This document shows, piece after piece, positions 1 to 51,079 of a stretch of DNA of 51,079 nt. The notes under the pieces were generated by a model. That model was not told where the DNA came from. It worked only from the letters and a program-made list of their open reading frames with translations, and did no database searches. Origin of the DNA: Mycoplasmataceae bacterium. GTDB taxonomy: Bacteria > Bacillota_I > Bacilli_A > Mycoplasmatales > Mycoplasmoidaceae. The position numbers and the translations under genes were made by a program. Where the stretch lies: assembly GCA_031281465.1 (NCBI GenBank), contig JAITFH010000015.1, positions 1-51,079 on the forward strand. The letters are read 5' to 3'. Within the stretch, counting starts at the first letter, position 1; every line of letters starts with the position of its first letter.

Positions 1-1023
1 TATTGTTTTAGCAAATTTACTATTAGGTCCATCAGTTGCACTAGTAGTATCTTGGAAGTAAGGGAAGTTGTATCCTACTTTTTGGTTATCAGCAGAAGTT
101 ACTAAACTTTCGTTATATACAGACTTTCATCCTCCTGTTGGGTCATTATATTTTCATAATGCCATGAAAGTCGAAATAGGATTGTTGTAGTCTGTATATT
201 CTTTAAATGTTATGTGTTGAATGTATGCAAACATTCAACCAAGTGAATCAGCCATGTTTACAGAATCCTGTCTATAATTAGGATCTAGTTTTGCATAGAA
301 GTCTAGTTTTTGTCAATTTTCCGGAGTTTTTAATAAATCTTGAGCTACAGCAGCACTTCCTGCGGTTACATTAGTTGTATATGGACTATATTTAGTATCA
401 CTAGAAAGTCCGAAGTAAGCATTTTTACTTCCGTCAACAGATTTTCAAACAAGAGAGTTGAATTCACTTCTAATGTTTTCCATCATTTTGTTTTTAATGT
501 AATCTTGTTTTACACTTGAAGTGTTTGTAGTGCTTCCATCACGTTCAACAAAGAAGTGTCCACCAGTTGCATTAATTGGATCTAATACATTAATTCTAAA
601 GTAGTATGGTCAGTTGTTTTTGTGGTCTGTTTTGTTTTGTGAAACAGCATCATCATAAGCTTGAGCAGCTGAATCATACCATTTAGCTCAGTTATCAGCA
701 AACGATGTTATTTGGTTTTCTCTTGAACCTTTACCAAAAGCAAGTTCGTAGTATCAATTGTATAAAATTTTATCTGCTAAAACTTTTTTAAACTCTTTTG
801 TAGATGTTTCGTCGTTTAACGCATTCTTTATTTGTTCTTTCCATGAAAATTCTTTTTCACCATATTTAGCAGAATTAGTTGCATTTAAGCCAACTAAGTT
901 ATTTAAAATCGAATTGTCAACCTCAGAACATGATGTGATTGTTGCTCCAACTAATGATACAGAAGCCAAGCTCGCTAACCCTAATAAAATTTTCTTGGTT
1001 TTGGTTAATTTAAAATTATTCAT
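1..1023 (-). CDS. Membrane lipoprotein, 3' end outside the window
   Basis: The visible 341 codons (TGA read as Trp) stay open to the window edge, so the C-terminus is missing. The N-terminus is a classic mollicute lipoprotein signal: a basic start (MNNFKLTKTKK), a hydrophobic stretch, and a lipobox ITSC with the modified Cys near residue 32. The mature part is hydrophilic and rich in Asn, Lys and Trp, as in an extracellular domain anchored to the membrane. I do not recognise the family. A TATAAT box on the minus strand at 1042-1047 lies 18 bases before the ATG. The next gene on the right is on the same strand but 350 bases away, so this is probably a separate unit. The lipoprotein call is firm; the function is unknown. 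Confidence 0.8.
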
Positions 1024-1372
1024 AAAGTAGCTAATGATATTATTATAATCGTAAAATATTAAAATTAGGTGTAGGCTAACGGATTGTTTTCTTAGGTTAT
1101 TATCTGGTTTTTACCTATTTTTAACAACCATTTTATTAATACATATGTTTAAAGGTGGAATTTAAATTTATGAGTCAAAATATTTAGGATTTTTTTACTC
1201 ACAAAAAAATTCTTGTTACCTAGTTTCCTAAGTTTCGCAGTTGTTTTTCAGGTTTTACTTCTGAAAAATGGTTATTTTTTAGAAAACTAAATCTAGTATA
1301 TAAAGTTAATGCTTGGTTAGGAAAGTACTTAAATTTTGTGTGTTAACCTAATCTTATTGGAAACAAACAAAC
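1024..1372. other. Intergenic region, no gene seen
   Basis: This 349-base AT-rich gap lies between two minus-strand genes. It holds the promoter of the lipoprotein (TATAAT on the minus strand at 1042-1047). I see no tRNA, no RNA gene and no open frame of note. A 19-base segment near 1230 (AAGTTTCGCAGTTGTTTTT) recurs with one mismatch near 46625 upstream of glf. I draw no conclusion from it. Confidence 0.5.
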
Positions 1373-1975
1373 TTACGATTTAAGCTTATTAAGTTTAATT
1401 ACCCTCTCAAGTTTCTCAGTACCTTCATCAACTTTCTCGTTAGTTTTCTTTTGAGTTGTTATTAGAACCTTTTGAGTTTCTACAACTCCATCGACTTTAT
1501 TTTCAAGTGCATCTAATCTCTTGTCTGTTTTCTTTTGAGCTAAGACTTGAGCCTTTTGAGTTTTTATAACTCCATCAACCTTTTTCTCGATGTAACTATT
1601 AAACTCCGCTTGTTTTGCAAAACCAACATCAACCTTTTCGGTAAGAGTTTTAAGTTGTTTTAGAATTAGTTTTAACATTTTTGGTTTTCTAGGTGGTGGC
1701 GGTGGTGGAGGTTCTTCACCATCCTCATCAGGATCGATTTCCTTTGGCAACGCCTTATACCTCATTATAAGCTCAGTAGGGTTAGAGTACTTATCAGCAA
1801 GTTTGAGCAGTACCGATTTGATTGATTTCCGAACTTTAGGGGGAAGTTCGGAATAAGTTAGTATTTCTTCGATAATACTTTCTATTATTGTTTTGACTAT
1901 GCTCTGTATCTTCACTTGGTTGAAAGATTTGATTGAAGCTACAAGCATAGTTTTTTTAATTCGTTTGATTGACAT
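1373..1975 (-). CDS. Coiled-coil protein with proline-rich linker; first of three related proteins
   Basis: A 200-residue soluble protein. The N-terminal third is basic and helical. Around residues 90-100 lies an acidic segment followed by seven prolines and RKPK. The C-terminal half is a predicted coiled coil with two copies of a KVDGV-x-TQK...QKKT unit, and it ends in EKLERVIKLNKLKS. That tail is shared with the proteins at 42194-42595 and 44132-44518. The unit resembles the DUF16/UPF0134 coiled-coil proteins of Mycoplasma pneumoniae, but this is a visual likeness only. Upstream lies the CGCGG element (minus strand, 2013-2046) and a strong AGGAGG at 2001-2006. That ribosome site is 25 bases from the ATG chosen here and only 4 bases from an in-frame ATC (1994-1996). 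The true start may therefore be seven codons earlier at a non-ATG codon. Confidence 0.75.
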   Translation of the reverse strand: MSIKRIKKTMLVASIKSFNQVKIQSIVKTIIESIIEEILTYSELPPKVRKSIKSVLLKLADKYSNPTELIMRYKALPKEIDPDEDGEEPPPPPPPRKPKMLKLILKQLKTLTEKVDVGFAKQAEFNSYIEKKVDGVIKTQKAQVLAQKKTDKRLDALENKVDGVVETQKVLITTQKKTNEKVDEGTEKLERVIKLNKLKS

Positions 1976-2000
1976 GATAGTTTTGTAAAGTGGGATTTTG

Positions 2001-2006
2001 CCTCCT
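2001..2006 (-). promoter_or_regulatory. Strong Shine-Dalgarno site displaced from its ATG
   Basis: AGGAGG on the minus strand (GTAGGAGGCAAAAT). In the sister genes the same site sits 5-7 bases before ATG. Here the matching position reads ATC, and the first ATG is 25 bases downstream. Either ATC is used, or a mutation has moved initiation to a weaker position. Confidence 0.5.
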
Positions 2007-2012
2007 ACTTAC

Positions 2013-2046
2013 TATAATTACCGCGTTTTTAGCAAAACTCTTAAAA
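2013..2046 (-). promoter_or_regulatory. CGCGG promoter element, copy A
   Basis: Minus strand: TTTTAAG, nine variable bases, then AAAAACGCGGTAAT followed by TATA. It lies just upstream of the GGAGG of the coiled-coil gene. Three other copies in the window share both blocks at identical spacing. The TTTTAAG and TAATTA boxes could act as -35 and -10. Confidence 0.7.
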
Positions 2047-2256
2047 TAATTTTTTTAATAATATAAATATTATTATTTTATTTTTAATTTTTGCAAATTT
2101 TTGGGTTTTTTGAAAAATGGGTTTGGACTAAAAAAATAGTGTTTTTGGACTGATTTTTTTGTTTCTACAGGATATTTAAAAAATGACAAAACTTATCTAA
2201 ACTCAACTCATCGGTTTTTAGTCCTTTTTGACTCAAAATTGAACATTTTTCCCAAC

Positions 2257-2374
2257 CCCTCCATTTTTCAAAAACCGTGATTTTTTCGCTCAACAAAAAA
2301 ATTTTTTTTCGGTTGTAAAATTGAAATTTTTTAAGTAAATGGCCAAAAACGCGGTAATATATATAGATGGAGGG
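2257..2374 (+). repeat. Upstream cassette B with complementary ends (CCCTCCAT ... ATGGAGGG)
   Basis: The segment starts with CCCTCCAT (2257-2264) and ends with the Shine-Dalgarno ATGGAGGG (2367-2374), an 8-base perfect complement. Between them are an A/T palindrome flanked by CAAC/GTTG (2291-2315) and the CGCGG element. Related segments lie at 42658-42760 and 43999-44126. In each, the left end changes together with the Shine-Dalgarno so that pairing is kept. Confidence 0.55.
2329..2364 (+). promoter_or_regulatory. CGCGG promoter element, copy B
   Basis: TTTTAAG at 2329-2335, then nine bases, then AAAAACGCGGTAAT and ATATATA, ending a few bases before the GGAGG of the double-glycine peptide gene. 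The block AAAAACGCGGTAAT is identical in all four copies. Confidence 0.75.
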
Positions 2375-2378
2375 CAAA

Positions 2379-2681
2379 ATGACAAAACTTACAAACGAAA
2401 ACAAACAAAACATTAACGGAGGAAAGATGAGTGCAACTTTTCTCTGAACAGCCGTTACTGGTGGTTCATTGCTGTTTAGTACTGTATTCGACGCAATCGT
2501 CGGAATAGTACAAATGTGTGTCCCTCAAAAGAATCAAGAGGTTACTACCACTTATTCTTCTGATGGAACAAGTACAAGAACAGTTAGAGAAACTACTGGT
2601 GGGCATTCATCTTATTCGTCTGGACAAGGTTCGCACATTAAAGCGAATAATAATCCGATGTATTCGAGTATATATTTCTAG
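2379..2681 (+). CDS. Small secreted peptide precursor with double-glycine (bacteriocin-type) leader
   Basis: ATG at 2379 follows a strong ATGGAGGG ribosome site. With TGA as Trp the product is 100 residues. The first 15, MTKLTNENKQNINGG, resemble a double-glycine leader as in class II bacteriocins and peptide pheromones: Gly at -1 and -2, Ile at -4, Leu at -12, Thr at -11. Position -7 is Lys where a hydrophobic residue is usual. After the leader comes a small-residue-rich hydrophobic segment (SATFLWTAVTGGSLLF onward to about residue 47) with internal GG, then one Cys and a Ser/Gly/Thr-rich polar tail. Such leaders are cut by the C39 peptidase domain of ABC exporters; no such transporter is in the window. 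The neighbour on the left is a divergent coiled-coil gene with the same promoter element. The coding call is good; the secreted-peptide role is inference. Confidence 0.7.
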
Positions 2682-2736
2682 TGACGAAAGTAAATCCTAC
2701 AGTAAAGTAGCAAAACCTATATTTCGGTATTTGGAA

Positions 2737-4029
2737 TTAATTTTTACTTTTAGTTAAATAAGATGCTACATCAGTTAGTTTTACAACTTCTTGTTGAGTA
2801 GTAGAAAGATTTTTAACAATTACAGAATTTTCTTGTAATTCTTTCTTTCCTATTAGTACAACAAATTTAGCATTCATTTTTTCTGCATAGTTAAAAATTT
2901 TTGCTGCTTTGTTGCTATCGAATTTTCCTATTACACTAAGATTATTTTCTCTTAATGTCTGAAGTATTTGAGGAATTAAATTATTATTTTCTTCATCAAA
3001 ACTTGCTACAACTGCATCAAGTGAATAATCTTCTAATAGGTTTATATTTAGTTTTTCACAGATTACTAATAGTCTTTCTATACTAACGGCAAATCCTATT
3101 GATGAATAATCTTTACTTCCGAATTCACCTAACAATTTGGCATATCTACCACCGCCGCCGATGGAAGGTAAGTCATCTACTTTAAATTCGAACACTAAGT
3201 TAGTGTAATAATCTAAACCTCTAACTAAATTTTCATCTAGTTCATAGTTTATGTTTAGTTTTTTTAGAGAATCTTCAATAACTTTTTGTTCTTGTTTTTC
3301 TTTATCGTTTAGGTATTTAGAAATTTTAGGAGCATTCTTTACAAATGGTAATTCACCATCTACTTTATCATCTAATATTCTTAAAGGATTTTTTTCTAAT
3401 CTTTCTTGACTTATTGGACTTAATTGATCGTAGTATGGTCTTAGATAAACTTTAAGTTCTTCTATCCATTTAGCACGGGTTTCAAAATTACCTAAGTTAT
3501 TAATATAGACTTTAAAGTTTTTAATTCCAATATTTTCGAATATTTTACAAGCTAAAGAAATACACTCTACATCATCGTACATTGAATCTGTTCCTAGCAT
3601 TTCGATATCATATTGATTGAACTGTCTAAGTCTACCAGATTGTGGTCTTTCATAACGAAAAACTGGACCAAAAGATGCAACTCTTAATGGTAGGGGTTCT
3701 TTTTCTAATAACTTATTTTCTACTGCAGCTCTTGCTATACCTGCAGTTATTTCAGGACGTAAGGCGATTTCACGATCACCTTTATCTTTAAAGTTATAAA
3801 ATTCTTTTTTTACAATATCACTGGTTTCTCCGACTGAACGAACAAACACATCGATACTTTCAATGACTGGAACTTTAATTTCTTGGAAACCATAAAGATT
3901 CACAGTGTTCTCTATTGTTTTTTGGACTTTGATAAATTTTCTAGCATAATCGCCAAAGACATCTTCAACTCCACGTAATTTATTTATTTCATTTGTTTTT
4001 TGTTTTTTTATTTCTAATTCTGTTTTCAT
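2737..4029 (-). CDS. hisS: Histidyl-tRNA synthetase
   Basis: Class II synthetase charging tRNA-His in the cytoplasm. The full 430 residues match the usual length. Visible landmarks in order: the N-terminal LRGVEDVFG, motif 2 FGPVFRYERPQSGRLRQFNQ (about residues 117-136), the histidine-binding LVRGLDYYTN (near 265-275), SIGGGGRY, motif 3 GFAVSIERL, and the C-terminal anticodon-binding domain from about residue 335. No in-frame TGA is present, which is unusual here. A very long inverted repeat (4044-4101) sits directly in front of the start codon and could control transcription or leader folding. The gene is divergent from rpmB. Confidence 0.97.
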   Translation of the reverse strand: MKTELEIKKQKTNEINKLRGVEDVFGDYARKFIKVQKTIENTVNLYGFQEIKVPVIESIDVFVRSVGETSDIVKKEFYNFKDKGDREIALRPEITAGIARAAVENKLLEKEPLPLRVASFGPVFRYERPQSGRLRQFNQYDIEMLGTDSMYDDVECISLACKIFENIGIKNFKVYINNLGNFETRAKWIEELKVYLRPYYDQLSPISQERLEKNPLRILDDKVDGELPFVKNAPKISKYLNDKEKQEQKVIEDSLKKLNINYELDENLVRGLDYYTNLVFEFKVDDLPSIGGGGRYAKLLGEFGSKDYSSIGFAVSIERLLVICEKLNINLLEDYSLDAVVASFDEENNNLIPQILQTLRENNLSVIGKFDSNKAAKIFNYAEKMNAKFVVLIGKKELQENSVIVKNLSTTQQEVVKLTDVASYLTKSKN

Positions 4030-4043
4030 TTTCTTATTTTTCT

Positions 4044-4101
4044 TTTTTTAAAACTTATTAATAATTGTTTATGTGCCTATACGTTAATAAGTTTTAAAAA
4101 A
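4044..4101. repeat. 18-bp perfect inverted repeat between hisS and rpmB
   Basis: The right arm at 4084-4101 reads TTAATAAGTTTTAAAAAA and the left arm at 4044-4061 is its exact complement, with a 22-base loop. It ends 14 bases before the hisS ATG, so any hisS transcript starting upstream would begin with this hairpin. There is no T tail, so a simple terminator is unlikely. An operator or a leader hairpin is more plausible. Confidence 0.75.
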
Positions 4102-4262
4102 CGTACAAACACTAAAAATGGCAATGATGTAGGTTTTTAGAAACAAGATTAAAAAGAACGAATATTTTTTTCATTATTAACCAAATTATAGCATAACAGC
4201 ATTTTTTTAGGTGATAATTCGGAAATGTTCTTATAATAATTACATAATAATTAAACAAAATT

Positions 4263-4457
4263 ATGAGCAAAAAAGACGAACTTACTGGTAAAAAATCACT
4301 TATGGGAAACACACGTAGCCATGCTATGAACCACTCTCGTCGTGCTTGACAATTAAATTTACAAACTGCTAAAATTAAAAACGGTAAATCTACTAAAACA
4401 GTTAAAGTTACTGCTAAAACAATGAAAACTTTAAAGAAACAAAACAAACTTGCTTAG
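4263..4457 (+). CDS. rpmB: 50S ribosomal protein L28
   Basis: A 64-residue basic protein starting MSKKDELTGKKSLMGN. It carries the L28 hallmark of a SHA(M/N)N segment, then RR, an aromatic residue and a Gln/Asn-Leu-Gln stretch (SRRAWQLNLQ). The Trp is encoded by TGA, good evidence for the alternative code. It binds 23S rRNA in the large subunit. A TATAAT at 4232-4237 lies 25 bases before the ATG, with a second weaker box (CATAAT) closer. It stands alone, with 575 bases of non-coding DNA after it. Confidence 0.93.
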
Positions 4458-4510
4458 TTTCTAAACTATCTTATTTAAATAAAACCTAAGTGTTTTAATA
4501 AGCACATATC

Positions 4511-4633
4511 TACCCTTATATACAAAATTACGCATGCGTATGTGCTTTCTTGTTAATTAAATTAATGTATGCACAATGTGTATAGTTACCGTATAGATGC
4601 ACATGTATAGCAACCGTATAGCAACACAAAGGA
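4511..4633. repeat. Imperfect direct repeat, unit 1
   Basis: It begins with a CTTATATACA segment, passes through TATGTG-rich DNA and TTAATTAA, then ATGCACAATGTGTATAG, and ends with TGTATAGCAACCGTATAGCAACACAAAG split over two half-copies. Unit 2 repeats the same order. The shared 10-mer GTATAGCAAC also occurs near 11824, and inverted near 11946. Confidence 0.6.
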
Positions 4634-4672
4634 TTTTACAAGTCAATTAGTTAACCTGCCTCCGTTCTTATA

Positions 4673-4775
4673 TACACCTACATACTTAATCCACGTGTGT
4701 ATATGTGTTCCTATTAATTAATTGATATTAGCACATATGCACAATGTGTATAGCAACCGTATAGCAACACAAAGT
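4673..4775. repeat. Imperfect direct repeat, unit 2
   Basis: It has the same order of blocks as unit 1: TTATATACA, a GTGTGTATATGTG stretch, TTAATTAATT, ATGCACAATGTGTATAG and CAACCGTATAGCAACACAAAG. The last two blocks are continuous here, while unit 1 has an extra 24-base internal duplication. Confidence 0.6.
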
Positions 4776-5018
4776 GACTGCATGGTAGTTCTAGACACAA
4801 ACAGTCTTATAAACAAAACCAAACAGTGATTAAACACTAACTTTCATCCCTTTCAACAATTTAGTATAACAGAACTCTTTACTTCATACTTTTTTCAACT
4901 CCAAAATACTATAATTTTTTAATGATTTTTTATTATCCATATATTATTAATTAATTAATATATAAATTAAATTAACTTAAAAAATAAACTAAAAATGAAT
5001 AATGAAATAAATAAATAA

Positions 5019-5024
5019 TATAAT
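5019..5024 (+). promoter_or_regulatory. -10 box giving a probably leaderless SWIB mRNA
   Basis: TATAAT ends eight bases before the ATG at 5033, with no Shine-Dalgarno between. Transcription would start at or within two or three bases of the ATG. The same arrangement precedes most genes in the window. Confidence 0.6.
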
Positions 5025-5032
5025 AGAACCAT

Positions 5033-5299
5033 ATGGCAACATCTAAAACAGTTAAAAAAAATCCCCTAGCAGCATCACTAGTTACTCCTGATGCAGCTCT
5101 TGCAGCAATCGTTGGTTCTAAACCTCTTGCTCGTACAGAAATTACAAAGAAACTTTGGGATTACATTAAAGCAAACAAATTACAAGACAAAAGATTAATT
5201 CTAGCTTCTAAAGATGCTAAATTATCAGCAGTTCTAGGTAAAAAAGATTTAGACATGATGAAATTAGCTGGTGAAATTTCTAAACACGTAACTAAATAA
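5033..5299 (+). CDS. SWIB/MDM2-domain protein
   Basis: An 88-residue protein. Residues 1-30 are an Ala/Lys-rich lead. Residues 30-86 match the SWIB fold: PLARTEITKKLWDYIKANKLQD, then the KRLILASKDAKL segment in place of the usual RxIxxDExL, then VLGKKDLDMMKLAGEISKHV, the usual GKxxxxMxxLxxxLxxHL pattern. SWIB domains occur in eukaryotic SWI/SNF chromatin remodellers and in a limited set of bacteria, notably Chlamydia, where one is fused to topoisomerase I. The bacterial role is unclear; a link to DNA or chromosome compaction is inference. It has its own promoter and is followed by rpsT, which has a separate TATAAT. Confidence 0.85.
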   Translation: MATSKTVKKNPLAASLVTPDAALAAIVGSKPLARTEITKKLWDYIKANKLQDKRLILASKDAKLSAVLGKKDLDMMKLAGEISKHVTK

Positions 5300-5325
5300 T
5301 TCTTTACACACGTTATAATTAAAGA

Positions 5326-5580
5326 ATGGCTAACATTAAATCTAACATTAAAAGTATTAGAAAAACTCAAAAGAGAACTATTGCTAATAAAGCTGTTAAG
5401 ACTTCTTTAAAAAACACTATTAAAAAAGTTAGAACTACTGGTAATAGTGAATTAGTTCCTACTGTTTACCAAAAAGCTGATTCAGCTTTAGCAAAAGGTA
5501 AAATTCACAAAAATAAAGCTAATCGTATCAAATCAAGAATGGCTAAAGAAGTTAACCGTAAACAAAAAGCTAACACTTAG
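5326..5580 (+). CDS. rpsT: 30S ribosomal protein S20
   Basis: An 84-residue, strongly basic, three-helix protein. It has the family start MANIKSNIKSIRKTQKRT, a central SALAKGKIHKNKANRIKSRM and the end RKQKANT. S20 binds 16S rRNA early in small-subunit assembly. A TATAAT at 5314-5319 lies six bases before the ATG, so it is probably read as a leaderless message separately from the SWIB gene. Confidence 0.96.
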   Translation: MANIKSNIKSIRKTQKRTIANKAVKTSLKNTIKKVRTTGNSELVPTVYQKADSALAKGKIHKNKANRIKSRMAKEVNRKQKANT

Positions 5581-5594
5581 TTAGTTCCTTGTCT

Positions 5595-7022
5595 ATGGCA
5601 AAACTTAACAAATCTTTTCTCTTTGATTGAAAGAAATTAGTTAAAGTTTCGCTATGATTACTATTCTTAGTAATGATTGCTATCGCATTCATTCTAGTAA
5701 TGAGAGAAAAGAATCGTGGACTAGTTGAACTACATACCGTTTTCAATGGTAGTGATTTAGACTACGTTTGTTTATGAAAAAATAGTATCACTGGGATATG
5801 GCAATATGAAATTACCCCTGAACTCGAAAACTCAACAGAACACTTGTATACAATAGGTCAGATAAGAGAAAATATAGGTGCTGCTACTATTAATGATTCA
5901 GCTAGTTTGAATAATGCATACAATCTACTTTCAACTTGAGCTTCAGAATGAGATATAACAAACGATAAATTCACATTCCCTATTATCGGTTTCTCTTTAA
6001 TGTGATTTACTGGACAAAATGGAAACACTAGTTCCACTTCCCCTGAAGCTAAATGAAAGAATATTTGAGATAATGGTATATCATTAGCTTACTCTTATAT
6101 CTTTATTACATTATTGATAGCTGCAGTAGCTTTAATTCTAATTTTAATAAACTTCGCTTCTAACATTATTGATTTCTATAAGAATGTTAAAAGAGGAATA
6201 AGTAATGAGCCAATTAACACTTACCGTTATAACAACTTTTATTTTGATATGGTAACTTCATTTGTTATCAATCTAGCTTTAATCTTCGCCTTCTTCAACT
6301 TCCTTACAACTTGTTTAGTACTGCTATATTGAACACTATTGTTTGTTGCTAGAACTATAGCTAAAGCCAGCCATGTTAAAAATATTAAAGAAATAACAAG
6401 TGATTTTGAAGTAGGTAAAAATGATATTTGGTATTTGATATTCGTTATGATTTTCCAAAATGGATATTTAATGCTTAAAAACTATGTCAATTCAGACTGA
6501 GGTGTAAACCTAGACTTATTAATGAACATTATTTTACCAATTGGTACTATTACCGTTATAGTCGGAATTTTTATTAAAAACTTAATGAACTCAAAAATTA
6601 GTTCGGTAAGAAAGAAAATTAAAGATACTCCAGGAATTATTTCTTCAGTATGTTTGTATTTAAGTTTGAAAGGAAAAGATTCTTTTAAAGATTATGAGTT
6701 TGTTCTTTCACTTCCAGAGTCTATAAAAAACAAACTAACTAGTAAAGCTTATTCTGTAGATGAAGCTTGTAAAATTTTATCTAAGAAATTAAATATCATC
6801 AGTTTTATCAAAATTAATTTTAAACATAATATTCCTGATCAAAATTATTTACTTTATATGGCTTATTTTAAATTGGACAGCGAAGATGATTTAAACAAGT
6901 ATTATGATAATCTACAAAAGCTAAATAATTTCCACAACAAAAATTTATCAGCCGAACAAATTGCTCAAAAAGAACAAGAATTTAAGAAGGCAGAAAATTT
7001 GTGGATTCCCGAAATTTTATAA
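5595..7022 (+). CDS. Polytopic membrane protein of unknown function
   Basis: 475 residues with many TGA-encoded Trp. I see about five hydrophobic segments: residues 19-36, 163-186, 219-250 (long, possibly a hairpin of two), 277-295 and 307-327. Between the first and second lies an extracellular-looking domain of about 125 residues rich in Asn, Thr and Trp. The last 145 residues are soluble and Lys-rich. I do not recognise the family. It starts 14 bases after rpsT with no strong promoter visible, so it may be cotranscribed. The gene for the first giant lipoprotein follows after 18 bases. Confidence 0.75.
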
Positions 7023-7027
7023 ACTAG

Positions 7028-7033
7028 TATAAT
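7028..7033 (+). promoter_or_regulatory. -10 box of giant lipoprotein 1
   Basis: TATAAT ends seven bases before the GTG start at 7041. No ribosome site lies between, so a leaderless mRNA is likely. Confidence 0.55.
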
Positions 7034-7040
7034 TAAGGGC

Positions 7041-10000
7041 GTGAAATTATCTACCAAGGATAAATTTTTTAAGTTTGCTATTTTTGTACTTTTATTACTA
7101 ATCTCTTTTCCTGTTATATTTTCTAGTTGTTTTCCACGAGTGGAAACAACAAAAAACTTTAATTCTAATTCTCCTACCCAAATTATTGGCGAAGAGTCAT
7201 TAACTTCTCCAGTAAACACTTTTGGTATTTCCCCAAAATACAACTTAGATGGAGAAACACAAAAAGTTGGAATATGAGAACTAAAAGTTGTACAAGTTAC
7301 TTATCAATCTCTTTTTTCGTTTGATAGTAATGAACGTAAAATTTCTTGAGAAAAACTAATAGCTGGTATTTACAATTTGACTCTTAGTTGAACTCCTATA
7401 GCTACTAATGGTTCAGATACTATCCACAAAGAGATTACACTAACTGTTGTAGATGATGGAAATACTCCTGTCCCAGAGGGAACTGAACTAGTATCATCAG
7501 CTAATATTCCTTGAGATAGATTGTATCATGAAGCATCGGATGATTTTAACTACTATCCTAATTTTTTAATTCCTAATGACAAAGATTATGATGATATTGA
7601 CCATTTACCTTTATCAGACTATAGTGTTAACGATTTATTTCCTTCGTTTAAATTTTTAATACTTTCTACTAATCCTGAACTTATGAGGTTAAGTGATAAT
7701 GGTGGTAACTATTATCATCAAAGATTTTATATTGGTTCAACTGATGATAATGATTTAAAAAACATTTGTACATTAGAATTTCAAATTAATCCATTACCAA
7801 ATACAAGCATTAACACATGGTATCATATTTTTGCTACTAAAAACTCTGGATATACAAAAATTAATATTTTTGAGAATAGTGTGTGAAATCCTACTTTCTT
7901 TACCAATGATAAAACTTACACCATTTTAGATCTGTCTAGTTTGTTTGGTGAGAGTAATAAAATCCGCGATATTTCTACATCAGGTAGTTGTGAAGTTAGT
8001 TTTGATAAAAACAATCCTGCACCATCTAATAATTTGTTTTCTTTTTTACGTCCTATTAAAAATGAAAGACTAAGTGGAACAAGCGAACAACATATTTTTG
8101 TCAATGGAAAAGATAAAACTAATGATCCAAATTTTGCAATTTCCGATTTTAAGTTTGGAATTAAGAAAAATGCTATTATGGTTGGTTATGAATACAACTT
8201 CTTATTCACGATGAAGTATAAAGGAAAAGAGTTCTATAAAATGATAAAAGTTGAAGGGAATGCATTATATGAAGTTGATGGGTACAAAAACTCAACAAAC
8301 TACTATATTGATGTAGAAAAAACACCTAACAATAGTTTAACAATAAATCCTACAAATAGTCGAGCATTATTTCCTAATGATGCTATTTTCTTATTAAACC
8401 CCATGAACGAACAAGCAGATGGTGATAAGAATTTGTTTTCTTTAGTTTACAAGACTAATGAAAACAAAGAGACTGTTGCTGAAATTTCGTGGAACGGATT
8501 AACTAACACTACACCCAACAATAAAGTATGAACTTTTGAGTTTGCAATCAAACCACCATTTTCTAGCAAACTATTTAAAATTTTATTCAATTTCTTTTTA
8601 TTACCAATCTCTGTAACCACTGCTGATGGTTTAGTTGATGGAGAAGAAACGGACGGAAACCAATTTATTGTTTTAAACCCTAGAGGACAAACTAAAGTGA
8701 ATAACCAAAATTTTACTGTTAATACCTCTATTTCTGGGATAAAATTTGTTAGTAGTTTAAATGATGGTGTAGAAAATCAAACAGATAGTACAGGGAAAAT
8801 ATATCTGCAAGGTAAAACTAATTATTCTAACACTGATACTCTTAGTTTTCCTATCATTATAACTATTAATAATTTTGTTTTGGAAACAATTTATACAGTA
8901 GTTCCTGGAAAATACAAAACACTACCGATTACTGAAAAATTCTATAAAATGTCTAGCATCAAAAATGGAACTAGTGATGCTAAACAAATAATGGGATGGA
9001 GTGACGAGTTTGTTGAAGTATTAGAAAAAACAGATAATGAAATAGAAAATTATTTAAAAAGCAACGGTGGTGATGAATTTGTTGAATATAAAATTGGATG
9101 ATATTTAGAAATAAATTTAAGTAATTGTTTTATGGCTTGGAATGCTGATTTTAAACAACCATCAGTGTGAAACAAATTAAATATTTACAAACTAAATCTT
9201 AATGGTTCAAAGTGAATATGTTGAAACGCTTCTAACAGTACTTTTTACTCCGGGTATAAAACTTTTCACGGTCTAACTTCCGATACATTAAGGGAAATTG
9301 ATTTAGGAAATTCTTGTTTCTTTGTTCCTGTAGTTAATTTGGCGGACAACACTCTAGTTTTAGGAGATGGAACAACTTGGAAACCATATATGAATTACCA
9401 GTGAAAAGAAGGTACAGATGAAAGAGTTGCACCTTCAACAATTAGCTACTATACCGCATATAGCACTTTCGAAGATTGTGCTTTTAGAAACCTAAAAAAG
9501 TTAAGTTTAAGAGATGCAAGTTTTTTTATCAAAACTCCGAGTGGAAATGGAGATGTAAGAGTGGAACTAAACTCTTCAATCTCACTCTATTATTACAACT
9601 CTATTATCCAAATTTATTCAGCTTATTACACGTTTAGCTTATCAACTTTTGGCTCGGAAAAATGTCATACTATTTTTGATTTTAAAGAAATGAATATGTT
9701 TATGTGAGCAGATAATGTAAACAATAAAGTTACATTTAATATTTTTGCTGGTAGTTCGCTTAACGATAGTACTATCCGAAAGTTTAGTATCGATGCAGGT
9801 TATTGTATGTTTTGAGAAACAACTATTTATGCAGATGAATTAATGTTTGACAACATTCATTTTATGCCACAAATAGAGTTTGTTAATCTAACATTTTACC
9901 CTAAACTTATTTTTAATAAATCTGGTATTTCTTCCTGTGCATATATTTTCGATTCAGCTGAAATACATACTTCAAAAATTTCATTTATAAACTGTGAATT

Positions 10001-10862
10001 CTTTCATGATTTTAAAGGAATAAATTATGAAATAAATGGACAACATTTAACAACAAACATTTCTATTTTAGACTATGCTTTTTACTCAGCTAAAATATAT
10101 GGTGTTAAAGAAATTTCTATAGATAGTTCTAATTCTTTAACTAACGAAAATGAAAAAATAGATTTTTATGGCTATATGGAAATGTCACTTTTTACTAGAG
10201 GATTTGATTCTGCACAAAATTCTGGAAGTGAAATTAGGAAAATAGTTTTTGAATGTAAATTGAATGTGAATTTGTGAGATGCAAGCGAAGGTGCTTACAA
10301 GGATAAAGAAAGAACGTTAGATATTTTTACAAACACTTTTTCTTCTAGTTTTGATCCCAAAACAGAATGCAATATCTATGTAAGTTTTGATACCAAAGAA
10401 ACTAATATTGATCCTAATTTAGAATTGGATGGACACATTTTTATTTATAGCAATACATTTGGTTCGTTTACTGGAGAAGAAAATCATATTATTTTAAGTG
10501 GTACATGGACTAAAAAAGTTGCTGAAATAGCTAACGAAGGTTCGGAATATGGTGGGTTTGGAATCACTAGTGCTAAAAGCATAGATATTTCTAAATTGGT
10601 TTTTGCTACACAAGATTTTACTAGTGTTAAAACCTACAACTATTTGTTCACCGCTATTGAACAAAAATCATTATCTGGTGTTTATGTTTATTTACCTACT
10701 GTTAGTACAACCCCTACACAAGACTTTTCTAAATTTAAATTAGGAACTGGATGTTTTAGTAACGCAAAAGAAAGTACATATGTATTTGTGGGTTATGAAT
10801 CGTGTCCTGATTGAATGATGCATACACCTGGTAATTCACAATTCTATGTTTATTCGTTGTAA
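7041..10862 (+). CDS. Giant surface lipoprotein, paralog 1 of 4
   Basis: 1,273 residues once TGA is read as Trp, starting at GTG. The signal peptide ends in a lipobox-like IFSSC (Cys near residue 30). Next is a short motif IIGEESLTS...SPKYNLDG, an Ig-like strand region with ITLTVV, then the family blocks LMRLSDNGGNYYHQR, FDKNNPAPSNNLFSF, DFKFGIKKNAIMVGYEYNFLF and NPTNSRALFPNDA. Near residue 510-530 lies a hydrophobic stretch (LFKILFNFFLLPIS). The second half, from about residue 780, consists of imperfect repeats of the type F-x-A/S-...-I-x-F-x-N-x-x-F. These recall the LRR_5 repeats of BspA-like proteins but are divergent. The protein would be anchored outside the membrane. Paralogs lie at 12201, 17345 and 21273. 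Confidence 0.85.
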
Positions 10863-10976
10863 GTAAAGTAGAAAAATAAACAGATTTGGTTACTTTTTTG
10901 AATTACGAATATTTGTACTACGAAAATAGTGTTTTTTGGCGAATAATGTACCAAAACATGAAAAGTACCGAAAATT

Positions 10977-10996
10977 CATATGTATTTATACATATG
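10977..10996. repeat. 20-base near-perfect palindrome upstream of the small lipoprotein gene
   Basis: CATATGTATTTATACATATG: nine-base arms around TT. It lies 27 bases before a candidate -10 box (TATACT at 11023-11028), a fitting position for an operator. A role is not shown. Confidence 0.5.
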
Positions 10997-11039
10997 TAAA
11001 GAAAAAAGGCAATTTTTTTTATATATACTTAAAATCATT

Positions 11040-11522
11040 ATGGCAAATAAAAACTTAAAACTAACCCTAGCAGCATTATTCGGAGGAGTAGCTGCTGTAA
11101 CAACTGCAACTGCATTAACTCTAACTTCTTGTAATCCAGAAGAAAAAGGATTAAAACTTCACGATGTTAAAAATGTAGAAGCTACCGCTGGTACTGCATT
11201 GGCTGCTGATGCTTTTGCTCCTAGTACTTTTTTAGATGGAAAAAAACTAGAATTGCAAACTGGTGATTCGCTTGTTTACTCTTTAGAACAAAAAAACGGC
11301 GACGCATTCGGAGCTATTACTGCCGAAGCCTTTAATACTCTTACTGGTTTATCGTTCGATATTAATACTGGTAAAATTACTGGAACTTCAACTTTAGCAG
11401 CATCGCTTGCTGAAACAACTTTTAAACTTAAAGTTGTTTATACACCAAAAGATGCTGAACCTGCTCAAGCTCAAACAGCTGATGCACAATTCACTCTTAA
11501 AGTTACCGTAGTTGTTGCATAG
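11040..11522 (+). CDS. Small lipoprotein with a putative Ig-like (He_PIG-type) domain
   Basis: 160 residues from ATG 11040. An upstream in-frame ATG at 10980 would give a non-signal extension, and the candidate -10 (TATACT) lies between the two, so I chose the later start. The signal peptide ends in a clear lipobox LTLTSC (Cys near residue 31). Residues 95-160 carry the pattern GLSFDINTGKITGTSTLAAS...TFKLKVVYT...FTLKVTVVV, matching the putative Ig domain seen in cadherin-like and He_PIG repeats (GLxFDxxTGxIxGTPT). It is Ala/Thr-rich and has no TGA codons, unlike its giant neighbours. It is likely exposed on the cell surface; the partner or substrate is unknown. Confidence 0.82.
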   Translation: MANKNLKLTLAALFGGVAAVTTATALTLTSCNPEEKGLKLHDVKNVEATAGTALAADAFAPSTFLDGKKLELQTGDSLVYSLEQKNGDAFGAITAEAFNTLTGLSFDINTGKITGTSTLAASLAETTFKLKVVYTPKDAEPAQAQTADAQFTLKVTVVVA

Positions 11523-11655
11523 AACAAACAATCCTTTCGTACGTACAATTATCATTAGATAATTAGTTAAAAATTTCGAGCTTGTAAATTGCAATATCTA
11601 AATGGCTTGATGTATATCTGTTGTACAGAACAATACATTCATAAATTTCCCTGCT

Positions 11656-11685
11656 TGTTTTAACATTTTAACGTTTGTTAAAACA
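11656..11685. repeat. 10-bp inverted repeat
   Basis: TGTTTTAACA (11656-11665) and its exact complement TGTTAAAACA (11676-11685) around a 10-base loop. No T tail follows. Confidence 0.5.
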
Positions 11686-12015
11686 TTACAAGAAAAGTAA
11701 AAAGCAATTAACAATTTGTCAAGTGGATAAATGCCTAGACTTCAGGAGTTAAGTAGATATTTTAACAAGAATCTTTTATTACTTTACTATGTGTAGTCTT
11801 TTAAAAAAACAGAAATACAGTTTGTATAGCAACAGAATGACAACACTATCTGGATTCGTAATAAATAATATCTTTTGTACAGGCAAAATCAAATTCCAAA
11901 TGTACTCTGGTAAAATGAATCAAAAATTTAAATAATCGAGAAAGTGTTGCTATACAAAAATTTTTGCTGTTTTCGGAAGTAAAATGCAAATTATCTCCTA
12001 AAGTCAGAATACTCC

Positions 12016-12080
12016 AAAAGTGTTACTTCTAAGGGGTATAGTTTATCAAGTATACCCTATCCTTTAAAAGTAACACTTTT
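12016..12080. repeat. Large imperfect hairpin
   Basis: The outer stem is 13 bp, perfect (AAAAGTGTTACTT at 12016-12028 with AAGTAACACTTTT at 12068-12080). The inner stem is 7 bp (GGGTATA at 12034-12040 with TATACCC at 12051-12057) with a 10-base loop. No run of T follows on either side, so it is not an ordinary terminator. Confidence 0.65.
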
Positions 12081-12158
12081 CTAAGTAAAAATTGCTAATC
12101 TTGCTTTGTCTTTTGAGAAAGTTAAGTTTTTCCAACTTTCAGAACCTAATCTGCCCTA

Positions 12159-12190
12159 ATAACCTATTATAGGTTATGAAGAAATATAAT
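12159..12190 (+). promoter_or_regulatory. Promoter of giant paralog 2 with operator-like palindrome
   Basis: ATAACCTA (12159-12166), a 3-base loop, then TAGGTTAT (12170-12177), ending seven bases before TATAAT at 12185-12190. The ATG follows at 12201. A palindrome in the -10/-35 spacer is a typical site for a dimeric regulator; this is inference. Confidence 0.55.
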
Positions 12191-12200
12191 TAAAGCAATA

Positions 12201-15200
12201 ATGAAATTATTCAAAAAAATCAGCTTTATTAAAACTAATGTTCTCTCACTTTTATTTTTGTTCGGTTTTTCAACCATCCTTACTAGTTGTCAAGATTGAA
12301 CAGTAACATCTAAAAATTTTAATACTGGTCAAGCTCCTTTAAATATTCTTGGTGAAAGTTCATTAACTTCTCTGGAAAATACTGAAGGTTCATCACCAAA
12401 ATATGATTTAGATGGCGATGACAACAAAAAAGAAGGCGTGTGAGAATTTGAAGATAAAGCCGGAGATTATCCTATCTTCTTTGACAAAAGTACTAGGAGA
12501 ATATCATGGGGAAAACTACACGCATCCCCATACGAAGGTCTTCCGTACAATTATCGGTTAGAACTTAAGTGAACTCCGGCAGTTGGTGATGGTACAGGTA
12601 CAATTACAAAAGAAATAACACTAGCTGTATATCCCCAAACTACAAATTCTTCAGTACCCGATGGAACCGAATTAACTTCTTCCGCTAACATAGAGTGGGA
12701 TGGGTTTAATTATAAAAATGAAGAAACTTATAATTTTAATCCTAATTTTTTAATTGCTCCAGGTTCTTACGATAGCACCGATTATTTAACTTTGAATAAT
12801 TATACAATTGGCAGCGTTATGCCTTCTTTTACTTTTCTAATTCTTTCTGATAATCCTAAGTTGATGAGATTGAGTGATAATGGAGGAAAATATTATCATC
12901 AAACTATATATCTAGGTTCTCTGGATGATACTTTTTTGGGATATGTTAATACATTAGAATTTGAAATTATTCCTGTACCTGGTACGGATGTAAAAGACTG
13001 ATATCATATTTATTCTAAAACTTCTGGTTATAGTGAAACAAAAACTTCTATTTTTGAAAATGGTGAATGAGTGTCAGAATATACAGGGCATGATGTTACC
13101 AAGACTATATTAGAATTGGATAGTGTCTTCAAACCTAACACTAACAACAAAATTAGAGACATAACTACTGTAGGAACATGCGATTCTAGTTTTGATAAAA
13201 ACAATCCTGTGCCATCTAACAACTTGTTTTCTTTTTTACGTCCGTTCAATACAGCTAGAACAACAGGTCATACACTTACATCAAAACTTTCTGTAAATGG
13301 AAAGCCAATAACAAGTGATGATACAAATTATAAAGTTTTAGACTACAAATTTGGTATAAAGAAAAGCTCGATTGTTGTAGGACAAAAATATAATTTTTTA
13401 TTTGTTGTTGAATACGATGGCAAAACATTTTATAAACAGTTTTCGATGGAAGGTTCTTTAGCTACTGAAATAGCACACTATACCAATAATACAAATTACT
13501 ATGTTGATGTGGACGATCATCTAGATAACAAGATAACTATCGAACCCACAAAAAACACTGATACAAAATTTCCTAAAGATGTTCTTTTTGATATTCAGCC
13601 AGCAAATAGTCAAGCATTAAGCGAAAATAGTAAATTTAGTTTAGTTTACAAACAAACTGATGACGGTAGTGCGTATAGCGAATTATCTTGAACTAGTTTG
13701 GAAAACACTACAGCTAATAATAAAATATGAATTTTTGAAATTAGAGTGAAAATACCTTTTTCTGGTATTTTATTTAAAATATGAATTAACTTTTTCAAAT
13801 CACCTATTAATGCTGTAGCTAGTGGGACATTGGAAGACGGTAAAACTACTGATGGAACTCAAATAATCACCATTAACGGAAATTCGGCAGCAAAAGTAGC
13901 AAATCAATCATTCACTGTAAAAACTTCACTTCCAGGTATAAAATTTTTTAGTGCAGCTAGTGGAGGAACCGAAAATAAAACTGACAACTATGGAAAAATA
14001 TATCTAAGAGGAAAAACTGAAATAGGAAATAAAGATGGGCAACGTAAATTCGCTATTAATATCATCATAAATAATATTTCCCTAAATACTACATATACCG
14101 TGACGCCTGGTACTTATTTTTCTTTACCAGTAAACGAAAAATTTTACAAAATGTCTGACATATATAAAGATGGAACAGAAGCAAAACAAATAGGAGGATG
14201 AAGTGATGAATTTGTCACCGCTTTAGGAGGAACAAATAGCGAAATAGAAAACTATATAAAGGAAAATGCAGATGGTACATTGGATGAATACGAAATAGGT
14301 TCGTATTTAACAGTTAATTTGTCCGGTAAAGATATTGCATGAAATGCAAATTTTACCAATGCTATAGTGTGAAGTAAATTAAATATATATAAGTTAGATC
14401 TTTCTAATACTAACTGAATAGTTTGGTCTGCAACCGATTGAAAACTATACTCTGGTTACTATTCTTTTCTTAATGTTACTTCTGACACACTAAGAGAAAT
14501 TGATTTAGGTAATGCGTGTTTTTACGGAGTAGTAACTGGTTTTCAAAATGGTAAAATTAAAATTACTAGTGGAGGCAATAATTGACAACCATTCTGAAAT
14601 TTTGATTGGGTAAATACTGGATTTGCAGAAAAAGAAATAAGAGGAATTGATATACAACAATACACCGCATTTCATACATTTGAAGGATGTAAATTTAAAA
14701 ATTTAGAAAAATTAAATTTAGAAAACACTGATTTTTTTCTAAAAAGTTTGACAAATAATAATGCAGTAAGTGTAATATTAAATATTAAAGGAACGGCTCA
14801 GTATATTTACTTAAATGGTTGCCAATTTCATGCCTATTCAGCTTACAACACATTTCTTCAAGCAACTTTTGGTTCACAACAAACCCATACTACATTAAAT
14901 TTAAAAAATTTAAATTTGTTTACGACATCAAAAGTAACGGGTGAAGACAAAAGTAAAGTTTTGTTCAATGTAAATGCAAGCGGAGCTTCTTTCCCATGCG
15001 ATGAAATAAAAGATTTTGCATTTAATATAGGCTCGGATATGTTTAAAAAAGCTGTTATTTACACTGATAACTTAAAGTTTGATGATGTTAATTTTACATC
15101 AGAAATAGAAGTTGCAAATATTACCGAAAGCAACAAGTTACCAGGTTTGCTTAAATCAGGTGTTGTTTCTTGCAGCCATATGTTTGATTCTGCAGAAATC

Positions 15201-16082
15201 CATGCACCAAAAATAGAGTTTAAAGATTGTAAGTTTTTCCATAGTTATACTGATGTAAAAGAACAATTCACATCAAGTCCAAAAATCTCTGTTTTAAACT
15301 CTGCTTTTACCGGAGCTCAAATAAATGATGTTTCTGAAATATCTATTGATGACACTAATTCTTTTACACGTAACGATGAAAAAATAAATTTTTATGGAAA
15401 CTTACCTATGGATTTATTTTCTGATGCATTTGCTGCTACACAAAGTACTGGTCTTACAACAATAAATCTTGGTTGCAAGTTAAATTTAAATCTACAAAAT
15501 GCTGGTACCAAAACAACTTCTACTAGAAAACTTGATGTTTTTTCAGGTATCTTTAGAAACTCTAGTGTTACTTTACCATGCAATATTAATGTAGGATATG
15601 GTTCTGGTGATAACGATAACACGGATAATATAACATTAAGTAGTAACTCATATATATACATTTATAATAATGCATTCAATGGTTTTTCTGGTTCTGAAAA
15701 CCATATCAAATTAGCTGGTACTTGAAACGAAACATTTACTAAATTAGTTAACACTGGAAACAATTACAATTTTTCTATTAAAACTGCCAGAACAATCGAT
15801 ATTTCCCAAATGTGTTTTGCTAAGAGTACTTATGCTAATGTTAGAACATATAAAGGATTATTTGTTGATACTAATGAACAAACATCTAAAACAGGTATTT
15901 ATGTCTATTTGCCGACTACAAATACAACTCCAGAACAAGATTTTGCTAAATTCAAGCTTGACAATTGTTTTGGTGCTCCAAAAACAGCTTCATATGCATT
16001 TATAGGATACAGTCAAAAACCTAATTTCTTGCCCGATTCTTTACCACAAAACTCGAAATATTATCTTTATAGCCATGACTAG
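12201..16082 (+). CDS. Giant surface lipoprotein, paralog 2 of 4
   Basis: 1,293 residues. The signal peptide MKLFKKISFIKTNVL... ends in ILTSC (Cys near residue 30). It has all family blocks: LNILGESSLTS, SPKYDLDGDD, LMRLSDNGGKYYHQ, FDKNNPVPSNNLFSF, FGIKKSSIVVGQKYNFLF, the mid-protein hydrophobic LFKIWINFFKSPI (more polar than in the other three), ENKTDNYGKIYLRGKT, and C-terminal BspA-like imperfect repeats such as FDSAEIHAPKIEF and SAFTGAQINDVSEI. It ends in a conserved GYSQKP...YYLYSHD. Only 9 bases separate it from ung, so the two could share a message. Likely role: adhesion or surface variation (inference). Confidence 0.85.
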
Positions 16083-16091
16083 TAAAATTTT

Positions 16092-16742
16092 ATGAGCATT
16101 TTTGGATTAAAAGATAAATCTTGGTTAAATCTATTTGGCGAATATGCAAAGTGTTTCCCGTTAGAATGAAAGAAACTTGAAGAAATATTGGAGAGCAAAA
16201 CATTTCTCCCTAACCGAGAAAAAGTGTTCAGATGTTTTAGTTATTTTTCTTTAATAGAAACAAAAATTGTAATTCTTGGACAAGATCCTTATCCTAATAA
16301 AGATGATGCATGTGGTTTAGCTTTCTCTGTAGAAAGAAAAACAAAATTACCTAAATCTTTAAAAAATATGTTTGATGAATTAGAAAGAGATTTGGGTATA
16401 GTTAAAAAAGATGGTGATTTAGAAGCATGAGCTAAACAAGGAGTATTATTAATCAATTCAATGCTTACCTTTGATTTAGAATTAAAGAAAGGAAATAAAG
16501 AGTGAAAAAAATTTACTGATTTTATCCTTTCTAACCTTCCTGATGAAGTATTATTTGTTTGTATGGGAACTAATGCCCATACAGTATGTAGTGGAAAGAA
16601 AAACAAAATATTCACTTCTCACCCATCCCCTTTAGGTTTTAAAAAATCTGGTGCAAACTTTATTCCATTTTACAATTCTCATATTTTCTCTAAAATAAAC
16701 ACTTACCTAAAATCTATAAACAAAGATGAAATTAGTTGGTAA
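16092..16742 (+). CDS. ung: Uracil-DNA glycosylase
   Basis: 216 residues, the usual size for mollicute Ung. It removes uracil from DNA in base-excision repair. Motif A, VILGQDPYP with the catalytic Asp, lies near residue 62. Also present are the uracil-pocket GLAFSV, LLINSMLT, the MGTNAHT strand, and motif B HPSPLGF (near 177) with the catalytic His. Several Trp are TGA-coded. The gene follows giant lipoprotein 2 closely, and its last 17 bases overlap the start of the phosphopantetheinyl transferase gene, so the two are translationally coupled. Confidence 0.95.
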
Positions 16743-17184
16743 TAAAATAAAAGTCTATATTTTTAAAAACAAAAAATATCATAAGTATTTAACTAAACTT
16801 GGTTTGGAAAATGCAAAGAAAGATGAAAATGGTAAACCATATGTACCAGGAATTCATTTCTCTATCTCTACAGCAAACAAATATAGTTGTATTGCTATTT
16901 CTAAGCGCTATCGAGTAGGAATAGATATTTTAGAGAAAAACCAAAAAATTTATCACTACGAAAAAGTTTTGAAAAAATGAGGAATAAAAAAACTTTCGAT
17001 GAAAAAATTTATTAGATTGTGAACTATCAAAGAAGCAACCATTAAAATTTGATCAAACGAATCTATTAAAAATATCAACAAAGTTGTAGTTAAAAAGAAT
17101 TTTTGTTTGTATAAAAACCAAAAAATATGTTTTAAAAAAATTCAGAACAAAAAATGTTTTTGTACTTTAGCTTATATTGAATAA
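16726..17184 (+). CDS. 4'-phosphopantetheinyl transferase (Sfp/AcpS superfamily)
   Basis: 152 residues, overlapping ung by 17 bases. It transfers phosphopantetheine from CoA to a Ser of acyl carrier protein. The short motif IHFSISTANKYSCIAIS corresponds to the first conserved motif (P-x-H-x-S-x-S). RVGIDILEK near residues 63-71 gives the metal-binding Asp, and LWTIKEATIKIW near 99-110 gives the W-x-x-KEA-x-x-K motif. The protein is short and very Lys-rich, with little sequence after the KEA motif, so it is a minimal version. The likely partner is the single ACP of a mollicute. I hesitate between Sfp-like and AcpS-like, so no symbol is given. Confidence 0.85.
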
Positions 17185-17215
17185 AAAACTTAAGTAAATA
17201 TAGCAACTTTTCTAC

Positions 17216-17234
17216 AAGTATATAAAATATACTT
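17216..17234. repeat. 19-base palindrome, copy 1
   Basis: AAGTATATAAAATATACTT: 8-base arms around AAA. An identical copy lies at 25139-25157. The two copies bracket giant paralogs 3 and 4. Confidence 0.7.
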
Positions 17235-17331
17235 AAGAAAATCAAACTCCTAGAAACACAACCATTTTTAAAGGTATATTTGTTAACCATATTCCTACAT
17301 AAAAAAACATAACTTTTATACATAAGTATTC

Positions 17332-17337
17332 TATAAT
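17332..17337 (+). promoter_or_regulatory. -10 box of giant paralog 3
   Basis: TATAAT ends seven bases before the ATG at 17345, the same spacing as in paralogs 1 and 4. Confidence 0.55.
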
Positions 17338-17344
17338 AAATAAA

Positions 17345-20300
17345 ATGAGACTTTTTAAAAAAAATAAGCTCGCTAAAATTAGCGTATTTTCGCTATCATT
17401 TCTTTTTGGTTTTTCCACCATACTTACCAGTTGCCAGACATTAACAGAAACATCTAAAAATTTTAGCACCGAACCTGCATCACAAATTATCGGAGAAACA
17501 GAGTTAACTTCTTTACCAAATACAGCAGGAACATCTCCGAAATATGATTTAGATGACGGTGATAAAAATGGAACGTGAAATCTTAGTGTTACTTCGCCAT
17601 CAAGTTATGCAAGTTATTTTTCTTTTAATGCAAACGATAGAAAAATTTCTTGAACTGGATTACCTATTGAAAACTATGTTCTAAAACTTAGCTGGACTGC
17701 ATCAGGAAGTTCAACACCTAATGCAGAAAAAGTAATCACACTGAAAGTTAATAGCAACAGCGGTGGTTCTACACCAACCCCTTCAGGAACAGAATTAACT
17801 TCTTCTGGTAATATACCATGAGATGGTTTTTACAAAAGAACGACAATTCCAGAAGCTAATGAATATAACTATTGTCCTAATTTTTTACTCCCTAGCTCTA
17901 TTTTTAATGGTACATCATTACCAATTTTAGATAACTTTAGAATTAATAATTTTATGCAAACAAATACTTTTTTGTTGCTAACAACTAATCCTAGCCTTAT
18001 GAAATTTACTGACAATGGGAATGAATATTATCACAAAAGAATTTTTATAGGAAAAGATCCAAATTATGACTATTTAGATAACTACGCAGATACTACAAAT
18101 ATACGAACAATAGAATTTGAAATCAACCCCACACTAGACTCACAAGATTTTAGCACTTGGTATAATATTTATTTAACAAAAGATTCAGGATACACAAGAA
18201 CATATATTCTTGAAAAAGGAATGTGAAAATCGAACTATGTGGATACTGATACCGGCTTGTTAACAATAAATAATTTTTTTCAAGATTACGATGTAGTTCG
18301 TGACATTACTACAACAGGAGTGTGTAAAGGTTCTCCTTTTGACAGCAACAATCCAGTTCCTTCTAATAACCTTTTTTCTTTTATTCGTCCTATCGCTGAA
18401 GAATCCGCATATACCTCTAAACTTTTTGTAAATGGTGTAGAAGTTACTAGTGATTCAGACTACAAAATATCCAATTTTAAATTTGGAATTAAAAAGAGTT
18501 CTATAAAGGTGGGATACAAATATAACTTTTTATTCAATATTACATACAAAAGCGTAACATACTATAAAACCATTACCATTGAAGGAAACGAATTATACGA
18601 GGTAGATAAATATCAAAACAACACAAATTACTATGTAGATATTGATAAAGTTAAAACAAATAGTATAGTTATAAACCCAACCAATAGTGATATTTATTTA
18701 CCTAATGATGTTACGTTTCATTTGAATCCAACAAATAGCCAAGCAACCGCAGATAAAAACTCGTTCAACTTAAAGTATAAAATTGAAGAAAATCATACTG
18801 TCGGAGAAATTTCTTGGAGTAATTTAGAAAACACTACAGGAAATAATAAAATTTGAACATTTGAATTTAAAATAAAAGCACCATATTCTGGTAAAATATT
18901 TAAAATTTTATTTAACTTCTTTTTAATGCCGATGGCAATTTCTGACAATAATAATGACTTAACTGATGGTACGGAAGCTGATGGAAGTCAATATATTGCC
19001 TTAACTGCTCGTTCAAGCACTATCGGTGTTGCTAACAAAACATTCACCGTCTCTTCTACTATTCCTGGTATAAAACTTGTTAGTGCTTTAAACGGTGGAA
19101 CAGAAAACAAAACTGATGGTTCAGGAAGAATATATTTGAAAGGAAAAACTGAGTTGCAAAATTCAGGGAATGTTTCTTATATTATTTCTTTAAGCTTAAA
19201 CAATTTTACTTTAGACACGACATACGTCATATTACCTGGACAACATCGAACACTACCAATTGATGAAAAAATTTACAAAATGGAGGAGATTCAGTTTGGT
19301 GCAGATACTAAATACCAAATTCAAGGATGAAGTGAGGATTTTATCAGTGTGCTTTCTAAAACGGACAGTGAAATAGAAACATACATAATAAATGCTGGTT
19401 TAGGTAGTTATAAATTCGGAAATTATTTAGAAGTAAACTTATCAGGTCAATTTTTAGCATGGAATGCTGATTTTAAAAATGCTTTAGTGTGAAGCAAATT
19501 GAACATTGATAAGTTAAATTTTCAAGATTCTAATTGGATAGTTTGAAGTAATAGTACCACTAAATTTTATTCTGGGTTTGAATCTTTTAAAGGAGTAACT
19601 TCAAATTCCTTAAAAGAAATCGATTTAAGCGGCGCATGTTTTTTTGCTTCGGTAAAAACTCTTACTGGTACTAACAAAAAGTTAACTATAAGCGATACAA
19701 AAGAATGAAATGCATATATGAATTACAACTGAACATCTGGTACAACTGAGCATGTTAGAGAATATCAGACTGAGTATCACAGTGCTTACCACACTTTTGA
19801 TGGATGCAATTTCAAAAATCTAAAAATCTTAAATTTAGGAAAAGCTAATTTCTTTATGCCAGATTTCCTAGATTCAATCGATGGACCTTGAGCTATTAAT
19901 TTGAGTGATACTAACATAGCTCACTATTATCTCACTTCAGGTACGACTATTAAAATTTTTGGTGCTTCATCAACATTTCTTGGAGCTACTATTGGTAGCG
20001 ACGAATCATTCGCAACTTTTAGTTTTAAAGAAACGAAGTTTTTTTCTGGTTACAATGATGATAATACAATATCTAATTTTAATGTTAATAGCAATTACAA
20101 TAGATCGGGACAAAAAAATTATTTAAATATGGAAGTGACAAGCGGAAGTCGAATGTTTTATGGTTCAACGATTTATGCACAAGATTTAACTTTTGATGAT
20201 GTGAAATTCTATCCATGAATAAATGTTGCTCCTGGAACCAGTGGTGATAATTTTATTTTTGGAGTAAGTGGTGCGAACATTGGAAACGAAATGTTTCAAA

Positions 20301-21190
20301 CAGCAAAAATTCATACTTCGAAAATATGTTTTACAAATTGTATTTTTGCAAGAGATTACTCCATAAATAAAGACAATTCGGTGGCATTAAGTATAAAGGT
20401 ATTAGATCACAGCTTTGCTTCTAGTACGCTATATGGCGTTTCTGAAATCACTGTTGATGAGACAAACCATTTTACCATAGAAGATAAATCTATGTTTCCT
20501 GTATATGGAAAATCAACTCTGAGCTTATTTGATTCTGCATTTGCTAACATTGATAATAAAGGAAAAACTCAAAAAATAAATCTTGAGTGTATATTAAATA
20601 TGAGAATAAGATCAGGAGAATCTACAATTAAAGGAATCTCAACTATACAAATTTTTCAAAACACTTTTGAAAACTTTGTACCAAATACTGAATGCCATAT
20701 TTCAATAGGGTGAAATACTAATCCTTCTAATATAGATTACTTGCATTTATCTTCTCTTCAATTAATATTTTTTGATGGTGCATTTGCTAATTTTGGTGGT
20801 ACAGAAAATTATGTAAAAGTATACGGAGAGTTTGATTATTATGCGGCACAATTAATTGTTGGTACCGGAAAATGAAATCCTGGTTTTGTGGATGTAAAAA
20901 GCATTGATCTTTCTAAAATGATATTCGCTGATTACACCTTTACCTCTACGGTAACGTACGATAATCTTTTCGACGGAATAAACACCGACAGAGAATCTAG
21001 TTCGGGAACTTATATTTATTTACCGAACCTAAATACAACCAGTAGTCAAAAATTTGATAGATTTAAACTTGGATATTACTGTTTTAATTGAAACCGTAAT
21101 GATGTTTTTGTTTTTGTCGGTTATTCAAGTCGTCCTATATTTATGCTAGAAGGAGATCCTGCTTGACAGTTTTACAATTATTCTACTTAA
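17345..21190 (+). CDS. Giant surface lipoprotein, paralog 3 of 4
   Basis: 1,281 residues. The signal peptide has the lipobox ILTSC near residue 30. The N-terminus (KNKLAKISVFSLSFLFGFSTILTSCQT) is nearly identical to that of paralog 4, so these two are probably the most recent duplication. Domain order is as in the others: a short Pro/Ser/Gly linker SGGSTPTPSG near residue 140, the LMKFTDNGNEYYHKR and FDSNNPVPSNNLFSF blocks, FGIKKSSIKVGYKYNFLF, a hydrophobic IFKILFNFFLMPM near 520, ENKTDGSGRIYLKGKT, then BspA-like repeats (MFQTAKIHTSKICF, FASSTLYGVSEIT, GTYIYLPNLNT). It sits alone downstream of the phosphopantetheinyl transferase gene with its own promoter. Confidence 0.85.
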
Positions 21191-21259
21191 TGACTAATTA
21201 AAAGTCTATAACTATTAGCTATAGATGAGTGTAGATTTTTGCCATATTTACAAAATATT

Positions 21260-21265
21260 TATAAT
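21260..21265 (+). promoter_or_regulatory. -10 box of giant paralog 4
   Basis: TATAAT ends seven bases before the ATG at 21273. The 82-base gap after paralog 3 holds only a weak inverted repeat (TCTATA/TATAGA near 21206-21228). Confidence 0.5.
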
Positions 21266-21272
21266 ATTTACA

Positions 21273-24200
21273 ATGAAATTATTTAAAAAAAACAAGTTTG
21301 CTAAAATTAGTATATTTTCGCTATCATTTCTCTTTGGTTTTTCTACTATACTTACTGGTTGTCAAACCTGAACACAAACAACTAAAAATTTTAGTAATAC
21401 AAAATCAGAACATATTTTAGGAGAGGATAACCTAACTTCTTTGCCAAGTACTCCTGGAATATCTCCAAAATATGATTTGGATGGAGATGATAAGAACGGA
21501 ACATGAGCATTGACATCTAATAAAAACATTGGAAGTTTTACTTTTAGTTCTGAAAGAAAAATTTCTTGAACCGAATTAGCGAAAGGAACATATAACCTAA
21601 CACTTAGTTGGGAATCAGCAGATAAAACAACAACCTTAACCAAAACGATAACCCTAACGGTTGCTGATAGTGGTGGTTCTACTCCTTCGCCAACTCCATC
21701 TGGAAAAGAATTAACAGCTTCTGGGAATGTACCGTGAGATGGTTTTTACAGAGAACAAGATAATAGTACTTACAACTATTGCCCTAACTTTTTATCTCCA
21801 AGTAATTTTTATCCTAACAATTTATCAACTTTAAATAATTGAAAAATAGACGACTTTATCGGTACCACACCACAATTTCTATTACTAACTACCAACCCTA
21901 ATCTTATGAGATTTAGTGATAATGGTAACGAATATTATCACAAAAGAATTTTTGTAAGTGCTGATCCACGTTTAATTCACGAGTGAGATGCTACAAAAAT
22001 ATCTACAATAGATTTTGAAATTGCCCCTGTACCTGGTGCAGATGTAAAATCCTGATATCATATTTATTTGACAAAAGATGAAGGATATACAAGAAGAGAG
22101 ATATTTGAAAACGGAACATGAGATGAAAAATATGTTGATACTGACACTGGTTTTTTAACAATAAATGACTTTTTTGATGACCCTTGCATAGTTAGAGATG
22201 TCACTACGGTGGGTGTATGTAAAGATTCTCCATTTAATCCTAATAACCCAGTTCCTTCTAATAATTTGTTCTCTTTTATTCGTCCTTTCCGTGGTGAAAG
22301 TTGCACATATAGTCTCACTGTAAATGGTGTAAAAATAAAAGATTATGACACTAACTATAGTATAAAAAATTACAAATTTGGAATTAAAAAAAGTTCCATA
22401 CTGGTAGGGTACAAATATAACTTTTTATTCAATATTACATATGGAAATACAACATACTACAAAGTAATTACTATCGAAGGTAGTGAATTATACAAAGTAG
22501 ATGGTTATCAAAATGATACAAATTACTATATAGATATCGATAAAGTTGAAAACAAATGTGTAGACATAAACCCAGCAAATAGTCAAATTTATATGGCTAA
22601 CGATGTTACATTTGATTTAACTCCCTCGAATAGTCAAGCAACATTAGAGAGTAATCTTTTTAGTTTAGCTTATAAAACTGCTGATGGTAAAACTGTTGGT
22701 GAAATCTCTTGACATGACTTAAGTAACAATACCGGTAATAATAAGATTTGAGTATTTGAATTTAAAATAAAAGTACCATTTTCTAGCAAGATATTTAAAA
22801 TTATTTTTAATTTCTTTTTATTACCAATATCGTTTGTTACTTCAGACAAAAATTTAATTGATGGTAAAGAAGCTAATGGTACTCAGTTTATTAATCTGAA
22901 TGTACGTGCTTCCAGTGTTAGTGTAAGTAATAAAACATTTACTGTTTCCTCTTCTATTCCTGGAATAAAACTTATTAGTGCTTTAACTGGTGGAACAGAA
23001 AATAAAACAGATAGTTCGGGAAGGATATATTTAAAAGGTAAAACTGACTTACAAAACGAAAGTAATGTTTCTTACATCATCACCATAGCTATTAACAATT
23101 TTACTTTAAATATACCGTATACTATCCAACCTGGAAACCAGTGCACACTAGATGTTAATGATAAAATTTATAAGATGTCAAATATCGTTTATAACGGAAA
23201 CAACAAATCTCAGATTGAAGGATGAAGTGATGATTTTATTAGTGTGCTCTCTAAAACAGATAGTGAAATACAAGCTTATATACGAGGGAATGGAACACCT
23301 GGATATGAATTTGGAGATTATTTAAAAGTAAATTTATCTGACAAATTTATCGCATGAAACGCTAATTTTACAAACGCATTAGTATGAAGTAAATTAAATA
23401 TCAATATATTAGATTTTAGAGATTCTAATTGGATAGTTTGAAGTAGCGATTCTAAGAATTTTTATTCTGGTTATCAATCTTTCAAAGGAGTAACCTCAAA
23501 CTCTTTAAAAGAAATTAATTTAGAAAATGCTTGCTTTTTTTCTGCAGTAAAGATGATAAATAATGGTAAGCTAAGCATCGAAGCAGAAAACGAGTGAAAT
23601 GCTTATATGAACCCTAAATGGACATCTGGAAAAGATGAACGAAGTAGAGAACAAATAACTGAATATCATACTGCTTACCATACTTTTGAAGGTTGTAATT
23701 TTAAAAATCTAAAAACCCTAAATTTAGAAAAAACTAACTTTTTTTTAAAAGATTTTTCAATCACAGAACCTAAAGCTTGAAACATTATTTTAAATGATAG
23801 TGATACGGCTCGTTACAGTTTTGGCTCAGGAACGAAGATTAAGATTTTCGGTGCTTCAGCGACATTTATCAATACTACCTTCGGTAATGAAGAAACGCCT
23901 ACAAAATTTAATTTTAAAAATATGAAGTTTTTTTCTGGTCATAATGATGAGAATGTGGAAGCTGTCTTTGACATCATTAATAACTATAGCAAATACCCTG
24001 ATATAAACTATTTAAATATAGAAGTTACTAGCGGAAATCAAATGTTCTATGGGTCAACAATTTATGCAGAAGATTTAACTTTTGAAGACATAAATTTTTA
24101 CCCATATATAAAATTCACCCCTCATACAACTCTTGCTTATGAATTTGATTTTGGAATAAATGGTGCGAATATTGGTAGTGAAATGTTTAAAACTACAAAA

Positions 24201-25112
24201 ATACATGCGGCAAAGATATTATTTAAAAATTGTGTTTTTGCAAGAATATATACTGCAGATAATAATTTAACACCATTAACTATAAAAATATTAGATCGTG
24301 GTTTTGCTTCTAGTACACTATATGGTGTTTGTGAAATTAATATAGACAATACCAATCACTTTACTACAACCCAAAGCCAATGGTTCAAGTTATACAATAA
24401 AACGACCCTAAGTTTATTTGAGTATGCATTTGCTGATATTGATAACAAGGGGAAAACTCAAAAAATTAGCATCGACTGTGTATTAAATATAAAATTAGAT
24501 AAAGCAGCATCTCCTGAATCAAATATAGGAATTCCAATGATAGTAGGAAGGCCAACTGTAGGAATTTTTCAACATACTTTTGAAAATTTTGTACCTAATA
24601 CCGAATGCCATATTTTAATAGGATGAGATGCTAGTCAATCCAATATTACTATGAATATGTCAGAGTATTTTCCACTTCTATTTTTTGATGGAGCATTTGC
24701 TGGTTTTGGAGGCACAGAAAATTATGTAAAAGTATATGGAAAATTTAATCTAGGAATAGCACTTTTACTTGAGGATAACGAAAATTGAAATCTTGGTTTT
24801 GTGTGTGTTAAAAGCGTTGACCTTTCTAAAATGATTTTTGCTGATTCGAACTTTGGTAATCAAACAATAGTATACGAAAACCTTTTTTTAAATATAAATT
24901 CAGGATTTAATTCCAAGACAGGAACTTATATTTATTTACCTACACAAGATACAACCCCAGAACAAAAGTTTGACAGTTTTGTAATTGCAAATTCTTTTGG
25001 TAGAAACTACGATAATGTTTGTGTTTTTGTAGGTTACAGCAGTGAACCGATATGATTCACAGACGCATATTACTATTGACAGTATTACCCTTACAGCATT
25101 TGACAACAATAA
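21273..25112 (+). CDS. Giant surface lipoprotein, paralog 4 of 4
   Basis: 1,279 residues. The lipobox is ILTGC near residue 30. Blocks are as in paralog 3, including the linker GGSTPSPTPSG, LMRFSDNGNEYYHKR, FNPNNPVPSNNLFSF, FGIKKSSILVGYKYNFLF and IFKIIFNFFLLPI. The repeat region contains MFYGSTIYAEDLTFEDINF, MFKTTKIHAAKILFKN and FASSTLYGVCEINI, an F-...-I-x-F period close to that of BspA LRR_5 repeats. It ends YYYWQYYPYSIWQQ, with Trp from TGA and a TAA stop at 25110. Similarity to its tandem neighbour gives scope for gene conversion. Confidence 0.85.
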
Positions 25113-25138
25113 TAGACTATTCCAAACAACATTTAACT

Positions 25139-25157
25139 AAGTATATAAAATATACTT
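25139..25157. repeat. 19-base palindrome, copy 2
   Basis: Identical to 17216-17234 (AAGTATATAAAATATACTT). It lies 27 bases after giant paralog 4. No T run follows, so a terminator role is not supported. Confidence 0.7.
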
Positions 25158-25219
25158 GGAAATAGTGTTCCAAAAACCCTAACTAATTATTATCCAAACT
25201 GCTAGAATATAATTCCCCT

Positions 25220-26710
25220 ATGACAAAGTTTGAAGAATTCTTATTATTTCAGAAAAAAATAAATGCATTTAGATTAGCTTTTTCTACTATTGGGTATGAT
25301 GCTCTAACGGTAGCTCCAAAAGATGGTACGGAATATCGTGGAGAAGCTTTAAGTATTTTATCTGGAGAATATTACAATTTAGTAAACTCCCCTGAATATA
25401 TCGAATTAGTCAAAGAACTTAAAGAAGACAAAAACTTATCTTATGAACAAAAAAGAATGATTGATTTAGCTTATCGTGATTTAGTTCAAATTATTAAAGT
25501 TCCTAAAGAACTATACACATATTGAACCAAACTTACAAACGATTCTTACCAAGCTTGGCATGATGCTAAAGAAAAATCTAACTATGCTGAGTTCGAACCA
25601 TTCTTACAAAAAGTATTGGATAATAGTAAGAAAATAGCTGAATATTGTGCTGAGTCAAATGCTGATTTATACGACTACATGTTAGATGTTTATGAACCAG
25701 GAATGAGCAAAAAAGACTACGATGAATTCTTTGATATGTATAAAAAAGAAATTATTCCTTTAGTCAAAGAACTTAACAACAATCCTAAACCTAACGATGC
25801 ATTCTTAAATTTAGATTACGATTTAAACAAACAAAGAGAATTTACACAAGAAATTATGAATTATTTAGGAGCTGATAAAAACAGATTTTACTGTGGAGAA
25901 ACAGAACATCCGTTTAGTAATCAAATATCAATGGGTGATGTAAGAATTGCTACTAAATATACTTTAAACAATATGATAGATAATGTTTTTAGTGTTATCC
26001 ATGAATTAGGACACGGATTCTTCCAAGCTTATATTGATCCTAAATACGCTTTCACCCCTATTGAAAATAACATTAGTATGGGATTGCATGAATCACAATC
26101 AAGATTTTTAGAGAACTATTTAGCTAGAAGAAAAAGTTTTTGAGTTCCTTTATATCCCAAACTACAAAAACTATTTCCTGAACAACTAAAAGATATTAGT
26201 TTGGATGAATTTGTTAAAGCTGTTAATATCGCTAAGCCATCTTTAGTTAGAACAGAAGCTGATGAACTTACCTATGCTATTCATGTAATTATCAGATATG
26301 AAATCGAAAAAGATTTATTTTCTGGAAAAATCAAAGATGTTAAAACTTTAAACAAAGTTTGAAACGAGAAATATGCTGAATACTTAGGTTTAACTCCTGG
26401 TTCAGATAAAGAAGGAGTATTACAAGATGTTCATTGATCTGATGGAAGTTTTGGATATTTCCCTACTTATGCTTTAGGTTCAGCTTTTGCTGCTCAATTT
26501 TATCAACAATTACAAAGTGAGTTAGATGTGGATAAACTATTAGAAGAAGGAAAGTTTCTAACTATTAAAGAATGATTGATTAAAAACATTTATCAAAATG
26601 GAATTTTATATCCATCAAAAGAGTTAGTAAAAAAAGTTACTAAAGAAGAATTTAATCCTAAATACTATATTGAACATTTAAAAAATAAATATGCTCCAAA
26701 CAAAAAATAA
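25220..26710 (+). CDS. M32 family metallocarboxypeptidase (thermostable carboxypeptidase 1/Taq type)
   Basis: 496 residues, typical for the family. It is a cytosolic zinc enzyme that trims residues from the C-terminus of peptides. The metal site HELGHG lies near residue 260, with the third ligand in MGLHESQSRFLEN near 288-300, the M32 signature of a Glu after LH. The mid-protein segment GETEHPFSNQISMGDVRIATKY and the GYFPTYALGSAFAAQFY segment near 413-430 are also family-typical. A TATAAT at 25208-25213 lies six bases before the ATG. The last 20 bases overlap the next gene, so the two are coupled. For a peptide-dependent mollicute the role is amino-acid salvage (inference). Confidence 0.93.
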
Positions 26711-28562
26711 TGAAGTAATTATTTCCAATAGTGTACTCGCTGAAAGTACACAAAAAAATGCTAAAAAGTTTTTTATTTTGTACAAAACTATTGCTGGTTT
26801 AATCGTCACCGCTTTTGTTTTACAAACCGTCGTTCTATTTGTAATGCAGATTAGGAATAATAGTACATTAGCTAACTTTTTGCTGCAAAGTCTTTTTTAT
26901 ACATATCAAACTTCTATCTTTGCATTTGTGTTTGCTCTATGTGTTTTAATTGTACCAAATTTCATTAACAAAAGTAATGAAATAGTAATTTTACTTTTTT
27001 CACAGTGTCTGGTAGTAAATCTAGTAACATGAGTAGGAATTAAAACATATCATGGGGATAGCTTAAATATTGTTTCAGAAATTTTGACACATGCCTCATA
27101 TATGTTTTTTATGAGCATATATTTTATAGCTAAATTGTTTGATGGAAAAAACAAAATTAATCTTAAAAAGTATTTAATATTTTCTTGAATTACACCAGTA
27201 TTTTTTTATATCTTAGTTATCCCTTTTAATTTTATTCCTTATCCATGAGGTTCGTTTGGTTTAAGTTATAACTATATTACTATCTATGGTTGGTTCACTA
27301 ATTTCAATCCAGAAAATGGTGGTTCGCTACTTCTCATTTTAGGAATTTTTGTACTGTTAGGAGTACAAATAGGAATTGGTTTGTTTCTAATCGCTGTTTT
27401 TAACATTTGTGCTCAAGAAAATAGCGGGTTAAAAAGAAAGAAAATTAGATCAGAAGATATGCTATTTTCTGGAGCATATATTGTCTTTTCTTTTATTCAA
27501 ACATTTATCTTTCTATATATCCATGTAACTAAAATAGATTTAGTAGCTAGTATATTTAGCTATACATTATTTATTATTGAAACGCTATTTGTTTGTACAT
27601 TAATATGAAATATTGTAGCAAACTTTATTAGAAAAATACTTAACAAAAACAATGCGATTGTTTTAATCATTTTTATGTATAACCTAATATTCTGAATTTG
27701 TTTGTTAACGGATGTTGTTGTTAAAGAACTTTATTTTCCAGTATTCATTTCAATTTATGCAATTCTTTCTTTCTTTGTTGCAATATTTTTGTTTACCTAC
27801 AATTTTGCCAAATATATGGTTGATGGAAAACATGTAGTTATCGAAATGAACTTTACTGATGTAGAAGAATTGAGTATTGAATTTAAAAAACAAAAACTAT
27901 TTGAGTTGTTAAAAAAAGCTAAAGAAAAAGGTACAGAGTTTTTGTTTTTAGGAGAACATTTTTTAAATAATATTTATGAACTAAAATGAAACTATGAACA
28001 AGACAAAAATATTGCACTAAAAAAGAGCAACAAAATAATTAAAGAAATAAAACTTCTTACATGGAAATTAAATATGGGTGTGGGGTTTGGATATTATGAA
28101 AATGATGAAGATAAAATATTTTCATCTTATATGGCAATATACAATGGAAGAACCGTTTGTAACCAGAGAAAAATAAGCTACGAGTGAATGAATGCTACTA
28201 AAACTGAAGCAGAAGAAAAATATGGGGTTGGTACAAAAGCTAATTCATTTTATTTAAAGTCAGTTAAAACTAAAATTTCGCTAGGAAATGATGCTGCTTA
28301 TTTTCCAGATAAGTTTAAGTCAAAAAACGGTTTAGTTATATGTCTTTGTTCAAAAAATAAAAAAGATTTTAGCAAAGAAGAACTAGTGAAAAAATTCACT
28401 ATTGTAATTGAAAATAGTCAAGGATGTTTATTTTTGAATTCTTGTTTTATTCATGAAAATATTTACGGTGGATATTTGTATTTTAATAATGGGAAAATTG
28501 AGAATACCGGTAAAGAAAATTCAGATATTTTAAACTTGGATTTTAATAGTTTGAAAAAATAG
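26691..28562 (+). CDS. Polytopic membrane protein with soluble C-terminal domain, unknown
   Basis: 623 residues, overlapping the carboxypeptidase gene by 20 bases. The first 390 residues contain about ten hydrophobic segments, starting with residues 27-52 and 64-90 and ending near 375. The last 230 residues are soluble, Lys/Glu-rich, with a helical stretch (FKKQKLFELLKKAKEKG) followed by a region of strands (TKISLGNDAAYFPDKF, LVICLCSKNKKDF). I do not recognise the family. The overlap with a peptidase gene hints at a role near peptide handling, but this is only context. The start at 26691 is the first ATG of the frame and has no ribosome site. Confidence 0.72.
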
Positions 28563-28602
28563 CTAATACTTTGGCGAACTAATTTTCAGATTACAATAAT
28601 TT

Positions 28603-28608
28603 TATAAT
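28603..28608 (+). promoter_or_regulatory. -10 box of CYWTC-family copy 1
   Basis: TATAAT ends eight bases before the ATG at 28617; the message is probably leaderless. Confidence 0.5.
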
Positions 28609-28616
28609 AGCTAAAT

Positions 28617-29282
28617 ATGGCAAAAGTTGACATTAAAATAGACGAAGAAAACGAAAAAATCAAAAGCATTAAAATTGTATCAATGGAATTTTCTGACGAA
28701 GAATTAGCTCGTATGAAAGAAAAAGATTCAAAACCACCGTCTCCTAATGATTTTGTAAAAGGAGGAAAATATTCTTGAACATTATTTAAAAAACGAATCA
28801 AAGAATTCCCTTTCATCAAAAAACAGCCAAGATTTAAAAAATATTTTTACACAATAAAAAAAACTACACTCAAAGGTGAAGAATGAACTTATAAATACGA
28901 AACAACATTTAGGCAATATAAAAAAATGGGCGATGAACTTATACGATTTATGTCTGACGATGACGGAATTGCAAAAGAGGCAAAAATATTAGGGTGTTAT
29001 TGAACTTGTGCAAAATTTATTTATCATCCAGAACGTCTCGAACAACATAAAGTGGTTGATTCGAAATGATATAGAACAGATTTATATAAAGATTCTTCTT
29101 ATGCACCGATGAAATTTATTCCGATGTCCTTTGCGGAAAATAAAAAAAGAAAAAGCATCGATGGTTTATATATTTTTGGAGGAGAAATAATTTTTACTAA
29201 ATTAATTACAGAAATAGAAAATTATTGTTTAGGACTAACAGATAAAAAACCGGACTTAACAGGCTACATAATTAGAAAATAG
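28617..29282 (+). CDS. Unknown soluble protein, CYWTC family copy 1
   Basis: 221 residues, with no signal peptide or membrane segment. It belongs to a local family with copies at 30643-31286 and 31339-32016. Shared blocks: SDEELARMKEKDSKP, PNDFVKGGKYSWTLFKKRIKEFPFIKKQPR, GCYWTCAKFIYHPE, the MSFAENKKRK block, and the end GLTDKKPDLTGYIIRK. The middle (residues 75-115) differs between copies. The two conserved Cys flanking a WT and the conserved His suggest a structural or metal site, but no known motif is complete. It is Lys-rich throughout. The function is unknown; being multicopy next to an IS element suggests an accessory locus. Confidence 0.8.
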
Positions 29283-29335
29283 AATTTAGACAATATTAGA
29301 AAATATGCATTGTTTGTGTGTACACTAATTTTATA

Positions 29336-29365
29336 ACACCATGTCCCAGTCTTTTAGGGATAAAC
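29336..29365 (+). repeat. Left terminal inverted repeat of the IS
   Basis: Begins ACACCATGTCCCAGTCTTTT and ends GGGATAAAC. It matches the right end in 29 of 30 positions. Confidence 0.9.
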
Positions 29366-29449
29366 AGGTAGGCCATTATGTAGTAAAAATGTATTACAAA
29401 ATATAATATCTAAGTGAAATTAGATGTAAAACAAAAAGGAAATAGAAAA

Positions 29450-29581
29450 ATGATTTCTTTTAGATTAAAAGAAGAGAATATTGAATTAATTAAAAGGTGA
29501 ACTAAAGAAAACAACTCTTCTGAGTCATCGATTATTGATGCTTTAATTGAAAAAGCTAACAACGAGGAGAAGCAACTTTAA
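29450..29581 (+). CDS. Ribbon-helix-helix-like small protein carried by the IS
   Basis: 43 residues: MISFRLKEENIELIKRW, then TKENNSSESSIIDALIEKA and a short tail. A strand-like start (ISFRLKEE) followed by two helices with a Ser-rich turn is the pattern of CopG/Arc-type ribbon-helix-helix DNA-binding proteins, which act as dimers. It has a ribosome site (AAAGGA about 10 bases before ATG) and a TATAAT at 29402-29407. Its 3' end overlaps the 3' end of the transposase gene by 26 bases on the opposite strand. It may repress transposition, or be an antitoxin-like remnant; no toxin is seen. Too short for certainty. Confidence 0.6.
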
Positions 29582-30554
29582 AAGTGTTATTACATAAGTC
29601 GTAAAACATTTTTTTAACTTTATCTATAAGGGATGTGTTTGACTCTTGTTTCATTCAACAACATAATTGCAAATAGTTTAACAAATACTTTTGCTGTACA
29701 CCACGATAATCTCGGATGATTTCCTTCATCATTGAATGCAAACTGTTTACAGAATTAATGTTGTAAATTCCTTTTGATTTTCGTTTTAAAGAATGGTTCA
29801 TTCAGTTTTCTGCTTTAGATTGTTTTATTTCGATTCGAAACATATCAAAAAAAGTTTTATAAGCAGAATCTTTGTCACAAAGCACTAACATTGTTTTCTC
29901 GACATCTATTTTGTCGCTAAAGCATTTTTGCATTTTTTCTACCGAGTTTTTACCATAACCGTTAAATACACAAACAACATTGTTGTTTCTATCTACTCCA
30001 GTTGTAAAACATAGTTTGTCGCGACTAATCCCGCGTAATGCCTTTTTCTTAGTTTGTTTCATTCCTTTTAAACCTTTAGAAGATTTCTTGAAGTAAGTAT
30101 CGTCAACTTCAATAATGTCTTGCAACTTAACTTTATCCATTTTTATTCCAATTATTTTGATTAATTTATGTCTTCAATCAAGTATGGTGTTTTTACTAAC
30201 CTGCAAATTTTCTGCAATGTTTCTTATTGAAACATGAGAAATTGTTTGATTGATAAAACTTGTCCACTTTTCTTTGTCTTTTCAAGTGCCTGAAAAAATT
30301 GTTTTTGTTTGATATCCAAATTTCTTTTTGCAATCGCAGCATTCGAACCTTTGTTTCTCATAAACGTTACCGTCTTTACGTATATGAGCTGAACCGCAAT
30401 GTGGGCAGCAGAAGTACTGTTGTTTGTTTTCTTTCAAAGAATCATACAAGCTTTTATTAGAAGTAGTTTTCTTAGATGTTAACTCTGCGATCAAAATATT
30501 CTTTTGTTCTTCATTTAGTGAAGATATTAGTTCTTTTATCTGTTCAAATACCAT
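29556..30554 (-). CDS. IS1595-family transposase
   Basis: 332 residues with TGA as Trp. The N-terminal zinc ribbon has CPHCGSAHIRKDG followed by FECCDCKKKFG (near residues 50-80). Next is a helix-turn-helix segment (SIRNIAENLQVSKNTILDW). The ISXO2-type catalytic core has Asp in EVDDTYF, Asp in LCDKDSAY, and the family NSVNSLHSMMKE motif in place of the third acidic residue. The frame is uninterrupted under code 4, so the enzyme may be active, while it would be broken in a standard-code host. The ATG lies 43 bases inside the right repeat. Confidence 0.92.
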
Positions 30555-30596
30555 ATTTTTGTTTTATATACATTTTTATTATATTTGTATTACTCA

Positions 30597-30626
30597 GTTT
30601 ATCCCTAAAAGATTGGGACATGGTGT
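30597..30626 (-). repeat. Right terminal inverted repeat of the IS
   Basis: Reverse complement of the left repeat apart from one base. It ends GGGACATGGTGT. Confidence 0.9.
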
Positions 30627-30642
30627 TTTATAATAATTAAGT

Positions 30643-31286
30643 ATGGTAGAAAACAATGAAAATTATGTTGTTAAAATCGTAGGTGAGGTAAAAGTCTCTG
30701 ACGAAGAATTAGCTCGTATGAAAGAAAAAGATTCAAAACCACTGTCTCCTAATGATTTTGTAGAAGGAGGAAAATATTCTTGAGCATTATTCAAAAAACG
30801 TATTAAAGAATTCCCTTTTATCAAAAAACAACCAAGATTAAAAAAATATTTTTTACACAAAAATACATAGTAATTAATTGAGAAGAAATAACTGTCAAAT
30901 GTTGAACAGACTATGCACGCTACAGAAAAAATAAAACTAAATATATGGATGATGCATTCGGAGATTATGAAGAAAAAACCGGAGCAAAATTGTGAGCTGC
31001 TTATTGAACATGTCCTAAATATATTTTCCACCCACTTGCGATAGAAAACCAAAAAAGAATTTGTTCAAAATGATGTAGAACTAATTTGTATGATGATTCA
31101 TCTTATACTCCTTTAACAATCGCTCCGATATCACTTGCAGAAAATGTAAAAAGAAAAAAACTTGATACATGTTATGCTTCGGGTGGTGAGTTTCTTTTGC
31201 TTGGTTTTGTTTATTCGATAATATGTTATTGTATGGGGGAAACAGATAAAAAACCAGATTTAACAGGTTACGTGATTAGAAAATAA
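30643..31286 (+). pseudogene. CYWTC family copy 2, frameshifted in a T run
   Basis: The first frame reads MVENNENYVVKIVGEVKVSDEELA... to QPRLKKYFLHKNT and stops at about codon 75. The remaining 140 codons continue in another frame (FFTQKYIVINWEE ... YWTCPKYIFHP ... GYVIRK) without a stop, and they align with copies 1 and 3. The break is at the T run 30849-30854. Six T are present, and seven would restore a 214-residue protein. The change could be a real mutation, a reversible slippage switch, or a sequencing error. The promoter TATAAT at 30629-30634 lies directly beyond the end of the IS. Confidence 0.8.
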
Positions 31287-31338
31287 ATCTCACGAATGTC
31301 AAATCCACAGAAAATAGGCACTTTATAATAAAGTAAAT

Positions 31339-32016
31339 ATGTTACAGGTTAGTATTTGAATAGGTGAAAATGAATGCGATATTAAACCAACGGATGAAAC
31401 AAAAGTTTCTGACGAAGAGTCTAATACTACGCAAGCGAAAACTGAAAAATTATTACTTCCAAATGATTTTGTAGAAGGAGGAAAATTTTCATTAGCATTA
31501 TTTAAAAAACGAATCAAAGAATTCTCTTTTATCAAAAAACAACCAAGATTTAGGAAATATTTTTTTATACAAAAAAGAATGCATCTTGACAAAATAAGCA
31601 CTATTGCTAATGGAAAAGTAATAGATAAATACATAACCGCAAATAAATTTTATAAATCCAAAAAAGACTTGTATATGCGGGAACTATTCGAAGATAACAA
31701 AATCGCCAATGGAGCAAAATTATTAGGATGTTATTGAACTTGTGCTAAGTTTATTTATCATCCCGAAACTATCGAAAAACTCAAAAAATATTATTCGGGA
31801 TGATTCAAAATTAATCTATTCGATGGGTGTTCTTACGAACCACTAGTGTTTCTACCAATAAGTCTTGCAGAAAATGTAAAAAGAAAGAAAATTGATAAAT
31901 GTTATATTAGCGGAGGTGAATTTGTTCCTAAAGAATTGGCTGCAAAGATTGCGGATTATTGTTTGGGACTAACGGACGAAAAACCAAACTTAACAGGATA
32001 TGTAATTAGAAAATAA
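31339..32016 (+). CDS. Unknown soluble protein, CYWTC family copy 3
   Basis: 225 residues, the longest intact copy. The N-terminus (MLQVSIWIGENECDIK) differs from the other copies, then comes PNDFVEGGKFSLALFKKRIKEFSFIKKQPRF. A variable middle (residues 80-120) is followed by GCYWTCAKFIYHPETIE, FLPISLAENVKRKKIDKCYISGGEF, and GLTDEKPNLTGYVIRK. TATAAT at 31324-31329 lies nine bases upstream. A small hairpin with a T run follows (32090-32110). No signal or membrane segment is visible. The function is unknown; the family looks clustered and diversifying. Confidence 0.8.
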
Positions 32017-32089
32017 ACTAAAGGTTTACAGTTTTAGCTTGTTCTAAAGAAATGTACGAGAATCCGTTATCGTTTGTGTCCGAAAAAAT

Positions 32090-32110
32090 TACTCTAAAAA
32101 AGAGTATTTT
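32090..32110 (+). terminator. Candidate terminator after CYWTC copy 3
   Basis: TACTCT and AGAGTA around AAAAA, followed by TTTT. The stem is short and AT-rich, so confidence is limited. Confidence 0.4.
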
Positions 32111-32117
32111 GTTATAA

Positions 32118-32147
32118 CAGAGTGTCCCTAAATAGGGGGACACTCTG
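32118..32147. repeat. 11-bp perfect hairpin, possible mini-element
   Basis: CAGAGTGTCCC (32118-32128) and GGGACACTCTG (32137-32147) around an 8-base loop. It is preceded by TTATAACA, as is the left end of the IS (TTATAACACCATGTCCC). No T run follows. It could be a relic of an insertion sequence or a hairpin bound by a protein. Confidence 0.55.
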
Positions 32148-32187
32148 AGTAGTGTTGGAAATTGATATATATTATACGGAGACAAAA

Positions 32188-32374
32188 ATGCTTCAATTAA
32201 GAATAATAGATTTGAAGAAAATCAAAAAAATTATCAAATATAAAATCTCCGTTGTATGAAAACGCAGATGATGACATTGACGTTAAAAGAAAAACCGAGT
32301 GAACATTCAAAGATATCGAAAACAGAGGAAAGAAGTTGATAGACTATATCTGTGATAAAGTTTTTAAATTTTAA
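32188..32374 (+). pseudogene. Short frameshifted remnant, possibly of the CYWTC family
   Basis: It starts with ATG after a good ribosome site (GGAGACAAAA). The first frame gives MLQLRIIDLKK..., beginning MLQ like copy 3. A one-base shift near 32215-32230 (A-rich) opens SKKLSNIKSPLYENADDDIDVKRKTEWTFKDIENRGKKLIDY and a stop at 32374. EWTFKDIENRGKKLIDYI recalls EWTYKYETTFRQYKKMGDEL in copy 1. I read this as a shortened, broken relative. The frameshift and the homology are both uncertain. Confidence 0.4.
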
Positions 32375-32439
32375 GTTTATTGACTTTTCACGAACTAAAA
32401 TTTTCAGTCAGTTTTACCGCCTAGGTTATAATATGTAAA

Positions 32440-34580
32440 ATGAAAAAAATCAAAGTATTTTCCCTTGTTTCTGCTAGTATATTTTGTTGCACCACGATAG
32501 GCATCTCTCTCTCTCTAAGACATATAAATTTTCTATCATTACAAAATTAGACATAAGTAATGTTTTAGAAAACACTTTATCAACAAACGAGTTCATAACT
32601 TTACCTATAGAAAAAACTATCTTGTCAAGATTAGTTTTTAGTGATACATATACCGAAGAAGGACAGCAAAAAGCTTTCAAAGAGGAATTAGAAGTTGCTA
32701 ATATTAACGAAACTAAATGTCGTGTACAAGTTAAAGAAGGAGCTGTCCTTTTTAATCCTGGCTACATTGATTATTCTTATACCATAACCACTTCTGCTTC
32801 CAAACTTGATATAAACACAGCTATTCCAGATTCGATTCTTAATGCTCAACCTTTAGCGATAAATTTTTGAGGAGAAGACTTAGAAGAAGCTAAACAACAA
32901 GTAATTAATGCTTATGCTGAGGCATATGGCTTGCCAAGTAAGAACCAACTTCGGGTAACGGCTATAAATTATGATAGTGATAATGTAATTAAGGAAAGAA
33001 TTGCTACGGTTACGATAGCACCTGTTTCATATGCCAACACTTATAAAGGAACTAAGAATGGTTCTTTTAAATTTAAACCAACCCTAGAAAAAGTAATTCC
33101 TAATAGAACAAACATACCCGTAACTGCAGCTTTATACGATGATAATTTATCAGCGGATGCAATCGCTTTCTCGTTACAGACTAACAACACCAACACTTGT
33201 TCAGCTTCTTCTGAAATAGAAAACGGGACACAAATAACTTACAACTCTAGTTCTAAAAGTTTTACCGTCGTTGCTAAACCTGATGGTCCGTTTTTAAACG
33301 TAGAACAAGTGGAAGGAACAGTTTTTAACGGTTACAAAAGAGTAACTTGAGATTGTCTAAATGTTGAACAAATTGAAGGAAAACAGAATGCATATACACT
33401 AAAGCAACCAGGTTTTACAACCGCAGGTGTCCAAAAAATACAAACAGAAGGTTTTGACACATTAGATTTACAGGATATCCCTGATAGGGGAGATAAATAT
33501 ATTGATCAAATAGCACCTTATGCTTTTAGTCCTTCTTATAGTGTAGCCAGTACATATCCTAACGATTTTATGAAACCAGCTATAGGAAGAGCTGATATCA
33601 GCAAAGTTAGGACAAACTGATCCGTTGGATGTTTAAAATATTTGAGGTTTCCAGATACATTATCTTTAGCAGATAATGATGTTTTCAGAGAAATATATTG
33701 TTTCAAAGAAATTTATATTCCGAATTGAAGTCCTGAAAAACTTTCTACAGTATTTGGGATAATGCTAAACAAAGCAAATATGTTAGCAAGTATGCAAGGA
33801 ATAGAATCTTTAAGAATTCCTGCTGGTTTTCCTATGTTTCTCCAAGATATATGTACTGGTTCGGTTTTAACTTCAAACTGATGATCTAATGATTTGAAAA
33901 ACATTACACTTGGAAACTCGTACACGAACGATGAAGGCGAAACTGTGACACAAAACTTTAAGATAGCTAATTACTATGATTCTCAAAAAAAATTAATAGG
34001 TCAAGCTGCGGTACCTAAACAAAAGTTAAACAGTGTGTTTGGAAATTACACTTTAAATTCATCAGGTGCTCATTGCTACAACTGAGTACCTTTAGCTAAT
34101 TGAGGATATTTTAAAATAGACGAACCTGAAGAAGGTGATGCTATAACACCAAATGTTCTAAGCGGATATGCTTCTTATAATCGAGAACTTGATGCACTAG
34201 ATTTGCCGTCAAACATCAAATACATAAGATATTATGCAATGAAGTTAAAATCACAATACACTTTAGAAACCCCTGCTGATTATGTGTATGCTTTAATTTT
34301 GAGAAGCGATACTGTTGTGCAGTCTATAACAGAGAAAGATAACACTGATGCTACAGGCACGAATCCAGAGAAAAACTATGGCTTTCAAGTTCTCGATTGT
34401 TCTAACTATATCAAAATATATGTTCCAGATAGCCTGGTTGATAGTTACAAAGCTGACCCTGGTTGGAAAAATGGAACACATGACAATGAAAACAATAAAG
34501 TAGCGGATAAAATATTCCCCATCAGTCAACTTCCTAATTGCTATAAAGGTGTAACTGTAGAATACGAAGAAGTTCTTTAA
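32440..34580 (+). pseudogene. BspA-like leucine-rich surface protein, out of frame at a (TC)n tract (phase OFF?)
   Basis: ATG 32440 follows TATAAT at 32427-32432. The signal-like start MKKIKVFSLVSASIFCCTTIGISLSL runs into a TC tract (32504-32516, six and a half units) and then stops after 36 codons. The rest of the gene is open in the next frame for some 690 codons to 34580. Losing one TC unit or gaining two would give one protein of about 712 or 716 residues. The body has BspA-type LRR_5 features: GFDTLDLQDI, APYAFSPSY, KYLRFPDT, IESLRIPAGF, and the C-terminal IKIYVPDSLVDSYKADPGW, which is a hallmark of such repeats. The related gene at 50076 has a longer tract and is in frame. BspA-like proteins bind host matrix or bacteria. 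A reversible switch is inferred from the tract. Confidence 0.8.
32504..32516 (+). repeat. (TC)6.5 slippage tract
   Basis: TCTCTCTCTCTCT inside the signal-peptide codons of the BspA-like gene, exactly at the frame break. Dinucleotide tracts in surface-protein genes are a known phase-variation device. Confidence 0.8.
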
Positions 34581-34583
34581 TTC

Positions 34584-35969
34584 CTAAAATTTGTTATTCT
34601 CAATGTAATTAAAAATTTCAGTGATAAAAACTCTTTCTTGAGTCATAGTGTCTCTATTTCTAATAGTTACCTTTTGATCGTTAGCTGTTTCGAAATCAAC
34701 AGTTATACAGAAAGGTGTACCGATAGCATCTTGACGACGGTATCTTTTTCCTATACTACCAGATTCATCATAAGTAGCACTAATTCCTTTGTCAAGAATG
34801 CTTAAGTATATTTCGTTTGCTTCTTTTTGTAATTTGTTACTTAAAGGAAGAACACAAATTTTGTACGGAGCTAAATCGTAGTTTAAGTGGAATACTTCCC
34901 TACTTTCTCCATCAGCTAATTCTTGGATTTCAATTTTATCTACACATATAGCATAGAATAATCTATCACAACCAACAGATGGTTCGATAACCTCGGGAAC
35001 TATTTTTTTACCATCTGGTTCAAGATAAAATAATTCTTTTCCAGATTCTTTGATGTGAGAAGATAAGTCATGTGTTCCACGGTGAGCAATACCTCATAAT
35101 TCACTAAAACCATGTGGGTAGTTATAGTAAATATCTACAGTTCTTTTTGAATAGTGAGACAATTCATCTTTAGGGATTTCTTTTGGACGGAAGTTTTCTG
35201 GATTAAGGTTGATTTTGTTAAGTAAGAAGTTTGTTACTTTTTTTAATCAAATTTCAAAATCATCCATAGAAGTTTCTGGATAAGTAAAGTATTCGATTTC
35301 CATTTGTTCAAATTCACGAGTTCTAAAAATGAAGTTTCCTGGAGTAATTTCATTTCTAAAAGATTTACCAATTTGACAAACAGCAAACGGTAATTTTTGA
35401 CGAGTTGCACGGTGGATTAACATAAAGTCAGCAAAGATTGGTTGGCATGTTTCTGGACGTAAATAAACAGTATTTAAATCACCTTCAGTTACACCAATAA
35501 AAGTTTTAAACATTAAGTTAAATTTACGAATGTTAGTTCAATTTTCTTTTCCACAATTTGGACATTTAATATGATAATCGGCAATAACTTTTTCTAGTTT
35601 ATCAAAACTCGAAGCTTCACTAACATCAGCATCAGGTGCGAATTCTTCAATTAATTTATCTGCTCTAAATCTTTGGTGACAATCTTTACAATCAATTAGT
35701 GGATCACTAAAGTTAGCCAAATGTCCACTAGCTTTATACATTCTTGGGTTATTAATAATAGCAGAATCTAAACCTACAGAGTTGGGAACTTTAGTAACAA
35801 ACTCTTTTCACCATAAAGCTTTAAGATTGTTTTTTAAAAGTACACCTACTGGTCCAAAATCTCAAGCATTAGCTAAACCACCGTAGATTTCACTATCAGG
35901 AAAAACGAACCCGTAGTTTTTCAGGTAATTTACGATATTTTCTTGTGTTAATTTTTTGCTCTCGCTCAT
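34584..35969 (-). CDS. glyS: Glycyl-tRNA synthetase, homodimeric type
   Basis: 461 residues, the single-chain class II enzyme found in mollicutes and eukaryotes rather than the alpha2-beta2 form. It charges tRNA-Gly. Landmarks: [24 protein letters not shown] at the N-terminus, an insert with CKDCHQRF and CPNCGKEN (possible zinc site, residues 76-136), motif 2 [28 protein letters not shown], motif 3 [12 protein letters not shown], and the anticodon-binding domain at the end. Trp at several conserved places is TGA-coded. The 3' end lies 3 bases from the end of the convergent BspA-like gene. It is divergent from polC. Confidence 0.96.
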
Positions 35970-36082
35970 AATTTCTGTTTAACTATACTAGTTACTTATG
36001 TTATATCCCGGTTTGTTTTGGTTGGAAATATTGTGGAAAAACGATAATTTAGCACCTAATATTAGCTAAAATTTTAATCCGA

Positions 36083-36088
36083 TATAAT
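36083..36088 (+). promoter_or_regulatory. -10 box of polC
   Basis: TATAAT ends ten bases before the polC ATG. No Shine-Dalgarno is seen. Confidence 0.5.
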
Positions 36089-36098
36089 TAAAATAACA

Positions 36099-39000
36099 AT
36101 GAACTTAATCAAAGATTATAAAAACTTTTTCTTTGAGATAAACCTATTTAATTCTGAGCAAATAAGTGAGTTCCAAGATGTGGAATTTGCAGTAGAAAAC
36201 TCTGGTGGAAAGGTGAAACTATTTTTATATTTTTCTGATGTATTTCCAAAAAAATTGTTTGATGTATTATTAAATAATACATCAAATGTAGTAGAAGGAA
36301 TTGAGATAAAGTTTGTATACCAAAACTTCACTAACAAAGAAAATTTAATTAATTATTTTAACTTCCCTCAGTTAGCTAAAATCAAATCAATAGAAGGTGG
36401 AATCCTAACCCTAAATGGACCAGAAAGTATTGCTGACGAAATATATGCTAACATACCAAAATATCTTGTAATTTCTAAACAATATGGTTTCCCACTAGCT
36501 GATATTATGTTTGTAAGCAGTGAACAAGAAGTTACTGCTAAACAAAAAGCTGATGCATACAATTTTCTTTTAAACAAACCTGAACGAAAATATACTCCTC
36601 CTGCTCCTGGACAAAAACAATATACTCGAACCCCTAAAGAATCACCACTTAAAAAAATAAAAGAAATTAAAGAAGAATGTACAGCAACAATTGTTGGACA
36701 AATTGTTAGTGTAGAAGAGAAAAAAACTAAAACTGGAAAAGTAATATATACCGTTAGTGTAACCGATTATGAAGATGCTATAACTTTTATTTATTTCCAC
36801 GAACAAGACAGTGAAGCTGATAACGAATTACTTGGTAATTTAAAAAAAGGAAACTGAGTGGAAGTTAACGCATCTTATAAAAAAAATAAGTATTCTAACG
36901 ACGAACTTCAAGGAACTATTAGAACTGTTAAGTCTGTCCCTATCCCTGCTCAGTTTATAAGAACTGATGATGCAGAGAAATCTCGAATAGAATTATTGTG
37001 TCATACAAAATTTACTGCTTTCGATGGAGTTTGTTCGGCTGGTGAAGCTATAGCTCGTAGTTTAGCTTTTAAACATCCAGGAATAGGGTTTTGTGATAGG
37101 GGAAATGCGCAAGGTTTTCCCTCTATAGCGATGGCTAATAAAAACCAAAAAATATTCTATGGTTCAGAACTAAATATTATTTCTAAAAAAATTCCGATTG
37201 TACAAAATTTAGAGAACGAGTTAAGTAAAAGAAAAATTGACAATGTGTCTTATGTTGTATTCGATTTGGAAACAACCGGACTAAATAATGAGTATGACGA
37301 GATTACCGAATTTGGAGGGGTTAAAATTACTAATGGTACAATCCAAAAAACAGAGAACTTCGATATATTCATTAAACCAAAACAACGTTTAAGAGATTTC
37401 ATCGTTGCAAAAACCCATATTACTAACGAAATGCTAGAAGCACAAGGAGTAGAATTTGAAGAAGCTGCTAAAAAAATATTAGACTACATAGGAAATAGTG
37501 TGCTTATCGCTCACAACGGACGTTCATTTGACTTCCGTTTTCTAAATAAAAAACTGGTTAAACTAGGTTACCCACCATTAAAAAACATTTGTATCGATTC
37601 ACTAGAAGTTTCAAGAAGTATTAATCCTGATATGACTAGACATAATTTAGGAGCATTATGTAAAGCTAACCAAATTAAGTATGATGCTGATTCTGCTCAC
37701 CGTGCAGACTTTGATGCTGATGTATTAGCTCAGGTATGGCTTTTATTCATTAATAAAATGAAAAGTGAAGGAATAGAAACGATTGAAGATATTAATGAAA
37801 AGTTACAAAACTATACACTACGTCGAAGACAATTTGCTTCATACATTAATGTTTATGCAAAAAACCAAAAAGGATTAAAAGATTTGTATAAACTTATCAG
37901 TCTAGCTTCTACTGAACAACTAAATGGTGAAACACCTACTATTTACTACGAGCAACTAAATGATTTTAGAGAAAATATTATCATTTGTTCCAACCCTTTT
38001 GAAGGAGAAATATGGGATGCGGGTTTAAATGACACGGATGAGAATTTAGCTAAAATAATGGAAAAATATGATTATATTTTTGTAGCTCCTGCTTCAAGTG
38101 TTATGCATGAAGTAGTAAAACAAAACATAACTATGGAAAATGTTAAGGTAACTATTAAGAGAATTGTAGATATAGCTAAAGCTAATAATAAAAAAGTATG
38201 TGCTGTAAGCGACGCTTATTACTTAGATGAGTGAGAAAAAATCGCTCATCGAATATTTATCTATAACAAGCTAGTTGGTGGTGGAATGCATCGTTTCTAT
38301 GCGAAAGATAACCCAGAAGAAATTGTACCAGTTAGGTATTATCGAAATACTCAAGAAATGAAAAACGAATTTGAGTTTTTAGGAGATGAAAAATTAATCA
38401 ATGAAATAGTTGTAGAAAACACTCACGATTTTTCTTCATATATTGATGGAGATATTAAGATATTAAAAAAAGGTTTGTTTACGCCAAAAATTCCAGATGT
38501 AGAAATTAAATTCCGTGAGCTGTGTTATCAAAATTTAAAATTAATTTATGGAGAAAAACCTAACCCATTAATTTCTGAACGTTTAGATACAGAATTAGAT
38601 ATGATTATTTCCAAAGAGTATGCAGTTATTTATTGGATATCACACGAGTTAATAAAAAAATCAAATGAAGATGGGTATGTTGTTGGTTCACGTGGAAGTG
38701 TCGGTTCTTCTTTAGCAGCTTTCTTTTCTGGCGTGTCAGAAGTTAACCCTTTACCAGCTCACTATATTTGCAATCATTGCAAACACCATGAGTTTCCCGA
38801 ATACTTGTATGATGGGTTTGATTTACCAACTAAAATTTGTCCAGTGTGTGGTAAAAAAATGCGTTCAGATGGACACAATATCCCGTTTGTTACCTTCCTA
38901 GGAACAAAAGGAGCAGAAAAAGTTCCTGATATCGATATGAATTTTTCCGGTGAGTATCAGCCTAAAGCACATAAGTTTATTCACGACTGGTTTGGAAAAG

Positions 39001-40385
39001 ACTATGCTTTTAAAGCAGGAACAATATTAACAATTGCTGAAAAAACAGCTTACGGAATGATTAAGAAATATTATGAGATAGCTAAACCTGGGGTGGAACC
39101 TTCTGGTTCATTATGCACTTGGCTAGAACAAAAATTAGTTGATGGTAAAAGAACAACAGGACAACATGCTGGAGGTATGATTGTTGTTCCTAAAGAATAC
39201 GATATAACTGATTTCTGTCCATATTCATATCCTCCTGATGATACATCAGGATGATATACTACCCATTTCGATTTCCACGTTATTCATGACAATGTGTTAA
39301 AGTTTGATATTTTGGGACACGATTATCCAACCATATTAAATGAAATGGAAAAACTGAGTGGAGTAAGCCATAATGAAATTAACTATAATGATCCAAAAGT
39401 TGTTTCTTTATTTATCGAAAATGCTGCTTTAGAGACTTTACAAATTTCTAAAGAACAACTAAATGGTGAAACCCTTGGAACATTCGCTATCCCTGAATGT
39501 TCAACAGAATTTACTTTGCAAATGATTAAAGATGCTAAACCAAGAAGTTTTGATGATTTAATTAGGATTTCTGGATTAAGTCATGGAACAGATGTGTGAA
39601 TAGGGAATGCTAAAGAGTTAATTGCTAAACAAAACTTAAAACTATCCGATGTAGTATGTTGTCGTGAGGATATGTTACTTTACTTCCAATCAAAAGGTAT
39701 AGATGAAGCACTAAGTTTTAATGTAGCAGAGAGTGTACGTAAGGGTAAAGGAATAAAACCTGAATTATGTGAAAAGTTATTAGCTAATGGTGTTCCGGAT
39801 TGGTATATTGAGTCTTGTCAAAAAATTAAGTATTTATTCCCGAAAGCTCATGCCACTGCTTATATGACAGCATCTTTTGTTTGTTGCTGATACAAAATTT
39901 ACTATCCCTTAGCTTTCTATTCAGCATACTTTACTATCAAACCAGAGTATTTTGATATTAAAACAGTATTGGCTGGACCTGAAGCTATTAAAGAAAAAAT
40001 TAAAGATATTAAGAGACGTCGTTCATCTGGTGAAGCAATAACTAAAAAAGAAGAAGATATGATTGATGATGTTTATAAAATTAGTTTAGAATGTTATGCC
40101 AGAGGAATAATATTTAAGAATGTAGATTTAGCTAAATCAGATGCGAAAAAATTTATTATTGAAGGCAATACTTTAATCATTCCTTTTTCCAAAATAGATG
40201 GATTGGGAGAAACTGTGGCTAGGTCGATTGTTGAAGCTAGAAAAGTTTCACCTTTTAAAAATATTGAAGACTTTAAAGCAAGAACTAAAATTAATAAAAA
40301 AACACTATTAGAATTAACCGAATTAGGTGCTTTAGATAATATGGATGAAAACGACCAAATTAGCTTAACTAACTTTTTTAATTAG
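36099..40385 (+). CDS. polC: DNA polymerase III alpha subunit, PolC type
   Basis: 1,428 residues, the replicative polymerase with built-in proofreading. In order: N-terminal domain; OB fold (about 215-290); PHP domain from about 295; DnaQ-type exonuclease with VVFDLETTGL (near 386), IAHNGRSFDFRFL and HRADFDADVLAQVW; and the polymerase core with GSRGSVGSSLAAFFSG (near 862), a zinc motif C-x2-C...CPVCG, PDIDMNFSGEYQ (near 943) with catalytic Asp, and KFDILGHDYPTIL. The helix-hairpin-helix KIDGLGETVARSIVEAR is near 1366. The PHP metal ligands look lost: the usual H-x-H-T reads ELLCHT, and the usual TDHG reads CDRG. The 3' end overlaps the convergent nuclease gene by 4 bases. Confidence 0.97.
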
Positions 40386-41248
40386 TTTGCTTTAAGAAAA
40401 CTTAATTGTTGTGCTAATCAAGTTTGATCGTTTTTAGTCATCTTAGGACTTTTTCCTTTAACTACATGTTCTTCGTACCAGTTTTTAGCATAAGCAATGT
40501 ACTGAACAAAACCTTCGTAGTCTTTAATAGAAAAATCAACCATTCTAACTTCGTGATTCTTTTCTTCTCATCCTTCTGGATTAGCATAGTCTTCAAGATT
40601 TAAAAAACTAATGACAAACACACCGTTTTTTGCATTACGTAGGTATAAGTATAAGCTTAATTGGAATTGGTATTCAACTGGAACAATAACATTATCTTCT
40701 TTGTCTATTCATTCACTTCTTTTGACACCTTCACCATTAGTAGTTACTTTTGGCAATCCAGAGCTGTCTAAATTTAAACTTAGTTCACCATTTTTAGTAG
40801 TTCAAGAAAATTTATCTATAGAACTAGTTTTAATTTCTACCATGGGAAAATTTTCTTCATAAGTAAAAGTTCTTCCATCATCAGTAGGTTCAGCATCAGG
40901 AATTCCTCCAAATACTGGATTATCCCTAAAAGCATCGTATTTTATTTCTTTAGGATCATAACAAAAATATTTGTGGTTTAATAACTTAGGGAGAATTTTT
41001 TGAATTTTAGTTTCTACTACTTGACCGGTTTTAGTAATGATGGGATCAGCAACAGATTTATACAAACCAACCATACTCATTCAAATTTGGAAAGGAGAGT
41101 TATAGTGATTAAATCCAAGGACACCTGAGAAAGATGTTCCAGTTATCTTTTTAAACGCTCATTTCTTTTCTTTGATGTATTCTGGTTTTAGTGTTATTGT
41201 GTCATCATCAACCGTAAAGAAGGCGTCGGCTTGTGGAATTAATGGCAT
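40382..41248 (-). CDS. PD-(D/E)XK nuclease-fold protein, YqaJ/RecB-like
   Basis: 288 residues under code 4. It begins MPLIPQADAFFTVDDDTITLK. KKITGTSFSGVLGFNHYNSPFQIWMSMVG (residues 29-57) matches the start of YqaJ-type recombinase nucleases (ITASDIAALLGxSPYxSPxELW). GGIPDAEP supplies the metal-binding Asp and MVEIKTSS the E-x-K of the PD-(D/E)XK core. VEYQFQLSLYLYLRNAK corresponds to the Q-x-Q helix. YqaJ enzymes chew DNA ends in phage recombination. It follows the Bax-inhibitor-like gene on the same strand with a single base between, and is convergent with polC. Phage origin or a household repair role are both possible. Confidence 0.75.
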
Positions 41249-41249
41249 T

Positions 41250-42092
41250 TTATCTACGAGTTGCTAAGAATATTCTGATAAGAACTCAGATTAAACCAAT
41301 TAAGTCTATTAAAAGTTTGTAACCAAAGATTAATGAATATCTAAAAGAAAGTTCACTATTAATAAATGCTTCAGATTTTTTAATAGAGCTGAAATCGAAA
41401 GCGATGTAAAGAATGAACAAAATACCTTCAAAACCAAAAATTAAAAATAAGAATGCATTTGAATTTAAAGCGTCTAAAATAGCACCATTACCAACTGCAG
41501 CAGCAACTATCACAACAATGAAAGTAATAAGCATTATCACAATATAAGCGATAGTAGCAATAAGAATGAATTTTCCTAAACCAATAGTAGCTTTTTTAGA
41601 TAACATAGTTCCAATAATTCCGGTAATAGCAAATATTAAACCACCAGCTAAGAATAATAACATTACATCTCTCATAATTTCGCTTGCTTCCGTAGATAAA
41701 CCTATTGCAAAAAATAAAATTCCAAAACCAATACCTTCAGCTACACTATAGAATACAATAGTAGTAATAATGGTTCCAATTCTTACAGTATTAATCTTTG
41801 CTCATACTACCATTGACATAATAAAAGAAACAATAATTAGCACTGCAGCAACTGCATACAAAATAATAATCGTAGTACCAGCTGAATCAGCAGAAAGATC
41901 TAAAACATTATTTAAAATAAAATATAAGATTCAAGAAAAAGCAAAAATTGCTAAAAAACAAACTCCGGCAACAATTAGACTTCTACTTAATAAGCTTGAT
42001 CTTTTTTGGGTAAGAATTTGCCCTTCTACGCCTACAGGTTTAACAACTTGTTCTGGAGAATTTGAGTTTGAAATCGGTTGAATTGGACTCAT
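41250..42092 (-). CDS. Bax inhibitor-1/YccA family membrane protein
   Basis: 280 residues with seven or so hydrophobic segments and a hydrophilic N-tail of about 35 residues (MSPIQPISNSNSPEQVV). The family pattern is visible in EGIGFGILFFAIGL, LAGGLIFAITGIIGTMLSKKAT and the C-terminal LYIAFDFSSIKKSEAFI...LIFGYKLLIDLIGLIWVLIRIF. The two Asp in AFDF and LLID correspond to the pH-sensing pair known for this family of calcium-leak channels. A TATAAT on the minus strand (42105-42110) lies 12 bases before the ATG. It forms an operon with the nuclease gene. Confidence 0.85.
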
Positions 42093-42193
42093 AATAATAA
42101 AAACATTATAACCCGTAATTGTGATTTTAGTCTGTTAAGGATAGCTTAGTAAGTCTAACAATTTTGTGAATGTTTTTCCCACAAAAACTTATC

Positions 42194-42595
42194 TTAAGAT
42201 TTAAGTTTGTTGAGCTCAATAACTCTTTCGAGTTTCTCGCTAGTTTCGTTAACCTTAGCTTCAATTCTAGCATTAAACTCAGCTTGTTGTTTATTAACCA
42301 CTTTTTGCTCAACTATAAACTCTTTCACTTCAGAATTAAATTTTTTCTGTTCAGTATTAACCGCTTTTTGTTCAACTATAAACTCTTTCACTTCAGAGTT
42401 AAATTTTTTCTGTTCAACATTAACTGCTCGTTGTTCATCAATAAACTTTAAGAGTATATCTTTGAGACTTTCGTCCCCACCTTTACCTTTTACTGGTACC
42501 TTTTCCATTTCTCTGAATTTGATTATATTCCCGTTATTTTCCGCAGGGTGTTGTGTAACTTTACCAATTACATCATACAATCTAATTTTTCCCAT
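42194..42595 (-). CDS. Coiled-coil protein with 21-residue repeats, CGCGG-element gene
   Basis: 133 residues. After a variable N-terminus and a KGKGG turn (about 37-41) comes ESLKDILLKF, then two and a half copies of a 21-residue unit (FIVEQKAVNTEQKKFNSEVKE), then IEAKVNETSEKLERVIELNKLKS. Heptad spacing indicates a parallel coiled coil. The protein at 44132 has a shorter middle unit, so copy number varies by unequal recombination. The start used here has its own AGGAGA site. The strong GGAGG and promoter element lie further up and lead to ATG 42653, which opens a 23-codon frame (to a TAG overlapping this start). The gene may be coupled to that short frame, or a frameshift may have split an original longer N-terminus. 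Confidence 0.75.
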   Translation of the reverse strand: MGKIRLYDVIGKVTQHPAENNGNIIKFREMEKVPVKGKGGDESLKDILLKFIDEQRAVNVEQKKFNSEVKEFIVEQKAVNTEQKKFNSEVKEFIVEQKVVNKQQAEFNARIEAKVNETSEKLERVIELNKLKS

Positions 42596-42653
42596 ATTTT
42601 TTATCTCCTATTGTGTTTGTTGTTTTGTGTTTATAGAATTTATAAAAATTCAT
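42583..42653 (-). CDS. Short leader frame MNFYKFYKHK... overlapping the coiled-coil gene
   Basis: ATG 42653 sits six bases after the strong TTGGAGGTC site and codes 23 residues, ending at a TAG that overlaps the start of the 42595 gene. Its beginning (MNFYKFYKHKTT) parallels MKFKLFKIKSKIT of the gene at 44132, where the frame runs on into the coiled coil. So it is either a leader peptide or the split N-terminus of the same protein. Confidence 0.45.
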
Positions 42654-42657
42654 TTTT

Positions 42658-42760
42658 GACCTCCAATAGTATATATTACCGCGTTTTTGGTCATTTACTT
42701 AAAAAATTTCAATTTTACAACCGAAAAAAAATTTTTTCGTTAAAGCAAAAAATGGAGGTC
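42658..42760 (-). repeat. Upstream cassette C with complementary ends
   Basis: On the minus strand it starts GACCTCCA (42753-42760) and ends TGGAGGTC (42658-42665), an exact 8-base complement. It contains the A/T palindrome CGAAAAAATTTTTTTTCG and the CGCGG element. Confidence 0.55.
42671..42704 (-). promoter_or_regulatory. CGCGG promoter element, copy C
   Basis: Minus strand TTTTAAG, nine bases, AAAAACGCGGTAAT, ATATAC. It differs from copies B and D by only one or two bases over more than 30. Confidence 0.75.
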
Positions 42761-42889
42761 TTTAAAATACCCCAGGTTCCAAAAAAGGTAGTTTTATCCA
42801 CTCAGTTTGGTTGATTTTTATAGTATTTATTAAACTCACTAAATCTATCTAAATTTCCACCAGGTTTAGCTAAAAGTTATAATTAGTAC

Positions 42890-43462
42890 ATGTTCACTAA
42901 TAAAACTCTAATTGAGGCTTTGCTTTTTATAAATGGAGACGAAGGAGTAGCGATAAGCGACATTAAAAAAATACTTAATGTTGAAACCGATGAAATCAAA
43001 GCTGTTGTTACTGAATTGCAAAAAAAATATATTGATGATGAAGAAAGTCCTTATACAATAAAGTTTTTTGGTTCAAAGTATTTTTTATTAACCAAACCGG
43101 AAATTAAACAATTAATTACTGAAAAAACTAACACAATGAATAAAAGAGTTAACGCTCTTTCTACCGCTCTAATAGAAAACCTAGCTATTATTGCTTACAC
43201 CCCAGATTGTACTTCAAGCAAAATAGCTTTTATTAGAAACAATGATCCTACCCCACAGTTAAAAAAATTATTGTCTCTTGGTTTGATTACCATTACTGGA
43301 CAAGGTACTGGTCCTGGTACACCTAATCTATATGCTGTAACTCCTAAATTTCACAATTTGTTGGGAATAAAGAATAATAGTCAATTGCCAAAAGTTGATT
43401 TCACTAAAATTATTGAAGAAAACGAAATCAATTTATTCCATGATTTAGAAGAGGAGCAATAA
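42890..43462 (+). CDS. scpB: Segregation and condensation protein B
   Basis: 190 residues, usual size. ScpB binds the kleisin ScpA and bridges SMC in chromosome segregation. Two winged-helix domains are visible: the first with LIEALLFINGDEGVAISDIKKIL, the second with ALIENLAIIAYTPDCTSSKIAFIRN and KKLLSLGLITITGQGTGPGTPNLYAVTPKF. In the usual family this strand reads GRxxxPGRPxLYxxT. TATAAT at 42878-42883 lies six bases before the ATG, so the message is leaderless. scpA is not next to it, unlike in many bacteria. A basic protein gene follows after one base. Confidence 0.93.
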   Translation: MFTNKTLIEALLFINGDEGVAISDIKKILNVETDEIKAVVTELQKKYIDDEESPYTIKFFGSKYFLLTKPEIKQLITEKTNTMNKRVNALSTALIENLAIIAYTPDCTSSKIAFIRNNDPTPQLKKLLSLGLITITGQGTGPGTPNLYAVTPKFHNLLGIKNNSQLPKVDFTKIIEENEINLFHDLEEEQ

Positions 43463-43463
43463 T

Positions 43464-43931
43464 ATGGCTATTAAACCAAAAGGTATGAATAAACCGACTT
43501 CGCTTGCAGCAACTAAGAAAAATAAAAAACCTACTTCGCTTGCTGCAACCAAATCTGGTGAACAATATAAAAATATTAAAAGTATTAGGGATGCAAAAAG
43601 CGCTCCCTTAACTCTAAAAAAAATTGCAAAAACTATTATCGCTGAAGGAGCTATTGCTAACCGCGGAGATGATGGAAGTTTAGAAACTGGTTTTGAAAAG
43701 AACCCTACTGTTGATTCTAAGAAAGAAATTACCCCAGATATTTTTAAAAAAGATGCTTTAAAAAACAAAGACCTTTTTTCTTTAAAAGCGACTGAAGCAC
43801 AGAAAGAGTCTTTTTACCAAACAAAAAAAGTTGATGAATCAAAATCCAAAACACTAAATGGAATGTATTCAAGAACAGGTGCTAAACCAGCTGAATTCAC
43901 AAAAGACATTTTCTCTAAAAAGAACTCTTAG
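43464..43931 (+). CDS. Lys-rich, probably disordered protein coupled to scpB
   Basis: 155 residues, no TGA codons, no signal or membrane segment. The start has two copies of KPTSLAATK (residues 10-30), a small tandem repeat. The rest is rich in Lys, Ser, Thr and Asp with few hydrophobic residues. It begins one base after the scpB stop, with a ribosome site (GAGGAG) inside the end of scpB, so expression is coupled. I do not recognise it. The position suggests a link to chromosome segregation or DNA binding, but only from context. Confidence 0.7.
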   Translation: MAIKPKGMNKPTSLAATKKNKKPTSLAATKSGEQYKNIKSIRDAKSAPLTLKKIAKTIIAEGAIANRGDDGSLETGFEKNPTVDSKKEITPDIFKKDALKNKDLFSLKATEAQKESFYQTKKVDESKSKTLNGMYSRTGAKPAEFTKDIFSKKNS

Positions 43932-43998
43932 AGGAACATTTAACAAATAAAATAGGTTCAAAAAGATTGGATATTTCGGACTGTGAGTCATTTTAAAA

Positions 43999-44126
43999 AC
44001 CTCCATTTTTCGCTTCAAAGAAAAATTTTTTTCTTGCAACTTAATATATTACATATATTACTTTCCATTTTTAAAAAATTTTTTAAGTAAATGGCCAAAA
44101 ACGCGGTAATATATACTATTGGAGGT
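43999..44126 (+). repeat. Upstream cassette D with complementary ends
   Basis: It begins ACCTCCA (43999-44005) and ends TGGAGGT (44120-44126). It contains AAGAAAAATTTTTTTCTT (44018-44035), an A/T palindrome at the same relative place as in cassettes B and C, and the CGCGG element. Confidence 0.55.
44081..44115 (+). promoter_or_regulatory. CGCGG promoter element, copy D
   Basis: TTTTAAG at 44081-44087, nine bases, AAAAACGCGGTAAT, then ATATA. The strong TTGGAGGTC ribosome site follows at once, seven bases before ATG 44132. Confidence 0.75.
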
Positions 44127-44131
44127 CAAAA

Positions 44132-44518
44132 ATGAAATTTAAGTTATTTAAAATAAAATCAAAAATTACCCTAGTACCCACTAAAGACAACGGGTATATA
44201 ATGGCAAACGAAGAATTGGAGAAAGAGTTAATGAAAGGTAAAGGTGGAGGTGGCGGAGACGGAAGTCTTAAAGATATACTCTTAAAGTTTATTGATGAAC
44301 AACGAGCAGTTAATGTTGAACAGAAAAAATTTAATTCTGAAGTGAAAGAGTTTATGGGTGATCAAAAAAAATTCAACTATGAAGTAAAAGAGTTTATAGT
44401 TGAGCAAAAAGTGGTTAATAAACAACAAGCTGAGTTTAACACTAGAATTGAAGCTAAGGTTAACGAAACTAGTGAGAAACTTGAAAATGTTATCAAGCTT
44501 AACAAACTTAAAGCTTAA
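44132..44518 (+). CDS. Coiled-coil protein with repeats, CGCGG-element gene
   Basis: 128 residues. The N-terminus is MKFKLFKIKSKIT; a Gly run KGKGGGGGDG (about 35-45) leads to SLKDILLKFIDEQRAVNVEQKKFNSEVKEF. Next is a 14-residue shortened unit (MGDQKKFNYEVKEF), a full unit, and the shared tail SEKLENVIKLNKLKA. It is very close to the protein at 42194-42595 over the C-terminal 85 residues, while the first 35 differ. The ribosome site is strong and properly spaced, so this copy shows what the regulon genes look like when intact. No membrane segment is seen; oligomerisation through the coiled coil is expected. Confidence 0.78.
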   Translation: MKFKLFKIKSKITLVPTKDNGYIMANEELEKELMKGKGGGGGDGSLKDILLKFIDEQRAVNVEQKKFNSEVKEFMGDQKKFNYEVKEFIVEQKVVNKQQAEFNTRIEAKVNETSEKLENVIKLNKLKA

Positions 44519-44630
44519 GAATAACACTTCAAATTTAGATTTTCGGTGTTATTAAAACAAGTCTTTCTGTAATTGCATATAGGAGCAAAACCATTGTTAA
44601 ATACAACCGATATAGCCACCAAATATTATG

Positions 44631-44651
44631 CTTAGTATACTAAGATATAAT
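44631..44651 (+). promoter_or_regulatory. Promoter with 14-base palindrome before the HAD gene
   Basis: CTTAGTATACTAAG (44631-44644) is a perfect palindrome. One base later comes TATAAT (44646-44651), nine bases before the ATG at 44661. This is an operator-like arrangement. Confidence 0.55.
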
Positions 44652-44660
44652 GGTGAATAT

Positions 44661-45476
44661 ATGATTAAGGCTGTTTTGTTTGATGTTGGCGGAACACTTT
44701 TTGATAGTAAAAGCAAAGATAAAAAAAAGCACGCAGCAAAAGAGTTTTTAAACTATTTAATACTACATGGAATTAATTTAAAAATTACTCCAGATGAATT
44801 TATAAAACTATATAAAAAAGGTTCAAAAGCATTTAAATCTCACTCCACTCAAAATGGAAATTTCGATGTACAACCATATGATTTGTTTGTTAAGTGAGTT
44901 TTTGCAGACAAAAAGTTAACTGAACAACAATTAAAAACATTAAAAATTATTGCTAACAACGCTTTAAATATCTATAAAATTAATGCTGGAGGAAGTTTAA
45001 AGAAAAATCTCCAAGCATCTCTAAAAAGACTAAGATTAATGAAAATAAAAATGGGAATTATTTCTAACACCGACAGTCTTAATTATGTAACTCTAAGATT
45101 AATTAAGTCTGGTATATATAAATACTTTGAACCAAACTGTATATATTTATCCGCTGTATCTCAAACCCGTAAACCCGATCCAGATATTTTCTTAGAAGCA
45201 TGTCGTGATTTACACGCATTACCTTCTGAAACTGTATATATTGGAGATACAATAAGCCGTGATGTAGTTGGCTCTAGAAATGCTAACTTTTTAGCTTCTA
45301 TCCGAGTAGATAATGAAAGAATTAAGTCAAGTGATGTAAAGTTAAAAATTCAAGAAGAGATTGATACTAAATATGTAATCCGTAGTGTGTCACAAATTCC
45401 AGCAATGATTAAACAAATAGAATTAGAAAATGGAAAAAAACCAAGAAAGTTTTTAACTATTAAAAAAACCAAATAA
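44661..45476 (+). CDS. HAD-superfamily hydrolase
   Basis: 271 residues from ATG 44661. An ATG 33 bases upstream overlaps the promoter and is unlikely. Motif I is FDVGGTLFD near residues 6-15, with Gly in place of the second Asp, as in many HAD-IA proteins. A cap of helices follows, then motif II IISNTD (near 132), Lys of motif III in TRKPDPDIF, and motif IV YIGDTISRDVVGS (near 195-208). The lost second Asp may mean weak or altered phosphatase activity. The substrate cannot be told. The gene ends directly against the end of convergent glf. Confidence 0.88.
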
Positions 45477-46571
45477 TTATTTTTGGTATTTACTACTAAT
45501 TTCTTGAACTACTTGAAAAGCTTGAGTAATAATTTTGTCCATATCTAAATATTTGTAGGTTCCAATTCTTCCTGCAAAATAAATATTAGGGCATTTTTCT
45601 TTTATTTCAGTAGCATATTTATTGTATAGTGCTTCCGAAGCAGAAAGTGGATATAACGGTAGATTTGTACCGTCATAATGACAAGGTTGTTCGTAAACTA
45701 CAAATTCTTTCTCAGTAGGGTTTACTTTGTTGTAGTAGATATTGAAATTATTTTTTCTAGTAATTGTAGGATGTGCTGGTAAATTAACTACTGCTGTTTC
45801 ATATTCTCATGTTTCTTCTTTGGTTTCAAACTTCATACTACGGTAAGGAAGTTTTCCATATTTGTAATCTAATATTGCATCAACCGAACCTGTGTAAACA
45901 ACAACATTATCTTCGCTTAGTGATAACACTTGTTCAGTGATGTCTGAATTAAAGTTTATCTTAATATCTTTGCTCATGTTTTTAAACAAATCCTCGTAAC
46001 TTTTTTCTGGTACACTAACATATTTCTCTCAAGGAAAATAGTTTTTTTCATCCGTAGATAATAATTTGATACGATTAATGATAGAAGTATCAATTTTATC
46101 TACAGGTAAGTCTCACATCTTTTGGCTGTAATTAACAAAATTGTTATTTCATATTCATTCGCCAAGAGTTTTATCAAGTTCTATTAGTTGTTGTAAAGTA
46201 ATTATTCTAGGTAAAGTTGTTAGTTTTTCTAAAATTGGTGAAGCATCAATGTTTAGATGTTTACAAATAGTTTTGATGGAAGTGGAGTTAATAGGAAATT
46301 CGTATTCGATACCATCAACAGAAACTTTAATGTAACATTCAATGGGTTTCATTTTTTCATATTTATTAACAAAGTTCCATACTTCTTCGTTTGAGGTGTG
46401 GAAAAAATGTGGACCATATGTGTGAACTACTTTTCCATCAATAACTTGATCTAAACATCCACCGCCTATAACATCTTTTTTCTCGTAGATTTCTACATCA
46501 AATCCTTTATCCTTTAATAATCTAGCAACGGTTAAACCGCTTAATCCTGCTCCAACAATCTTAACTTTCAT
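45477..46571 (-). CDS. glf: UDP-galactopyranose mutase
   Basis: 364 residues, typical length. This FAD enzyme turns UDP-galactopyranose into UDP-galactofuranose. The FAD-binding start MKVKIVGAGLSGLTVARLLKDKG and EIYEKKDVIGGGCLD are clear. HTYGPHFFHTSNEEVW (near 58-73) is the family signature. YFPWEKYVSVPEKSYEDLF and EQPCHYDGTNLPLYPL in the substrate region, and FAGRIGTYKYLDMDKIITQAF near the end, are also family-typical. A TATAAT on the minus strand lies about 12 bases before the ATG. It implies galactofuranose in a glycolipid or capsule, as known for some mycoplasmas. No glycosyltransferase is adjacent. Confidence 0.95.
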
Positions 46572-46725
46572 GTATGAAAGCATTATATATGTATAGGTAA
46601 AACTACGTTTAAAATATAGGTTTAAAGTTTCGCAGTTATTTTTTCGCATTTACAGTTGTAAAATGCTATAAAAAGTTTGCAAGTAAAGTTGCTATATAGC
46701 TATAAAAAGATAGCTTTAAAACAAA

Positions 46726-48000
46726 CTAAATCAACTTAACCGGAAAGAAAACCTTTTTATCATTAACAATCATTTTCTCTCCGTTACAAATTAGCAAAGA
46801 ATATTCTATTTTATCTTCTAAAGATTTTAACAAACTAAAGTTTTTGAACATCGAAAAAGAAAGAGAACTAGTTTTTTTAATTTCTATAGGGTATAGTTTA
46901 AAATTACTCTCGATAATCAAATCTATTTCTTTAAGTGCGTAATTATCCTTAACTTCTAAAGATAAACTTTGTTTACTACGGATTCAGTACATGTACATGT
47001 CTTTGTTTAAACCATTATTTAAGAAAGATTTAGTGATTTCATTAACAACATAAGTTTCGTAAAAACTTCCAGCAAGATAACTAGTTTCAAGTGCTTCTTT
47101 AGTAGGAATGTTAGATAAATATGCTGCTAATCCAGTGTCAGCGAAATAAATTTTTTGTCTTTTTATGATTCTATTTATCAAATTATTATTAAATGGTTGA
47201 ATCGTATAAACTAAACCGGTTTGTTTTAAAACATTAAATCATTTTTCTGCTGTTTCTATACGAATGTCGTTATCTTTAGCCAGTTCACTAATTATTAATT
47301 CTTGTCCAGTTCGTACTGCGACAGTGGAAATAAAACGTTTAAATTTTATGGTATCTTTTATATCAACGATTTCTTTTACATCTTTCTCAATATAAGTAAC
47401 AACATAACTTGCATAATATCTTTCTCGGTTGAGGTTTTTGTTTGCAACAACTTCTGGAAAAAAACCTCGAAAGATATTGTAAAAAACATCCCTAGAATCT
47501 AAAGGTTGAGTGTTCTTTTTCTTTAAAAATTCTTCATTTGGAATAAAAGGTAATTCGTCTTGGTTGTTAATTTCGCTTTCTGAAAGAGGAGACATTTCTA
47601 TTACCGAAACTATTCCAGCTAATGATTCTTTTGTACCTTTCATAACGTTAATTTTCTGACTTCCTGTAAGAAAATACATCCCACAACTTTTTTCTTTATT
47701 GGTTAGTCTTTGTTTGTCTACAACAACTTTTATTTGGTTAAATAAACCTGGAGCTTCTTGTATTTCGTCAATAATAATGGGAAATTTATAGTTATTAAGA
47801 AAACCTATTGGATCAGAATTAGCAAACTCTTTTAAGTTTAAATCTTTTAAGTTTATATGTTCGTTAGCTAAGATATCTCCATCCTCTTTTAAAACGTGTA
47901 AAAGAGTAGATTTTCCTACTTGCCTGGCACCAGTTAAAATTACAACCGGAAAGTTTTTAGCATCATCTATAATAGTTTTCTTCAAAGTTCTACTAAGCAC
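46726..48000 (-). CDS. AAA ATPase with DUF4143 domain
   Basis: 424 residues from a GTG start. Walker A TGARQVGKST lies at residues 23-32, Walker B FPIIIDEIQEAP near 72-83, and sensor-like YFLTGSQ near 108. The ATPase core is followed by the winged-helix/DUF4143 part (FADTGLAAYLS, SFYETYVVNEI). The C-terminus keeps a PD-(D/E)XK-like nuclease signature: EIDLIIE and LYPIEIKKTSSLS. This family is widespread and often strain-specific; roles in DNA or defence have been suggested, none secure. A hairpin (48011-48048) lies just upstream. Confidence 0.88.
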
Positions 48001-48278
48001 AAAAAGATGATATGCTTTTTCTACTAGTCGAATAGTAAAAAAAGCATAAATTATGATTTGTTTGTTTTAAAACCTATAAGTTATGAGGTATGCTACTGCT
48101 GACATAGTTCAAGGCTATTTCAGGAAGTAAAACGGTTAAAAAAGCGCTATTTTTGTCCTATTAACTCAAAATTTCCCACTATCAGCAATACATTATTTAT
48201 TGCTGTAAAACTGGAAAGTAAATTAGATTAATAAATTTTTATTAGGCAGTATAATTTCGGCATTAAAAGGATAAAACT
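48001..48278. other. Intergenic region between divergent genes
   Basis: 278 bases separating the AAA ATPase (-) and superoxide reductase (+) genes. A large hairpin lies at 48011-48048. The superoxide reductase promoter TATAAT is at 48250-48255. No gene is seen. Confidence 0.5.
48011..48048. repeat. 16-bp inverted repeat upstream of the AAA ATPase gene
   Basis: Arms 48011-48026 and 48033-48048 (TATGCTTTTTCTACTA with TAGTAAAAAAAGCATA, one mismatch) around a 6-base loop. It ends 10 bases from the GTG start, so it would be an operator or leader hairpin. Confidence 0.6.
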
Positions 48279-48662
48279 ATGCAAGAAATAAAAATTTATA
48301 AATGTGAAAAATGTGGGAAAATTGTTATAGAGTTACAAACAAGTTCAGCAAGCGTAGTATGTTGCGGAGAGAAAATGAAAAAATTCTGTGTTAATACTAA
48401 TAATGGTAGTACTGAGAAACATGTACCTTGTATTGTGTCCGAAAAACAAAATGCTATCACTATGCAAGTTGGGGAAATAAAACACGATATGTCTGAAGCT
48501 CATTTTATTAATTGAATAGGTGCATTCAATGAAAACGAGTGGATAATAAAATGATTAAAACCAAACAATCAACCTGAAGCTACTTTCTTAAATTTAAATA
48601 AAGAAACAGAAATATATGAGATGTGTAATATACATGGACTATGAAAAGTTAAAATTAATTAA
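48279..48662 (+). CDS. Superoxide reductase (desulfoferrodoxin, 2Fe type)
   Basis: 127 residues. Residues 1-36 form a desulforedoxin-like centre with Cys 9, 12, 28 and 29 (CEKC and VCC). The catalytic domain has the His4Cys iron site: EKHVP with His 48, [11 protein letters not shown] with His 69 and 75, and CNIHGLW with Cys 116 and His 119. The key Glu 46 and Lys 47 are also present. Numbering agrees almost exactly with characterised desulfoferrodoxins. The enzyme reduces superoxide to peroxide without making oxygen, which suits anaerobes. It has a TATAAT at 48250-48255 and an AAAGGA ribosome site, unlike most neighbours. tuf follows on the same strand with its own promoter. Confidence 0.95.
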
Positions 48663-48768
48663 TAACTAGATTTAAAAAATTTTACCTCAGTATTTGCTGC
48701 TCTCAAAATGTAAAAAATCAACCATTAACTAAGTTAAAAAAATATCTTACTAATTTTTCCAAACAATA

Positions 48769-48774
48769 TATAAT
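48769..48774 (+). promoter_or_regulatory. -10 box of tuf
   Basis: TATAAT 22 bases before the ATG, leaving room for the AGAGGA ribosome site. tuf is one of the few genes here with a normal leader. Confidence 0.55.
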
Positions 48775-48796
48775 AACCTCATTAAAAGAGGAAAAA

Positions 48797-49981
48797 ATGG
48801 CAAAAGAAAAATTCAACCGTAGCAAACCACACGTAAACATTGGAACAATAGGACATATTGACCATGGTAAAACAACATTAACTGCAGCAATCTGTACTTA
48901 TTTATCTAAACAAGGATTAGCTGAAGCAAAAAAATATGACCAAATTGATGCCCACCCAGAAGAAAAAGCTCGTGGAATTACAATTAACACAGCTCACGTT
49001 GAATATGAGACTGCTGCTCGTCACTATGCTCACGTTGATTGTCCAGGACATGCTGATTATGTAAAAAACATGATTACTGGTGCTGCTCAAATGGATGGTG
49101 CTATTCTAGTTGTTGCTGCTTCTGATGGAGCAATGCCTCAAACTCGTGAACACATTCTTTTAGCTGGTCAAGTTGGAGTTCCTCGTATCGTTGTATTTAT
49201 TAACAAATGTGATGTTGTTACTGATGTTGAAATTCAAGAATTAGTTGAAATGGAAATCCGTGATTTACTTTCATCTTATGGATTTGATGGTGACAACGCT
49301 CCAGTTATTAAAGGTTCTGCATTAGGATGTTTAAATGGTGAAAAAGAATGAGAAGCTAAAGTTCAAGAATTAATGGATGCTGTTGATAGCTATATCCCAA
49401 CTCCAGTTCGTGAAGTTGATAAACCTTTCTTATTAGCTATTGAAGAAGTTTTCACTATTACTGGTCGTGGAACAGTTGTTACAGGAAGAGTTGAACGTGG
49501 AGCTGTTAAATTAAACGAAAACGTTGAAATCGTTGGTTTAAAACCTACAAAAACTACTGTTGTTACTGGAATCGAAATGTTCCGTAAAGAATTAGATCGT
49601 GCTGAAGCTGGTGATAACGCTGGTATCTTATTACGTGGTGTTGATAAAAACGATGTTGAACGTGGACAAGTTGTTTGTAAACCTGCATCAATTAAACCAT
49701 ACAAAAAATTCGTTGCTCAAGTTTATGCTCTTAAAAAAGAAGAAGGTGGACGTCACACTCCATTCTTCAATGGATATAGACCACAATTCTACTTCCGTAC
49801 TACAGACGTTACTGGTGCTGTAACATTAAAACAAGGTGTTGAAATGGTTATGCCTGGAGATAACGTAGAATTAACTATTGAATTATTAGTTCCAGTAGCT
49901 ATTGAAAAAGATACTAAATTCTCTATTCGTGAAGGTGGTAGAACAGTTGGTGCTGGTACTATCGTAACAATTATTGAATAG
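48797..49981 (+). CDS. tuf: Elongation factor Tu
   Basis: 394 residues, full length. It brings aminoacyl-tRNA to the ribosome. The G-domain motifs are [34 protein letters not shown] and GSALG; domains 2 and 3 follow ([34 protein letters not shown]). One Trp is TGA-coded. The first G motif reads GHIDHGKTT instead of GHVDHGKTT, a conservative change seen in some lineages. The codon use is more regular than in neighbouring genes, as expected for high expression. Confidence 0.98.
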
Positions 49982-50075
49982 TTTTAAAAACGATAGAAAC
50001 TAGAGTTAATAGGGACTAGGTTAGGTTCTGAATAGCTTAGGTGAAAATAAAGTTTATAATTACTTATATACATAC

Positions 50076-50981
50076 ATGAAAACCAAGTCACTAATAGCAT
50101 TCTTTTTACTACCTGTTGCTGCAGTAGCCGTAGGCGCTTCTCTCTCTCTCTCTCTAAGTCTTAGTTCTTCTTATCAAGGTATCAATATTAGTAATGTGTT
50201 TGAACCTAATCTAGATGGTGGTGTATTTGGAGAGGTTCCTGATGCTGAAACTATTTTGAATAGATTAGTGGCTAAAGATGGTCAAGAAGATAATGTGTAT
50301 CTAGAAGAACTGAATGTTTCAGATATCGGTTCCACTGGATGTAAAGTTAATGTGTCTAAAGATTCTTTTCACTATAAGTTTCCTGACTCTATAACTTTTA
50401 ACTACCAGTTAACTTACAAATACCTAATTAACGATTTCTTCCCTAATGAAGATTATGGAAAATTGAGTGTGATGTCTGGCACTACTTTACCCAAAGTGTG
50501 CCCAACAGACATATCAGCTTATGATTTAAGTATGAATTACCATGACATACCTTATCAAGGGAATTATGATGATCAACAATATCATTTTTACTGAGATGAA
50601 TCTAAGTTTGAGAACACACCTGGTTCTGCATTATACAATAACGAAATTAACCAATTAAGAGCCTTGCTTAGCACTTTAACCGCTAAAGTAACATCTGATA
50701 ACCCTGTACCATTTAATTTAAACCAAATACATATCGAAAGTATTACTGATAACAATGATACTTTTGAACCAAAATATAAAGTGGTTTTAAAAACGGACGA
50801 AAATTCAAATTTTTATCAACCTAACACTAGTTTCACTTTATGGGTTAGTAAAAAAGTTTTTACACCTATTACTAGTGGTGCAGGATTACAATATACTACA
50901 TACTCACCCAACAACAAATTTTGAGGTGGATACTATTATTTAGCGAATGATATAGAAACTGGAGAATCTTCCCAAAAATAG
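50076..50981 (+). CDS. Surface protein with (TC)n tract, in frame (phase ON?), relative of the 32440 gene
   Basis: 301 residues with a signal-like start MKTKSLIAFFLLPVAAVAVGASLSLSLSLSSSYQG. The Ser-Leu repeat is encoded by a TC tract of eight and a half units (50139-50155). The mature part aligns by eye with the start of the 32440 gene: ISNVFEPNLDGG, ETILNRLV, YLEELNVSDIGSTGCKVNV. It lacks the long LRR region of that protein, so it is a shorter member or a domain relative. No Cys lipobox is visible, so it is either secreted or held by an uncleaved signal. TATAAT at 50055-50060 is upstream, with a second AT-rich box nearer the ATG. The function is unknown. Confidence 0.8.
50139..50155 (+). repeat. 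(TC)8.5 slippage tract
   Basis: Seventeen bases of alternating TC inside the signal sequence. Gain or loss of a unit would shift the frame. Confidence 0.8.
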
Positions 50982-51017
50982 CACATTTTTTACCCCATTT
51001 ACGGTGGTAAAATGGTA

Positions 51018-51051
51018 CTCAATTATACCAATGCTGGTATAATTGAGGTTT
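51018..51051 (+). terminator. Strong hairpin after the surface protein gene
   Basis: CTCAATTATACCA (51018-51030) and TGGTATAATTGAG (51035-51047): a 13-bp perfect stem with a 4-base loop, followed by GTTTTA. It fits a Rho-independent terminator, though the T run is short. It also lies just before the next TATAAT (51052-51057). Confidence 0.6.
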
Positions 51052-51063
51052 TATAATCATATT

Positions 51064-51079
51064 ATGAAAGACAAAACCT
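51064..51079 (+). CDS. Start of a gene cut by the window edge
   Basis: ATG at 51064 after TATAAT at 51052-51057, the same short spacing as other genes here. Only MKDKT is visible. It is included because the promoter-to-ATG layout matches the local rule. Confidence 0.35.

What the first reader, a model, noticed from the sequence alone, without database searches (positions are those of the whole stretch)
2379..2681. Bacteriocin-type double-glycine leader peptide in a mollicute
The gene codes for MTKLTNENKQNINGG followed by a hydrophobic small-residue segment containing GG and a Ser/Gly-rich tail. Gly at -1/-2, Ile at -4 and Leu at -12 fit leaders cut by C39-peptidase ABC exporters. Ribosomal secreted peptides of this sort are, to my knowledge, hardly described in mycoplasmas. 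UGA coding a Trp in the mature part means the peptide would be truncated in standard-code relatives. Position -7 is Lys, a weak point.
Basis: partly seen in the sequence, partly recalled or inferred. Interest (0 to 1): 0.82.

Follow-up and report, generated by a model that had tools for sequence, protein, structure and literature searches.

The report
Mycoplasma double-glycine peptide in recombination regulon
A small mycoplasma gene encodes a peptide with a cut-and-export tag; it belongs to a family found across the mycoplasma order that looks like the missing cargo of these bacteria's peptide exporter, and here it is switched on together with genes for DNA uptake and recombination.

Summary
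The ORF is real (2379-2681 +, 100 aa, SD GGAGGG, one UGA-Trp) and its double-glycine leader is not chance. The peptide is a divergent relative of MPN313/MG220 (RrlA), the M. genitalium protein reported as needed for sigma20-driven recombination. A profile built without it finds it alone in the window (E 2e-13). Relatives occur in 235 of 320 genomes of the order. In 67 leaders Gly-1 is invariant, Gly-2 is 61/67, and -4 and -12 are hydrophobic or Thr. The genome has one C39 exporter gene. It carries the same 76-nt promoter block as the peptide, a block also found before recA, ruvAB and comEC. In one related genome the C39 exporter and two such peptides form one operon. Published work (PMC6609329) says no double-glycine candidates were known for mycoplasma C39 exporters; this family fills that gap. 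The leader reading is therefore supported. "Bacteriocin" is not: conservation, regulon and RrlA genetics favour a signal or effector of a recombination/DNA-uptake state, which remains inferred. An oddity: the exporter's ATPase domain has lost Walker A in the genus members examined. I could not read the rrlA papers, so part may already be known.

The parts
2379..2681 (+). CDS of the double-glycine precursor (RrlA/MPN313-like), 100 aa, code 4, stop included
   Evidence: leave-one-out HMM; order-wide hit
2379..2423 (+). leader MTKLTNENKQNINGG; predicted C39 cut after Gly15
   Evidence: leader consensus of 67 relatives; cut inferred
2424..2678 (+). predicted mature peptide, 85 aa: hydrophobic helix (about residues 16-47), Ser/Gly/Thr-rich linker, C-terminal KANNNPMYSS stretch shared in part with the closest relative L041 (KANMNPKYSN)
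   Evidence: low-confidence single-sequence AlphaFold model, helix 16-47, pLDDT 62.8
2445..2447 (+). TGA codon read as Trp23, an invariant Trp in the genus
2369..2374 (+). Shine-Dalgarno GGAGGG
   Evidence: read directly; similar sequences in the 24 aligned sites
2348..2359 (+). core of regulon promoter element AACGCGGTAATA
   Evidence: 16 exact copies in the genome, 0 of the reversed control; 0.12 expected from composition
2290..2365 (+). extended promoter block nearly identical to the one upstream of the OB-fold gene/C39 exporter on contig C29
   Evidence: score 71; other genomes' exporter upstreams at most 13
2016..2027 (-). divergent second-class copy of the element (AACGCGGTAATT) before the neighbouring gene
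1373..1975 (-). divergent regulon neighbour: 200-aa proline-rich/coiled-coil protein of a dispersed family (DUF16-like, weak)

Best explanation
The gene encodes the precursor of a small exported peptide of the RrlA/MPN313 superfamily. The 15-residue leader is recognised and cut after Gly14-Gly15 by the genome's single C39-peptidase exporter. The 85-residue product is delivered to the membrane or outside, where its N-terminal hydrophobic helix and C-terminal tail act. Peptide and exporter are made together with RecA, RuvAB, ComEC, a metallo-beta-lactamase-fold lipoprotein and an OB-fold protein from one promoter type, so the peptide is part of an inducible recombination/DNA-uptake programme. 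By analogy with M. genitalium, where RrlA is needed for sigma20 activation, I think it most likely acts as a secreted or membrane-displayed signal or effector that keeps that programme on. Shown here: gene reality, family, conserved leader, exporter presence, shared promoter, operon linkage in other genomes. Inferred: cleavage, export, inducibility, and the signalling role (about 45% within this explanation).
For: Homology to MPN313/MG220: weak NCBIfam hit; leave-one-out HMM E 1.8e-13; M. genitalium G37 (contig 580,076 bp) MG220 reads MYKLEKAQAKQVVGG/LSFW... in the same register. Leader conserved in 67 sequences. Family in 235 of 320 genomes of the order by two profiles, the two clades linked by hhalign, 95.8%, E 7e-9. 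C39 in 282 of 320; peptide in 227 of 282 C39-positive and 8 of 38 C39-negative genomes, 6 of the 8 incomplete MAGs. Operon of C39 exporter, small membrane protein and two double-glycine peptides in G306; the same gene order in G448, one of only two positives outside the order in a 295-genome phylum sample. Same promoter for peptide and exporter here, and own-genome exporter upstream is the closest match in 7 of 14 genomes. Regulon: recA, ruvAB, ComEC, MBL lipoprotein, OB-fold/C39. RrlA needed for sigma20 activation: PMC9262362. An f5 relative reaches the NCBIfam class IIb bacteriocin leader model cut-off (TIGR03949).
Against: P0001 scores 16.3 bits against the MPN313 cut-off of 100, and its C-terminal tail differs from the YxRMSPFPxRSA form of most relatives. 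The genus' C39 exporters have no Walker A or signature motif, so ATP-driven export by that protein alone is doubtful, though the C39 Cys/His/Asp are kept. No receptor was identified. A clear MG428 homologue was not found in this genome, only another sigma-70-family protein. The co-occurrence test is not corrected for phylogeny. No expression or cleavage data exist here.
Confidence: 0.75

Rival explanations
1. It is a class II-type bacteriocin (or one of a two-peptide pair) made during the recombination state to lyse sister or rival cells and release DNA, a fratricide-like role.
For: Leader and small-residue hydrophobic helix resemble class II bacteriocins; an f5 relative reaches the TIGR03949 lactobin/cerein cut-off, one f5/f7 member weakly hits TIGR01847; tandem pairs in several genomes and exporter plus two-peptide operons in G306 and G448.
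Against: Family under purifying selection with a conserved C-terminal tail in most genus members, unlike fast-diverging bacteriocins; single copy here; no immunity-like gene next to it in the window; RrlA loss gives a recombination defect in M. genitalium (PMC9262362).
Confidence: 0.2
2. It is a membrane-bound intracellular accessory of the sigma factor; the GG is a helix-packing or turn motif, not a cleavage site, and the C39 link is coincidental.
For: RrlA is listed as a transmembrane sigma accessory protein (PMC9262362); in at least ten genus members the peptide gene lies directly upstream of rpoD; the exporter's ATPase domain is degenerate in the genus.
Against: GG sits at a fixed distance from the start with -4, -11 and -12 positions as in C39 leaders; exporter operons; shared exporter promoter; co-occurrence with C39.
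Confidence: 0.1
3. It is a structural part of a DNA-uptake or surface apparatus (a mini-pilin or DNA-binding anchor) that C39 processes before assembly, rather than a signal.
For: Shared promoter with ComEC, RecA and an MBL-fold lipoprotein; some C39 proteins process pilus or fibre subunits (NCBIfam FilB and FapD models hit the G306 exporter weakly).
Against: Very small, no sequence relation to pilins found; RrlA is reported to act on sigma20 activity itself.
Confidence: 0.15

Closest known systems
RrlA (MG220) of M. genitalium / MPN313 family (NCBIfam NF045747)
   Same: Same length class, same leader register ending in GG, hydrophobic helix after the leader, regulon with recA and ruvAB
   Different: P0001 is far below the family cut-off and has another C-terminal tail; promoter sequence differs; the double-glycine leader is not part of the description of RrlA that I could read
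Double-glycine peptides exported by C39 ABC transporters (class II bacteriocins, ComC-type pheromones of streptococci)
   Same: Leader with hydrophobic -4 and -12, GG at -2/-1, C39 exporter, coupling to DNA-uptake and recombination genes as in streptococcal competence (the last from general knowledge)
   Different: Lys at -7 instead of a hydrophobic residue; larger mature part with a membrane-type helix; no known receptor; exporter with a degenerate ATPase domain in this genus
Mbov_0121 family peptidase domain-containing ABC transporter (NCBIfam NF045998), incl. MG390
   Same: The genome's exporter aligns over C39 and membrane domains (E 1e-45)
   Different: Nucleotide-binding domain not matched, no Walker A; score below the 500-bit cut-off
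sigma20 (MG428) regulon of M. genitalium
   Same: recA, ruvAB and an rrlA-like gene under one shared promoter type
   Different: Here the promoter element is long and contains AACGCGGTAATA; ComEC and coiled-coil repeat genes are included; the sigma factor is not identified

Membership tests
Double-glycine (C39-processed) peptide precursors | Short N-terminal leader ending in GG with hydrophobic residues near -4, -7 and -12 | tested here: met
   -4 and -12 met and conserved, -7 is Lys in this family
Double-glycine (C39-processed) peptide precursors | Cognate C39 exporter in the same genome, genetically linked | tested here: met
   one C39 gene; same promoter, not adjacent; operon linkage in G306 and G448
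Double-glycine (C39-processed) peptide precursors | Exporter has catalytic Cys/His/Asp and a working ATPase domain | tested here: inconclusive
   C39 residues aligned and kept; Walker A and signature absent
Double-glycine (C39-processed) peptide precursors | Cleavage after GG and export shown | not testable with these tools
   Needs biochemistry or mass spectrometry
MPN313/RrlA (NF045747) | Score above curated cut-off (100 bits) | tested here: not met
   16.3 bits; so filed as a divergent relative, not a member of the equivalog
MPN313/RrlA (NF045747) | Sequence homology to the family | tested here: met
   Leave-one-out HMM E 1.8e-13; the model includes MG220 itself
Class II bacteriocin | Antimicrobial activity | not testable with these tools
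   -
Class II bacteriocin | Match to a bacteriocin family model and an adjacent immunity gene | tested here: not met
   No Pfam or NCBIfam bacteriocin hit for P0001; neighbours are hisS and a coiled-coil gene
sigma20-type recombination regulon | Shared promoter with recA and ruvAB | tested here: met
sigma20-type recombination regulon | MG428-like sigma factor in the genome | tested here: inconclusive
   No direct hit; an additional sigma-70-family protein on C68

The most novel reading that the evidence does not exclude
Mycoplasmas have a peptide-pheromone system: RrlA-type double-glycine peptides, matured by the order's near-universal C39 exporter, are cell-to-cell signals that switch on a sigma-factor-controlled recombination and DNA-uptake state, a mollicute counterpart of streptococcal competence control; in this genus the exporter has become an ATP-independent membrane peptidase.
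Probability: 0.3. Interest if true: 0.92.

Novelty: new variant of a known kind. Interest (0 to 1): 0.8.

Why it matters
C39 exporters are kept in 282 of 320 sampled genomes of the mycoplasma order, and one is retained in the minimal cell JCVI-syn3A, yet no double-glycine cargo was known, to the point that a lipoyl-peptide uptake role was proposed instead (PMC6609329). A family found in about three quarters of the order's genomes, conserved in leader and linked to the exporter, gives a direct candidate. Because one member is RrlA, which controls recombination and thereby antigenic variation in a human pathogen, it becomes testable whether that switch is driven by an exported peptide.

Tried and rejected
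Bacteriocin as primary label: rejected for lack of immunity gene, conservation and regulon. Chance leader: rejected by family conservation. Homology of the small membrane proteins next to the exporters (MG389, G306, G448): BLASTP gave nothing, so only the gene order is similar. Single-sequence MG428 search in this genome: negative. First alignment too diverse for the search for related loci. The papers describing rrlA and the sigma20 regulon (10.1093/dnares/dsy011, 10.1093/nar/gkv422) are not held. Promoter sharing between peptide and exporter is not seen in all genomes (7 of 14 are best matches, some short and AT-rich, one a tie). Searches for papers on double-glycine peptides in mollicutes gave only PMC6609329 as relevant.

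Full report
Observation. The frame 2379-2681 (+) reads MTKLTNENKQNINGG KMSATFLWTAVTGGSLLFSTVFDAIVGIVQMCVPQKNQEVTTTYSSDGTSTRTVRETTGGHSSYSSGQGSHIKANNNPMYSSIYF with one TGA read as Trp23. A GGAGGG stands just before the ATG. An in-frame ATG at 2367 lies next to that site, and relatives align from 2379. The gene lies between a divergent 200-aa gene and hisS on the opposite strand.

Family. Pfam gives nothing. NCBIfam gives a weak hit to MPN313 (E 0.009). Searching MPN313 over relatives brings out small proteins in most members of the genus, typically starting MxxLxxxxKKxxxGG and going on with a hydrophobic stretch; M1, Gly15 and Trp23 are invariant in 23 sequences, Gly14 is Ala in three. Order-wide, the strongest MPN313 hits include a 580,076-bp genome, the length of M. 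genitalium G37 (my identification by length), whose MG220 starts MYKLEKAQAKQVVGGLSFW. MG220 is RrlA (PMC9262362). A profile of 32 relatives without P0001 finds P0001 as the only significant hit among 1385 frames of the window. With all 33, 114 of 320 genomes match. A second profile from two further families of the order adds more, 198 of 320, and the two profiles are related by hhalign over leader and helix. Together 235 of 320 genomes have a hit. Of twenty sampled loci, mostly from the second group, nineteen carry a GG leader and one PG, including genomes with the lengths of M. agalactiae PG2, M. bovis PG45 and M. penetrans HF-2 (identification by length is mine). A phylum-wide sample of 295 genomes gave two positives outside the order; one of them, G448, is a C39 exporter (693 aa, full Walker A), a small membrane protein and two double-glycine peptides in a row, an independent check that the profile recognises C39 cargo.

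Leader. In 67 sequences position -1 is always Gly, -2 Gly in 61, -4 I/T/L/V in 64, -7 Lys in 45, -8 Glu in 27, -11 S/T in 39 and -12 L/M/I in 64. This is the consensus of C39 leaders as I know it, with Lys at -7 as a family trait. Close pairs of relatives have dN/dS 0.06-0.18. A single-sequence AlphaFold model is of low confidence (pLDDT 62.8) and shows a helix over residues 16-47, right after the leader.

Exporter. The genome has one C39 gene, on contig C29 (PF03412 E 1.3e-15). It aligns to the NCBIfam mycoplasmal exporter NF045998 over residues 5-442. The catalytic Cys, His and Asp align with those of MG390; the nucleotide-binding domain has no Walker A or signature, and the same is true for the other members of this genus examined and for G306, while MG390 has GQNGSGKS and LSSGQ. 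C39 is found in 282 of 320 genomes; 227 of these and 8 of the 38 without it have a peptide (Fisher odds 15, not corrected for phylogeny; six of the eight are incomplete MAGs). In G306 the exporter, a 124-aa membrane protein and two double-glycine peptides abut one another.

Regulon. AACGCGGTAATA occurs 16 times exactly in the genome; the reversed control 0 times; composition predicts 0.12. With near matches, 24 sites share AAATTTTTTAAGTAAATGGCCAAAAACGCGGTAATATATATA and lie just before genes. Downstream genes include the peptide; recA followed by a metallo-beta-lactamase-fold lipoprotein (PF00753); ruvA-ruvB; an OB-fold protein (weak, PF01336 E 0.014) followed by the C39 exporter; ComEC (PF03772 E 1.7e-17); lipoproteins; and a family of proline-rich coiled-coil proteins. 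The peptide and exporter promoters match over 76 nt; in G018 the match is 80 nt with a different sequence, and in 7 of 14 genomes the peptide's upstream is most similar to its own genome's exporter upstream (one a tie, some short). In M. genitalium the MG220 and MG390 upstreams share ATTAATA(A)GACAAAA, which I did not test statistically.

Reading. What it called a bacteriocin-type curiosity is one member of an order-wide family that is the likely cargo of the mycoplasma C39 exporters, for which PMC6609329 reports no known double-glycine candidate. Function: RrlA is needed for sigma20 activation and recombination in M. genitalium (PMC9262362), and here the peptide shares its promoter with recombination and DNA-uptake genes. 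I therefore favour a secreted or membrane-displayed signal or effector of that state; a fratricidal bacteriocin, a structural uptake component and an uncleaved sigma accessory remain possible. The degenerate ATPase domain is the main difficulty: either a partner supplies ATP hydrolysis, or the protein works as a membrane peptidase for a peptide that inserts by itself.

Membership. It meets the testable defining features of double-glycine precursors. It fails the MPN313 cut-off, so I call it a divergent relative of RrlA, not RrlA. It does not meet the bacteriocin criteria tested.

Limits. The rrlA and sigma20 papers were not available, so an earlier mention of the leader cannot be excluded. The sigma factor of this regulon is not identified. 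Tallies were transcribed from the tables and agree with their totals.

Noticed in passing
G000:C29:3572-5530 (L157 3572-5530) and L053-L077: C39 exporters of this genus keep the peptidase residues but have lost Walker A and the ABC signature, while MG390 keeps them.
   Followed up: partly
window 2016-2027 (-), 42674-42685 (-), 44100-44111 (+); L122, L126, L131, L132 and others: The regulon promoter also precedes a dispersed family of proline-rich and coiled-coil proteins (weakly DUF16-like), sometimes in divergent pairs; they may be a variable repeat family activated with recombination.
   Followed up: partly
L159 1983-2951 (-): A metallo-beta-lactamase-fold lipoprotein overlaps the end of recA in the same operon; with a separate ComEC channel gene under the same promoter (L015) it may be a split-off DNA-uptake nuclease.
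   Followed up: partly
L217 946-1194 and 1298-2872; also G005, G007, G014, G016, G019, G025, G026, G034, G035: In at least ten genus members the peptide gene lies directly upstream of, or within about 1 kb of, rpoD on the same strand.
   Followed up: partly
L216 991-2091 (G000:C68): A second sigma-70-family protein (366 aa, lysine-rich tail) that could be the regulon's sigma factor.
   Followed up: partly
L223 (G448:C4:10000-14800) and L222: Outside the order, a C39 exporter, a small membrane protein and two double-glycine peptides in one run; looks like a two-peptide class II bacteriocin locus.
   Followed up: yes
L011 and L014: Two genes with nearly the same N-terminus and the same promoter, one a 44-aa stub and the other a long protein, as if one copy were truncated or a recombination donor.
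   Followed up: no
L140, L141, L143, L149, L156: Several genomes carry two or three different double-glycine peptide genes in tandem.
   Followed up: partly
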